Part shown: positions 1 through 44,271 of the stretch, one piece after another | Position numbering within the stretch: position 1 is the first letter of the stretch | Layout: every line of letters starts with the position of its first letter | DNA from: Streptomyces diastatochromogenes | GTDB taxonomy: Bacteria > Actinomycetota > Actinomycetes > Streptomycetales > Streptomycetaceae | Reading direction: 5' to 3' | Assembly: GCA_001550305.1 (NCBI GenBank) | Contig: LRTP01000342.1 | Coordinates: 1 to 44,271 of the forward strand | DNA: 44,271 nucleotides | Made by a program: the position numbers and the translations under genes | Notes under the pieces: generated by a model | What the model saw: the letters and a program-made list of their open reading frames with translations, nothing else | Told to the model about the DNA's origin: nothing | The model's database searches: none

Positions 1-447
1 GCCACCCGGACAGCGTGACGGACCCGCGCCGCCCGGCACAGCATCGAGCCGGCGCGTCACATCACAACAGGGCAAACGTTGCCTGATGCGGCACTAGATA
101 TCGGCATCGTCGGACCTCGGCGACGCTCAGGTGGATGAGCTCGGAGGATCCGTTCAGCTGGGGCGCTTCGGATCAGCTCGTCCAGAGTGGTCCCTGCCGT
201 AGATCCGCAGGCCGTGGCCCCTCGCCGCATGGCCCGCACACCTTTGCGGGCCATGCGGGGCCGGGCTGCCCTGGCTGCCATGAAGGTTCGCTCCAGAGAT
301 GCTGGTGCAATGGGGCAGTCCGGTGCGTCCAGGTCGCTTTCCATACGGCGCTGTCGAGTGGGCGCCTGCCGACGGCAAAGACCGTGGCCGAGTTCGTCGT
401 ATGCGACGATCCGCGACATGTCAGTGGCCCATGACACGGCCGCGGGC
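1..447. other. No recognisable gene (left edge)
   Basis: Open frames run on both strands here, but none has a family motif, a convincing ribosome binding site or a consistent reading frame. This looks like decayed or non-coding sequence upstream of the DUF1963 remnant. Confidence 0.4.
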
Positions 448-1071
448 ATGACATCGATCGACGAGCGGCTCGTTCACGAGACAACCGCCGAGTACGGCGT
501 TCCCGGACCCGTCGCGCAGGAGTTCATGGCCGGGTTAAGGCCATGCCTCTATCTGGTGCCGCACAACGAAGTGCCTGCGTCCCGGCGGGAAAACGTCCGC
601 TCCGCCGCACGAACGGGCGGGCTCCCCGCACTGCCGAACGGTGTGGACTGGCCTGAAGGGAGAGCGCCGATCGTGCTGAGTGTCGACTGCGCGGCCCGCC
701 CCAGGACGTACTGGACATTGAACTGCCCGCCGATGGGCACCTGTTGATCTTCACCTAGATCGAGTACCCGCCAGAGTCGTCCGTGGTGCTCCCCATCCCT
801 GCCGGAGCAAGACGAGGAAGCGCTGGACCGCTTCGAGGAGGCCGTCCTCGACGCTGCATTCGGCGGACATCGCCCCGGCGTCTGCGTGCAGATCGGCGGG
901 TTCTCCAACCCGTGGGACATGGCACCGGACGAGGGCGATCTCGTACTCTTCGCGCAAATGGCCGGGCAGGCGATCGACTACAACGTATTCACCATGAACC
1001 TGATCGTGGGCACACGGGAGAACATCGCCGCCGGAGAGCATGTCGGCCTCCGGTACGAGCAGCAGTGCTGA
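448..1071 (+). pseudogene. Decayed DUF1963 (YwqG-like) gene
   Basis: Starting at the ATG at 448, the translation contains blocks typical of DUF1963/YwqG proteins: GGLPALPNGVDWPEG, PIVLSVDCA, then in another frame DIELPADGHLLIFT, and finally the well-kept C-terminal block QIGGFSNPWDM with DEGDLVLFAQM. The reading frame changes near 690. The frame carrying HLLIFT is then cut by an in-frame TAG at about 757, where the family would continue with a glutamine, and the frame changes again near 800-815. Order and spacing of the blocks are otherwise normal, so this is one gene with a nonsense mutation and at least two frameshifts. The family is poorly understood; no function is claimed. Sequencing error could explain one shift but not all three lesions. 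Confidence 0.75.
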
Positions 1072-1639
1072 GCCGAGCCGCGTCTGGTCAACGCAGGCAA
1101 GGATCCAACCCTGTGGGTTAACGATGGGCAGTGGTTCACCGCCGTAGCCGCTGCCACGAAGGTGAACGCACGGTCCGCGGCCGCACCACCGAGGGCATGC
1201 AGCCTGGCTCTTGGTGGCCGAGGAATAGTCAAGTGTTGCCAGTCCCCAGAGCCCGACCGGGACCAGACGATGGACCATCAACACACATACAGGGCAACGG
1301 GATCACCAATTGAGATGATCTCCAAGCGGCGCGGTTCAGCGGCACAGGGCCGTTGCCCACGACACCGTCCATGCGAGGCGGAAGACGCCGCGGGCGGGGC
1401 CAGGGCGTCCATCGTCATGACGCCGACGGCCACCGCGACCGCGGCCGGCGAAGCTCTGCGCCGACCACTCCGCCGCCCGGACGAACGAAACCTCTGCCAT
1501 GCCTGCTCACGCACGAGCCAACTCCCTTGGAATCATTGCGTAACCACCGGCTTATGGCCCCAGCATCTCGGAGGCGACCGCCCGGGACGATCGTGGTACC
1601 CGCCCACCTCTGGGTAGGGCTAAATCCCGTCCACTTGGT
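1072..1639. other. No supportable gene
   Basis: A short in-frame stretch (LWVNDGQWFTAVAAATKV, from about 1110) looks protein-like but has no start and no recognised family. The rest shows only short overlapping open frames on both strands. Probably gene debris continuing from the DUF1963 remnant. Confidence 0.4.
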
Positions 1640-1840
1640 TGGCGGGCGACGCCCTGGACGTGCGGAGATCACGTACCCGTCCTCGCCCAGCGCGGTGCCT
1701 TCGAAATTACGGGTGTACAGGTCCAGCACCCACGCGGCCTTGGGCCGGAAGCGGGTCGCGTACGAAGATCCAGGACTGGTACTACCAGGACCTGAGCGCG
1801 TCCTGCTTGAGCCAGCGCCGCATGGTGGAAGGGGAGTTCG
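1640..1840 (-). pseudogene. IS630-type transposase fragment
   Basis: Read on the minus strand, the sequence gives MRRWLKQDALRSW, then after a frame change a segment matching WIFVRDP, then WVLDLYTRNFEGT with GEDGYVISA. This is the region just before the second catalytic acidic stretch of IS630-family DDE transposases, where VISADEKT is usual. The match stops at VISA, so both transposase ends and all but a hint of the catalytic core are gone. About 65 codons remain, with at least two frame changes. It is separate from the N-terminal IS630 fragment at 16.2-16.65 kb and appears to belong to a different IS630 subgroup. Confidence 0.7.
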
Positions 1841-1885
1841 ACCCCGGCCGATGTGTCCGGCGGCCGGCTGGGAGCGGATTCGACG

Positions 1886-2653
1886 TCAGGGCAGGGTGAG
1901 GATACGGGGGCCGTCCTCGGTGATGGCAATGGTGTGTTCGATGTGGGCGGCTCGGCTGCCGTCGATGGTGCGCAGGGTCCACCCGTCGGGGTCGGTGTGG
2001 TAGTCGTTGCGTCCTCCGGCCATGAGCATGGGTTCGATGGCGAGGGCGAGGCCGTGGCGCAGGGGGAAACCGCGGCCGGGTCGTCCGTGGTTGGGAACGT
2101 GGGGGTCTTCGTGCATCTGGCGGCCGATGCCGTGGCCACCGAAGTCGGCCGGCATGCCGCAGTCGGCCTTGCGGGCGACGGTGCTGATGGCGTGGGAGAT
2201 GTCGCCGATCCGGTGGCCGACGGTGGCGGCGGCGATGCCGGCGTCCAGGGCCTGCTGGGTGGCGGCGATGAGTTCGAGGTCGGCGGGGCGAGGGGTACCG
2301 ACGGTGAAGCTGATCGCGGCGTCGCCGGTCCAGCCGTCGAGTTCGGCTCCGCAGTCGATGCTGACCAGGTCGCCGTCGCGCAGGCGGTAGTCGTCGGGGA
2401 TGCCGTGCGAGACGGCGTCGTTGACGGAGGCGCAGATCACGGCGGGGAAGGGGGTTGGGGCGAAGGAGGGCTGGTAGCCCAGGAACGGAGAACGTGCTCC
2501 GGCCTTGGTGAGAACGGCGCGGGCGGCTTCGTCGAGCTCGCGCAGGCGAACTCGCACAGCTGCCGCCGCGCGGGCGGCTGCGAGAGCATGGGCCACGACG
2601 CGTCCGGCCTCCCGCATCGCCTCCAGTGCCGTGTCGGTCTTGATCTCCACCAT
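1886..2653 (-). CDS. map: Type I methionine aminopeptidase
   Basis: A 255-residue cytosolic metallo-aminopeptidase that removes the initiator methionine from nascent proteins. The five metal ligands of the family are visible: D100 in VSIDCG, D111 in WTGDAA, H174 in FGGHGIG, E207 in LAIEP and E239 in HIEHTI. H83 in VSHGIP matches the conserved substrate-binding histidine. Length is normal and no N-terminal zinc-finger extension is present. The ATG at 2653 is preceded by GGGAG with a 9-nt spacer. It is transcribed away from a small XRE regulator, with a palindrome between them, so it is probably regulated rather than constitutive. Streptomycetes usually carry a housekeeping map near secY, so this is probably an accessory copy (inference). 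Confidence 0.93.
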   Translation of the reverse strand: MVEIKTDTALEAMREAGRVVAHALAAARAAAAVRVRLRELDEAARAVLTKAGARSPFLGYQPSFAPTPFPAVICASVNDAVSHGIPDDYRLRDGDLVSIDCGAELDGWTGDAAISFTVGTPRPADLELIAATQQALDAGIAAATVGHRIGDISHAISTVARKADCGMPADFGGHGIGRQMHEDPHVPNHGRPGRGFPLRHGLALAIEPMLMAGGRNDYHTDPDGWTLRTIDGSRAAHIEHTIAITEDGPRILTLP

Positions 2654-2687
2654 GTGCCGTGACTCCCTGCCATGCGATGCTACCCAA

Positions 2688-2707
2688 TACTTATACCGGT
2701 ATTAGTA
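2688..2707. promoter_or_regulatory. Palindromic operator between map and XRE gene
   Basis: A 20-bp near-perfect palindrome (TACTTATACCGGTATTAGTA, 18 of 20 positions symmetric, core ATACCGGTAT). It sits in the 62-bp gap between the divergent starts. On the plus strand it overlaps a TAGTAT -10-like hexamer at 2703-2708, only 7 nt upstream of the regulator's ATG, which suggests a leaderless transcript. It is the obvious binding site for the adjacent regulator (inference). Confidence 0.7.
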
Positions 2708-2715
2708 TCACGGGT

Positions 2716-2991
2716 ATGGTGAGAGTTCCTTTGAGTCCGCAAGAGCGGCAACGCGGTGAGCGCTTCGGGATCCTGCTCCGCCGCGCCCGCGGTGACCGCA
2801 GCATGGTCGACGTGGCAGCAGCCGCCGGGGTGTCCGCCGAAACGCTCCGCAAGATCGAGACCGGCCGGGCCCCGACCCCGGCCTTCTTCACCGTGGCAGC
2901 CCTGGCCCACGCCCTGCACCTGTCCCTGGACGACCTGGCCGCCGCCTGCGCGGAAGGCGCCGAAGGCGGCGAGCAGGCCATGTCGGCGTGA
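2716..2991 (+). CDS. Small XRE-family helix-turn-helix regulator
   Basis: A 91-residue single-domain DNA-binding protein. The Cro/C1-type helix-turn-helix spans roughly residues 10-70 (ERFGILLRRARG, then VAAAAGVSAETLRKIETGR, then FFTVAALAHALHLSLDDL), leaving a short acidic tail. The ATG at 2716 is chosen because it lies 7 nt after a -10-like TAGTAT with no ribosome binding site, the usual arrangement for a leaderless actinobacterial gene. An upstream in-frame ATG at 2659 would run back through the operator and is less likely. It is divergent from map, whose promoter overlaps the same 20-bp palindrome, so it probably represses both itself and map. No ligand-binding domain is present, so the signal is unknown. 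Confidence 0.88.
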   Translation: MVRVPLSPQERQRGERFGILLRRARGDRSMVDVAAAAGVSAETLRKIETGRAPTPAFFTVAALAHALHLSLDDLAAACAEGAEGGEQAMSA

Positions 2992-3776
2992 CCGTCAGGC
3001 GCGCGCCATCCGGCTGAAGATCGGATGTTCCTGACGCAACGCGATTCGGACACGTACGTCGATCCCCGAAGGACTTCGAGCGCCGACCAGAACCTGCTGA
3101 CGGTTGTCTGTTCCCCGCTCGGCCATACGGGACTCCGGGGCTTGGACGGCATCTTCCAGTCGGGCGGCCTGGAGCGCTTTCGCCGGGCGGCGGGCGTGTA
3201 CGGCTGGGGTGGGTTGGACGACCGACTGCGCCGCTTCCCGCCGAAGCACTGAAGCGGCGCAGCGTGACTGCGCGGCAGCGACAGGCCCGCACACGTAGGT
3301 CATATGGGTGACGCATGTCGCCGAAGAAGGCCGACGACACCTGCACACCCACCCGGGGCGACCTCGTCGTAGAAGTCGTGGCGGGCAGCACTCGGAGTGC
3401 GGCCTTCAGCGCGGCTCAGCGGAGCCCGGTCCACGCCTCGACGGGGCGACACAGCGACCACTGTGCCGGATTGGGCTGGCTGACACCTGCGGGCAGCACG
3501 GACAGCCTGGACGCGGGCAGACAGGCGCCCTCCGCCACGATCCTGGGCGGAGCCGCGCGGTCCGCATCACCACACCACTCGGCGTCGCGTCACCTCCGCC
3601 GCCACGGCATCTCCGGCAGACGCTGAGCGGGATCGCCTCGATGGCTCGCGCGGCGAGCTGCTGTGCAGGCGCGGGCCATAGGCGGCAGCCGGTTAGCCCA
3701 CCTGGCGGGATGTGGCTGTGCCGATCAGCGTTCCACGAGGTCGACTGTGCTTCCATCGCGCCAGGAGGCACATGAC
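2992..3776. other. No supportable gene between XRE regulator and DUF1259 remnant
   Basis: About 780 bp with several short open frames on both strands. A plus-strand start at 3315 begins with a plausible segment (MSPKKADDTCTPTRGDLVVEVVAG) but has no recognised domain and a weak upstream context. I see nothing that can be called with confidence. Confidence 0.4.
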
Positions 3777-4506
3777 ATGGCTGACAAGCGACAGCAGGAC
3801 ACCCACGCTCGGCTCCCCCCGTCCCGGCGCCGTGTGCCGGCCGCGGCCGCCCCTGCGCCCGTACTCACCGGTGTGCCTGCCAGGGCCCGCGCACTGTCCG
3901 CCGGACCGGAGGACTGCTCCCCTGCCGAGCCGGTAATGACCAAGCCGGCGGACTGGGCGGGCGTGGGCAACGCTCTCGGGCCGACCGGTGATCTGAGGCG
4001 GTTCACGTACCACTCGGGCTTGCCGCGCCGGGCTCTCACGGCCTTCTCTCGCGGCATCCGGATCAACCGCGCGCTCGTTCCGGGCACGCGCGTGTCCTAC
4101 GTCCGTCACTCAGACCACAGCACGCTCTTGCTGGGCGCCGCCGTGGTCACCGAGCGCGAACTGCAGATTTTCAGATGTTTGCCGCGAGACCGTCGCCGAC
4201 GGCCCTGCGATCCTGCCCCCGAGACCGGTCGCCACCACCTCCGTCAGTTTCCAGCCGCTCGGCGGAGGAAAGGCAGCCCTCTGCGGTGACCTGGTAGTGA
4301 TCGCCAAGGAAGTCCAACCCGTCCTCGTGGCCCTGCCGCGCGGTGGCGTCAATCTCGTCGAGGCGCGCCACCACAACCTCACCGACGATCCACACCTGTT
4401 CTTCGTCCACTACTGGGCTGTCGGCGATGCCGTCAGCCTCGCCAAGGCCATTCGCCGGGCCGTGGACACCACCAACGTCGTACGCATGCCCGGAGGAGCC
4501 GCCTGA
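3777..4506 (+). pseudogene. Decayed DUF1259 (LppY/LpqO family) gene
   Basis: An ATG at 3777 follows a good AGGAGG at 3763-3768. The first frame gives a DUF1259 repeat (DWAGVGNALGPTGDLRRFTY, then LVPGTRVSYV, then LLLGAAVVTERELQ). The frame then shifts by one between about 4162 and 4186 and resumes with ETVADGPAILPP, VSFQPLGGGKAALCGDLVV, NLVEARHHNLTDDPHLFFVHYW and LAKAIRRAVDTTNV, the second half of the same family. Intact members are near 300 residues with two similar halves. Here the end of the first half, including its usual HNH-like segment, is missing, so an internal deletion accompanies the frameshift. The last codon overlaps the P450 start by one base, so an intact ancestor would have been translationally coupled to it. 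Function of the family is unknown. Confidence 0.75.
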
Positions 4507-5711
4507 TGACCGCGGACAACGAGACAAACATCTGCCCGTTCGACTTCAGCGAAGCCCTGGAGTTCGACCCTGAGCTCGCGGACCTGATGGACCGCGATTC
4601 CCCCACTCGCATCCGGCTTCCCTACGGCGATGCGGACGCCTGGCTGATCACCGGATTCGATGCCGTCAAGCAGGTGACCACCGATCACCGGCTCAGCCGG
4701 GCCGCCATCATCGGCCACGACTACCCCCGGCTGACGCCGGAGCCCATCGTCTCGCCCGAATCGATCAACGTGATGGACCCGCCGCACAGCAGCCGCGTCC
4801 GCCAGCTGGCCTCGCAGGCCTTCACCCAGCAGCAGGTCGACGGAATGCGGAGCCGGATCATCTGGCTCGCGGACGTCCTGCTGGACAGGATGGAGGAGGA
4901 CGGCTCGCCGGCGGACCTGGTTCAGTACCTCTCCGACCCGCTTCCCCAGCACACCATCCTGGACCTCCTCGGCGTCGGACAGGAGGACTGGCCCCAGATG
5001 CAGGAGTCCGTGCGCCAGTTGCTCGTCGTCGGCGCGGGCAACAAGGAGGCCGCGGCGAGCGCCAAGGCCGATCTGACGGACTACTTCGCCAAACTCGTCG
5101 AGCAGCGCCGAAGCTCACCCGGCAAGGACCTCATCAGCGCGATGGCCGCAGCGCGAGACGGCGAGGATCAGCTTGACGACAGGGAACTGGCGGTCATGGC
5201 ACTGACGCTGACACTCAGCGGCCAGGACACGGCGACCTGCCAGATCAGCGACATCGCCTACTTGCTCCTGACGCGTCCCGAGCTGATGGAACACCTCAGG
5301 CGTCGGCCGGAGTCCCTGACTGACGTCCTGCAGGAGATGCTCCGACACATCCCGTTCCGCAAGGGGGTCGGTATCCCCCGGGTGGCCCTTGAGGACGTGG
5401 AGCTGGACGGCGTACGAATCCGGGCGGGCGAATTCGTCCACGTGTCGTACCTGACGGCCAACCGGGACCCGAAGCGCTTCCCGGACTCGCACGTCCTCGA
5501 CCCCGACCGGCCCTACCAGCCGCACATGACGTTCGGCTGGGGCGGTCACCGATGCATCGCGGTGCCCTTGGCCATGGCGGAGATGGAAGTGGCGATCGGG
5601 CGCCTCCTGAAGCGCTTCCCCGGGCTGCGGCTTGCGGTGCCGCCGGAGGAAGTGCGGTGGGACACGGAGACGATCCGGCGCTTCCCGCTGGAGCTGCCGG
5701 TGGCTTGGTAG
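4506..5711 (+). CDS. Cytochrome P450
   Basis: A 401-residue soluble bacterial class I P450, a heme monooxygenase needing ferredoxin and ferredoxin reductase. The I-helix oxygen-activation motif is SGQDTAT near residues 238-244, with Ser where Ala is common. The K-helix ExxR is EMLR near 278-281. The heme loop is FGWGGHRCIAVPLA with the axial cysteine near residue 349; the glycine normally two after the cysteine is alanine here. A CPFDF segment and VMDPPHSSRVRQLASQAFT are typical of actinobacterial CYPs. The start ATG overlaps the TGA of the decayed DUF1259 gene (TGATG). No ferredoxin gene is adjacent; a ferredoxin-reductase-like gene lies 38 kb away at the other end of the window. Substrate cannot be predicted. 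Confidence 0.93.
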   Translation: MTADNETNICPFDFSEALEFDPELADLMDRDSPTRIRLPYGDADAWLITGFDAVKQVTTDHRLSRAAIIGHDYPRLTPEPIVSPESINVMDPPHSSRVRQLASQAFTQQQVDGMRSRIIWLADVLLDRMEEDGSPADLVQYLSDPLPQHTILDLLGVGQEDWPQMQESVRQLLVVGAGNKEAAASAKADLTDYFAKLVEQRRSSPGKDLISAMAAARDGEDQLDDRELAVMALTLTLSGQDTATCQISDIAYLLLTRPELMEHLRRRPESLTDVLQEMLRHIPFRKGVGIPRVALEDVELDGVRIRAGEFVHVSYLTANRDPKRFPDSHVLDPDRPYQPHMTFGWGGHRCIAVPLAMAEMEVAIGRLLKRFPGLRLAVPPEEVRWDTETIRRFPLELPVAW

Positions 5712-6274
5712 GAACGCCGAAATCGCGCCGGACCTGATGGGCTAGTGCATCGGCTCGCTCGGTCGATGCGAGCCCTTCAGGTAGGGGCACGGTGTACGAC
5801 GTAACCGGCAGGCACGCACCGTAGTCGCAGCAGCATCCTCGTCCACCCCTCGTACGAGCCCCGGCGCCGGGCCCAACGGTGGGTGGACGAGTAGTTGGGC
5901 GAGGAGTCCGGGCGGCCGCTGACGCTCGTTCAAAGCGCCCCTGTCCAAGTGGGTCGCCCCGTACGGCAATGCGCGGAGCGTGCGGGGCCCTACGATGCGC
6001 GATGGCTGCCTGCTCAGAGGACCCGCGCCGCGTCACCATGACACAAGACTCGGAACAGCGACTGAAGCGACCGAGTGGCAGACAACAGTGCGGTCCGGCC
6101 GGCGCTGGACTCGCTGCTCTCCGTACCGAAACGACTTGAACCGCCTGTGGCGCCGCCCGTCGTGCGGCCTGGACGACATCGGCGCAGCCTTCGCCTTCTT
6201 CGACGATGCCATGACCGGATGGGTTCACCGGTTGCCTCCCGATCGCTTCAAGGAGTCGCCGGATATGCTCCTTC
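5712..6274. other. Long spacer without a recognisable gene
   Basis: More than 500 bp between the P450 and the double-GNAT gene. A long plus-strand frame runs in from about 5980 and is continuous with the GNAT frame, but the part before 6334 has no GNAT similarity and no ribosome binding site. I treat it as untranslated or decayed sequence. Confidence 0.4.
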
Positions 6275-6318
6275 AGTCCTTGGTGAGTCCTTGGTCAGTC
6301 CTTGGTCAGTCCTTGGTC
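6275..6318 (+). repeat. Four tandem 11-bp repeats
   Basis: AGTCCTTGGTC is repeated four times head to tail (6275-6285, 6286-6296, 6297-6307, 6308-6318). The first copy ends in G, the other three are identical. The array ends immediately before the GAGGGGAG ribosome binding site of the double-GNAT gene. An 11-bp period is about one helical turn, so it could present a regulator site on one DNA face, or it could be a slippage-prone repeat. Confidence 0.9.
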
Positions 6319-6333
6319 GAGGGGAGTTGCCGA

Positions 6334-7404
6334 GTGGTCCGGTCAAGTGGCCCCGTTCTGCGCACCCAGAGGCTTGTGATGGAGCCGATCCGCCGCGGGG
6401 ACAGCGACGATCTCTTTGAGGCCGTGGTCGGTCAGGACAGCGTCATGCGATGGCTGGCGACCGGCCGGGCGGACAGTCGGTCTGCGGCCAAGGGCATGTG
6501 CGACGACCACGTCGCCCACTGGACCAGACACGGCTACGGCGACTTTGCGGTCAGGGATGCCGCAACGAACGCGTTTCTCGGCCGGGTGGGACTGCGTAAT
6601 CGGGCCGAGTACGGAGTTGACCTGGGTTTCGCCGTGCACCCACGGGCCCAGGGACGCGGGATTGCCGGGGAGGCGGGCCGTGCGTGCCTGGACCTGGCGT
6701 TTCGCCGCCTTTCGCTCCCTGCCGTCTTCGCCTTCGTCCTGCCCGGCAACACGGCCTCGATCTCGGTACTGCGCCGCCTGGGTGCCCAGGCGGACGGGAC
6801 TGTCCGGTCCAGCGGCCTGCATTGTCTGCGCTACCGGTTTGACCCCGCCGGCACAGCCACCTCGGAACATGTGATGGTGGACGACGGTGGTGCGGACCTT
6901 CGATTGATCCATGTGCTGGGTCCCGGTTCTCCGGGTGATGGAGCCGCACTCCGCGCTGGCCTGTCCGACCCTTTCGGGGTGAACGGGCTCGCTCTGGTGT
7001 GGGACGACAAGCAGCACACCCTCATCGCTGTCTCCGAAGGCCGGCCGGTGGCTTCCGCGGGATGGCTGCTGCGGAACATGGCCTTCGACGGATCTCCGCG
7101 CCGGGCCGCGGGGTTGGGCGATGTGCTGGTGCACCCCGCTCATCGAAGCCAGGGCATCGCCCGGACGGTGATCAGTGTGTCGGTCGAACACGCACGAGCG
7201 GCCGGCGCCGAGACGATGATCCTGCTCTGCCGCCCGGACCTGGTCCCGCTCTACACACAGCTGGGATGGAGCCGACTCTCCGTACCCGTCACCTTCCAGC
7301 AGCCCGACGGCGCTCGGACCTCGCCACTGACCACCATGATCTACGACCTGGCCGACCTACCTCATCCGACCATCAGCGTGGACTTGGGAGGCCTGCCCTT
7401 CTGA
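6334..7404 (+). CDS. Tandem GNAT-domain acetyltransferase
   Basis: A 356-residue protein with two GNAT N-acetyltransferase domains. The first (residues about 5-165) is RimJ/RimL-like: LRTQRLVMEPIRRGD, then GFAVHPRAQGRGIAGEAGRA as the acetyl-CoA pyrophosphate loop, then NTASISVLRRLG. The second (about 180-340) has DVLVHPAHRSQGIARTVI as the Q/RxxGxG/A loop and LVPLYTQLGW. The GTG at 6334 is preferred because GAGGGGAG ends 7 nt upstream; the open frame continues to 5980 without coding features. Double-GNAT proteins are known in actinobacteria, often with one domain catalytically weak. Substrate (amine, peptide or drug) cannot be told. The four 11-bp repeats lie directly upstream of its ribosome binding site. 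Confidence 0.82.
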   Translation: MVRSSGPVLRTQRLVMEPIRRGDSDDLFEAVVGQDSVMRWLATGRADSRSAAKGMCDDHVAHWTRHGYGDFAVRDAATNAFLGRVGLRNRAEYGVDLGFAVHPRAQGRGIAGEAGRACLDLAFRRLSLPAVFAFVLPGNTASISVLRRLGAQADGTVRSSGLHCLRYRFDPAGTATSEHVMVDDGGADLRLIHVLGPGSPGDGAALRAGLSDPFGVNGLALVWDDKQHTLIAVSEGRPVASAGWLLRNMAFDGSPRRAAGLGDVLVHPAHRSQGIARTVISVSVEHARAAGAETMILLCRPDLVPLYTQLGWSRLSVPVTFQQPDGARTSPLTTMIYDLADLPHPTISVDLGGLPF

Positions 7405-7516
7405 TGCGCTGGGCAGGGTTCGCACGGTCAAGCAGTTCGCCAACGCCCAGAAACGACAAACGCACCTCGCCACGGCCGGTGACCGCCCGGGCGCCTTCGC
7501 CGCGAGCCGTCGCCAA

Positions 7517-8094
7517 ATGGATGGCATCGATCGTCCGGATGAGGACGCCTCGGATGAGGGTTTCGCATGCCTCTGGCTTGAGGCGCGGGAGCGCGTGGAG
7601 GGGCTACGGGAGGGGGCTGACCAGGTCCTGGCTGAGTTGGCGGAGGCGGAGACGGACTGGGAGGGCTGGGTGATCGCCCGACAGCGGGTCGGCGGGGTGC
7701 TTGCCGTGCCGTCGGTCCAAGAGTCGGCATCGGCCGTTGCTGTTCCGGCTACGGACGAGTCGGCGGGGCCCGGGTCGGTGCCGCCGCGGCATGCGGCAGC
7801 GTCCCCGGTGAAAGCAGCCCGGGCAGGTTCAATCGTTCCGGTGTGGCGGCCCGGTCTCGAGGCGGGGGCGCTGGCGGTGGAGTACCAGCGGATTCTCCAG
7901 GTGCTGACCGAGCGGCGGCCGGGCGGAGCGATGGCCTGTCAGGAGATCGCGGAGGCACTCGGACTGGAGGTGACTGCGGCGAAGGTCGAGCGTGCGGTGC
8001 GTTCGCGGGCCAAGCGGCTGGCAGACCGGGGCTGGCCGGCGAGCCCACGCCGGGCAGGTTCACGCTTGTGGCCGGGCCAGCCGCCGGCTCATGA
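7517..8094 (+). pseudogene. Frameshifted hypothetical gene (winged-helix-like C-terminus)
   Basis: The frame from the ATG at 7517 gives an acidic helical N-terminus (ARERVEGLREGADQVLAELAEAETDWEGW), a low-complexity linker, then VPVWRPGLEAGALAVEYQRI and ILQVLTERRPGGAMACQEIA, resembling a winged-helix domain. At about 8036 a single base seems to be missing: the main frame reads WPASPRRAG, while the next frame reads LAGEPTPGRFTLVAGPAAGS and stops at 8094. The pattern (WLAEPTPGRFTL) is one I associate with a common streptomycete hypothetical protein often found beside transposases, from memory and not checked. The 3' end overlaps the end of the IS5-type remnant on the other strand. Confidence 0.6.
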
Positions 8095-8762
8095 GCATGG
8101 GCATCGACCACAGCACCATCGCCTCGTGTACCTCGGGCAAGGTCTCGTAGTTTCGCACCAGCCGCCGCGAGCGCATCAGCCAGCTCAGCGTCCTCTCCAC
8201 GATCCAACGTCTCTCAGAACCACAAACCCTGACGCATCGTCACTGCGCTCGACGATCTCCAAGGTGAGCTGCAGCTTCTCGGCGGCCCAGACCACCAGGC
8301 GGCCCGCGTAGCCGACGTCGGCCCACACCAGCTGGATCTTCCGGAAACGGGCACGGAGCCGTGCCAGCACAGGCCCTGCCGCATCCCGGTCCTGCACGCT
8401 CGCCGCAGTGACCATCACGACCAGCAGCAGTCCCAGGCAGTCCACCATGACGTACTGCTTGCGCCCGCCCACCTCCTTCCCGCCGTCCCATCCGGACGTG
8501 GAGCGCGGGATGGTCGGCGCGGCCCGCAGTGACCGCGTGTCGATGGCTGCGGGGAGGGCGGCTCCGGATCCCGGCCGGCGTCCTCACGGACCAAGCCGCG
8601 CAGCCGGTCGTGCAGCTCGGCGAGCAGAGCCACCACCCGTCGGCGGCGGAAGAAGGCATGGCCCTCGGGTTGCGCGCCGCGGCCCTTCAACCAGGGCGGG
8701 ACCGGCATCGCGTCGCGTACGCCTGACCACTCCACGTCCGTCACGTTGAAGGACTTCAGCAA
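8060..8762 (-). pseudogene. IS5-type transposase remnant with internal deletion
   Basis: The minus strand begins with VTDVEWSGVRDAMPVPPWL and KGRGAQPEGH, then jumps directly to AFFRRRR and LLAELHDRLRGLVRE. In related transposases about 35 residues (a YCHR...PPWDRVY block) separate these, so a clean internal deletion has removed them. Further on, frame changes separate the catalytic core (GGRKQYVMVDCLGLLLVVMV, LVWADVGYAGRLVVWAAEKL, RSDDASGFVVL) from the C-terminus (WIVERTLSWLMRSRRLVRNY, WSMPMLMSRRLA). The order matches one IS5-family transposase. With a deletion and at least two frameshifts it is inactive. No terminal inverted repeats were identified. Confidence 0.8.
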
Positions 8763-8818
8763 TCCCGAACTGAGCCGGAGGCCCCGCCTTCATACGCATC
8801 CCAGCCGCGGACCACCAG

Positions 8819-8885
8819 AACGATCTGTCCTCTGGAACCGATGCTCACCGTGATCCGTACGGCAGCGGCGTCTGAAAGATCGGCC
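8819..8885 (-). pseudogene. Short fragment related to 11286-11352
   Basis: About 65 bp here aligns with 11286-11352 at roughly three quarters identity with one 1-bp gap (shared blocks include CTGTCCTC, GCTCACCGT and CGGCGTCTGA). On the minus strand it reads DLSDAAAVRITVSIGSRG. The copy at 11.3 kb reads ATELVSDAVVV followed by TVSTGSRR, which resembles the ATP-lid start of RsbW-like histidine-kinase-type ATPases (ATELVTNAVVH). Both appear to be relics of the same gene family; the ATPase identity is tentative. Confidence 0.4.
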
Positions 8886-8904
8886 TGGAACGGGGTGGAG
8901 GGCG

Positions 8905-9540
8905 TCAGTCGCTGATCACGGGGCTGCGGTGGATCCACTCGCTGCCGTGGACCGCCTTGTGCATGAATGCTGCCACGTCGGCCCGACTGATCGTCGGGTT
9001 CCCCTTCATCGGCAGTCTGTCACCCATGCTGTATGTGCCCTTGGCGGGGTCATTGGTCAGCCGGGTCGGGAGGACGATGGTCCAGTCCAGCCCGCTGGAG
9101 CGGATACTCTCGTCGGCGGTCGCCTTGTTCGCATAGATGTTCCGCAGGAGCGTGCGGTAGATCATCTTCTGCGGGATGCTCGACCAGGCGAGGGTGTGGC
9201 CCACGCCGAACGACGACAGCCAGACCAGGCGGGAGACATGCGTTTCCCTGGCCGCGGCGACAAGGGCCGTGGAGGAGCGCGTGAAGAGGTCGTCGGCGCG
9301 TATCGAAGTCAAGGAGTTGCCTGCGCCGAGGGCGGAGATGACTGCGTCATGACCAGGCAGGGTGGCGGAGAGATCCTGGAGTGATGTGGCGTCTCCGGTG
9401 GCGAGCGTGACCCGGTCGGCCAGATCGGCCAGTGCCGCCGGGTTGCGGACGAATGCCGTGACCGAGTCGCCGGACCGTAGGGCCGCGTCGACAACATGGC
9501 GACCGGTGAGCCCGGTCGCTCCAAGGACGAGCAGCTTCAT
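8905..9540 (-). CDS. NAD(P)-binding oxidoreductase (NmrA/SDR-a5-like)
   Basis: A 211-residue atypical short-chain dehydrogenase. The N-terminal Rossmann motif is LVLGATGLTGRHVVDAAL (residues about 4-21), followed by RNPAAL, DATSLQDL and VISALGAGNS. VWLSSFGVG stands where the catalytic serine strand is expected, and ESIRSSGLDWTIVLPTRL is the usual C-terminal block. There is no classic YxxxK, consistent with the NAD(P)H-binding/NmrA-like subgroup, which may act as an NADPH sensor or flavin-reductase-like enzyme. It lies 51 bp downstream of the aldo/keto reductase on the same strand, with GAAAGG before its ATG. The two probably form an operon controlled by the TetR at 10.66 kb. Confidence 0.88.
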   Translation of the reverse strand: MKLLVLGATGLTGRHVVDAALRSGDSVTAFVRNPAALADLADRVTLATGDATSLQDLSATLPGHDAVISALGAGNSLTSIRADDLFTRSSTALVAAARETHVSRLVWLSSFGVGHTLAWSSIPQKMIYRTLLRNIYANKATADESIRSSGLDWTIVLPTRLTNDPAKGTYSMGDRLPMKGNPTISRADVAAFMHKAVHGSEWIHRSPVISD

Positions 9541-9591
9541 AGCAGAGGGACCTTTCGTGCTGCGTGATCGGCACGCTGGGCGCCGTGTTGG

Positions 9592-10440
9592 TCAGGCAAG
9601 GTCGGCGAGGTCCTCGTCCGAGAGCACGACCGATTCGGTGGCCATGTTCTCCTCCAGATGACGAACCGAGCCGGTGCCGGGGATGGCGAGAGTGACCGGC
9701 GAGGAGGCCAGCAGCCAGGCCAGTCCGATCTGGGCGACGGAGGCCCTGTGCCGGGCGGCGACCTTGGCCAGGCGGTCGTCGTCGAGCTCACGTCCGCCAC
9801 CGAGAGGGAAGAAGGGCGCGAAGGCGATGCCTGCCTCCTCGCAGGCTGCCAGCATCTCCACGTCGGCGCGGTGCGCGGCGTGGTACTGGTTCTGGACAGC
9901 CGTGACCGGGGCGATCGCGCGGGCCTCGGTGAGGTGTCCGGTGTCGACGTTGCTCAGCCCGAGGTGACGGATGAGGCCCTCTTCGCGCAGTTCGGCGAGC
10001 GCCTCGAAACGGGCGGCGATGGACTCGCCGTGCGGGGGCTCCATGTGTCCCACGCGCAGGTACACCAGGTCGAGACGGTTCATGCCGAGACCGATGAGGT
10101 TCTCTTCCACCAGGGCACGCATGTCGCTGGGCGCGCCGGCGGAATAGCCGTCGGGCCTGATGAGCGGGCCGACCTTGGTCGCGATGACCAGGCCGTCCGG
10201 GTAGGGGTGAAGGGCCTCGCGGATGAGCGTGTTGGCGTGAGCCGTATGGTCGCCGCTGCGGTAGAAGTCGGCGGTGTCGATGTGGTTGACGCCGAGTTCA
10301 AGGGCACGGCGGAGCACCGCGCGGCCGGTTTCGAGGTCGCGGGGCTTGCCGCCCATGCCGCTCTGGGACGGCAGGCGCATCGCACCGAACCCCAGACGGT
10401 TGATGGGGAGCTCGCCCCCGAGGCGGAATTCACTGGTCAT
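9592..10440 (-). CDS. Aldo/keto reductase
   Basis: A 282-residue (beta/alpha)8 NADPH-dependent carbonyl reductase. D55 and Y60 (HIDTADFY) and K89 (ATKVG) match three members of the AKR catalytic tetrad. At the place of the usual histidine the sequence is DLVYLRVGH, so Arg129 stands where His is expected; I have seen this LRVG pattern in other actinobacterial AKRs, so it is probably a subfamily trait. The NADPH-binding C-terminus is TLAIPGTGSVRHLEEN. The start ATG at 10440 follows GAAGGGG with a short spacer. First gene of a probable operon with the NAD(P)-binding protein, facing a divergent tetR-like gene with strong palindromes in between. Confidence 0.9.
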   Translation of the reverse strand: MTSEFRLGGELPINRLGFGAMRLPSQSGMGGKPRDLETGRAVLRRALELGVNHIDTADFYRSGDHTAHANTLIREALHPYPDGLVIATKVGPLIRPDGYSAGAPSDMRALVEENLIGLGMNRLDLVYLRVGHMEPPHGESIAARFEALAELREEGLIRHLGLSNVDTGHLTEARAIAPVTAVQNQYHAAHRADVEMLAACEEAGIAFAPFFPLGGGRELDDDRLAKVAARHRASVAQIGLAWLLASSPVTLAIPGTGSVRHLEENMATESVVLSDEDLADLA

Positions 10441-10590
10441 GTAACCCCTTCGATTCCATACAGGGGGATGGTTTCGGACGGCCGAGCCGCTGGCGCGGCC
10501 ACCGGCGCATCAGGTGATCCGCATGCTCGCGGTTGGAGCCTTGCAACGTCCGCCGCCGCAATGGCCGCGGTCGCCCCTCATTACATAAGA

Positions 10591-10614
10591 TGCACATGTG
10601 CACTCTACGTAGAG
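10591..10614. promoter_or_regulatory. Two abutting perfect 12-bp palindromes (operator)
   Basis: TGCACATGTGCA (10591-10602) is directly followed by CTCTACGTAGAG (10603-10614), and both are perfectly self-complementary. The second overlaps the -10 hexamer of the minus-strand promoter driving the aldo/keto reductase. The first lies over its expected transcription start. This is a textbook repressor position, most likely for the adjacent TetR protein (inference). Confidence 0.75.
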
Positions 10615-10630
10615 AGAGCGCCTCGGTCAA
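10602..10630 (-). promoter_or_regulatory. Sigma70-type promoter for the aldo/keto reductase operon
   Basis: On the minus strand TTGACC (10630-10625) is separated by exactly 17 nt from TAGAGT (10607-10602), close to the streptomycete housekeeping consensus. Transcription would start near 10595, giving a leader of about 155 nt. The -10 is embedded in the CTCTACGTAGAG palindrome. Confidence 0.65.
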
Positions 10631-10662
10631 TTAGATGCATCAGTGGATCGTATGGAGGGATC

Positions 10663-11244
10663 GTGACCGACCGGCAGACCCGTCGCCGCGGAGCAGCACT
10701 CGAAAGTGCGCTGCTCACGGCCGCGTGGGACGAGTTGATGGACAACGGCTACGAAAGGCTGACCATGGAAGCGGTGGCCGAACGCGCCCAGACCAGCCGC
10801 CCCGTGATCGCCCGGCGCTGGGGAAGCCGCCAGGAGCTGTTCACCGCGGCCGTCCTGCACTGGATCGACCACAACAGGCCGCCCGTCCCTGACACTGGCA
10901 CGCTGCGGGGAGACCTCCTGGCCTCCCTGGCGAGCAAGTCCGACAGGCGAGCGGAGATCAGGGCCGTCTTCGGGGCGCGATTCGGCGGGCCGGCCGAGGA
11001 GAACCAGGACCTCGCGCAGCAGTTGCGACAGCGGATCTACCAGGCCCTGGGCACCGAGGAGATCTGGGACCGCGCCGCCGCACGGGGAGAAGTCGACCCG
11101 GCCGCCCTCACGCCGCGCATCCGGGACCTGCCGCTCGATCTCGTCAGCCTCGAACTCACGCAGACCCATGAGGCGCTGCCCCTCAGCGTGATCGAGGAGA
11201 TCCTGGACACCATCGTCCTGCCTCTCGTCGCCCCACGCGACTGA
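10663..11244 (+). CDS. TetR/AcrR-family repressor
   Basis: A 193-residue one-component regulator. The N-terminal helix-turn-helix (residues about 12-58) reads LESALLTAAWDELMDNGYER, then LTMEAVAERAQTSRPVIARRW and GSRQELFTAAV, typical of TetR proteins. The C-terminal half is a helical ligand-binding domain without a recognisable ligand signature, ending in VIEEILDTIVLPLV. The GTG at 10663 has GGAGGG at 10654-10659. The same frame is open far upstream, but that part runs antisense through the aldo/keto reductase and carries no protein features. Divergent from the AKR/NAD(P)-binding operon, whose promoter holds two perfect palindromes. It probably represses that operon in response to an unknown small molecule. 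Confidence 0.9.
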   Translation: MTDRQTRRRGAALESALLTAAWDELMDNGYERLTMEAVAERAQTSRPVIARRWGSRQELFTAAVLHWIDHNRPPVPDTGTLRGDLLASLASKSDRRAEIRAVFGARFGGPAEENQDLAQQLRQRIYQALGTEEIWDRAAARGEVDPAALTPRIRDLPLDLVSLELTQTHEALPLSVIEEILDTIVLPLVAPRD

Positions 11245-11766
11245 GGCGTCGTTGTCGTACCGAACTTGATCAGCGTGCTTTCGCGAACGAGCTGTCCTCC
11301 TCGAACCGGTGCTCACCGTCAGCGGTACGACAACGGCGTCTGAGACCAGCTCGGTTGCCGCGTGGCTCCAGGAGCACCCGGGCGCCGGGATCGTGTGCCG
11401 GGACCGCCTGATGGTTTGCACCAAGGCCCCCAGACAGACGGCCCCGACGCCCTGGCAGTGGCTGATCGCGGGCATCTCCTCCAAAGTCTGTCGACGCTGT
11501 GGAGAAGACGTTCCGTCGGCACCCTGCATGTCTGCGCCCACCTGCGCGCACGGACGCCGGACCGCCCCCGGCTGCTCCGGTACCTCCTCTCTTTGACCGA
11601 GTGCGTCAATGCCACAGAGACGTCAACGAATTGGCCGCCATGGGGGGCTGTCCCTGCGCGCCGTCAGCTGCCGCCTGCAATCGGACCGCAGGACGGTACG
11701 GCGCTGTCGACAGCGACCTCCGCCGGAGCGGACGCCCTCTGGGCGCGCGGCGGCGGTGAGGCTGAC
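11245..11766. other. Gene debris, including an RsbW-like ATPase fragment
   Basis: No intact gene. On the minus strand 11286-11352 reads ATELVSDAVVV then TVSTGSRR, similar to the N-box region of serine-kinase-type ATPases used as anti-sigma factors, and related in sequence to 8819-8885. The frame continues upstream with RRSRHTIPAPGCSW, loosely as expected for that family, then loses similarity. The rest shows nothing I can assign. Confidence 0.4.
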
Positions 11767-12825
11767 TCAGGATGAGCTGACCGGCACCTCACCCGTTTTG
11801 TCCGCGACGCCAATTCCCAGGAGCGCGCTCTTGGTTGTTCCGAGGTAGACGAGTCTTGAGGAGTCGAAGACCCAGGCGTAGCCCTTCGGGGCGCCGTCGA
11901 ACGTGAGGCCGATACCTTCCCGTCCCGCGGCGTCCTTGACGTGGTCCACAACGCGCACACCCGGGAGCTTGGCGGTGGCACGGTAGAGCGCGGCACTGAG
12001 GTCGGGCAGCAGGGTGGCGTCGTCGAGTATCGCTCCGAGATTCTCGACGACCACTTCCGTGACGCGGCTCGCTTCCACATTCTTGGCGTCACCGGAGAGC
12101 TTCTTCAGCAGCGCGTCGGGATCGGTGGGCAGAGCCTGAAGCTGCCTGAAGGTCAGATATCCGGTGCCGACCACGTCCATGACCATCTTCTTGGAAGGGT
12201 CGGTGAGCGCGACGCCCTTCCTCAAACCGTCCCGCTTGCCGTCCACCGAGTCCCATTGCTCTTGCCGGACGGTCCCCTTGTACTCCTCCACCTTGAAGGT
12301 CCCCTTGCGCTTCGCGAGCTCTTCGGGACTGCTGAAATCGACGCCCAACTCACCTGCTCTTCCTTGTGACTTGGTGTAGATGAATTGGTCGTCGCGTACC
12401 GTGACCGCCGGGCGGTCGGCCGCCGCCAGGGCGATCCGGTCCAACAACTGCGTGGCCTTCCGGTGGTCGTCCGCCGTGACACCTGCGGCAGCTGTGTCGC
12501 GCTTGCCGTCCTGTGCGCTGTCGACCGCCACCACGCCCAGGCCCACGACGGTGGCCAGTGCCAGTGGCGCCGCGACGAGAACCAGACGCCGGCCGGGGCT
12601 CCGACGAGCGGGGATCACAGGTGAGGCGCTCGGTGAGATGCTCGATGAGGTGGTCGTCGCACCCGACTGCTCGCGGGTGGTCTCGTGGGTGATGTGCTCC
12701 ATCAGGTTTTCCCTCAGTACGCGGTGGCGGTCCTGCGCGAGCACCGGACGGCCCGGCGCGGGCAGCAACTCGGCCAGATCCTGGTAGTCGACCGGCTGAT
12801 CGCGTCGTCGCGGGTTGGTGTTCAT
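11767..12825 (-). CDS. CU044_5270-family membrane protein (sigma-factor partner)
   Basis: A 352-residue protein with a cytoplasmic N-terminus (MNTNPRRRDQPVDYQDLAEL), one transmembrane helix near residues 80-100 (LVLVAAPLALATVVGLGVVA) and a large extracytoplasmic domain containing FIYTKSQGR, QLQALPTDPDALLKKL, GVRVVDHVKDAAGREGIGLT and SSRLVYLGT. This pattern is the CU044_5270 family, which usually lies next to an ECF sigma factor, as here. Its ATG overlaps the sigma factor stop by 4 bp (ATGA), so the two are coupled. By position and topology it may modulate the sigma factor, but no zinc-binding anti-sigma motif is visible, so that role is inference. Confidence 0.85.
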   Translation of the reverse strand: MNTNPRRRDQPVDYQDLAELLPAPGRPVLAQDRHRVLRENLMEHITHETTREQSGATTTSSSISPSASPVIPARRSPGRRLVLVAAPLALATVVGLGVVAVDSAQDGKRDTAAAGVTADDHRKATQLLDRIALAAADRPAVTVRDDQFIYTKSQGRAGELGVDFSSPEELAKRKGTFKVEEYKGTVRQEQWDSVDGKRDGLRKGVALTDPSKKMVMDVVGTGYLTFRQLQALPTDPDALLKKLSGDAKNVEASRVTEVVVENLGAILDDATLLPDLSAALYRATAKLPGVRVVDHVKDAAGREGIGLTFDGAPKGYAWVFDSSRLVYLGTTKSALLGIGVADKTGEVPVSSS

Positions 12826-13559
12826 CGCTTCTTCTCCTGCGTGGACCGAGCCGCCTGAAGGCGGCTACCCAATGACTGTCCGACCGCGGCCGGGCGTTGC
12901 ACTCCGCTCTGCCCGAGGCCGCCCTCCGTGCCGCGGCTGCCGCTCCGACCGTTCACCCTGTCGGTGCCGTCCGTGCTGTCCGTGCGGCTTGTACGGCCCA
13001 CGCCGCCCGCGCCGCCGTCGAGTTCGAGCTCGGTGAGCTTGCGCAGGCGCTTTCTCGCGCGCGAGAGCCTGGCCCGCACGGTGCCGACGGCCACGCCCAG
13101 GGCCTCGGCCGCCGTGGCGGCGTCCAGGCCCTCCCACACGCAGAGCGTGAACACCTCGCGCTCCCCGCGGCGCATCTTGCTCAACGCCTTCTGCGTGGCG
13201 GCCAGTTCCTCGGTGTCGGCCAGGCGTTGCGTCACCTCGTTGGCGAAGTCCGGCACAGGGTCGGGGGGTGGGACTCTGGTGAGCGCGGCCTGGTGTCTTC
13301 GCGCCGCCCGCGCGGTGTTGCGCGCGACGTTCGTCGCGATGCCCAGCAGCCACGGACGCAGGCTGTCGTCACCCGGAAACACCCGCTCACGCAGCCGCCA
13401 CGCCTCCAGGAAAGTCAGCGACACGATGTCATCGGCCATGACCCAGTTGCCGGTCATCCGGACGGCATGCCGGTGTACCACCGCAGCGTGCTCGTCGAAG
13501 AGCTGCCTGAACGCATCCGGATCCCCGGCCCGCACGCGGGCCCGCAGTGAAGTCTCCAC
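12822..13559 (-). CDS. ECF-type RNA polymerase sigma factor with long C-terminal tail
   Basis: A 245-residue sigma70-family protein. Region 2 is DAFRQLFDEHAAVVHRHAVR followed by MADDIVSLTFLEAWRLRERV and LRPWLLGIATNVARN. Region 4 is EELAATQKALSKMRRGEREV, TLCVWEGLDAATAAEALGVA and VGTVRARLSRARKRLRKL. After region 4 a Gly/Ser/Arg-rich tail of about 70 residues follows, longer than usual and of unknown use. The GTG at 13559 is chosen because AGGGAGGAG lies just upstream, although its spacing is short; an in-frame GTG at 13607 is the alternative. The stop overlaps the start of the CU044_5270 gene. Confidence 0.88.
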   Translation of the reverse strand: METSLRARVRAGDPDAFRQLFDEHAAVVHRHAVRMTGNWVMADDIVSLTFLEAWRLRERVFPGDDSLRPWLLGIATNVARNTARAARRHQAALTRVPPPDPVPDFANEVTQRLADTEELAATQKALSKMRRGEREVFTLCVWEGLDAATAAEALGVAVGTVRARLSRARKRLRKLTELELDGGAGGVGRTSRTDSTDGTDRVNGRSGSRGTEGGLGQSGVQRPAAVGQSLGSRLQAARSTQEKKR

Positions 13560-13845
13560 ACTCCTCCCTGTCCTCTGCGCGGACCACGCTGCGGTGATCC
13601 ACGTCACACCAGGGCCGGACCAACCCTGCAGAGCGCATCACCGGACCGCTGCAACCATTCCGGCTTCTCGGACCATGCGCCTCCAACGCTGCGAACCTGT
13701 GTGGTGTGTGGTCACAGCATCAGACAGACGTCTCGGCTCACCGGAGATGCCTGGCCAGGAAATCGGTGGCGGCTCGTGTGGTGGGCCGTTAACTTCCGCC
13801 TGAGCGTGGTGAGGTACGAGACGCGACGGCGAAGGGAACCAATGT

Positions 13846-14565
13846 ATGGAGACCGAAGGCGTGCGGACCGATCGTTTGGGCTTGCTGCTCAGCCAGTTCG
13901 ACCAGGCCAGGGAGATGGCCCAGGTGCGGCTGACGGGGCTCGGCGACGAGGAGTACCTGTGGGAGCCGACGCCTGATAGCTGGTCGATCCGGCGTCGGGG
14001 CGAGGCGGCGACGCCCAGAGCGTTCGGGCCGGGCGAGTGGGTGCTCGACTTGGGCAGGGCGGACATCCCGGCGAGCGAGTACGCCGAGGTCGCCCGGCAG
14101 GCCGCCGGCGGCATGACCGTCGCCAAGATCGCCGACGACTGGAGTGTGAGCGTCGAGCGGGTCGAGCAGATCCTCGCCCACACCGGTACGCCGGAGCCCG
14201 ACACGACGCCGATCACGACCATCGCGTGGCGGCTGGGGCACCTGCACTTCCACTTCGCGGGGGGATGGGAGTGGACCTTCGGTGAACGTCGGCAGGAGCC
14301 TAAAACGCTGGTCGACTTCACTCCCTCCGCCGCCGTGGCACTCGAGCGGTTCTGGGCGCTGATCGACCGCTGGCGCGATGACGTCGCCGCCCTCACCGAC
14401 GAGCAACTCGACATGGTCGGCTTCTCGCAGTACCCGTACGGCTCCGACCCCGACGACCCATACATTGCCGTGCTTTCGGGGACCAACCTCGAATTCATCC
14501 ATCACATGGCCGAGATCGCGTTGCTCCGCGACCTGTGGCGGGCTCGCGTCGCCACTCCCAGGTAA
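13846..14565 (+). CDS. DinB-superfamily protein with HTH-like insert
   Basis: A 239-residue protein of the DinB/DUF664 four-helix fold. It starts LLLSQFDQAREMAQVRLTGL and LWEPTPDSWSIRRRG. The metal-ligand type histidines appear in WRLGHLHFHF near the middle and in EFIHHMAEIALLRD near the C-terminus. Between them lies AAGGMTVAKIADDWSVSVER, which resembles a small helix-turn-helix and may be an insertion specific to this subgroup. Some actinobacterial DinB proteins are thiol-dependent transferases (mycothiol), but no direct evidence points to that here. The ATG at 13846 has AAGGGA about 8 nt upstream. It is divergent from the sigma factor gene. Confidence 0.8.
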   Translation: METEGVRTDRLGLLLSQFDQAREMAQVRLTGLGDEEYLWEPTPDSWSIRRRGEAATPRAFGPGEWVLDLGRADIPASEYAEVARQAAGGMTVAKIADDWSVSVERVEQILAHTGTPEPDTTPITTIAWRLGHLHFHFAGGWEWTFGERRQEPKTLVDFTPSAAVALERFWALIDRWRDDVAALTDEQLDMVGFSQYPYGSDPDDPYIAVLSGTNLEFIHHMAEIALLRDLWRARVATPR

Positions 14566-15164
14566 GCCCGGGCGCGCCGCGAGGGTGTTCACTGGTGTTT
14601 CCGGCTCACGCGTCGGCCTGCGGTTCGTAACCCCTCAAGCGCGAGTGGCCCGAGCGGTCTCTCGCCCAACGCCGTGGCGGCGGCCCCCGGAGTCGTCATA
14701 CCTAACTCGGCTGTCAGCGCTTCGAGTTGTTCGATCACCGCGGTGCGGTGGGGGCCGGGGCGCGAAGGCCACGACGACGAGCCGTTCGGCCGGCGCGGCG
14801 AGTGCTCGCCGGAACATGGTCTCGTCAGACCTGTGCACGGGTTTGCTCATTCTCGTAGGACGTTGCTTGCGGTGTGTTCGCCCTGACGGCTTGGTTCCAG
14901 GCGTCAGCAGGCCGCCGGTCCGGCCAGGACGAGTCAGGCGCTGGGATCGGCGGCTACTGTCGTAGGTGTCGGCGTACGCGAAGAGTCCTCCCACGTACGC
15001 AGCCGCAGACCGGCTCGTGTCGTGCAGCTCGGTCAGCACCTGATGCGGCAACTGGAAGCGCAGCACGACGAGTGTCACGACTGGTCGGTCAACGCCACGC
15101 CCTCAATGCTCTCAGGAGTCGTCGCCATGACCGCAGGCGGCCTCGCAGGACTGCTGGCGGGGCA
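14566..15164. other. Decayed coding sequence, mostly minus strand
   Basis: Two protein-like stretches read on the minus strand but no gene is intact. One (about 14830-14600) reads MFRRALAAPAERLVVVAFAP, then after a frame change HRTAVIEQLEALTAELGMTT and PGAAATALGERPLGPLALEG. The other starts at a GTG at 15078 (LVVLRFQLPHQVLTELHDTS, then AAAYVGGLFAYADTYDSS). I do not recognise either family. Confidence 0.4.
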
Positions 15165-15773
15165 TCAGCCCAGTACGGCCTCTCCCGCGTGGACGGCACG
15201 CATGGCACGCGCGACAGTCTCCTGGTTTTCGCCGACCGGAGCCACGTACCCGATGACGTCGCGCGCGGCGTCCTCCCCGAGCATCCGGGTGATCACCCAC
15301 GTGGCGAGATACTGGGACGCCAGACAGCCTCCCGCTGTAGCGATGTTCCCCTCGGCGTGGAACGGCGCGTCCAGCACGGTGACGTCGCAGGCCTCGACAA
15401 AGGGCCGGCTCGTCATGTCGGTACAAGCCGGCATGCCACCCAGCAGACCGAGCCGCGCAAGGACCAGTGCGCCGGAGCACTGTGAACCGATCAGTTGTCG
15501 CGAAGGGTCGAGCAGCAGCCTGGAGATCAGCCGGTCGTCGGCGACCACGTCTCGCGTCTTCACTCCGCTGCCGATCAGCACGGCGTCGGCTTCGGTCACG
15601 AACTCCATCGGGCGCTGCCCGGTCACCGCGACGCCGTTCATCGACGTGACCACCGGCGTCGGCGTCGTGATGAAGGCTTCCAAGCCGTCCTTACGGCACC
15701 GGTTGATCAGCGCGGAAGCGATGAAGCTGTCGAGCTCGTTGAACCCGTCGAAGGTGACCACGGCTACCTGCAT
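15165..15773 (-). CDS. DJ-1/PfpI-family protein
   Basis: A 202-residue single-domain class I glutamine-amidotransferase-like protein. It starts MQVAVVTFDGFNELDSFIA, whose Glu fits the conserved acidic residue of the family. The nucleophile elbow is LIGSQCSGALVLARLGLL, with Cys near residue 99, and TAGGCLASQYLATWVI follows at the usual place. Unlike GlxA-type regulators it has no AraC DNA-binding domain. Members include isonitrile hydratases, glyoxalase III-like deglycases and chaperones; the exact activity is undetermined. The ATG at 15773 is preferred over the GTG three bases earlier because AAGGAG lies 5 nt upstream of it. Flanked on both sides by decayed sequence. Confidence 0.88.
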   Translation of the reverse strand: MQVAVVTFDGFNELDSFIASALINRCRKDGLEAFITTPTPVVTSMNGVAVTGQRPMEFVTEADAVLIGSGVKTRDVVADDRLISRLLLDPSRQLIGSQCSGALVLARLGLLGGMPACTDMTSRPFVEACDVTVLDAPFHAEGNIATAGGCLASQYLATWVITRMLGEDAARDVIGYVAPVGENQETVARAMRAVHAGEAVLG

Positions 15774-15892
15774 CACAACTCCTTAAAGCACGGCAACAGA
15801 TCTCCAGTTTCCCTGGATCGCCGTTCCGGAGCACGGGCCAATCCTCGGCCGGTGGCATGCCTACCGCCGCGCGGCACTTCAAGGTCCGAGCC

Positions 15893-16190
15893 TCAGCACC
15901 GTACGTGCTTGTCCCGCTGTCCCGCCGAGGTCCCGAGGCTCTCCAGACTCTGAAGGAGCCCATCGTCCAGGTCGCTGGACCGCGCCAGCGCCAGCGCGGG
16001 CTCTCTCACGTCGGCGTCTTTCCAGAAGTCGACGATTGCCTCCGCGAGGTTCTCGCGCAGTTCTGTCTGATCCAACACTTCGGCCGGTACCGGCACACCC
16101 GAGACCAGGGCCGGTGTAACACCGGCGTCGTCCGCGATCTCCTGAAGGGCTACCAGTGTCCTGAGCCGGAGATTCGTCGGCAGTCGATGA
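15893..16190 (-). pseudogene. Possible TetR-type regulator remnant joined to an IS630 fragment
   Basis: On the minus strand, directly after the IS630 similarity stops, the frame reads LQEIADDAGVTPALVSGVPV, then PAEVLDQTELRENLAEAIVD and FWKDADVREPALALARSS, ending at 15893. IADDAGVTPALV resembles the recognition helices of TetR proteins, and the remainder resembles their C-terminal half (decarboxylating lobe LLALLRSA pattern), with the linking helices missing. I read this as a TetR gene with an internal deletion fused behind the transposase. The assignment is by pattern only. Confidence 0.4.
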
Positions 16191-16652
16191 ACAGGGGTCC
16201 TCGACAGCTTCAACGTCTCGGCCCGGTGCGGCTGCAACGGCGAATGGCCGCCAGATCCGCGAGAGCGCCGACTGCGGCATCCCGGTCGCCGCGGCCATCG
16301 ACCTCGTCGACCAGCCAGTGACGTCCTTCGGGGTCTCCTCCAGCGTCTTCGCAATGACCCGTTCGACGTCGGCGTCGGTGATCCTTCGTGAGACACCGGG
16401 CCATGGCCCGTCGCACAGGCCGTCGAACCGACGCCCCAGTAAGCGCCGGCCCCGGACACGAACGGTGTCCGCGGTGATGCCCAGCCGCCGGACGACCTCC
16501 GCAAACGCCTGCCCGTCCGCACTCTCCAGGACGATCCGCGACCTCAGCACCAACGACTGGGTACCCGAACGACGACGCACCCACGACGGCAACATCGCCC
16601 GCTCGGCATCAGACAGCACCACCGGCGCAATCTTCGGCCCAGGACGACTCAC
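16190..16652 (-). pseudogene. IS630-type transposase, N-terminal fragment
   Basis: The GTG at 16652 opens MSRPGPKIAPVVLSDAERAM, followed by RRSGTQSLVLRSRIVLESA, VRRLGITADTVRVRGRRLL, RRITDADVERVIAKTLEETP and STRSMAAATGMPQSALSRIW. This is the helix-turn-helix N-terminal domain of an IS630-family transposase. A frame change near WRP is followed by QPHRAETLKLS and then nucleotides matching the family DPLFID segment, with single-base losses. All similarity ends at about 16190, before the catalytic DDE core. Only about 145 of some 350 residues remain, so it is inactive. Confidence 0.8.
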
Positions 16653-16800
16653 ACCAGACCAACGACGAACGCATCTGCCCCAGGCTCATCTACAAGAGCC
16701 AAAAAAGAATTCGGACGGCGATGTCGAGAACCCGTGGCCGGCTCCGTCCCCGTAATGAACGCGACCACAATGGGTCGGACCAGCATCGAGGAGAAACACG

Positions 16801-17208
16801 ATGGCCAAGTACTTGCTGCTCAAGCACTACCGCGGCGCTCCGGCTGCGGTCAACGACGTGCCCATGGACCAGTGGGCGCCGGAGGAGATCTCGGCCCACG
16901 TGCAGTACATGAACGACTTCGCGGCCCGGCTTGAGAAGACCGGCGAGTTCGTCGACGGTCAGGCGCTCGCGCCCGAGGGGACGTGGGTCCGGTACGACGG
17001 CGAGGGGCGCCCGCCGGTCACCGACGGCCCGTTCGCCGAGACCAAGGACCTCATCGCCGGCTGGATGGTGATCGATGTCGACAGCTATGAGCGCGCCGTC
17101 GAGCTGGCCGGGGAACTGTCGGCCGCTCCTGGGGCGGGCGGGAAGCCGATCCACGAGTGGCTGGAGCTGCGTCCGTTCCTGGGCGTGAAGCCCACCATCA
17201 CGGAATGA
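16801..17208 (+). CDS. YCII/DGPF-domain protein
   Basis: A 135-residue YCII-like protein with the DGPF signature: YLLLKHYRGAP at the N-terminus, VRYDGEGRPPVTDGPFAETK at residues about 61-80, then GWMVIDVDSYERAVELA and the ending RPFLGVKPTITE. These small proteins are a near-constant partner of ECF42 sigma factors in actinobacteria, and such a sigma factor follows with a 4-bp ATGA overlap. The biochemical role is unknown; YCII folds can bind small ligands, so a sensory or enzymatic role in the sigma circuit is possible. The ATG at 16801 has GAGGAG about 7 nt upstream. Confidence 0.9.
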   Translation: MAKYLLLKHYRGAPAAVNDVPMDQWAPEEISAHVQYMNDFAARLEKTGEFVDGQALAPEGTWVRYDGEGRPPVTDGPFAETKDLIAGWMVIDVDSYERAVELAGELSAAPGAGGKPIHEWLELRPFLGVKPTITE

Positions 17209-18362
17209 TCGCCGACGTGAACGAGGTCCTCCTCCGGAGCCTCACACCGAGCGTGCTCGGGATCCTCGTCCGCCGCGGAGCCGACTTCGCGGCGGCCGAG
17301 GACGCCGTGCAGGACGCGCTGGTCGAGGCGGTCCGCGTCTGGTCGGCCGACCCGCCGCGGGACCCGAAGGGCTGGCTGGTCACCGTGGCCTGGCGCCGGT
17401 TTCTCGACGCGACCCGGGCGGACGCCGCTCGCCGCAGGCGCGAGGACCGGGTCGACGAGGAGCCGGCGCCCGGGCCCGCACCCGCGGTGGACGACACGCT
17501 CCAGCTCTACTTCCTGTGCGCCCACCCGTCGCTGACGCCGTCGTCCGCGGTGGCGCTCACGCTGCGAGCGGTCGGCGGGCTGACCACCCGCCAGATCGCA
17601 CAGGCCTACCTTGTGCCCGAGGCGACCATGGCGCAGCGCATCAGTCGGGCCAAGCGCACTGTCTCCGGCGTGCGGTTCGACCAGCCCGGCGATGTCGCCA
17701 CCGTGCTGCGCGTCCTCTACTTGGTCTTCAACGAGGGCTACTCCGGCGACGTCGACCTCGCCGCCGAGGCCATCCGGCTCACCCGGCAGCTCGCGGCCGC
17801 GATCGACCACCCAGAGGTGGCGGGGCTGCTTGCCCTCATGCTGCTCCACCACGCCCGGCGCGCCGCCCGGACCGCACCCGACGGCAGCCTGGTACCGCTC
17901 GCCGAGCAGGACCGCGGCTGCTGGGACACCGAGTCGATCGCCGATGGCGTCGAGATCCTCCAGGCGGCCCTCGCCCGCGACCGGCTGGGCGAGTTCCAGG
18001 CCCAGGCCGCCATCGCGGCACTCCACGCCGACGCGCGCACCGCCGAGGAGACTGATTGGGTGCAGATCGTCGAGTGGTACGACGAGCTCGCACGCCTGAC
18101 CGACAGCCCGGTCGTCCGGCTCAACCGCGCGGTGGCCGTCGGCGAGGCCGACGGACCGCGCGCCGGCCTGGCCGCGCTCGCGGCACTGGACGACACACTG
18201 CCTCGCCACACCGCGGTGGCGGCCTACCTCCACGAGCGCGACGGCGATCTGACCACGGCGGCACAGCTGTACACCGAGGCGGCCCAAAAGGCACCCAACC
18301 TCGCCGAACGCGACCACCTGACGCGCCAGGCCGCCCGGCTCAACACCCGCGGGGGTCGTTGA
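17205..18362 (+). CDS. ECF42-type sigma factor with TPR-like C-terminal domain
   Basis: A 385-residue extracytoplasmic-function sigma factor. Region 2 is FAAAEDAVQDALVEAVRVW followed by PKGWLVTVAWRRFLDATRA. Region 4 includes VALTLRAVGGLTTRQIAQAY and EATMAQRISRAKRTV. The long C-terminal half (from about residue 180) begins LRVLYLVFNEGYSG and contains EAIRLTRQLAAAIDHPEVAG, LLALMLLHHARRAAR and VRLNRAVAVGEADG, the helical extension typical of ECF42. No anti-sigma gene is present; in this group the extension itself is thought to control activity. The start ATG overlaps the stop of the YCII gene, so the two are coupled. Confidence 0.92.
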   Translation: MIADVNEVLLRSLTPSVLGILVRRGADFAAAEDAVQDALVEAVRVWSADPPRDPKGWLVTVAWRRFLDATRADAARRRREDRVDEEPAPGPAPAVDDTLQLYFLCAHPSLTPSSAVALTLRAVGGLTTRQIAQAYLVPEATMAQRISRAKRTVSGVRFDQPGDVATVLRVLYLVFNEGYSGDVDLAAEAIRLTRQLAAAIDHPEVAGLLALMLLHHARRAARTAPDGSLVPLAEQDRGCWDTESIADGVEILQAALARDRLGEFQAQAAIAALHADARTAEETDWVQIVEWYDELARLTDSPVVRLNRAVAVGEADGPRAGLAALAALDDTLPRHTAVAAYLHERDGDLTTAAQLYTEAAQKAPNLAERDHLTRQAARLNTRGGR

Positions 18363-18685
18363 CGGTCACTTTCGGATTTGCCCACAGCACTCGGCGCGGC
18401 CCCGTGGCCAGAGCGGGCGCCTCAATGTGAGTAGGGGGTCGAGACCAGCTGCACGACGCGTTGCCGGTGGGGAAGCCAAGGTTGAAGTGCCGGAGTGTCC
18501 GAGGGCGCCACACACCCGACCCGCTCCGGCTCGTCGCCACCCTCCCCACCCACCGTTGCCGGACGGGTGCCGCGCACGAACTCGGCGGTGGGTCAACGCC
18601 TTCCATGCGAAATCGACGCCGAGTACCAGAGGGTCGGGTTGTCGGGGTCGCCGATACCGAGCTTCAGCCCACTCCGGAGAGTCCT
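18363..18685. other. No recognisable gene
   Basis: About 320 bp between the ECF42 gene and the SDR remnant. Short open frames occur on both strands but none has a recognisable domain. No terminator-like hairpin stands out. Confidence 0.35.
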
Positions 18686-18955
18686 GTGACCACGACTTTC
18701 ATCCCGTCCGACCGCAAGATCGTCCTCGTGGCAGGGGCGTCCAGCGGCGTCGGCGAGGCGACCGCCCGCCACCTGGCCGCGGCCGGGCACAGCGCCGAGT
18801 ACGCCGAACTGGACGTCACCCACCCGGCCGGCGTCCATGCCTCCACCGAGGGAGCGCTGGCCTGTCATCGCCGCATCGACGTGCTGGTCAACAACGCGGG
18901 AGTGATGCCGCTGGCACCGCTGGCAGCCCTACGCGTCGCGGAGTGGAACTTGTAG
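18686..18955 (+). pseudogene. Truncated short-chain dehydrogenase (SDR)
   Basis: From a GTG at 18686 the frame reads KIVLVAGASSGVGEATARHL AAAGHS, i.e. the TGxxxGxG cofactor motif. It then jumps straight to AEYAELDVTHPAGV, omitting about 22 residues that normally lie between these blocks. It continues to IDVLVNNAGVMPLAPLAALR, VAEWNL and a stop at 18953-18955. The catalytic Ser, Tyr and Lys region is therefore missing. Beyond the stop, the sequence belongs to a decayed MmyB gene on the other strand, so the 3' end was lost by a rearrangement at about 18945-18955. Confidence 0.85.
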
Positions 18956-19608
18956 GCGCGGGTGAGGGCCCCGACGGTCTGGTCGTTCCACAGGGTCCGG
19001 AACTCATCTGACAAGTCCAGCAGTTCCTGGGCCAGGTCGCTGATCTCGGGGGCGTCGCTGAACCGGCCGCATCAGGTGCAGCGCGTACACGGTCGCGCTG
19101 GCGACCAACTTCAAGTCGCGGAAGACGTTGCGGTCCCGCGGGTGGGTGAACAGGATCCGCGGCGTGCTGGTCTCCCCTTTGAAGGGGGACAGGAGGGCGT
19201 CGGCGATGGCGTTGGTGGCCAGGATGTCGAACGCGGGACCCATGGCAAAGGCCGCGGCCGTCGGGAAGGCGTCGAGCAGCCGCAGGTGGTCGGGGTGTAC
19301 TTGGTCGCGGGAGCTGGCGGCCTTCGTGCGGGGGTGATGCCGGTGAGGCGGAACAGGTGGGTGCGCGCATCGGCGCTCAGGCGCAGTGCCCTGCCGAGCG
19401 GGTCGACGACCTGGGGTGAGGGGTTGGTTTCGCGGCCCTGTTCCAGGCGGATGTAGCGGCCCTGTTCCCGGCGGATGTAGTAGTCGGCGCTCACGCCCGC
19501 CGGCACGGCGACCTCTTCCCGGCGCAGGCCCTTCACGCGGCGGGTGCCGCCGACGGGCAGCCCGACGTCGGACGGGATCCAGGCTGCGCGAGCGGCCGAA
19601 GGCGTGTT
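18943..19608 (-). pseudogene. Decayed MmyB-like XRE regulator
   Basis: On the minus strand, one frame carries the helix-turn-helix (SDVGLPVGGTRRVKGLRREE, VAVPAGVSADYYIRREQGR, PSPQVVDPLGRALRLSADAR). A second frame carries the start of the MmyB ligand-binding domain (LLDAFPTAAAFAMGPAFDIL, TNAIADALLSPFKG, TPRILFTHPRDRNVFRDLKL). A third carries the end (DAPEISDLAQELLDL, EFRTLWNDQTVGALTRAYKF). Two frameshifts, a 24-bp internal duplication in the helix-turn-helix, loss of the true N-terminus and truncation at the SDR junction make it non-functional. Its intact paralogue begins immediately next to it at 19644-20600 on the same strand. Confidence 0.85.
19433..19480 (-). repeat. 24-bp tandem duplication inside the decayed MmyB gene
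   Basis: Two consecutive 24-bp copies (19433-19456 and 19457-19480) differ at one base. On the minus strand they encode YIRREQGR followed by YIRLEQGR. Only one such segment exists in the intact paralogue (YTRLERGN). In-frame duplication in the helix-turn-helix, presumably by slippage or unequal exchange. Confidence 0.9.
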
Positions 19609-19643
19609 GACGGCTCCCGCGGACCGACACACCCGCCCGTCGA

Positions 19644-20600
19644 TCAATCAGGTGTCTCGGCCGACTCGGTCGGCTCGGAGTCGTTGGTCGGCGCGGACCG
19701 CTCGACGTCGTCGTCGGCCGCGGCCCAGCTGGCCAAGAGGTTAAGGGCCTCTTGCGAAGGTGACCCGGGCTCGGCGGTGTACGTGAGAAGGCTCTGGCCG
19801 GCGTCGGTCCCCAGTGGGAAGGCCTCGAAGGGCAGGTCGAGGTCCCCGACGACCGGGTGATGGAGGAGCTTCATGCCCGAGGTGTGGATCCGGACGTTGT
19901 GGGCGGCCCAGCGGCGACGGAACTCCTCACTGCGGGTGGACAGCTCCCCGATAAGGTCCGACAGTCGCCGGTCGTAGGGATCGCGGCCCACCTCGGCGCG
20001 CAGCATGGCGACCGTGTCGCCTGCGACCTTGTCCCAGTCGCGGAAGAACTCGGTCGCGCCGGGGTCGAGGAAGACGAACCTGGCGTTGTTGGGCGGCCGC
20101 ACCGGGTCTGCGTAGACCGGCGAGAACAGCGCTCGCCCGAGAAGGTTGGCGGCCAGGATGTCCAGGCGTCCGCTGAGTACGAACGCGGGCGTGCCGAGCA
20201 TGGAGTCGAGGACACGCTGCACCGTGGGACGGACGCGCTGCTGGGCCGGGCGGCGGCGCGGTGGACGGGTCGTGTTGGCGCCGCGCAGGAGGTCCAGCAG
20301 GTGGGTTCGCTCGGCCTCGTCGAGCCGCAGCACTCGCGCGATGCCGTCGATGACACTCTCGGAGACGCCGGTGGCGTTGCCACGCTCCAGGCGGGTGTAG
20401 TACTCGCTCGAGATGCCAGCGAGGAGGGCGACCTCCTCGCGGCGCAGCCCGGTGACCCGTCGGCGGTCTCCGTACACGGGCAGTCCGACCTGCTCCGGAG
20501 TGACCCTGGCCCGTCGCGTGCCCAGGAATTCCCGGATCTCCGCGCGGAAATCGCCACGGATATCGCGGTCGGTGTCGTAAGGGACGTTTCTACCTGCCAT
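19644..20600 (-). CDS. MmyB-like XRE-family regulator
   Basis: A 318-residue transcription factor. An N-terminal XRE helix-turn-helix (residues about 12-85) reads EIREFLGTRRARVTPEQVGL, RRRVTGLRREEVALLAGISS, EYYTRLERGNATGVSESVID and GIARVLRLDEAERTHL. The MmyB ligand-binding domain follows (about 105-290): VQRVLDSMLGTPAFVLSGRL, DILAANLLGRALFSPVY, RFVFLDPGATEFFRDWDKVA, EEFRRRWAAHNVRIHTSGMK and LLHHPVVGDLDLPFEAFPLG. The acidic C-terminal tail is about 25 residues. ATG 20600 has GTGGAG upstream. MmyB regulators commonly control a nearby SDR gene; here a secreted SnoaL protein and two SDR genes lie divergently, so they are the likely targets (inference). Confidence 0.92.
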   Translation of the reverse strand: MAGRNVPYDTDRDIRGDFRAEIREFLGTRRARVTPEQVGLPVYGDRRRVTGLRREEVALLAGISSEYYTRLERGNATGVSESVIDGIARVLRLDEAERTHLLDLLRGANTTRPPRRRPAQQRVRPTVQRVLDSMLGTPAFVLSGRLDILAANLLGRALFSPVYADPVRPPNNARFVFLDPGATEFFRDWDKVAGDTVAMLRAEVGRDPYDRRLSDLIGELSTRSEEFRRRWAAHNVRIHTSGMKLLHHPVVGDLDLPFEAFPLGTDAGQSLLTYTAEPGSPSQEALNLLASWAAADDDVERSAPTNDSEPTESAETPD

Positions 20601-20843
20601 GGGCTCCACTCTACGAGCGCTTCCGCACGGCTGGGGGTCCCTCTCAGTACCCCCTCTCATCAGGGTCTCCCGCCGCCCCGTGACAACCGGTTCCGTAGAT
20701 GGTGCACCGCCCACGGTGGTGTGAATCGCCCGGATGCGGCGGCACATCTGCCGCCCGTCGCCGGCCTCTCTGCGGAGCCGTCCGCGCCGCGATTCTCCGC
20801 AACAGCAACACGATCCTCCGGAACAGAATCAGAAGGACGAACA

Positions 20844-21431
20844 ATGCGTCGACACACCAAACCGGCCGTCGTACTCACGACGCCGGCAGCGCTCACCCTC
20901 TCGGCCTTCGGAGCGAGTGCTGCGGACGCGGCCGGCACAGCGGGAGGCACCACCGGCTCCGGGTCGACGTCACGCGCCGCCGCGGACTCCTTCTCGTGGA
21001 ACCAGTGGAACCAGGGGACCGCCCGGGTGAACAAACGCATCATGGAGCGCTTCACCAGTGAGTTCCTGCCCACCGGTGACCCGGCACTGGCGAGGAAGTT
21101 CATCGTCCCGGACATCGTCATGCACTTCGGCGGCCGGACGCAGCAGGGTCGGGACACCTATCTCGGCATCGTCGCCGCGAACATGAAGGCATTCCCCGAC
21201 CTCAGGTGGACGGTGGAGGACATGCGCGCCGAGGGCGACACCGTGGCCATCCGCTACACCATGACGGGCACCCACAAGGGACCGTTCGCCGGCGTCGAGG
21301 CAACGGGCAGGGCCATCCGCGCGGAGAGCATGGCGTTCTACCGCCTGGCAAACGGCAAGATCGTCGAGGAGCGCGCCCAGCTCGACATGCTGAGCATCCT
21401 CCAGCAGATGGGCGCTATACCGGCCGCGTAG
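20844..21431 (+). CDS. Exported SnoaL-like (NTF2-fold) protein
   Basis: A 195-residue protein. The N-terminus is a signal-peptide-like segment (MRRHTKPAVVLTTPAALTLS, then AFGASAADAAG with an ASA-A type cleavage site near residue 27), followed by a Gly/Ser/Thr linker. From about residue 55 the sequence is a SnoaL-like domain: NKRIMERFTSEFLPTGDPAL, FIVPDIVMHFGGRTQQGRDT, FPDLRWTVEDMRAEGDTVAI, RYTMTGTHKGPFAGVEATGR and MAFYRLANGKIVEERAQLD. The last parts match ester-cyclase/SnoaL family signatures, in which an Asp/His pair acts in ring closure of polyketides, but most relatives have no known substrate. Secretion is unusual for the fold. AGAAGGA precedes the ATG. Confidence 0.87.
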   Translation: MRRHTKPAVVLTTPAALTLSAFGASAADAAGTAGGTTGSGSTSRAAADSFSWNQWNQGTARVNKRIMERFTSEFLPTGDPALARKFIVPDIVMHFGGRTQQGRDTYLGIVAANMKAFPDLRWTVEDMRAEGDTVAIRYTMTGTHKGPFAGVEATGRAIRAESMAFYRLANGKIVEERAQLDMLSILQQMGAIPAA

Positions 21432-21663
21432 CAGTGCCCCACTTCCCCCGGCATCCCCTGCGCCAGCTCCCCCTCCCCCGCCGCACCCGCCGCCACGCCC
21501 ATGCGGTGACCGGCGTTCGCCTCGCCCATGCGGTGACCCGCGCCCCTCGCCCCTCGGCACGGACGGGTCCGCCCCCGCCGCCCCCGCACCTCGCAGCCGC
21601 GCACGGCGCGGCAGCGTCGCACCGCGCATCCAGAGAACCAAAGAAAAAGAACAGGACACCCCC

Positions 21664-22428
21664 ATGCCATCGAAACTGACCGGCACCGTCGCGCTCGTCA
21701 CCGGCGCGAGCAGCGGCATCGGCGCGGCCACCGCCCGCCGACTCGCCGAGGACGGCGCCTCCGTCGCCCTCGTCGCCCGCCGCAAGGGCCGCCTGGACGG
21801 CGTCGCCGCCGAGATCGAGAAGGCGGGCGGCACCGCCCTGGTGGTGGAAGCCGACATCACCGACCGCACCCAGGCCGAGGCGGCCGTACAGCAGGCTGTC
21901 GAGCACTTCGGACGCCTCGACACCCTGGTCAACAACGCCGGCCTGATGCTCCTGGGCCCCGTCGTCGGCGCGGACGTCGACGAGTGGGAGCGCATGCTCG
22001 CCGTCAACGTCCAGGGCCTGCTCCACACCACCCACGCCGCTCTCCCACACCTGCTCAAGGCCGCCGAGGCCGGCCCTCGCAAGGTCGCCGACATCGTCAA
22101 CATCAGCTCGATCGCCGGCCGCGTCGCCTGGAACGGCTACGGCGTCTACAACCTCACCAAGTTCGGCGTGAACGGCTTCACCGAGTCCCTGCGCCAGGAG
22201 GTCACCCAACGGCACGTCCGCGTCGGCGTCCTGGAGCCGGGCGGCGTGGACACCGAACTGGGCTCGCACAACACCCCCGAGATCCAGGGCGCGATGATCG
22301 CCCCCTTCTACGAGACGACCGAGGTCCTCACCCCCGACGACATCGCCGACGGTGTCGCCTACATGGTCACCCGGCCCCGCCACGCCTCCATCGGCGAACT
22401 GTGGATCATGCCCACCGACCAGGCCTGA
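21664..22428 (+). CDS. Short-chain dehydrogenase/reductase
   Basis: A 254-residue classical SDR. The cofactor motif TGASSGIG is at residues 13-20 and ARRKGRLD follows, whose Arg residues favour NADP(H). NNAGLML is near 90, the catalytic Ser is in NISSIAG near 141, and the Tyr/Lys pair is in YGVYNLTKFG near 158-165. The C-terminal PGGVDTELGSHN is usual for the family. Members act as oxidoreductases on alcohols, ketones or sugars; the substrate is unknown. It follows the SnoaL gene by 230 bp and precedes a second SDR by 90 bp in the same direction, probably one transcription unit under MmyB control. Its closest relatives in the window are the SDR remnants at 18.7 and 23.4 kb. Confidence 0.93.
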   Translation: MPSKLTGTVALVTGASSGIGAATARRLAEDGASVALVARRKGRLDGVAAEIEKAGGTALVVEADITDRTQAEAAVQQAVEHFGRLDTLVNNAGLMLLGPVVGADVDEWERMLAVNVQGLLHTTHAALPHLLKAAEAGPRKVADIVNISSIAGRVAWNGYGVYNLTKFGVNGFTESLRQEVTQRHVRVGVLEPGGVDTELGSHNTPEIQGAMIAPFYETTEVLTPDDIADGVAYMVTRPRHASIGELWIMPTDQA

Positions 22429-22517
22429 CCCCGCCCGGCCGACCACCGGGACGGGCACCACGCGTCATCACCGCACGACACCGAGTGCCGCGCCGCGGCA
22501 TCTGAAAGGAACCCCTC

Positions 22518-23363
22518 ATGAGCAAGGTCATTCTCGTCACCGGCGCCGGACGCGGTCTGGGCACGGACATCGTCCGCGAAGCCCTCGCCGCCGGCCACCA
22601 GGTCGTCGCCACCGGCCGCCGCCCCAAAGAAGTCGAGAAGAGCTTGGGCGGACCACAGGACAACTTGCTGGTCACCAAGCTGGACGTCACCAGCCTGGAG
22701 GACGCCGAGGCCGCCGCCCAGGCCGCCATCGACCGCTTCGGCCGCATAGACGTCCTGGTCAACAACGCCGGCAACTTCTTCGCCGGCTACTTCGAGGAGA
22801 TCACACCCGCGCAGATGCGCCGGCAGATCGAGACCAACCTCTTCGGCCCGATGAACGTCACCCGCGCTGTCCTGCCCGTTCTGCGGAAGCAGCGCGCCGG
22901 CCACATCATCACGCTCTCCTCCTCGGCCGGTCTGATCGGCCAGGAGTTCTGCGTCGCGTATGCCGCCTCCAAGTTCGGCGTGGAGGGCTGGATGGAGTCG
23001 CTGCGCTACGACGTGGAGCCCTACGGCATCCGCACCACGGTCGTGGAACCCGGCTTCTTCCGCACCGAGCTGCTCGTGGACGCCTCCACCACCTGGCCCG
23101 AGCCGACCATCGACGACTACGCCGAGCGCACCACCGCCACCGTCGCGGCCTGGAAGAACATGAACGGGCGACAGACCGGCGACCCCGCCAAGCTCGCCCG
23201 CGCCCTACTCGCCATCGCCGAACAGGACAAGCCGCTGCTGCGTTTCGTCGCCGGCGCGGACGCCATCGAAGGCGTCGAGGCCAAGGCCAAGGAACTCCTC
23301 GCCCAGGCCCAGGCTTCGCGCGAACTGGGCGGCAACCTGGCGTACGACGACACCAGCGCCTGA
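22518..23363 (+). CDS. Short-chain dehydrogenase/reductase (extended C-terminus)
   Basis: A 281-residue SDR. TGAGRGLG lies at residues 8-15 and GRRPKEVE supplies a probable NADP-selective Arg. LDVTSLEDAEA, NNAGNFFAGYFEE, the catalytic serine block LSSSAGLIG and the Tyr/Lys pair in YAASKFGVEGWMESL follow in order. The last 90 residues (WPEPTIDDYAERTTATVAAW to LGGNLAYDDTSA) are longer than in minimal SDRs and resemble the oxidoreductases that include DltE/YdfG-like enzymes. GAAAGGAA lies before the ATG. A perfect hairpin 120 bp downstream may end the transcription unit. Confidence 0.92.
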   Translation: MSKVILVTGAGRGLGTDIVREALAAGHQVVATGRRPKEVEKSLGGPQDNLLVTKLDVTSLEDAEAAAQAAIDRFGRIDVLVNNAGNFFAGYFEEITPAQMRRQIETNLFGPMNVTRAVLPVLRKQRAGHIITLSSSAGLIGQEFCVAYAASKFGVEGWMESLRYDVEPYGIRTTVVEPGFFRTELLVDASTTWPEPTIDDYAERTTATVAAWKNMNGRQTGDPAKLARALLAIAEQDKPLLRFVAGADAIEGVEAKAKELLAQAQASRELGGNLAYDDTSA

Positions 23364-23418
23364 AAAGGGACGCGGTTGGTGCCGCCGAGGCCTCGCTGGT
23401 CTCGGCCGTCCGGACTGG

Positions 23419-23490
23419 TCAGGCGGGCTCGCTGGGACCACCGTGCGGACCGTGCACACCGGCGTTGTTGATCAGGACGTCGATCACGCC
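23419..23490 (-). pseudogene. Fragment of an SDR gene on the opposite strand
   Basis: The minus strand encodes GVIDVLINNAGVHGPHGGPS EPA then a stop. IDVLINNAG is the diagnostic SDR motif. Nothing before or after belongs to an SDR, so only about 24 codons survive. It is the third SDR-derived sequence within 5 kb that is not an intact gene or is next to one. Confidence 0.7.
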
Positions 23491-23518
23491 TCCGTCGCCG
23501 CAGCGGCGACGGAGGCGT
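23486..23518. terminator. Perfect 15-bp hairpin
   Basis: ACGCCTCCGTCGCCG, a 3-nt loop CAG, then the exact complement CGGCGACGGAGGCGT. Very stable and lying after the SDR pair and before the permease. No T-run follows, as is common for streptomycete terminators, so it could act in either direction. Confidence 0.65.
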
Positions 23519-23809
23519 CGCCTCATGGCCGGAGTTCGCACACAGATCTCCGGGAAATTCCGCCGGCACGGCATCCGCGTGGAGTCGCCAGCCGCCGGGT
23601 TCGCACTCGGCCGTCATGGGAACGATTCGGGCGGTCGCTTCACACGGTCACTGACTTTCCCCGCAACGTAGCGAGTACATTTCGCCGGTGTTTCCGGCGG
23701 TGCGCCGAACTTGGGATTTGGTCAAGAATGGGATTCAACCCTTGTCGCCCGTCGGATCACCGACACACCATGTGCCGAACATAACGATGCTTATCAGCAG
23801 GAGGCCCGG

Positions 23810-25360
23810 GTGTCCGCTGGTCTGTCCAAAATAGAGGTGGATACCACCACTCTCGCAGCGGAGTCCGAGCGGAACAAACTCCGCAAACACTTCGGCCGCT
23901 TCGACATCCTGTTCTTCCTGGTCTGCACCCTCGTCGGCCTCGACACCATCGGTACGGTGGCCGCTTCCGGAGCGGAGGCGTTCACCTGGCTGATCGTGCT
24001 GGCCGTCATCTTTTTCGTCCCGTCAGCGCTGCTCACCGCGGAACTCGGCACGGCCTTCGCCGAGGAGGGCGGCCCGTACATCTGGACCAGCCGGGCCTTC
24101 GGACGGCTGGCCGGAGCGGTCAACAACTTCCTCTACTGGGTGACCAATCCGGTCTGGCTCGGCGGCACTCTCTCCGTCTCGGCGGTCGCCGCGTTCACCA
24201 CCTTCTTCAATGACGGCAAGGATCTGAGCACCCCCGCCTTCTACGTCTTCACCCTGCTCTTCATCTGGGTGGGCGTGCTCGCGGCGATCCTCTCCTTCGA
24301 TGTCGGCAAGTGGATCCCCACCGCCGGGGCGTGGTCCCGCTTCGTGCTGCTCGGCCTGTTCACGCTCACCGTGGTCATCTACGCCTTCAAGCACGGCCTG
24401 CACGGTTTCGGCTTCGGCGACTTCTCCCCAACGTATGCCGGCTTCGTCGGTCTGGTCCCGGTCCTGATGTTCAACTACGTCGGCTTCGAATTGCCCAACA
24501 CCGCGGGCGACGAGATGACCGACGCGCAGAAGGACGTCCCGTACGGCATCTTCCGCGCCGCCGGGCTCGGCGTGCTGCTGTACGGCCTGCCGATTCTCGG
24601 CATTCTGCTGGTCCTCCCGGTCAAGGCCATCACCGGTCTCGGCGGCTTCCTCGACGCCATCCGCCAGGTTTTCACCGTCTACGGCGGCCACGTCGCCTCC
24701 GACGGCACGGTCACCCTCAGCGGGGCCGGGACCGTGCTGGGCGATCTGGCCGCAGTGATGTTCATCCTGACTGTGCTCTCCTCGGGCGTCACCTGGATCA
24801 TGGGATCGGACCGTGCGCTGGCGGTCTCCGGGTACGACGGCGCCGCGCCGCGCGCCCTGGGCGTGATCTCCGAGCGGTTCGGCACGCCGGTCCGGGTCAA
24901 CCTGCTCAGCGGAGTGCTCTCCACCGGCGTACTGATCCTCGCCCACCAGCTCACCGGTGGTGACGCGGGCAAGCTCTTCGGCGCCGTGCTCGGGCTCGCC
25001 GTCTCCACGACCCTCATCAGCTACCTCGGCATCTTCCCGGCGCTGCCGGTGCTCCGCCGCAAGTACCCGCAGGTGGAGCGTGCCTACCGGGCTCCCGCTG
25101 CCTGGCCGATCGCGATCGTGCTGACGCTGCTGATCCTGTTCGCGTCGGTGCAACTGCTGGTCCCGGGCGCGCCCTTCGACTGGTTCAGCTCGGACTTCCG
25201 ACCGGACGGCTGGAGCTACAGCGAGCGCTGGACCTATCTGCTGACGGAGGCGGTGCCGCTGGCCGTCTTCATTGTCACGGGCGTGATCTTCTGGGCACTC
25301 GGCGCCCCGACCCGCGCCAAGACGAAGAAGACGACGGCCACAGAAGTGACCCAGGGTTGA
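23810..25360 (+). CDS. APC-family amino acid permease
   Basis: A 516-residue integral membrane transporter with about 12 hydrophobic helices, for example DILFFLVCTLVGLDTIG, LIVLAVIFFVPSALL, FYVFTLLFIWVGVLAAILSF and IAIVLTLLILFASVQLLV. The first helix region carries GLDTIG and the sixth-helix region carries VPVLMFNYVGFELPNTAGDE, both typical of amino acid/polyamine/organocation permeases of the glutamate or GABA antiporter branch. The GTG at 23810 is chosen because CAGGAGG lies 5 nt upstream; the open frame before it lacks membrane or family features. The substrate, probably an amino acid or amine, cannot be fixed. It has no obvious functional partner next to it. Confidence 0.92.
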   Translation: MSAGLSKIEVDTTTLAAESERNKLRKHFGRFDILFFLVCTLVGLDTIGTVAASGAEAFTWLIVLAVIFFVPSALLTAELGTAFAEEGGPYIWTSRAFGRLAGAVNNFLYWVTNPVWLGGTLSVSAVAAFTTFFNDGKDLSTPAFYVFTLLFIWVGVLAAILSFDVGKWIPTAGAWSRFVLLGLFTLTVVIYAFKHGLHGFGFGDFSPTYAGFVGLVPVLMFNYVGFELPNTAGDEMTDAQKDVPYGIFRAAGLGVLLYGLPILGILLVLPVKAITGLGGFLDAIRQVFTVYGGHVASDGTVTLSGAGTVLGDLAAVMFILTVLSSGVTWIMGSDRALAVSGYDGAAPRALGVISERFGTPVRVNLLSGVLSTGVLILAHQLTGGDAGKLFGAVLGLAVSTTLISYLGIFPALPVLRRKYPQVERAYRAPAAWPIAIVLTLLILFASVQLLVPGAPFDWFSSDFRPDGWSYSERWTYLLTEAVPLAVFIVTGVIFWALGAPTRAKTKKTTATEVTQG

Positions 25361-25511
25361 GCGCCTGGCCACTGGCCGAAGTCTGAGGCCGCGCTCCCCG
25401 TGGTGAACCGCGACCTGATGGCAACCCCGCCCGGCCTGCACCCGTGGGAACACAAGAAATGAGTGGAGACGGGGCGGGTCTGGCGGCCGAGTTCGTCGCG
25501 ATACTCGAGCT

Positions 25512-25850
25512 GTGGGCCAGCCGTTCTCCGAGCCGACCGAAGCCCAGTTCGGGAAGCTGGTGGCGTTGGTGCGGTGCCGCGGGGGTGATAGGCAGCCGGG
25601 CCGGTCGTGCCGGCTGCCACTGGCTGACCGAGTCCTGTTGGTGGCCGCATCCTGGGGTACCAACCTGGCGTCGAGTCAGATGGTGCCCGTGTTCGGGACT
25701 TCGAAGTCCGCGACCGATCGCGTCCTGGACCGCGTCGCCGCCTCCAGCAAGAACCATCGGCACTCGCTCCAACCCGCAGGTCGTCATCACGCCGCTGGTC
25801 GGCTGGTGGTGGTGACAGGAGCGCCGATCTACGGGCATCTGGCCTGGTAG
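25512..25850 (+). pseudogene. IS5-type (DDE_Tnp_4) transposase remnant
   Basis: The frame reads GQPFSEPTEAQFGKLVALVR, then LPLADRVLLVAASWGTNL, MVPVFGTSKSATDRVLDRVA, and jumps to ASSKNHRHSLQPAGRHHAAG RLVVV. In intact relatives about 40 residues separate these blocks, including the first catalytic Asp (VDGTL). The similarity ends after RLVVVTGAPIYG. So the DDE triad is destroyed by an internal deletion and a C-terminal truncation. It belongs to a different IS5 subgroup from the remnant at 8.1-8.8 kb. Confidence 0.7.
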
Positions 25851-26038
25851 GTTCCCGGGCGAGCTGACGGCTGTTGAGGGGCCGGTGTGCACCGGCCCGC
25901 AGCCGCCTTGACACACCGTTGACCACTTGCCGGTGATCCCGCATTGGCTCTGCTCGGACGGTTGACCGGCAATGAACCGCGACACCCGTTGTGGCGACGC
26001 AGCACCGCACTAAACGTGTCAGGACCTACCCTGGGCGC

Positions 26039-26389
26039 ATGATCAATGGTGGGCACATCATCGTCTACAGCCGTGACGCGGAAGCGGACCGGGTCTTCTT
26101 CAGGGATGTTCTGGAGTATCCGCATGTCGACGTGGGAGGTGGCTGGCTGATCTTCAAGCTTCCGCCGACCGAGATCGCCGTGCATCCCACGGACGGCCCG
26201 GAGACACAGGAGCTCTATCTGATGTGCGACGACGTCGACGCGACCGTGCAGAGCCTGACCGCGAAGGGAGTGGAGTTCACGCAGCCCGTCACCGACGCGC
26301 GCTGGGGGCGGCTGACCAGGTTCCGTCTGCCGGGTGGCGGCGAGGTGGGCCTGTACGAGCCCCGCCACGAGCGGGCTACCGACCTGTGA
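26039..26389 (+). CDS. VOC (glyoxalase/bleomycin-resistance fold) protein
   Basis: A 116-residue vicinal-oxygen-chelate protein: GHIIVYSRDAEADRVFFRDV, GGGWLIFKLPPTEIAVHPTD, ELYLMCDDVDATVQSLTAKG, VEFTQPVTDARWGRLTRFRL and PGGGEVGLYEPRHE. The two beta-alpha-beta-beta-beta modules are both present. His at residue 6, Glu in ELYLMCDDV and Glu in LYEPRH occupy the places where metal ligands are usual. Members include lyases, dioxygenases and drug-binding proteins; no specific substrate is predicted. No strong ribosome binding site precedes the ATG at 26039. It converges toward the TetR gene on the other strand. Confidence 0.85.
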   Translation: MINGGHIIVYSRDAEADRVFFRDVLEYPHVDVGGGWLIFKLPPTEIAVHPTDGPETQELYLMCDDVDATVQSLTAKGVEFTQPVTDARWGRLTRFRLPGGGEVGLYEPRHERATDL

Positions 26390-26613
26390 GGCATCCCGGC
26401 ACTCGGGATTCGTTCCCGACCTCACCGGTGAGAGGCAAAGTCACCGGCAAGAGCGAGTCCCTGGAACGGGAACCACTGCCTGATGAGCAACGATCCGTAT
26501 GGGGAGGGGTGGCTGGCTGGCGGTGACGACCGTGTCCGGTACCAAGGAAATCTCGCGCTTCGCGCCGATCGCGACTGGAGCGGGGCAGCCTGGGTCGGAT
26601 GCCCTGCCGATCG

Positions 26614-27204
26614 TCACTGCGGCTGGCGCAGTCCGGCGATGAGGAGGCCGACCAGTCGGCGTGCGTCGTAGCGCGGATCGCTGTCCGCACCGACACAGAG
26701 GTTGCCCACGCCTCGCATCAGCTCAAGGCCCTCGAGGCCGGAGCGGATCTCGCCGCGACCGGCCGCGGCGTCGAGCAGCTGATTGCACACGGGCACGAGC
26801 CGGTCGAGGAAGTAGGCGTGCAGAGTGTCGAAACCGGCGTTGTCGGGCTGCAGCACGGCAGCGAGTCCGTGCTTGGTGACCAGGAAGTCGACGAACAGGT
26901 CGATCCACTGCCCCAGCGCGGCGTATGGACTGGCGCAGTTCGCCAGCAGAACCGGACCGGCCTCGGCGCAGGCGTCGACCTGGTGACGGTAGACCGCGAT
27001 GATGAGGTCCGCCCGCGTCGGGAAATGCCGGTAGATCGTGCCCATCCCGACGCCGGCCTTGGCCGCGATGTCGCGTACCGGCGCCTCTACGCCCGAGGTG
27101 ACGAAGACTGCGGCGGCCGCATCCAGCAAGCTCTGTCGATTACGCCGGGCATCCTTGCGCTGGGATCCCGCTGCACTGCCCGCGCCCTGACCGCTGTCGT
27201 TCAC
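26614..27204 (-). CDS. TetR/AcrR-family regulator
   Basis: A 196-residue repressor. The helix-turn-helix is QSLLDAAAAVFVTSGVEAPV, RDIAAKAGVGMGTIYRHFPT, RADLIIAVYRHQVDA, at residues about 20-65. The C-terminal domain (WIDLFVDFLVTKHGLAAVLQ, FDTLHAYFLDRLVPVCNQLL, GLELMRGVGNLCVGAD) matches the SCO4008-like C-terminal class common in streptomycetes. The GTG at 27204 is chosen because GGAAGGA lies 8 nt upstream; the frame stays open to 27429 without protein features. It is divergent from the alpha/beta hydrolase, so that gene is a likely target, although no clear operator was seen in the 284-bp gap. Confidence 0.9.
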   Translation of the reverse strand: MNDSGQGAGSAAGSQRKDARRNRQSLLDAAAAVFVTSGVEAPVRDIAAKAGVGMGTIYRHFPTRADLIIAVYRHQVDACAEAGPVLLANCASPYAALGQWIDLFVDFLVTKHGLAAVLQPDNAGFDTLHAYFLDRLVPVCNQLLDAAAGRGEIRSGLEGLELMRGVGNLCVGADSDPRYDARRLVGLLIAGLRQPQ

Positions 27205-27488
27205 CGCGGCGATCCTTCCATGAGACTTGCGAAACGGAGCAGTGCCTCGTATCTCCTTCGGAGCAAAGTTCCGTTTTCGTGCATTGTGGCAGACCCGGGA
27301 CCGGCACCCAAGCCGTCTGCCGCCGACAGGCTCCGCCCGGACGAAAGACGCGGACTCGCCGACCGGCCTGTGCGCCGACCTGACCCCGTTCGGCGTTGAG
27401 TCAGTCGCTTCACCGGCTCGCTGCGACACGAGTGAGGCGGGCTGCCGGTGAGCCCAGCCCGAAGATCACGACACGTACCCTGACGCAC

Positions 27489-28451
27489 ATGGTTGAGCAT
27501 CGAATGGTTGACGTGAACGGCGTTCGGCTGCACATCGCCGAACAAGGCGACGGCCCCTTGGTAGTCCTCCTGCACGGCTTCCCCGAGTCATGGCACTCCT
27601 GGCATCACCAGTTCGGCCCTCTGGCCGATGCGGGCTTCCGCGTGGTCGCCCCCGACCAGCGGGGATACGGACGCAGCGACCATCCCGACGACGTCGACGC
27701 GTACACCATCCTCCACCTGGTCGGCGACGTCGTCGCACTGATCCACGCCCTGGGCGAGGAGAAGGCGTACGTCGTCGGGCACGACTGGGGCGCGCCAGTC
27801 GCCTGGCACACCGCGCTGCTGCGACCGGACATGGTGCTCGGGGTGGCGGGTCTGAGCGTGCCGCCCCCGTTCCGGGGGACGGAGCCTCCGCTGGCCGCCA
27901 TGGAGAAGAGGTTCGAAGGCCGCTTCTACTGGAACTACTTCAACCGCCCCGGTGTCGCCGACGCCGAGTTCGCCAAGGACACCCGCACCGCGTTGCGGAA
28001 GTTCTTCTATTCGGCCTCCGGCGACGCTCCGGGCGCCCGCGAGGGCAAGCAGCCGCTGGTCGACCCCGAGCGGGGCTGGCTCGCGACCATGCCGGACCCC
28101 GAGGTGCTGCCGGACTGGTTCACCGAGGACGATCTCGACGCGCTCACCGAGAGTTTCTCCAAGGGCTTCACCGGGGCCCTCAACTGGTACCGCAACCTCG
28201 ACCGCAACTGGGAACTGACCGCTCCCTGGCACGGCGCCGTCGTCACCCGGCCCGCCCTGTACATCTACGGCGACCGCGACTTGGTCCCGGCGTTCCCCGG
28301 CACTCCCGAACTCATCGAGCGCCTTCCCGACCTCATGCCCAACCTCTGGCGCAAGCCCCTCAAACTGGCCGGCTGTGGACACTGGACTCAGCAGGAACGC
28401 CCGGACGAGGTGAGCGCGGCGCTCATCGAATTCCTCAGGGCCTGCGCCTGA
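27489..28451 (+). CDS. Alpha/beta hydrolase, epoxide-hydrolase-like
   Basis: A 320-residue alpha/beta-fold hydrolase. HGFPESWHSW (residues 29-38) supplies the HGxP oxyanion region. VVGHDWGAPVAW has Asp99 as nucleophile in the elbow where esterases have Ser, as in epoxide hydrolases and haloalkane dehalogenases. YIYGDRDLVP near 262 supplies the acid and GCGHWTQQE has the catalytic His298. Tyrosines in the cap (FYWNYFNRPG, NWYRNLDRNWEL) fit the epoxide-opening pair, so epoxide hydrolase is favoured over dehalogenase. The ATG at 27489 has no ribosome binding site and may be leaderless. Divergent from a TetR regulator. Confidence 0.9.
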   Translation: MVEHRMVDVNGVRLHIAEQGDGPLVVLLHGFPESWHSWHHQFGPLADAGFRVVAPDQRGYGRSDHPDDVDAYTILHLVGDVVALIHALGEEKAYVVGHDWGAPVAWHTALLRPDMVLGVAGLSVPPPFRGTEPPLAAMEKRFEGRFYWNYFNRPGVADAEFAKDTRTALRKFFYSASGDAPGAREGKQPLVDPERGWLATMPDPEVLPDWFTEDDLDALTESFSKGFTGALNWYRNLDRNWELTAPWHGAVVTRPALYIYGDRDLVPAFPGTPELIERLPDLMPNLWRKPLKLAGCGHWTQQERPDEVSAALIEFLRACA

Positions 28452-28590
28452 GCCCAGCCTGAGGTGGCTCTTCGGAGATGCGGATCGGCGCCGTGCGCCG
28501 GCAGTTCGCGCACCTCGAAATTTCCCTTGGGAACGTGGCACGGGGCGCGGCAGGATGGTCGCGTCACCAGCCACACGAGGGGAACGGTGG

Positions 28591-29574
28591 ATGAGGCGAA
28601 ACCGGCTTGGGAAGAGCAAGGTGCAGGTCACGGAACTGGGCTTCGGTGGCGGACCACTCGGGGGACTCTTCGCTCCGCTGGACGACGAGACCGCCGCGGG
28701 AGCACTTGAGGCGGCCTGGGACAGCGGGATCCGCTACTTCGACACCTCTCCGCACTACGGCATCGGACACTCCGAGCGCCGCACCGGTGGGCTGTTGCGC
28801 GGCAAGCCGCGTGAGGAGGTGACGCTGTCGACGAAGGTCGGTCGGCTGCTGGTCCCGCAGGACCCGGCGGGCCGGATGGACAAGAGCTTCATGGTGCCCG
28901 CCACACATCGTCGAGTGTGGGACTTCACGCGGGACGGCATTCTGCGCAGCGTGGAGGACTCGCTCGAGCGCATCGGCGTCGACCGTATCGACGTGCTGTT
29001 CCTGCACGACGCGGAGCAGCATTTCGAGGATGCGTTGCGCGAGGGCTGTCCGGCGCTCGCCGAACTGCGCGGCCAGGGAGTGGTGGGCGCGATCGGCGCG
29101 GGGATGTACCACCCCGGCAAACTGACCAGGCTGGTCAAGGAGTCGGACGTCGATGTGGTCATGCTCTCCGGCCGCTACACGCTTCTGGACCAGAGCGCGC
29201 TCGACGAACTGCTGCCCGCTTGCACGAACCGGGAGGTCTCGGTACTCGCTGCATCGGTCTTCAACTCCGGGCTGCTGGCCACGGCGCGACCTGCCGAGGG
29301 TGCCACCTTCGACTACGCGCCCGCCGCGCCGCGGACGCTGGAGCGCGCGCATCGCATCGCCGATGTCGGCGAAACACACGGTGTGACGCTCCCGGAGCTG
29401 GCCATGGCCTTTCCGCTCCGCCACCCCGCCGTCTCGGGCATCGTGGTCGGCATGCGTACCTCCGACGAAGTACGCCGCAACATGGCGGCGTTCGGCGCGG
29501 AGATCCCGGCTCAGGTCTGGGACGATCTGCGAAGTGAAGGCCTCTTGGACGAGCGGGCACCAGTGCACGTCTGA
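28591..29574 (+). CDS. Aldo/keto reductase (aldose dehydrogenase-like)
   Basis: A 327-residue NAD(P)-dependent (beta/alpha)8 enzyme. The full AKR tetrad is visible: D51 and Y56 in FDTSPHYGIG, K82 in STKVGR and H139 in VLFLHDAEQH. GGGPLGGLF near the N-terminus and GMRTSDEVRRNMAAF near the C-terminus are typical of the D-threo-aldose/L-fucose 1-dehydrogenase and pyridoxal-reductase-like branch. GAGGGGAACGG precedes the ATG at 28591. A 29-bp tandem duplication spans its last codons and stop. Unlike the AKR at 9.6 kb it keeps the catalytic histidine. Confidence 0.9.
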   Translation: MRRNRLGKSKVQVTELGFGGGPLGGLFAPLDDETAAGALEAAWDSGIRYFDTSPHYGIGHSERRTGGLLRGKPREEVTLSTKVGRLLVPQDPAGRMDKSFMVPATHRRVWDFTRDGILRSVEDSLERIGVDRIDVLFLHDAEQHFEDALREGCPALAELRGQGVVGAIGAGMYHPGKLTRLVKESDVDVVMLSGRYTLLDQSALDELLPACTNREVSVLAASVFNSGLLATARPAEGATFDYAPAAPRTLERAHRIADVGETHGVTLPELAMAFPLRHPAVSGIVVGMRTSDEVRRNMAAFGAEIPAQVWDDLRSEGLLDERAPVHV

Positions 29575-29609
29575 CGATCAAGCGGGCACCAGTGCATGTC
29601 TGACGATCA
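29552..29609 (+). repeat. 29-bp tandem duplication over a stop codon
   Basis: 29552-29580 and 29581-29609 are consecutive copies differing at one base (C to T). The first copy contains the last codons (RAPVHV) and TGA of the aldo/keto reductase; the second repeats them after the stop, in a different frame. The gene product is unchanged. The unit's high identity suggests a recent event. Confidence 0.9.
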
Positions 29610-29930
29610 CCGGAACCATGATGCGCCGACCGGCCCTCAGGCCCTGTCCGGCGTGTCTCCCTGGCCCGGCGGTTCGCGGCCGAGCGGTGTGACTTGACGC
29701 AGGGCTGAGGGCCGCATGCAGCCCATCGCGCCCGGAGTCGGAGCCGGATGGCCGTGACGGCGACGGTGCCGTGAAATTCGGGGATGCTGAGCTTGATCCG
29801 GCGTCGGCCGCGGCGGCGGCCGTCGTGGACGGAGGCTTGGGCCGCGCGGGAATACGAAGATCATCACCCGGGTTGCCGCTCCCGTACGGCCCACACCGGA
29901 AGGGTCGTGACGATGAGGGGGGGGCGTCGC
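29610..29930. other. Spacer without a recognisable gene
   Basis: About 320 bp between the aldo/keto reductase and the quinone oxidoreductase. Several open frames exist but none has a known domain or consistent start. A run of eight G residues (about 29917-29924) lies just before the oxidoreductase start. Confidence 0.35.
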
Positions 29931-30926
29931 ATGCGGGCGGTCGGGTTCCGAGTCAACGGAGGCGTCGAGGTACTGGAGACGCTGGATCTGCCCGATCCCG
30001 TGCCGACTGCCGGCCAGGTCACTGTGCGGGTCGCCTTCGCGGGCGTCAATTTCGCGGAAATCCAGCACCGCCGGGGCGAGTTCGGCACTCCGGACGGGCC
30101 TGGTGGAGTGGACGTTCCCGGCCTGGAAGTGGCTGGGACTGTTGCCGCGCTCGGTGCGGGGGTGAGCGGGCTGGAGGTCGGTGAGCCCATTGCGGCGTAC
30201 CTACCGGCGTTCGGCGGCTACTCCGAGATGGTGGCCGCGGACACACGGTTCGTCAGGTCTCTGCGCACCGGGGCGGGAGAGGCAGACCTGGCCGAGGCAG
30301 CGGGACTGCCGTGCGTCTTTCCGACAGCCTTCGGCGTGCTCAAGGACGCCGGTCGGCTGAGGAAGGGGGAAGATGTGCTGATCCACTCCGCGGCGGGGGG
30401 TGTGGGCTCTGCGGCCGCGCAGCTGGCCCGGGAGCTGGGGGCCGCCCGGGTATACGGCACGGTCGGCTCGGTCGAGAAGATTCCGTATGCCGCCGTATTG
30501 GGCTACGACGGAGTGTTTCTGCGTGAAGGCTTCGCGGAGCCGTTGGCCGCGGTGACCGGTGGCCGGGGCGTGGACCTGGTCCTCGATCCCGTCGGCGGTC
30601 CGATACGTGAGCAAAGCCTGACCGTGCTGGCGCCGTTCGGCCGCCTGGTGGCCTACGGAGACCTAGGTCGACACGAGCAGTGGACGGCCTCGGTGTGGGA
30701 CTTGTGGAAGGGCAACCGGACCATCGCCGGGTTCAACATCGGCGACCTCGCTCGTCGGGCTCCCGAGCGGATAGGCGACTACCTCGGCGAAGCACTCCGG
30801 TTGCTCGCGGCGGGGCGGATCCGTCCCGGGGTGACGCGGACCCTGCCCCTGGCCGAGGCGGCGAAGGCACACCACCTCCTGGAAACCGGCACAGGACGAG
30901 GCAAAGTTCTTCTCTCGCTCACCTGA
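29931..30926 (+). CDS. Zinc-independent MDR oxidoreductase (quinone reductase type)
   Basis: A 331-residue medium-chain dehydrogenase/reductase. The GroES-like N-terminal half contains AFAGVNFAEIQHRRGEFG and VPGLEVAGTVAALGAGVSGL. No catalytic zinc Cys/His set and no structural four-Cys lobe is present, as in quinone oxidoreductases (QOR/Qor2). The NADPH-binding motif is HSAAGGVGSAAAQLARELGA near residues 147-166. VDLVLDPVGG and the C-terminal LPLAEAAKAHHLLETGTGRG KVLLSL are diagnostic. It reduces quinones or enones using NADPH. The ATG at 29931 follows a G-rich tract as ribosome binding site; an ATG at 29913 is possible. Converges on the acyl-CoA ligase gene. Confidence 0.9.
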   Translation: MRAVGFRVNGGVEVLETLDLPDPVPTAGQVTVRVAFAGVNFAEIQHRRGEFGTPDGPGGVDVPGLEVAGTVAALGAGVSGLEVGEPIAAYLPAFGGYSEMVAADTRFVRSLRTGAGEADLAEAAGLPCVFPTAFGVLKDAGRLRKGEDVLIHSAAGGVGSAAAQLARELGAARVYGTVGSVEKIPYAAVLGYDGVFLREGFAEPLAAVTGGRGVDLVLDPVGGPIREQSLTVLAPFGRLVAYGDLGRHEQWTASVWDLWKGNRTIAGFNIGDLARRAPERIGDYLGEALRLLAAGRIRPGVTRTLPLAEAAKAHHLLETGTGRGKVLLSLT

Positions 30927-31084
30927 CCCCACGTCAATCTGCCCGGCGGGGCGCCTCACTTCCAGGAACGATCGACGACCAGCGCCGATGCCTCGCGTAC
31001 ACAGTTCTCCAGTTGTCGAAACGCGCAGGCAGATCTCGCCACGGCACCCCCCCGTGCGATGCCGGGTGCGCCCTGTGAGACAGC

Positions 31085-32620
31085 TCAGCCAACGCCCCGC
31101 TCGTGGCCCTCCCAATACGGCTCCCGCAACTTGTACTTCTGGAGCTTGCCGGTCGTCGTACGCGCCAACTCCTCCCGGAACTCGACCGAAGTAGGCGCCT
31201 TGAAGCCGGCAAGACGCTCCTTGCAGAACCGGATCAGCTCGTCCTGCGTCACCCGCGCGCCGGGAGCAAGAACCACCAGCGCCTTCACGGTCTCGCCCCA
31301 CTTCTCGTCAGGCACCCCGATCACCGCGACCTCGGCAACCGCCGGATGGCTGAAGAGGACGTCCTCGACCTCGATCGACGACACGTTCTCCCCGCCCGTG
31401 ATGATCACGTCCTTCTTGCGGTCACTGATCGTCAGATGGCCGTACTCGCCGATCGACCCCCCGTCCCCCGTGTGGAACCAGCCCCCGGACAACGCCCGCG
31501 CGCTCTCCTGCGGCTGCTCCCAATACCCCTCCAGAACCACGTTCGAGCGCGCGAGAACCTCACCCTCGGCGTCCGTCCTGAGCGTCACGCCCAGCGCGGG
31601 AGCACCGGCCCGCACCAGCTTCTCCGCCCGCTCCGCCGCGGCGAGGCCGTCCCACTCGGCGCGGGCACGGTTGACGGTCAGCAGCGGCGAGGTCTCGGTC
31701 AGGCCGTAGATCTGAATGAACTCCCACCCCAGCTCCGACTCCACGCGCGCGACCGTCTGGGTCGGCGGCGGAGCGCCCGCGACGATGATCCGCACCCGAT
31801 CACGGCCGGGGATCTCCCCCTCCCAGGACTCGGCGGCCGCCAGCACCGCCCCCACGACCGCGGGCGCCGCGCACATCACCGTCACACCGTGCTCGGCCAC
31901 CCGACGCAGGATCTCGGCCCCGTCCACCTTGCGCAGCACGATCTGTGGCACGCCCAGCGCCGACATCGCGAACGGCATGCCCCAGCCGTTGGCATGGAAC
32001 ATCGGCAACGTGTGCAGATACACGTCCCGGTCCGTCACCCCGGCGTGCAACGCGAAGGTGATCGCATTCACCCAGATGTTGCGATGGGTGATCTGCACCC
32101 CCTTGGGCCGGGCCGTCGTACCACTGGTGTAGTTGATGGTCGCGGTGGCGTTCTCGTCCGGCTCCCAGGCCTGCGGGGCGGTGCCGAAGCGGTACAGCTC
32201 GGCGTCGGCTGCGGCGCCGAGCGTGAAACGGTGCCTGCAGCTGACATCGGCCAGGCGCTCCGTCAACTCCGGATCGACAAGAAGCACATCGGCCCCCGAG
32301 TGACCGACGATGTAGCTCACCTCGTCCGCCGTCAGGCGGAAGTTGACCGGGACCAGCACCCGCCCGTAACCGCTGACACCGAAGAACGACGTCAGAAGCC
32401 GTGCGCTGTTCGGCGAGACCACCGCCACGCGAGCGCCCAGCGGCACACCCAGCGCATCCAGTCCGGCGGCCTGAGCCCGCGCCAGCTCCCCCACCCGCCC
32501 GTACGTCAGCCCCTCCCAGACCTCGGCCGGTTGGTCCGGCTCGTCCACCACACCCACCCGATCGGCATACACGGTGACGGCACGGTCCAGAAAATCACGG
32601 ACCCCGAACGGGACGATCAT
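31085..32620 (-). CDS. Acyl-CoA synthetase (AMP-forming)
   Basis: A 511-residue adenylate-forming enzyme. The P-loop-like A3 motif is NYTSGTTARPKGVQITHRN near residues 167-185. PMFHANGWGMPFAM follows, then the A5 motif YGLTETSPL near 307-315, GWFHTGDGGSIGEYGHLTIS DRKKD (A7/A8) and VVLAPGARVTQDELIRFCKE. The final TTTGKLQKYKLRE carries the catalytic A10 lysine. It activates a carboxylic acid, likely medium-chain or aromatic, as acyl-AMP and then CoA thioester. The ATG at 32620 is chosen with GGAGG 5 nt upstream, rather than the GTG three bases earlier. No acyl carrier protein or beta-oxidation gene is adjacent. Confidence 0.93.
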   Translation of the reverse strand: MIVPFGVRDFLDRAVTVYADRVGVVDEPDQPAEVWEGLTYGRVGELARAQAAGLDALGVPLGARVAVVSPNSARLLTSFFGVSGYGRVLVPVNFRLTADEVSYIVGHSGADVLLVDPELTERLADVSCRHRFTLGAAADAELYRFGTAPQAWEPDENATATINYTSGTTARPKGVQITHRNIWVNAITFALHAGVTDRDVYLHTLPMFHANGWGMPFAMSALGVPQIVLRKVDGAEILRRVAEHGVTVMCAAPAVVGAVLAAAESWEGEIPGRDRVRIIVAGAPPPTQTVARVESELGWEFIQIYGLTETSPLLTVNRARAEWDGLAAAERAEKLVRAGAPALGVTLRTDAEGEVLARSNVVLEGYWEQPQESARALSGGWFHTGDGGSIGEYGHLTISDRKKDVIITGGENVSSIEVEDVLFSHPAVAEVAVIGVPDEKWGETVKALVVLAPGARVTQDELIRFCKERLAGFKAPTSVEFREELARTTTGKLQKYKLREPYWEGHERGVG

Positions 32621-32998
32621 CACAGCCTCCGAAGGTTGAACGACGCAGAGCCTCTATCCCGTCACGCCCTCGCGTATCCCGACAAGCCATCCGACACCCT
32701 GCGAACAACTCTGTACCACCCGACCGTGTCGGCCGAAGCGGCGACCACCGCGACGCCCCGAAACCGCCTCCGATCCGGTCGTCGCGGACCGTACGCGAAC
32801 CGTCCTGCAGGGCCATGCCGACGGTACTCCGCGTCACGTGCCCGACCACGCCGGCCGCGAACCCGATCCCGTCGGTCGCCAGTCGCCGGGGCCCCGCGAC
32901 GGTGCTGTCGACGATCGGGGCGCTCGACCCTGACGGCGAGCGGTGCCGGCGCGGGGCACGGTCCGGTCCCCGTTGCGATCCGCGGCTATCGTGCCGGC
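32621..32998. other. Divergent gap without a recognisable gene
   Basis: About 375 bp between the acyl-CoA ligase and the HAD gene. Protein-like text on the minus strand (TRSTVGMALQDGSRTVRDD and a preceding GPRRLATDGIGFAAGVVGH) suggests former coding sequence but I do not recognise the family and see no start. Confidence 0.35.
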
Positions 32999-33520
32999 GT
33001 GACTGGCTCTCCGCAGCGTCCGCTGCTGTTTCTCGATGTCGACGGACCGCTCATCCCGTTCGGTGCGGCGCCCGAGCAGTATCCGGCCCATGTCGGCTGC
33101 CTCGAACCGCTCGATGCCGATGCGAATCCGCTCCTGGCCCGACTCGATCCCGAGCACGGGCCTCGGCTGGCGGCGCTCCCGTGCGAGGTGGTCTGGGCCA
33201 CGACATGGATGGCTGACGCGAACGAGTGCATCGCCCCGCGCATCGGTCTGCCGCAACTGCCTGTGGTGGTCTGGCCGGAACCGTCCGACATCGATGAGCA
33301 GGACGAGCGGAACGGACTGCACTGGAAGACCCGCACCCTTGTCGAATGGGCGGCGGGACGCCCGTTCGTCTGGGTCGACGACGAGATCACCGACACCGAT
33401 CGGGCGTGGGTCGCCGCTCACCATCCAGCGAACGCCCTGCTCCACCGGGTCGACCCCCGCCGTGGTCTGACTGATCACGACTATGCGGCGATCGGCTCCT
33501 GGCTGAGGCGGTTGTTCTGA
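32999..33520 (+). CDS. HAD-domain protein
   Basis: A 173-residue small HAD-superfamily protein. Motif I is LLFLDVDGPLIPFG with nucleophile Asp in DVDG near residue 13. Motif II is the Thr in VVWATTW near 65. Motif III is the Lys in LHWKTRTLVEWAAG near 112, and motif IV is the Asp pair in FVWVDDEITD near 126-128. All four are present, so phosphatase activity is plausible; the cap is very small, and the substrate is unknown. The GTG at 32999 has no ribosome binding site but has TATCGT about 8 nt upstream, fitting a leaderless transcript. Confidence 0.85.
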   Translation: MTGSPQRPLLFLDVDGPLIPFGAAPEQYPAHVGCLEPLDADANPLLARLDPEHGPRLAALPCEVVWATTWMADANECIAPRIGLPQLPVVVWPEPSDIDEQDERNGLHWKTRTLVEWAAGRPFVWVDDEITDTDRAWVAAHHPANALLHRVDPRRGLTDHDYAAIGSWLRRLF

Positions 33521-33873
33521 CTCCCTCGTGGAGCAGGTGAGGCAGCCGTCGGCCCATCGCCGGGCCCCAACTCGGTAGGGGCCTGTCCAGCCTGTGTCAT
33601 GGTCCGATTCGCTCGGCAGAACCGCGGATCACCGATGGTCGTCCTTCAAGTACGCGTCCCGCTCCGCCCCGTTGGCACCTCACGCGAGCCGAGCGATGGG
33701 CAACCGCGCCGCATCCGTCCCCTGTTGGTCGGATCACCGGGAAGCCGGGGCGGGCCCACCCCGCGGTCTCCTCGCCGGACGTGACCCGCATCACGCGCCG
33801 GAAGTGCATAGCGAGGTGCTCACCAACGTCTTTCTCCAGGTGTACGAAGCTGGCAAGTGCGGGGACGGTGCGG
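33521..33873. other. Spacer upstream of the sigma factor
   Basis: About 350 bp with only weak open frames on both strands. I see no domain, no strong inverted repeat and no terminator. Confidence 0.35.
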
Positions 33874-34380
33874 ATGGAACGGGCTCAGGCCGAGAGTTTC
33901 GACGGGTTCGTTGCGGCCCGTTGGTCGGCGTTGTTCCACCTCGCCCGGCTGCTCTGCGGAGGTGACCGGCACCGTGCCGAGGACCTGCTCCAGGAAGCCC
34001 TGGTCAAGCTCTGGTTCGTCTGGCCGAAGGTCGCGGACGAGGCGCCCGAGGCGTACGTACGCAAGGTCCTGGCCCGCGCAGCCGCCCGTTCCGCCCGTCG
34101 GCGGTGGTGGGGTGAGCGGCCCGTGGAGCAGCTGCCCGACCTGGCACAGACGGGGGACGAGTCCGCCGCCGTGGTGGAGCGGACGCGGCTGGAAGCGGCC
34201 CTCGCCCAGCTGCCGCCCCGGCAGCGGGCCGCCGTCGTGCTGCGTTACTACCAGGACCTGCCCGAGAAACAGGTCGCGGAGGTTCTGGGATGCCCGCTGG
34301 GCACCGCCCGGTCCCACGCGTCACGCGGTGTGGCGCGACTGCGTCAGATCCTGGCCGATGTCATCGAGCCGGTGGGGTGA
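33874..34380 (+). CDS. SigE-family ECF sigma factor
   Basis: A 168-residue compact sigma70-family factor. Region 2 is FDGFVAARWSALFHLARLLC and AEDLLQEALVKLWFVWPKV, then EAYVRKVLARAAARSARRRW WGERPVEQLP, a signature of the SigE family in streptomycetes. Region 4 is ALAQLPPRQRAAVVLRYYQD, LPEKQVAEVLGCPLGTARSH ASRGVARLRQIL. ATG 33874 has only GGGGA upstream; translation may be weak. The next gene begins 8 bp after its stop and encodes a one-helix membrane protein, so the pair looks like a sigma factor and its membrane regulator. The two glycosyltransferase genes downstream could be in the same operon or regulon. Confidence 0.9.
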   Translation: MERAQAESFDGFVAARWSALFHLARLLCGGDRHRAEDLLQEALVKLWFVWPKVADEAPEAYVRKVLARAAARSARRRWWGERPVEQLPDLAQTGDESAAVVERTRLEAALAQLPPRQRAAVVLRYYQDLPEKQVAEVLGCPLGTARSHASRGVARLRQILADVIEPVG

Positions 34381-34388
34381 AGGGAAGC

Positions 34389-34898
34389 ATGGATCACTTC
34401 GAGCGGGAGTTGGCGCGGATGATGCGCGACACCCAGGAGTACACCCCTTTTGAGCCCGCACAGCAGGACCGGCTCAGGACGGGAGTACTCGTCCGCCGCC
34501 GTGTCCGCGCGGCGCAGAAGGCCGTGGGCTCCGTACTGGTGGCCGCCGGGCTCGGCGTAGGCCTGGTCCTGCTGCCACACGCGCCGGACCGCGACCAGCC
34601 CCAGGCCCCGGTGCCGCGGCCCTCGACCGGCTCCTCCTCCGCGACCATCACGCCGTCGCCGACCCTACCCCCCAGCACCAGCCCTACCGGGTCGGTCCCC
34701 ACCACGCCCACGGCACCGATCACGACCCAGAGTGCGACAGAGAGTTCGAGCTCGGTCGGCACCACGCCCTCCGGGACCGCCACTCCCGGTCCGCCGGCCA
34801 CCGTCCCGGCCACGCCGAGCGGAAGCATCACGCCGTCGTCCCCGCCGACGACGACAATCCAGCCCTCGTCGTTCGTCAGCGCGACCGGCACCGGGTAG
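34389..34898 (+). CDS. Ser/Thr/Pro-rich single-span membrane protein (sigma partner)
   Basis: A 169-residue protein. The N-terminus (residues 1-45) is charged and cytosolic (MDHFERELARMMRDTQEYTP, RLRTGVLVRRRVRAAQKA). One transmembrane helix lies near 46-64 (VGSVLVAAGLGVGLVLLP). The rest is extracytoplasmic low-complexity sequence rich in Ser, Thr and Pro, with no folded domain, possibly glycosylated wall-spanning sequence. The position right after a SigE-type sigma factor and the short cytosolic part suggest an anti-sigma or tuning role, but there is no zinc motif (HxxxCxxC). The ATG lies 8 bp after the sigma stop with AGGGAAG as ribosome binding site. Confidence 0.75.
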   Translation: MDHFERELARMMRDTQEYTPFEPAQQDRLRTGVLVRRRVRAAQKAVGSVLVAAGLGVGLVLLPHAPDRDQPQAPVPRPSTGSSSATITPSPTLPPSTSPTGSVPTTPTAPITTQSATESSSSVGTTPSGTATPGPPATVPATPSGSITPSSPPTTTIQPSSFVSATGTG

Positions 34899-35052
34899 CC
34901 GCCGAGCGCACGGCCGGCCGTCCCGGCCGCTCCCCCACTGAATTTCCGCGCCGCCCCTTGTCCCTGCTCCGCCCCGGCGTTACTCCCCGATCGCTGCTCC
35001 GCCGTGAGCGCCTTCGGTATGCCCTTCGACAGCAAAGAAACCTGGACGAACC

Positions 35053-36330
35053 ATGACCAAGACCGCACGGTCCGCCCCGATGAACCTCGCGACGGGACTG
35101 CCCATGGACCGACTGCCGCTCCGCCTGCCGCTGCCGGCGAACCACCCGGAACCCGTACTGGACGTGGTCGTCCCCGTCTTCAACGAGGAGACGGATCTGG
35201 AGCCGAGCGTGCGGCGGCTGCACGCGCATCTGCGTGAGACGTTCCCGTACCCGTTCCGCATCACCGTCGCCGACAACGCCAGCACCGACGACACCCCACG
35301 GATCGCGGCCCGGCTGGCCGCCGAACTGCCGGAGGCCGAGTGGATACGGCTGGCCGAGAAGGGGCGTGGCCGTGCCCTGCGCGTCGCCTGGTCGCGCTCG
35401 CGGGCCCCGGTACTGGCCTACCTGGACGTGGACCTGTCCACCGAACTGAACGCGCTGCTCCCGCTGGTCGCCCCGCTGATCTCCGGACACTCCGACATAG
35501 CCATCGGCACCCGTCTGGCCCGTGGCTCCCGGGTGATACGCGGTCCCAAACGGGAGATCATCTCCCGTTGCTACAACGTCCTGCTGCGTTCCACTCTCGC
35601 CGTCGGCTTCTCCGACGCGCAGTGCGGCTTCAAAGCGGTCCGGCGCGACGTCGCCGAGCGGCTGCTGCCCCTGGTGGAGGACTCGGAGTGGTTCTTCGAC
35701 ACCGAACTGCTGGTGATCGCCGAGCGGGCCGGGCTACGCATCCACGAGGTGCCCGTCGACTGGGTGGACGACCCCGACAGCCGCGTCGATCTGGTCTCGA
35801 CGGCCATGGCCGACCTGCGCGGCATCGCCAGGATCGGCAGGGCGCTCGCCCGTGGCACGCTCCCGACGGCAGGGCTGCGGCGTGCCACCGAAGGTGCTCC
35901 ACCGGGCCCACTGGCCGCCCAGTTGCTGCGCTTCGGCGCCGTCGGCGTGGTGAGCACGGTCGGGTACGTCCTCCTCTACTCGGTCCTGCGCCCGGTGGCG
36001 GGGCCCCAGAGCGCCAACGCGTGGGCGCTGCTGATCTGCGCCGTCGCGAACACCGCCGCGAACCGGCGGCTCACCTTCGGGCTGCGCGGGCGGGGCGGAG
36101 CGCTGCGGCAGCAGGCCAAGGGTCTGGTGGTCTTCGGCCTCGGTCTGGCGCTCACCAGCGGCTCGCTCGCCGCGCTGCACCGCTGGGCACCGGGGCCCGC
36201 GCGGCCCACGGAAGTCGCGGTGCTCGTCATCGCCAACCTGGTCGCGACACTGCTGCGCTTCCTGCTCCTGCGGGCCTGGGTGTTCACCGCCGCCCCCCGC
36301 GGCAACGGAACAGGAGCCGAGCCCCGATGA
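35053..36330 (+). CDS. GT2 glycosyltransferase fused to GtrA membrane domain
   Basis: A 425-residue inner-membrane protein. Residues about 35-260 are a family 2 glycosyltransferase of the dolichyl/polyprenyl-phosphate mannose synthase type: VVVPVFNEETDLEPSVRRL, VADNASTDDTPRIAARLAAE, AYLDVDLSTE with the DxD metal motif, GSRVIRGPKREIISRCYNVL and FSDAQCGFKAVRRDVAERLL. Residues about 295-420 are a GtrA-like four-helix domain (LLRFGAVGVVSTVGYVLLYS, ALLICAVANTAANRRLTFGL, GLVVFGLGLALTSGSLAAL). It probably makes a polyprenyl-phosphate sugar for use outside the membrane. The stop overlaps the start of the next gene, whose product could be the sugar acceptor enzyme. Confidence 0.92.
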   Translation: MTKTARSAPMNLATGLPMDRLPLRLPLPANHPEPVLDVVVPVFNEETDLEPSVRRLHAHLRETFPYPFRITVADNASTDDTPRIAARLAAELPEAEWIRLAEKGRGRALRVAWSRSRAPVLAYLDVDLSTELNALLPLVAPLISGHSDIAIGTRLARGSRVIRGPKREIISRCYNVLLRSTLAVGFSDAQCGFKAVRRDVAERLLPLVEDSEWFFDTELLVIAERAGLRIHEVPVDWVDDPDSRVDLVSTAMADLRGIARIGRALARGTLPTAGLRRATEGAPPGPLAAQLLRFGAVGVVSTVGYVLLYSVLRPVAGPQSANAWALLICAVANTAANRRLTFGLRGRGGALRQQAKGLVVFGLGLALTSGSLAALHRWAPGPARPTEVAVLVIANLVATLLRFLLLRAWVFTAAPRGNGTGAEPR

Positions 36331-37724
36331 ACGACCCGAGCCTCGCGAACGCTCCGTCGTACGAGGGCAACGGGCTCCACGCCGAAGGCCGTTCGCCCGC
36401 CACGGAACCGCCGTACACCACCGGCGTACCCCCGGCCCCGTCTCCCTCCCCCACCTCCCTCACCTCGACCGCCCGCCGGCGGTGGGCGCGCCTGTGCCGG
36501 GCGGCCGAGCAGCACGGTCCGGTGCTCGCGCTGTACGGTGCGCTGAAGCTCATCGGCTTCTGCGTCTTCATGTACCTGCTGGACTCCTCCGGGGACTTCC
36601 GCAAGAAGGACCCCCGCTTCGGCGGCGGCGCCCACGCCTGGGACGTCCTGGCCACCTGGGACGGCTGGTGGTACCAGCAGATCGCCGCGCACGGCTACCA
36701 CCCCGCGCTCGTCCCGGTACCGGGGGCGGGCGGCCTGATCACCATCGAGGGCAACTCCGCGGCGTTCTTCCCGCTGTACCCCGCCCTGATGCGACTGGTC
36801 TCCTCCTGCACCGGCCTGGGTCTGTTCGGCGCCGGCCTGCTGGTCTCGGTCGCCGCCTCGTTCGTCGCCGCCCTGGCGATCCACGCCGTCACCGCACGGA
36901 TCGGCGGACGGCGGGCCGGGCTCGCCGCAGCCGGCCTCTGGGCCGTGTGGCCCGGATCCGGCATGGAGTGGACGGGCTACTCGGAGTCCCTCTACGTCGC
37001 CCTCGCAGCCTGGGCCTGCTACGCCGTCATGCGCCACCACTGGATCACCGCCGGCATCCTGACCTGCGCCACGGGTCTCACTCGTCCGACGGCCACCGCC
37101 CTGATCGCGGCGCTCACCGTCGCGGCGCTGCTGGCCGTACATCGGCAACGGCGGGAGGTCCGCCGCTGGGGAGACGCTCCCGGCCCGGACGGGAAGAGGC
37201 GTCGGGTCAAGGCACTGCGTCCGCTGGTCGCCGTCGCGATCGCCCCCCTCGGCCTGTTCGGCTACCTCGGCTGGGTGGGATACCGGATGGGCGACTACAG
37301 CGGGTACTTCAAGCTCCAGGAAGGCGCCTGGGCCCACACGTTCGACTACGGCAAGCACACCCTCGACGTGTTCACGTCCCTCCCGGTGGGCCACTTCGAC
37401 TACCTCTTCGCCTACCCCTACGAAGACCTCATCGGCGTAGGCACGGTCCTGCTGGCCCTGATCGTCCTGCCTCTGCTGTTCCGGCTCCGCCCGCCGGCGG
37501 TCCTCGTCGTCCACACCCTCCTGACGATCGCGCTCGTTCTGGGAAGCCAGCAGATCTTCGGCAATATCTCCCGCTACCTTCTCCCGGCCTTCCCCCTGTT
37601 CATCCCGTGCGCCGTCGCCATGCGGCGGCTCAGCACGCCGGTGCTGTGCACCGTCCTCGGAATCGCCGCGCTCGCCTCCGGCTCATACGCGGGGTACGCC
37701 CTGTTCGAACTCGGCGTTCCATAA
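36327..37724 (+). CDS. PIG-V-like / GT-C membrane glycosyltransferase
   Basis: A 465-residue multi-pass membrane protein. A Pro/Ser-rich cytosolic N-terminus of about 65 residues precedes roughly nine hydrophobic helices. The first extracytoplasmic loop reads DVLATWDGWWYQQIAAHGYH, an acidic loop typical of GT-C enzymes and of the bacterial PIG-V-related mannosyltransferases; FFPLYPALMRLV, WPGSGMEWTGYSESLYVAL and ATGLTRPTATALIAAL follow as in that family. It would use a polyprenyl-phosphate sugar to glycosylate a lipid, polymer or secreted protein. The ATG overlaps the stop of the GT2-GtrA gene (ATGA), indicating translational coupling. The nearby Ser/Thr-rich membrane protein is a speculative substrate. 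Confidence 0.88.
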   Translation: MNDPSLANAPSYEGNGLHAEGRSPATEPPYTTGVPPAPSPSPTSLTSTARRRWARLCRAAEQHGPVLALYGALKLIGFCVFMYLLDSSGDFRKKDPRFGGGAHAWDVLATWDGWWYQQIAAHGYHPALVPVPGAGGLITIEGNSAAFFPLYPALMRLVSSCTGLGLFGAGLLVSVAASFVAALAIHAVTARIGGRRAGLAAAGLWAVWPGSGMEWTGYSESLYVALAAWACYAVMRHHWITAGILTCATGLTRPTATALIAALTVAALLAVHRQRREVRRWGDAPGPDGKRRRVKALRPLVAVAIAPLGLFGYLGWVGYRMGDYSGYFKLQEGAWAHTFDYGKHTLDVFTSLPVGHFDYLFAYPYEDLIGVGTVLLALIVLPLLFRLRPPAVLVVHTLLTIALVLGSQQIFGNISRYLLPAFPLFIPCAVAMRRLSTPVLCTVLGIAALASGSYAGYALFELGVP

Positions 37725-37737
37725 CCGCCATCGATGT

Positions 37738-37995
37738 TCAGCGATCGCGATCCCCCGGTACCGGTACCGGTACCGGTGACGCGAGCGCGGTGCGCCGGTC
37801 GTACAGGAAGTCGTACGGGTACTCGCGGCGGACCCGGGTGGCGGCGTCGATCCGTTCGAGCTGCTTGCCGTCGAGCCGTACGGCGAGTGCGCCGCGCGCG
37901 AGGGGGCTCCACGCGGTCACGGTGAGTCCGAGCGACCGTGCCATGGGGGCTCCGCCGAACGGTGGCCGTCCGCCCGCGACAGATCGGTCCACCAC
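37738..37995 (-). pseudogene. Aldo/keto reductase C-terminal remnant
   Basis: On the minus strand the frame reads APMARSLGLTVTAWSPLARG AL, a typical AKR block preceding the NADPH site, then continues AVRLDGKQLERIDAATRV and YPYDFLYDRR, which is the end of AKR proteins. Roughly 90 residues normally between them, including the NADPH-binding loop, are absent. No N-terminal half is present. The last codons run into a GGTACC repeat that encodes PVPVPVPG. Confidence 0.75.
37755..37776. repeat. 22-bp palindromic GGTACC repeat
   Basis: Three consecutive GGTACC units flanked by CC and GG form a perfectly self-complementary 22-bp sequence. It lies 31 bp after the stop of the PIG-V-like gene, inside the AKR remnant. 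It could act as a terminator hairpin or simply be a repeat expansion. Confidence 0.85.
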
Positions 37996-38088
37996 CGTCC
38001 GCGAAACTCATCGAGCTGCTGCCGCACGGCATCCTGACGGACTGACCGGTGACGCCGCCCCGGAGCCGTCCGCGCCTCCCCTGCGGGA

Positions 38089-38571
38089 TCAGCGCTCCGT
38101 ACGCACCGGATGCTTGCTCATGATCGAGACCCGGTTGAACGCGTTGATGGTGATCGCCACCCAGATCACCGCGGAGATCTGGTCGTCGGTGAGGACGTCG
38201 CGGGCGCCCGTCCAGGCGGTTTCCTGCGCGGCGGCGTCGGTCGGCTCGGTCGTCGCCTCCGCCAGCGCGAGGGCCGCGCGTTCCGCGGGAGTGAACAGCT
38301 CGGTGTCCCGCCAGGCGGCCAGCACGCCGAGCCGCTGCGCCGTCTCGCCCGCACGCAGGGCGGCCCGGGTGTGCACGTTGAGGCAGTAGGCGCAGCCGTT
38401 GATCTGCGACACCCGGAGGTTGATCAGCTCCACCACGGCCCGGTCGAGCCCCGCGTCGGCGGCAGTCGCGCGCACCGCTTCCGACGTCTGGACCAGTGCG
38501 TGGTAGGCCTTCGGGCTCTGCTTGTCGATGAAGATCCGCTGCGTCGCGGTTCCTGTCGCGTGGCTGCTCAA
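38089..38571 (-). CDS. AhpD-like carboxymuconolactone decarboxylase family protein
   Basis: A 160-residue helical protein of the CMD/AhpD superfamily. RIFIDKQSPKAYHALVQTSE begins the fold. VELINLRVSQINGCAYCLNV HTR contains the redox CxxC and the following His of AhpD-type alkylhydroperoxidases. GVLAAWRDTELFTPAERAAL ALAEA and ISAVIWVAITINAFNRVSI complete it. It probably reduces peroxides or supports redox cycling. No ATG lies near the domain start; TTG at 38571 has GGAG about 7 nt upstream and is my choice, although the frame is open to 38757. It is divergent from the pirin-GNAT gene. Confidence 0.87.
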   Translation of the reverse strand: MSSHATGTATQRIFIDKQSPKAYHALVQTSEAVRATAADAGLDRAVVELINLRVSQINGCAYCLNVHTRAALRAGETAQRLGVLAAWRDTELFTPAERAALALAEATTEPTDAAAQETAWTGARDVLTDDQISAVIWVAITINAFNRVSIMSKHPVRTER

Positions 38572-38648
38572 CCCCGGACTCCGTCCTACTATGCTGCGAG
38601 TATCATTGTTGAATCTGAAACTATCATGGTGACGGAAGGCGGTCCCCG
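38572..38648. promoter_or_regulatory. Shared AT-richer divergent promoter region
   Basis: The 77-bp gap between the AhpD-like and pirin-GNAT genes is unusually AT-rich around 38592-38625, where TATCAT occurs twice, 15 bp apart. It probably holds both promoters and an operator for a redox-responsive regulator encoded elsewhere. No perfect palindrome is present. Confidence 0.4.
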
Positions 38649-39929
38649 GTGAGCGATGTCGACGTTCTCTCCCCACGTGACGTACCCCTGGGCGGCCCGC
38701 GCGCGATGACCGTGCGGCGCACGCTGCCGCAGCGCGCGCGGACCCTGATCGGAGCATGGTGCTTCGCCGACCACTACGGTCCCGACGACATCGCCGAGAC
38801 GGGCGGCATGGACGTCGCCCCGCATCCGCACACCGGACTGCAGACGGTGAGCTGGCTGTTCAGCGGGGAGATCGAGCACCGCGACAGCCTCGGCAGCCAC
38901 GCGTACGTACGGCCCGGCGAGCTGAACCTCATGACGGGCGGGCACGGCATCAGCCACTCGGAGGTGTCCACCCCGGGCACCACGGTCCTGCACGGCGTCC
39001 AGCTGTGGGTGGCGCTGCCCGATGAGCACCGGCACGCCGAGCGGGACTTCCAGCACTACGTCCCCACGCCCCTGCGGATCGACGGGGCCGAGATCAGGGT
39101 CTTCCTGGGCTCCCTCGCCGGTCAGGAGTCCCCGGTGCGCACCTTCACACCCCTGCTCGGCGCCGAGATCGTCCTCGAGCCGCGTGCGACGGTCACGCTA
39201 GCCGTGGACCCCGACTTCGAGCACGGGCTGCTCGTCGACCACGGAGACGTCCGGCTGGCCGACACCCTGCTGCGTCCGGCGGAGCTGGGCTATGCCCAGG
39301 CCGGAACCGCAGCTCTGACGTTGGTGAACGAGTCGGACGACCCGGCTCGCACCGTACTGCTCGGCGGAACCCCGTTCGAGGAGGAGATCGTCATGTGGTG
39401 GAACTTCATCGGCCGTAGCCACGAGGACATCGTCCGCGCCCGGGAGGACTGGGCGAACGCCTCCGATCGCTTCGGCGCCGTCGAGGGGTACCCGGGGGAC
39501 CGCCTTCCCGCTCCCGTTCTTCCGCACGCCACCATCTCGCCGCGCGGCAACCCGCCGCGTCGCCGATCCGCATCCGAAAGGCACACCATGACCGAGTCGT
39601 CTCCCGCCGCTCCGACCGTCGAGCGGAACGACGCCAGGCATCGCTACGAAATCCTGGTCGACGGCAAGCGCGCCGGCCTCACCGCCTACCGCGACCGCGG
39701 TGAACAGCGCGTCTTCTTCCACACGGAAGTCGACGACGCCTTCGCCGGGCAGGGCCTGGCCGCGCGGTTGGTCGAGTACGCGCTCACCGACGTGCGCGCC
39801 CTCGGTATGCGGATAGTGCCCGTGTGCCCCTACGTCGCGAAATTCCTGAAGAAGCACGACGAGTTCGCCGACATCACCGACCCCGTGACCCCCGACGTCC
39901 AGGCGTGGCTGAACACGCAACTGGGCTGA
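38649..39929 (+). CDS. Pirin-GNAT fusion protein
   Basis: A 426-residue two-part protein. Residues about 1-310 are a pirin-type bicupin: GAWCFADHYGPDD, MDVAPHPHTGLQTVSWLFSG, EIEHRDSLGS and MTGGHGISHSEVS provide the metal-binding His/His/His/Glu pattern, and MWWNFIGRSHEDIVRAREDW closes the pirin C-terminal cupin. From about residue 314 (MTESSPAAPTVERNDARHRY) a YjdJ-type GNAT domain follows: EILVDGKRAGLTAYRDRGEQ, AFAGQGLAARLVEYAL and VPVCPYVAKFLKKHDEF. An internal ATG at 39588 has GAAAGG upstream, as if the GNAT gene once stood alone. Pirins act as quercetinases or redox-linked regulators. GTG 38649 is preceded by GGAAGG. Confidence 0.88.
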   Translation: MSDVDVLSPRDVPLGGPRAMTVRRTLPQRARTLIGAWCFADHYGPDDIAETGGMDVAPHPHTGLQTVSWLFSGEIEHRDSLGSHAYVRPGELNLMTGGHGISHSEVSTPGTTVLHGVQLWVALPDEHRHAERDFQHYVPTPLRIDGAEIRVFLGSLAGQESPVRTFTPLLGAEIVLEPRATVTLAVDPDFEHGLLVDHGDVRLADTLLRPAELGYAQAGTAALTLVNESDDPARTVLLGGTPFEEEIVMWWNFIGRSHEDIVRAREDWANASDRFGAVEGYPGDRLPAPVLPHATISPRGNPPRRRSASERHTMTESSPAAPTVERNDARHRYEILVDGKRAGLTAYRDRGEQRVFFHTEVDDAFAGQGLAARLVEYALTDVRALGMRIVPVCPYVAKFLKKHDEFADITDPVTPDVQAWLNTQLG

Positions 39930-40119
39930 CCCACACCCCCTGCCACCGCTCCCCGGCCGAGCCGCCGGCGCGCAGACGCCTGCACGAGGCCGGGGGCGGA
40001 AGCCGGGCCGGAGGGTGAGCCACGGGTTGTCGTCGGGGTCACGGTGGAGGACCGACTCGGGGAAGTCGCCGCTGTGAAGACGCAGCCGTAGCCGGCACGA
40101 CCGGGGCGCAGCCGGTGCC

Positions 40120-40200
40120 CGACGTGGCCACATCCAGCTCGTCGTCCAGAACCCGTTCGCCTCCCTCGACGCACGCCAGACCGTCGGCGACGCTAGGGCG
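40120..40200 (+). pseudogene. ABC-transporter ATPase fragment (Q-loop region)
   Basis: Reads GHIQLVVQNPFASLDARQTV GDA on the plus strand. QNPFASLDPR-like sequence is the Q-loop of OppD/OppF-type peptide transporter ATPases. Walker A, signature and Walker B motifs are absent; about 25 codons remain. Confidence 0.55.
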
Positions 40201-40259
40201 AGTCGGCTCCGCGTTCGCCTTGGCCCACAGGCCACCGGTGCGCCGAGCGCACGCGCGCC

Positions 40260-40390
40260 ATGCACGCCACCGTCCACGCGTTCCTGGCGGTCTGTCACAG
40301 CAAGCGGTCCGTCGCCCCGCAACTCGGCATGACCCTCGACACCGTCCTGCGCCTCTCCCGCGCCACCGAGGCGAAGGAAACACGACTCTG
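40260..40390 (+). pseudogene. ISL3-type transposase fragment
   Basis: Reads MHATVHAFLAVCHSKRSVAP and QLGMTLDTVLRLSRATEAKE on the plus strand. This resembles the internal helix-turn-helix of ISL3-family transposases (HATVHALLAEGHSLRGIARELG followed by TVRRFARA). About 40 codons remain and both ends are cut. Confidence 0.5.
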
Positions 40391-40429
40391 CGGCTTCCCT
40401 GGGTAGGGACTTCGCCCTGCTCGTGGTTG

Positions 40430-40512
40430 GTGATGAGGCCGATGAGGCTGTGTGGGGCGGCCTCGCGGAGCAGGGTCACGCCGGGCACGCGGTCCCACCG
40501 GTGTCCGATCAA
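40430..40512 (-). pseudogene. FAD-dependent monooxygenase fragment
   Basis: On the minus strand LIGHRWDRVPGVTLLREAA matches the stretch just before and into the GD motif (DRVPGVTLLGDAAHL) of TetX/PHBH-type flavin monooxygenases, with the GD glycine-aspartate already lost. Similarity stops after about 20 residues. It is not part of the intact monooxygenase that ends at 40546. Confidence 0.5.
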
Positions 40513-40545
40513 CACCGCTGTAACCCACCCCCCACCCAGCGGGGT

Positions 40546-42162
40546 TCAGCCCATCGGCGCGTGCTCGGGTGAGGGCGTCGGCGCGCCGGCCCATCCGTGC
40601 AGGGCGGCTTCGAGGCCGGTGGTGGCGGCGACGTCGGTGGTGTCGGAGGCCCAGGCGACCACCCCGTCGGGGCGTACCAAGACCCCGGTCGGCGTCGCGT
40701 GGTCGTCGGTCACGATGCGCACTCGCCCGGCCCAGGCCGCGGCGAGGCGGGCGAAGGTGCCGTCCGGAGTGCGGTCGAGCAGCAGGAACCCGCCGCCGTG
40801 ACCGTGGTCGGACAGACGGGAACCGTCCGTCAGCCACAGGTCGGGGACGTAGCGGCCGACCAGCGGGTGGTCGCCGGGAAGGTCTATGCGCTGCGTGACG
40901 CCGGAGATCTTCTTGACCGCGTAGGTCGTGCCGTCCCGGGTGCTCAGCAGATCGGCGACGACCTCCCGGAGCGCGGCCGACTTGGCGTCCCCGCGCATCA
41001 CCCCGATCTGGGCCCGCGTCCAGTCCAGCACCCAGGCGCCCAGGGGACGGCGCTCGGCGTCGTAGGTGTCGAGCAGCCCTTCGGGTGCCCACCCGGCGAC
41101 CACGGCACCGAGCTTCCAACCGAGGTTCATCGCGTCGCCGATCCCGAGATTGAGCCCCTGGCCGCCGAACGGTGAGTGCACGTGCGCGGCATCGCCGGCC
41201 AGAAGCACCCGTCCCGACCGGTAGGTCGCGGCCTGGCGGGCGTTGTCCGTCCAGCGGGTCGCGGCGCCGCGCAGCGCGGTCACTGTGACGTCGGAGCCCG
41301 AGACCCGGCGCAGACTGGCCTGCAACTCCTCAAGAGTGACCGGCGCCATGGGGGTCCCCCCGCGCGAGCGAAGCCGAGCATGGCGGAGGTCGGCGGGAGC
41401 GCCGCCGAACTCCACGGTGACCACCCGTCCGGGCTGTGGCCCGTAGCGGTATGCCCCCCGGGTCGACCACACCCATCCGTTCGCGAGCTTCTCCGGGTCG
41501 GCGATGTCGGCGACCGCCAGGTGTCCGGTGAGTTCGGGGTCGGTGCCGGGGAAGTCGATGTCCGCGAGGCGGCGTACGGTGCTGCGCCCGCCGTCGCACC
41601 CGACCAGCCACCCGGTGCGCACCGTGCCGGCCGTGGTGCCGACGAGCACGCCGTCGCCGGTGTCTTCGAGCGCGGTGACCTCCACCCCGCGACGCACCGG
41701 TACGCCGAGTCGCGCGACATGCTCGGCCAGCAGCTCCTCCAGCTCACGCTGCGGCACCATCCTCGCCCCGTCGACCGCGGCGTGCGCGGCGAGGTCGGCA
41801 TCGGACCAGTCCACGAGGCCGGCGTCGAGGACCATCCCCGCGAAATGCCCGGTGAACCGTGACGCGTGCGCTCGCCGACCACCTCCGGGCCGCTGGTCGT
41901 CGGCCATGGGAGCGAACGACCCCACCCGCTCGAGCATCTCTCGCTGCACGCTCTCGGCGGCGGGCAGCAGGCCGCGGCGGTCGAGCGCCTCGGCCGTCGG
42001 CACGTTGATCGACCCCGCCTTCATCGCCTCGGACGGCTCGGCCAGTCGCTCGAGCACCTGCACCGTCGCCCCGGAGAGCGCCAGCTCCGCGGCGAGCACG
42101 AGGCCCACCGGCCCGGCTCCGACCACGGTCACGTCCACATCCTGGTCCACATCGATATTCAC
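40546..42162 (-). CDS. FAD-dependent class A monooxygenase
   Basis: A 538-residue flavoprotein hydroxylase of the PHBH fold. The dinucleotide-binding motif is VTVVGAGPVGLVLAAELALS (residues about 9-28). The DG motif is GWLVGCDGGRSTVRRLADID, and the GD motif is GRVLLAGDAAHVHSPFGGQG followed by LNLGIGDAMNLGWKLG. The C-terminal third (FLLLDRTPDGTFARLA, RVRIVTDDHATPTGVLVRPD) is a thioredoxin-like domain as in polyketide and rifampicin hydroxylases. It hydroxylates an aromatic compound with NAD(P)H and oxygen; a role in drug inactivation or tailoring is possible. The GTG at 42162 sits inside the operator and matches the predicted transcription start, so the message is probably leaderless. Divergent TetR. 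Confidence 0.93.
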   Translation of the reverse strand: MNIDVDQDVDVTVVGAGPVGLVLAAELALSGATVQVLERLAEPSEAMKAGSINVPTAEALDRRGLLPAAESVQREMLERVGSFAPMADDQRPGGGRRAHASRFTGHFAGMVLDAGLVDWSDADLAAHAAVDGARMVPQRELEELLAEHVARLGVPVRRGVEVTALEDTGDGVLVGTTAGTVRTGWLVGCDGGRSTVRRLADIDFPGTDPELTGHLAVADIADPEKLANGWVWSTRGAYRYGPQPGRVVTVEFGGAPADLRHARLRSRGGTPMAPVTLEELQASLRRVSGSDVTVTALRGAATRWTDNARQAATYRSGRVLLAGDAAHVHSPFGGQGLNLGIGDAMNLGWKLGAVVAGWAPEGLLDTYDAERRPLGAWVLDWTRAQIGVMRGDAKSAALREVVADLLSTRDGTTYAVKKISGVTQRIDLPGDHPLVGRYVPDLWLTDGSRLSDHGHGGGFLLLDRTPDGTFARLAAAWAGRVRIVTDDHATPTGVLVRPDGVVAWASDTTDVAATTGLEAALHGWAGAPTPSPEHAPMG

Positions 42163-42194
42163 GAACAGCGTTCTATATACGAACGCTGTTCGTG
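42160..42194. promoter_or_regulatory. Perfect 14-bp inverted-repeat operator with leaderless promoters
   Basis: CACGAACAGCGTTC (42160-42173) and its exact complement (42181-42194) flank a 7-bp spacer TATATAC. On the minus strand TTGACA (42198-42193), a 17-nt spacer and TAGAAC (42175-42170) form a promoter that would start transcription about at the monooxygenase GTG (42162). On the plus strand TATAGT at 42201-42206 is 6 nt before the TetR GTG. The repeat covers the core of one promoter and the -35 region of the other. Confidence 0.85.
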
Positions 42195-42212
42195 TCAAGT
42201 TATAGTGGTCGG

Positions 42213-42935
42213 GTGAACCCGAGAGAACGACGCGCGGCGCGCCACCAACTGCCGAATCCCGAGGTCGAAGCCGCCCCCAGGCAGCGGCGCCGCAAGGCCC
42301 CGATCACCGTGGACCAGGTCGTCGACACCGCGTTGGGCGTGATCGCCACAGAGGGCTACGAGGCCCTGACCATGCGCCGACTGGCCGGCGCGCTCGACAC
42401 CGGACCCGCCTCGCTCTACGCCCACGTGGTCAACAAGGCCGACCTCGACGAACTGCTCATCGCGCGGCTGTGCGCCGAGCTCGTACCACCCCAGCCCGAC
42501 CCCGCAGCCTGGCGGGAGCAGATCCGCAGCGTGTGCACCCAGTTGCGCGACCAGTACCTGAAGTACCCCGGAATCTCCCGCGCCGCGCTCGCCATGGCCC
42601 CCACGGACCTCGAGACCCTGCGCGTCAGCGAAGGAATGCTGGCGATCCTCATCGCCGGCGGCGTCGCCCCGCAGGCCGCCGCCTGGGCCATCGACGCCCT
42701 CTTGCTGTACGTGGCCGCGTACTGTCTGGAGATCTCCATCCTGGATCAGCGCAAGGTCCACAACGAGGCGGACTGGGTGGTCGACACCGACGAACTCCAG
42801 CGCCGACTGACCGCACTGCCTGCCGAGGTCTTCCCTCACACCACCCGCTACGCGGCCGAGCTCACCGCCGGTGCGGGCCACGACCGGTTCGACTTCACGC
42901 TCGCCCTGATGATCGACGGGCTCTCCCACCGCTAG
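42213..42935 (+). CDS. TetR-family repressor (tetracycline-repressor-like C-terminus)
   Basis: A 240-residue regulator. A basic N-terminal tail (RERRAARHQLPNPEVEAAP RQRRRK) precedes the helix-turn-helix TVDQVVDTALGVIATEGYEA, LTMRRLAGALDTGPASLYAH, VVNKADLDELLIARL. The GPASLYAHV recognition segment and the long C-terminal helical domain (LAMAPTDLETLRVSEGMLAI, AAAWAIDALLLYVAAYCLEI) are characteristic of the class with a TetR_C-type ligand pocket. The GTG at 42213 follows a -10 TATAGT by 6 nt, hence leaderless. It is divergent from the flavin monooxygenase and shares its operator, so it should repress both until the monooxygenase substrate or a related drug binds. Confidence 0.92.
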   Translation: MNPRERRAARHQLPNPEVEAAPRQRRRKAPITVDQVVDTALGVIATEGYEALTMRRLAGALDTGPASLYAHVVNKADLDELLIARLCAELVPPQPDPAAWREQIRSVCTQLRDQYLKYPGISRAALAMAPTDLETLRVSEGMLAILIAGGVAPQAAAWAIDALLLYVAAYCLEISILDQRKVHNEADWVVDTDELQRRLTALPAEVFPHTTRYAAELTAGAGHDRFDFTLALMIDGLSHR

Positions 42936-44170
42936 CCAGACGTCACCGTGGTGTGACTGGAGGTCAGTTCACGGTTGCCGGGCGAAGCGCGGGTACGACC
43001 GTGAAGGCCGTCCACGACGCGCGTTCGACGACCAGGCGTCGCAGCATGCGTACCTGACGGGGGGGTGTTCCAGCCGAGTACGCCGACCACCCTCCCTTGG
43101 TGACCGTAGGCGGCCGCGAAGCAGCCGTCGACCGGGTCGCCGTGGACGATCCGCACATCCGCGTCGGGTGGGAAGACGCCGTACGCCTGGATCCTGGTGT
43201 CGTACTGGTCCGTCCAGAAGTAGGGTACGGGGGCGAACGGTTTGGCGTCGCCGAGCAGGTTGCCGGCCGCGGCCATGGCCTGTTCGGTGGCGTTCATGCG
43301 GTGTTCCAGCCGCATGCGGGTGCCGAAGTGCGGGTTGTGCCAGGAGGCGACGTCTCCGGCGGCGTAGATGCCGGGTGCGGCCTGGCACAGCGCGTCGCAC
43401 TCCACACCGCCCCGCAGTCGCAGGCTCGAGCCGGTCAGCCAGCGGGTCGCGGGCGTGGAGCCGAGGGCCAGGACGACGACGTCGGCCGACAGCGTGGTGC
43501 CGTCGCCGAGTTCCACCCCGGTCACCCGGCCGCCCGCTCCGCGCAGCCGGCGCACCGGTGTCCCGCAGCGCAGGCGCGTGCCGTGGTCGCGGTGCAGGTC
43601 GGCGACGAGCGCGCCGATACGGTCGCCGAACGGGCGCCGTACGGGGACGGGCTCCGGCTCGACCACGGTCACCTCCAAGCCCATGGTCCGGGCTGCCGCG
43701 GCGACTTCGGTGCCGAGGAACCCGGCGCCGACCACGACCACCCGGGGCCCGGTGAGCAGCGCGGCGCGTAGGCCGAGAGCGTCGTCGAGCGTGCGCAGGA
43801 CGTGGACTCCGTCGAGATCACTGTCGGGAAGGTGCCGGGGGGTCACACCGGTAGCGATGATCAGACCGTCGAAGCCGATGCTCTCGTCGTTGCCGAGGCG
43901 CACTTGGCCGCCCTCCACGTCGAGGGCGGTGGCGCGCTGTCCGAATCGCAGGTCGGCTTCGAGCCGTGCCAGGTCCTGCAGGGAGCGCAGGGTGGCCCGT
44001 TCGGGCTTCCAGGCGCCGGTGAGGATCTGCTTGGACAGCGGCGGCCGGTCGTACGGCGGATGCGGCTCCTCGCCGATCAGGGTGAGGTCGCCGCCCCAGC
44101 CTCGGCGGCGGAGGGCTTCGGCCGCGGTCAGGCCTGCGGCCGAGGCTCCGACGACGACGATCCGCTTCAC
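42932..44170 (-). CDS. FAD-dependent ferredoxin/rubredoxin reductase-like protein, frameshifted C-terminus
   Basis: A flavoprotein of the BphA4/ferredoxin reductase type. The FAD motif is VVVGASAAGLTAAEALRRRG (residues about 4-23), PPYDRPPLSKQIL and LIIATGVTPRHLP follow, and the NADH motif is VVVVGAGFLGTEVAAAARTM. GIYAAGDVASW is the second FAD site; RLEHRMNATEQAMAAAGNLL and PYFWTDQYDTRIQAYG form the C-terminal domain. At a run of seven G (43059-43065 on the plus strand) the frame leaves the family pattern. Removing one base restores PRQVRMLRRLVVERASWTAF, ending at 42964, so the last 40 residues as read are spurious. It could deliver electrons to a P450 or dioxygenase. The GTG start overlaps the stop of an upstream gene. 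Confidence 0.88.
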   Translation of the reverse strand: MKRIVVVGASAAGLTAAEALRRRGWGGDLTLIGEEPHPPYDRPPLSKQILTGAWKPERATLRSLQDLARLEADLRFGQRATALDVEGGQVRLGNDESIGFDGLIIATGVTPRHLPDSDLDGVHVLRTLDDALGLRAALLTGPRVVVVGAGFLGTEVAAAARTMGLEVTVVEPEPVPVRRPFGDRIGALVADLHRDHGTRLRCGTPVRRLRGAGGRVTGVELGDGTTLSADVVVLALGSTPATRWLTGSSLRLRGGVECDALCQAAPGIYAAGDVASWHNPHFGTRMRLEHRMNATEQAMAAAGNLLGDAKPFAPVPYFWTDQYDTRIQAYGVFPPDADVRIVHGDPVDGCFAAAYGHQGRVVGVLGWNTPPSGTHAATPGRRTRVVDGLHGRTRASPGNRELTSSHTTVTSG

Positions 44171-44271
44171 TGCTTGTCCCCGTTACCGTCTTCGTGGCCT
44201 CGTAATGAGGCTCCCGGCCTTCGGCCCCGGTATGACTTGGTCCCCCAGTCGAGATGATCGAAAAGGTGGTG
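44167..44271 (-). CDS. 3' end of an unidentified gene (partial)
   Basis: The minus strand is open from the window edge and reads HHLFDHLDWGTKSYRGRRPG ASLRGHEDGNGDKQ before a TGA at 44167-44169 that overlaps the GTG of the reductase (GTGA). The overlap suggests a coupled upstream gene, perhaps the oxygenase that the reductase serves, but these 34 residues do not identify a family. Confidence 0.4.
   Translation of the reverse strand, partial: HHLFDHLDWGTKSYRGRRPGASLRGHEDGNGDKQ

Follow-up and report, generated by a model that had tools for sequence, protein, structure and literature searches.

Two conserved palindromic sites between divergent TetR-family and flavin monooxygenase genes of Streptomyces: a probable repressor switch with predicted leaderless start codons

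Between the divergent genes for a FAD-dependent aromatic-type monooxygenase and a TetR-family protein of Streptomyces diastatochromogenes lie two palindromic sites, GAAC-N3-GTTC, whose sequence and spacing recur in related loci (Table 1; the window is the whole stretch of DNA that was analysed, 44,271 nucleotides of contig LRTP01000342.1). On the strength of this comparison we consider it highly likely that the locus is a divergent, autoregulated TetR/monooxygenase repressor switch, in which two TetR dimers would bind, a ligand would release them and the enzyme would be made from a leaderless mRNA. The presence of two sites, their spacing, the coupled start codons and the link between site and type of TetR protein are each supported by the comparison, and the locus is real, conserved and probably functional.

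Genes of the divergent locus

A profile search placed FAD_binding_3 (E=5.2e-71) and Rng_hyd_C (E=9.5e-22) domains in the monooxygenase, and its scores are those of a group A aromatic flavoprotein monooxygenase (240.1 bits for PF01494, cut-off 22; 77.8 bits for the aromatic-ring hydroxylase C-terminal domain, cut-off 27.5). Assignment as a rifampin monooxygenase was rejected, with 345.4 bits against a cut-off of 800 for NF033145 and 239.7 against 950 for NF000343; the nearest solved chains are the polyketide oxygenase/hydroxylase 4k2x and rifampin monooxygenases. The divergent gene encodes a member of the TetR family (PF00440, 30.9 bits, cut-off 24; PF02909, 56.8 bits, cut-off 21), and the tetracycline repressor TetR itself was rejected as an assignment (NF010319, 56.9 bits against a curated cut-off of 265). 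Its closest solved relative is ActR (sequence E=1.2e-33), to which, among the matches listed, the predicted fold aligned with Z 20.8, 37% identity and an rmsd of 4.5 over 201 residues; the best of the structure models had a pLDDT of 84.5 and the other four 56.8-64.9. The TetR protein of S. olivochromogenes is 95% identical to that of the window. With 50 bp between the two start codons and two palindromic sites in the gap, the locus has the layout of the divergent TetR/target class, for which PMC3511530 describes a gap of <200 bp.

An initial annotation, made from the sequence alone, had called the locus a self-contained cassette. This description fits, as the monooxygenase is present at 58 of the 64 loci of TetR subfamily A and the reductase next to tetR in the window was seen again near TetR at just 2 of the 109 loci, within flanks limited to 1.5-3 kb. 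The latter, a ferredoxin-reductase-type gene (42932-44170, minus strand), runs towards tetR and shares 4 bp with the end of that gene. On the other side of the monooxygenase, 38649-39929 (plus strand) forms one 426-aa frame with Pirin, Pirin_C and a GNAT-type acetyltransferase domain, which may be a fused gene or two genes sharing an open frame.

Table 1. Features of the divergent locus (positions in the window; a dot marks features without a strand)
Feature	Position	Strand	Remarks
FAD-dependent aromatic-type monooxygenase gene, 538 aa	40546..42162	-	GTG start at operator edge; FAD_binding_3, Rng_hyd_C
Perfect 14-7-14 inverted repeat	42160..42194	.	holds both operator sites and the outer CAC/GTG flanks
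Operator site 1, GAACAGCGTTC	42163..42173	.	with +1 at 42162, would cover -1 to -11 of the monooxygenase promoter; exact pair in 51/56 loci
Predicted monooxygenase promoter	42170..42198	-	TTGACA 42198-42193, N17, TAGAAC 42175-42170
Operator site 2, GAACGCTGTTC	42181..42191	.	between monooxygenase -35 and -10 (-19 to -29 with +1 at 42162); -22 to -32 of tetR promoter with +1 at 42213; exact pair in 51/56 loci
Predicted tetR -10 box TATAGT	42201..42206	+	no clear -35; 6 nt before GTG 42213-42215
TetR-family repressor gene, 240 aa	42213..42935	+	GTG start, predicted leaderless; TetR_C_1 E=2.9e-15, TetR_N E=2.3e-07

Two palindromic sites and their probable regulator

The intergenic region holds a perfect inverted repeat whose arms, CACGAACAGCGTTC (42160-42173) and GAACGCTGTTCGTG (42181-42194), are complementary at 14/14 positions around a 7-nt spacer, TATATAC (42174-42180), just as the initial annotation had described them. 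When windows were simulated with a first-order Markov chain and perfect inverted repeats with arms of at least 14 and spacers of at most 20 were counted, 60 such windows yielded one repeat in total and the real window three; repeats of this kind rarely arise by chance. The two other long perfect repeats of the window lie at 23486-23518 (16-bp arms, 1-nt spacer) and 225-258 (14-bp arms, 6-nt spacer), and both are G+C-rich with no obvious T run. Each arm of the intergenic repeat is itself palindromic, of the form GAAC-N3-GTTC, and the centres of the two palindromes are 18 bp apart.

Loci with a related TetR gene were taken from named genomes (the best 80 of 126 loci) and from genomes of the genus (295 searched, matches in 120, 30 loci used). 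From the 111 loci with a TetR match we removed 47 below 69.5% identity (subfamily B), seven duplicates and one locus cut at a contig end, which left 56 distinct loci, the window included, with TetR proteins 70-100% identical. The exact arrangement of GAAC-N3-GTTC, 7 nt and GAAC-N3-GTTC is present in 51 of these 56, the exceptions being L019, L031, L036, L047 and L048. The search fixed the four-base halves and left the flanks free; among the 51 loci the bases of CAC before site 1 are kept in 50, 51 and 51, those of TA after it in 50 and 51, and each base of GTCAAG near site 2 in at least 49, and the N3 centres come in nine kinds on the left and twelve on the right. The DNA upstream of tetR holds 15.02 sites per kb (223 in 14,850 bp), compared to 0.017 per kb (9 in 542,942 bp) for the remainder of these loci. 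In subfamily B, where the TetR proteins are 52-68% identical, 31 of 43 distinct upstream regions hold two to four copies of the site, mostly 22, 21 or 18 bp apart. Some relatives of the window TetR adjoin genes other than a monooxygenase. At L036 and L048, whose TetR proteins are close relatives, tetR is preceded by three differently spaced sites and adjoins no monooxygenase, and the divergent gene of L036 encodes a zinc-binding dehydrogenase. At L019 (~3001) the operator region and the 5' part of the enzyme gene are absent, owing to a deletion or an assembly effect, and the TetR gene directly adjoins an internal point of the monooxygenase frame.

Variant sites of the form GA[AT]CT[TA]AG[AT]TC occur in 7 of the 111 loci. 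TIRR and AHIV appear in the helix-turn-helix of these seven and of no others, so that two site types, GAAC-N3-GTTC and the GAACTTAG type, go with two helix-turn-helix types. This joint change suggests that the site is tied to the TetR protein, and since the seven loci are related it may represent a single event. The own genome of the window contains one exact pair, with no mismatch, and allowing up to two mismatches revealed four further pair-like places (one for the control). A regulon of single sites in this genome was considered and rejected: CGAACNNNGTTCG is found at 11 places in the 12.3 Mb and the reversed control at 2, and a rough base-composition estimate for CGAACNNNGTTCG also gives ~11. 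Across the genus sample the pair is present in 32 of 295 genomes and the reversed control in 1 of 295. All 14 genomes with a TetR match of at least 79% identity fall within these 32, six more hold subfamily-B matches, and 11 of the remaining 12 had a locus to inspect, with a Pfam TetR gene beside the pair in 10/11 and an MFS transporter in 9/11; the TetR and MFS transporter of the eleventh locus, L142, were recognised by eye, and the frame tested as a transporter in L148 matched no family. The transporters beside the pairs suggest that the site array serves exporter pairs too. Arrays of three sites in exact 18-bp steps lie between TetR and transporter genes in L135, L138, L145, L147, L148 and L123, and L143 (1501-1565) has four sites so arranged. 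In L144 (1501-1543) the operator pair and TTGACA-N17-TAGAAC are found upstream of a monooxygenase relative with its GTG 13 nt beyond the pair; the divergent neighbour there is a tannase/feruloyl-esterase-type gene and no TetR, a subfamily-B TetR being encoded elsewhere in that genome.

The initial annotation had taken the repeat for one inverted-repeat operator, and a single TetR complex reading the whole 14-7-14 repeat would suit its perfection in the window, the conserved outer CAC...GTG flanks and the 35-bp operator described for MabTetRx (PMC6143652). We regard a single 35-bp operator as quite improbable and rejected it because the N3 centres vary freely: perfect 14-bp complementarity of the arms occurs in 5 of 51 relatives, where 6.35 would be expected for independent centres. 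In addition, relatives hold three or four copies of GAAC-N3-GTTC at spacings of 18, 20, 21, 22 and 28 bp. Judged by this comparison, the conserved unit is two tandem GAAC-N3-GTTC sites and the 14-bp complementarity is incidental; the perfect repeat of the window would be a coincidence, since the two palindromic sites there happen to have complementary N3 centres. The same complementarity in the window could instead reflect an RNA hairpin, either a terminator or a leader structure, but we found no compensating arm changes in 51 loci, no T run and no terminator in a scan of 41900-42500, and from the predicted starts neither mRNA would carry both arms; the probability of this explanation, which we rejected, is close to nil. 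It is also highly unlikely that the sites serve another regulator and that the adjacent TetR is a bystander. Such a bystander would be compatible with the identical pair beside less closely related TetR genes that are accompanied by MFS transporters and with the pair of L144, but it is at odds with the co-variation of helix-turn-helix and site, with the fact that the own genome has a single exact pair and with the TetR genes found beside the pair outside subfamilies A and B (by Pfam, and in L142 by eye).

Promoters and predicted leaderless starts

The TTGACA-N17-TAGAAC element that the initial annotation had seen aimed at the monooxygenase GTG (42162-42160, minus strand) is present, with 7 nt between TAGAAC and the GTG, and both TAGAAC and the TGAC core of the -35 are kept in 50 of 51 loci. 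The proposed TATAGT ahead of the tetR GTG is likewise found, and an in-frame start follows the corresponding TANNNT by 6 nt in 48 and by 7 nt in 3 of the 51 loci, including two loci in which the box is shifted relative to site 2; an SD-like sequence precedes the tetR start in 2 of 51. A sigma-70 consensus scan of 41900-42500 called no promoter, because TAGAAC is without the final T and tetR is without a good -35, and the promoter assignments, which are predictions, depend on conservation. Downstream of the operator the FAD motif is present in 48 of 51 loci, the exceptions being L039, L085 and L078, in which the divergent enzyme is a luciferase-like monooxygenase. The GTG at the operator edge, which lies in the conserved operator flank as had been claimed, is in frame with this motif in 47 of the 48 loci, and in the 48th an ATG three bases on takes its place, so that an edge start is in frame in 48/48. 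The linker between operator and FAD motif has twelve lengths, from 24 to 96 nt, every one a multiple of three, as expected if translation starts at the operator edge; slippage of GTG-GAC units would equally produce multiples of three. In L096, L017 and L011 the N-terminal linker lengthens by GTG/ATG-GAC/AAC codon-pair repeats, which results in many in-frame start codons in a row.

Translation of the monooxygenase could alternatively begin ~30 nt inside, behind a short leader with an AGGA-type ribosome site, leaving only tetR leaderless. The FAD motif begins soon after such a start, and 24 of 48 loci, among them the window, have an AGGA-type sequence ahead of a start codon that lies further inside in the same frame. 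However, the other 24 are without it, L043 has no in-frame start beyond +6, and the frame is held from the operator edge in all 48 loci despite the twelve linker lengths. In addition, among the 23 loci with a 36-nt linker, single-base codon differences are synonymous in 156/726 cases in frame compared to 88/690 and 129/756 in the other frames, an excess that points the same way, although this coding signal is weak by itself. We consider an internal start rather unlikely. The placing of both starts for leaderless mRNAs, as initially proposed, is indirectly supported by the tetR box-to-start distance and by the monooxygenase frame, and we predict that both GTG codons are leaderless starts. In S. 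coelicolor, 21% of primary transcripts are leaderless (5' end <9 nt from the start codon), TetR regulators are prominent among them and the -10 is TANNNT; the leaderless mRNAs favour AUG (76.4%), which counts against leaderless expression of two genes that both start with GTG (PMC4895711).

Proposed mechanism and known systems

In the repressor switch that we favour, the TetR protein would bind the two GAAC-N3-GTTC sites as dimers, 18 bp apart. Site 1 would span the -10 to +1 region of the monooxygenase promoter and abut its start codon, and site 2, between the -35 and -10 of that promoter, would also lie in the tetR -35 region, such that the monooxygenase promoter would be locked twice and the tetR promoter once; the enzyme may in consequence be repressed tightly, and tetR would repress itself less strongly. 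A small molecule, perhaps an aromatic metabolite, would free the promoters from the repressor, and the monooxygenase, made from an mRNA with its 5' end at or beside the GTG, would then oxidise the inducer or a relative of it. TetR-family switches paired with an enzyme usually work in this way: a ligand releases the repressor, and the enzyme oxidises the ligand or a related compound. Binding and repression, the double versus single lock, the ligand and the substrate are inferences. The divergent switch first proposed is backed by the comparison, whereas the block to elongation proposed with them is unneeded, because sites at -1 to -11 and -19 to -29 would suffice to stop RNA polymerase binding. 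Drug- or metabolite-inducible control is plausible, since the closest solved relative is ActR and the closest enzymes are aromatic polyketide hydroxylases and rifampin monooxygenases. We also entertain, tentatively and with more doubt than belief, that the leaderless start codon and the outer bases of the repressor site evolved as one element, that two TetR dimers in fixed 18-bp phasing hold transcription and translation start together, and that this phased array, at times of three or four sites, is reused for flavin monooxygenases and MFS exporters, with site and helix-turn-helix changing jointly. If true, the ActR-like proteins concerned would form a subfamily characterised by an operator that is portable and acts as a double lock.

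Inducible switches of this kind are known, and the locus adds a new member; the surprise is limited because operator core and gene arrangement have close precedents. In SCO7222/SCO7223 of S. coelicolor a TetR repressor is divergent from a monooxygenase gene, and PMC3511530 describes three footprinted TGGAACGNCGTTCCA repeats, three shifts and 72-fold repression. That palindrome is GAAC-N3-GTTC and both loci have several intergenic copies, but SCO7222/SCO7223 has three sites in 146 bp whereas the window has two in 50 bp, and SCO7222, which is 2hxo according to the structure title, is only distantly related to the window TetR (phmmer E=1.2e-08; 22% identity). The 2hxo structure was not among the best 50 fold matches listed for the window TetR and was present in a further comparison. 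BioQ, the actinobacterial biotin repressor with the predicted site TGAAC-N3-GTTCA (PMC3398298), is also a TetR-family protein of related sequence (E=1.5e-09) and fold (Z 18.7, rmsd 2.1 over 178, 28% identity), but controls biotin genes and no monooxygenase. ActR/ActA of S. coelicolor is a divergent pair with several intergenic palindromes as well, described as weaker ones with CCACCGTT (PMC3511530), although ActR controls an MFS exporter and the window TetR adjoins a monooxygenase. MabTetRx/MabTetX of Mycobacterium abscessus, described as a tetracycline-induced TetR repressor of a FAD monooxygenase with a 35-bp operator (PMC6143652), forms a same-direction operon, in contrast to the divergent pair of the window. 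A literature text search, in which subscription papers mostly lie outside the scope, gave no paper on this TetR/monooxygenase pair that we recognised among the matches listed. A further search with five 11-mers and the core pattern, which would miss spaced-out sites such as those in PMC3511530, gave no TetR operator study among its matches; the 11-mer match in PMC3398298 lies in a bioY primer.

With this locus, actinomycetes offer a small inducible promoter pair that is well conserved and whose operator the comparison resolves down to the base, and the protein family permits direct comparison of repressor and operator specificity. The identity of the ligand would reveal compounds that these bacteria sense and oxidise. 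The ligands of ActR and the relatives of the enzyme provide a weak lead towards aromatic compounds, and the position of the L144 pair between a monooxygenase and a tannase/feruloyl-esterase-type gene is a weak hint at plant phenolics.
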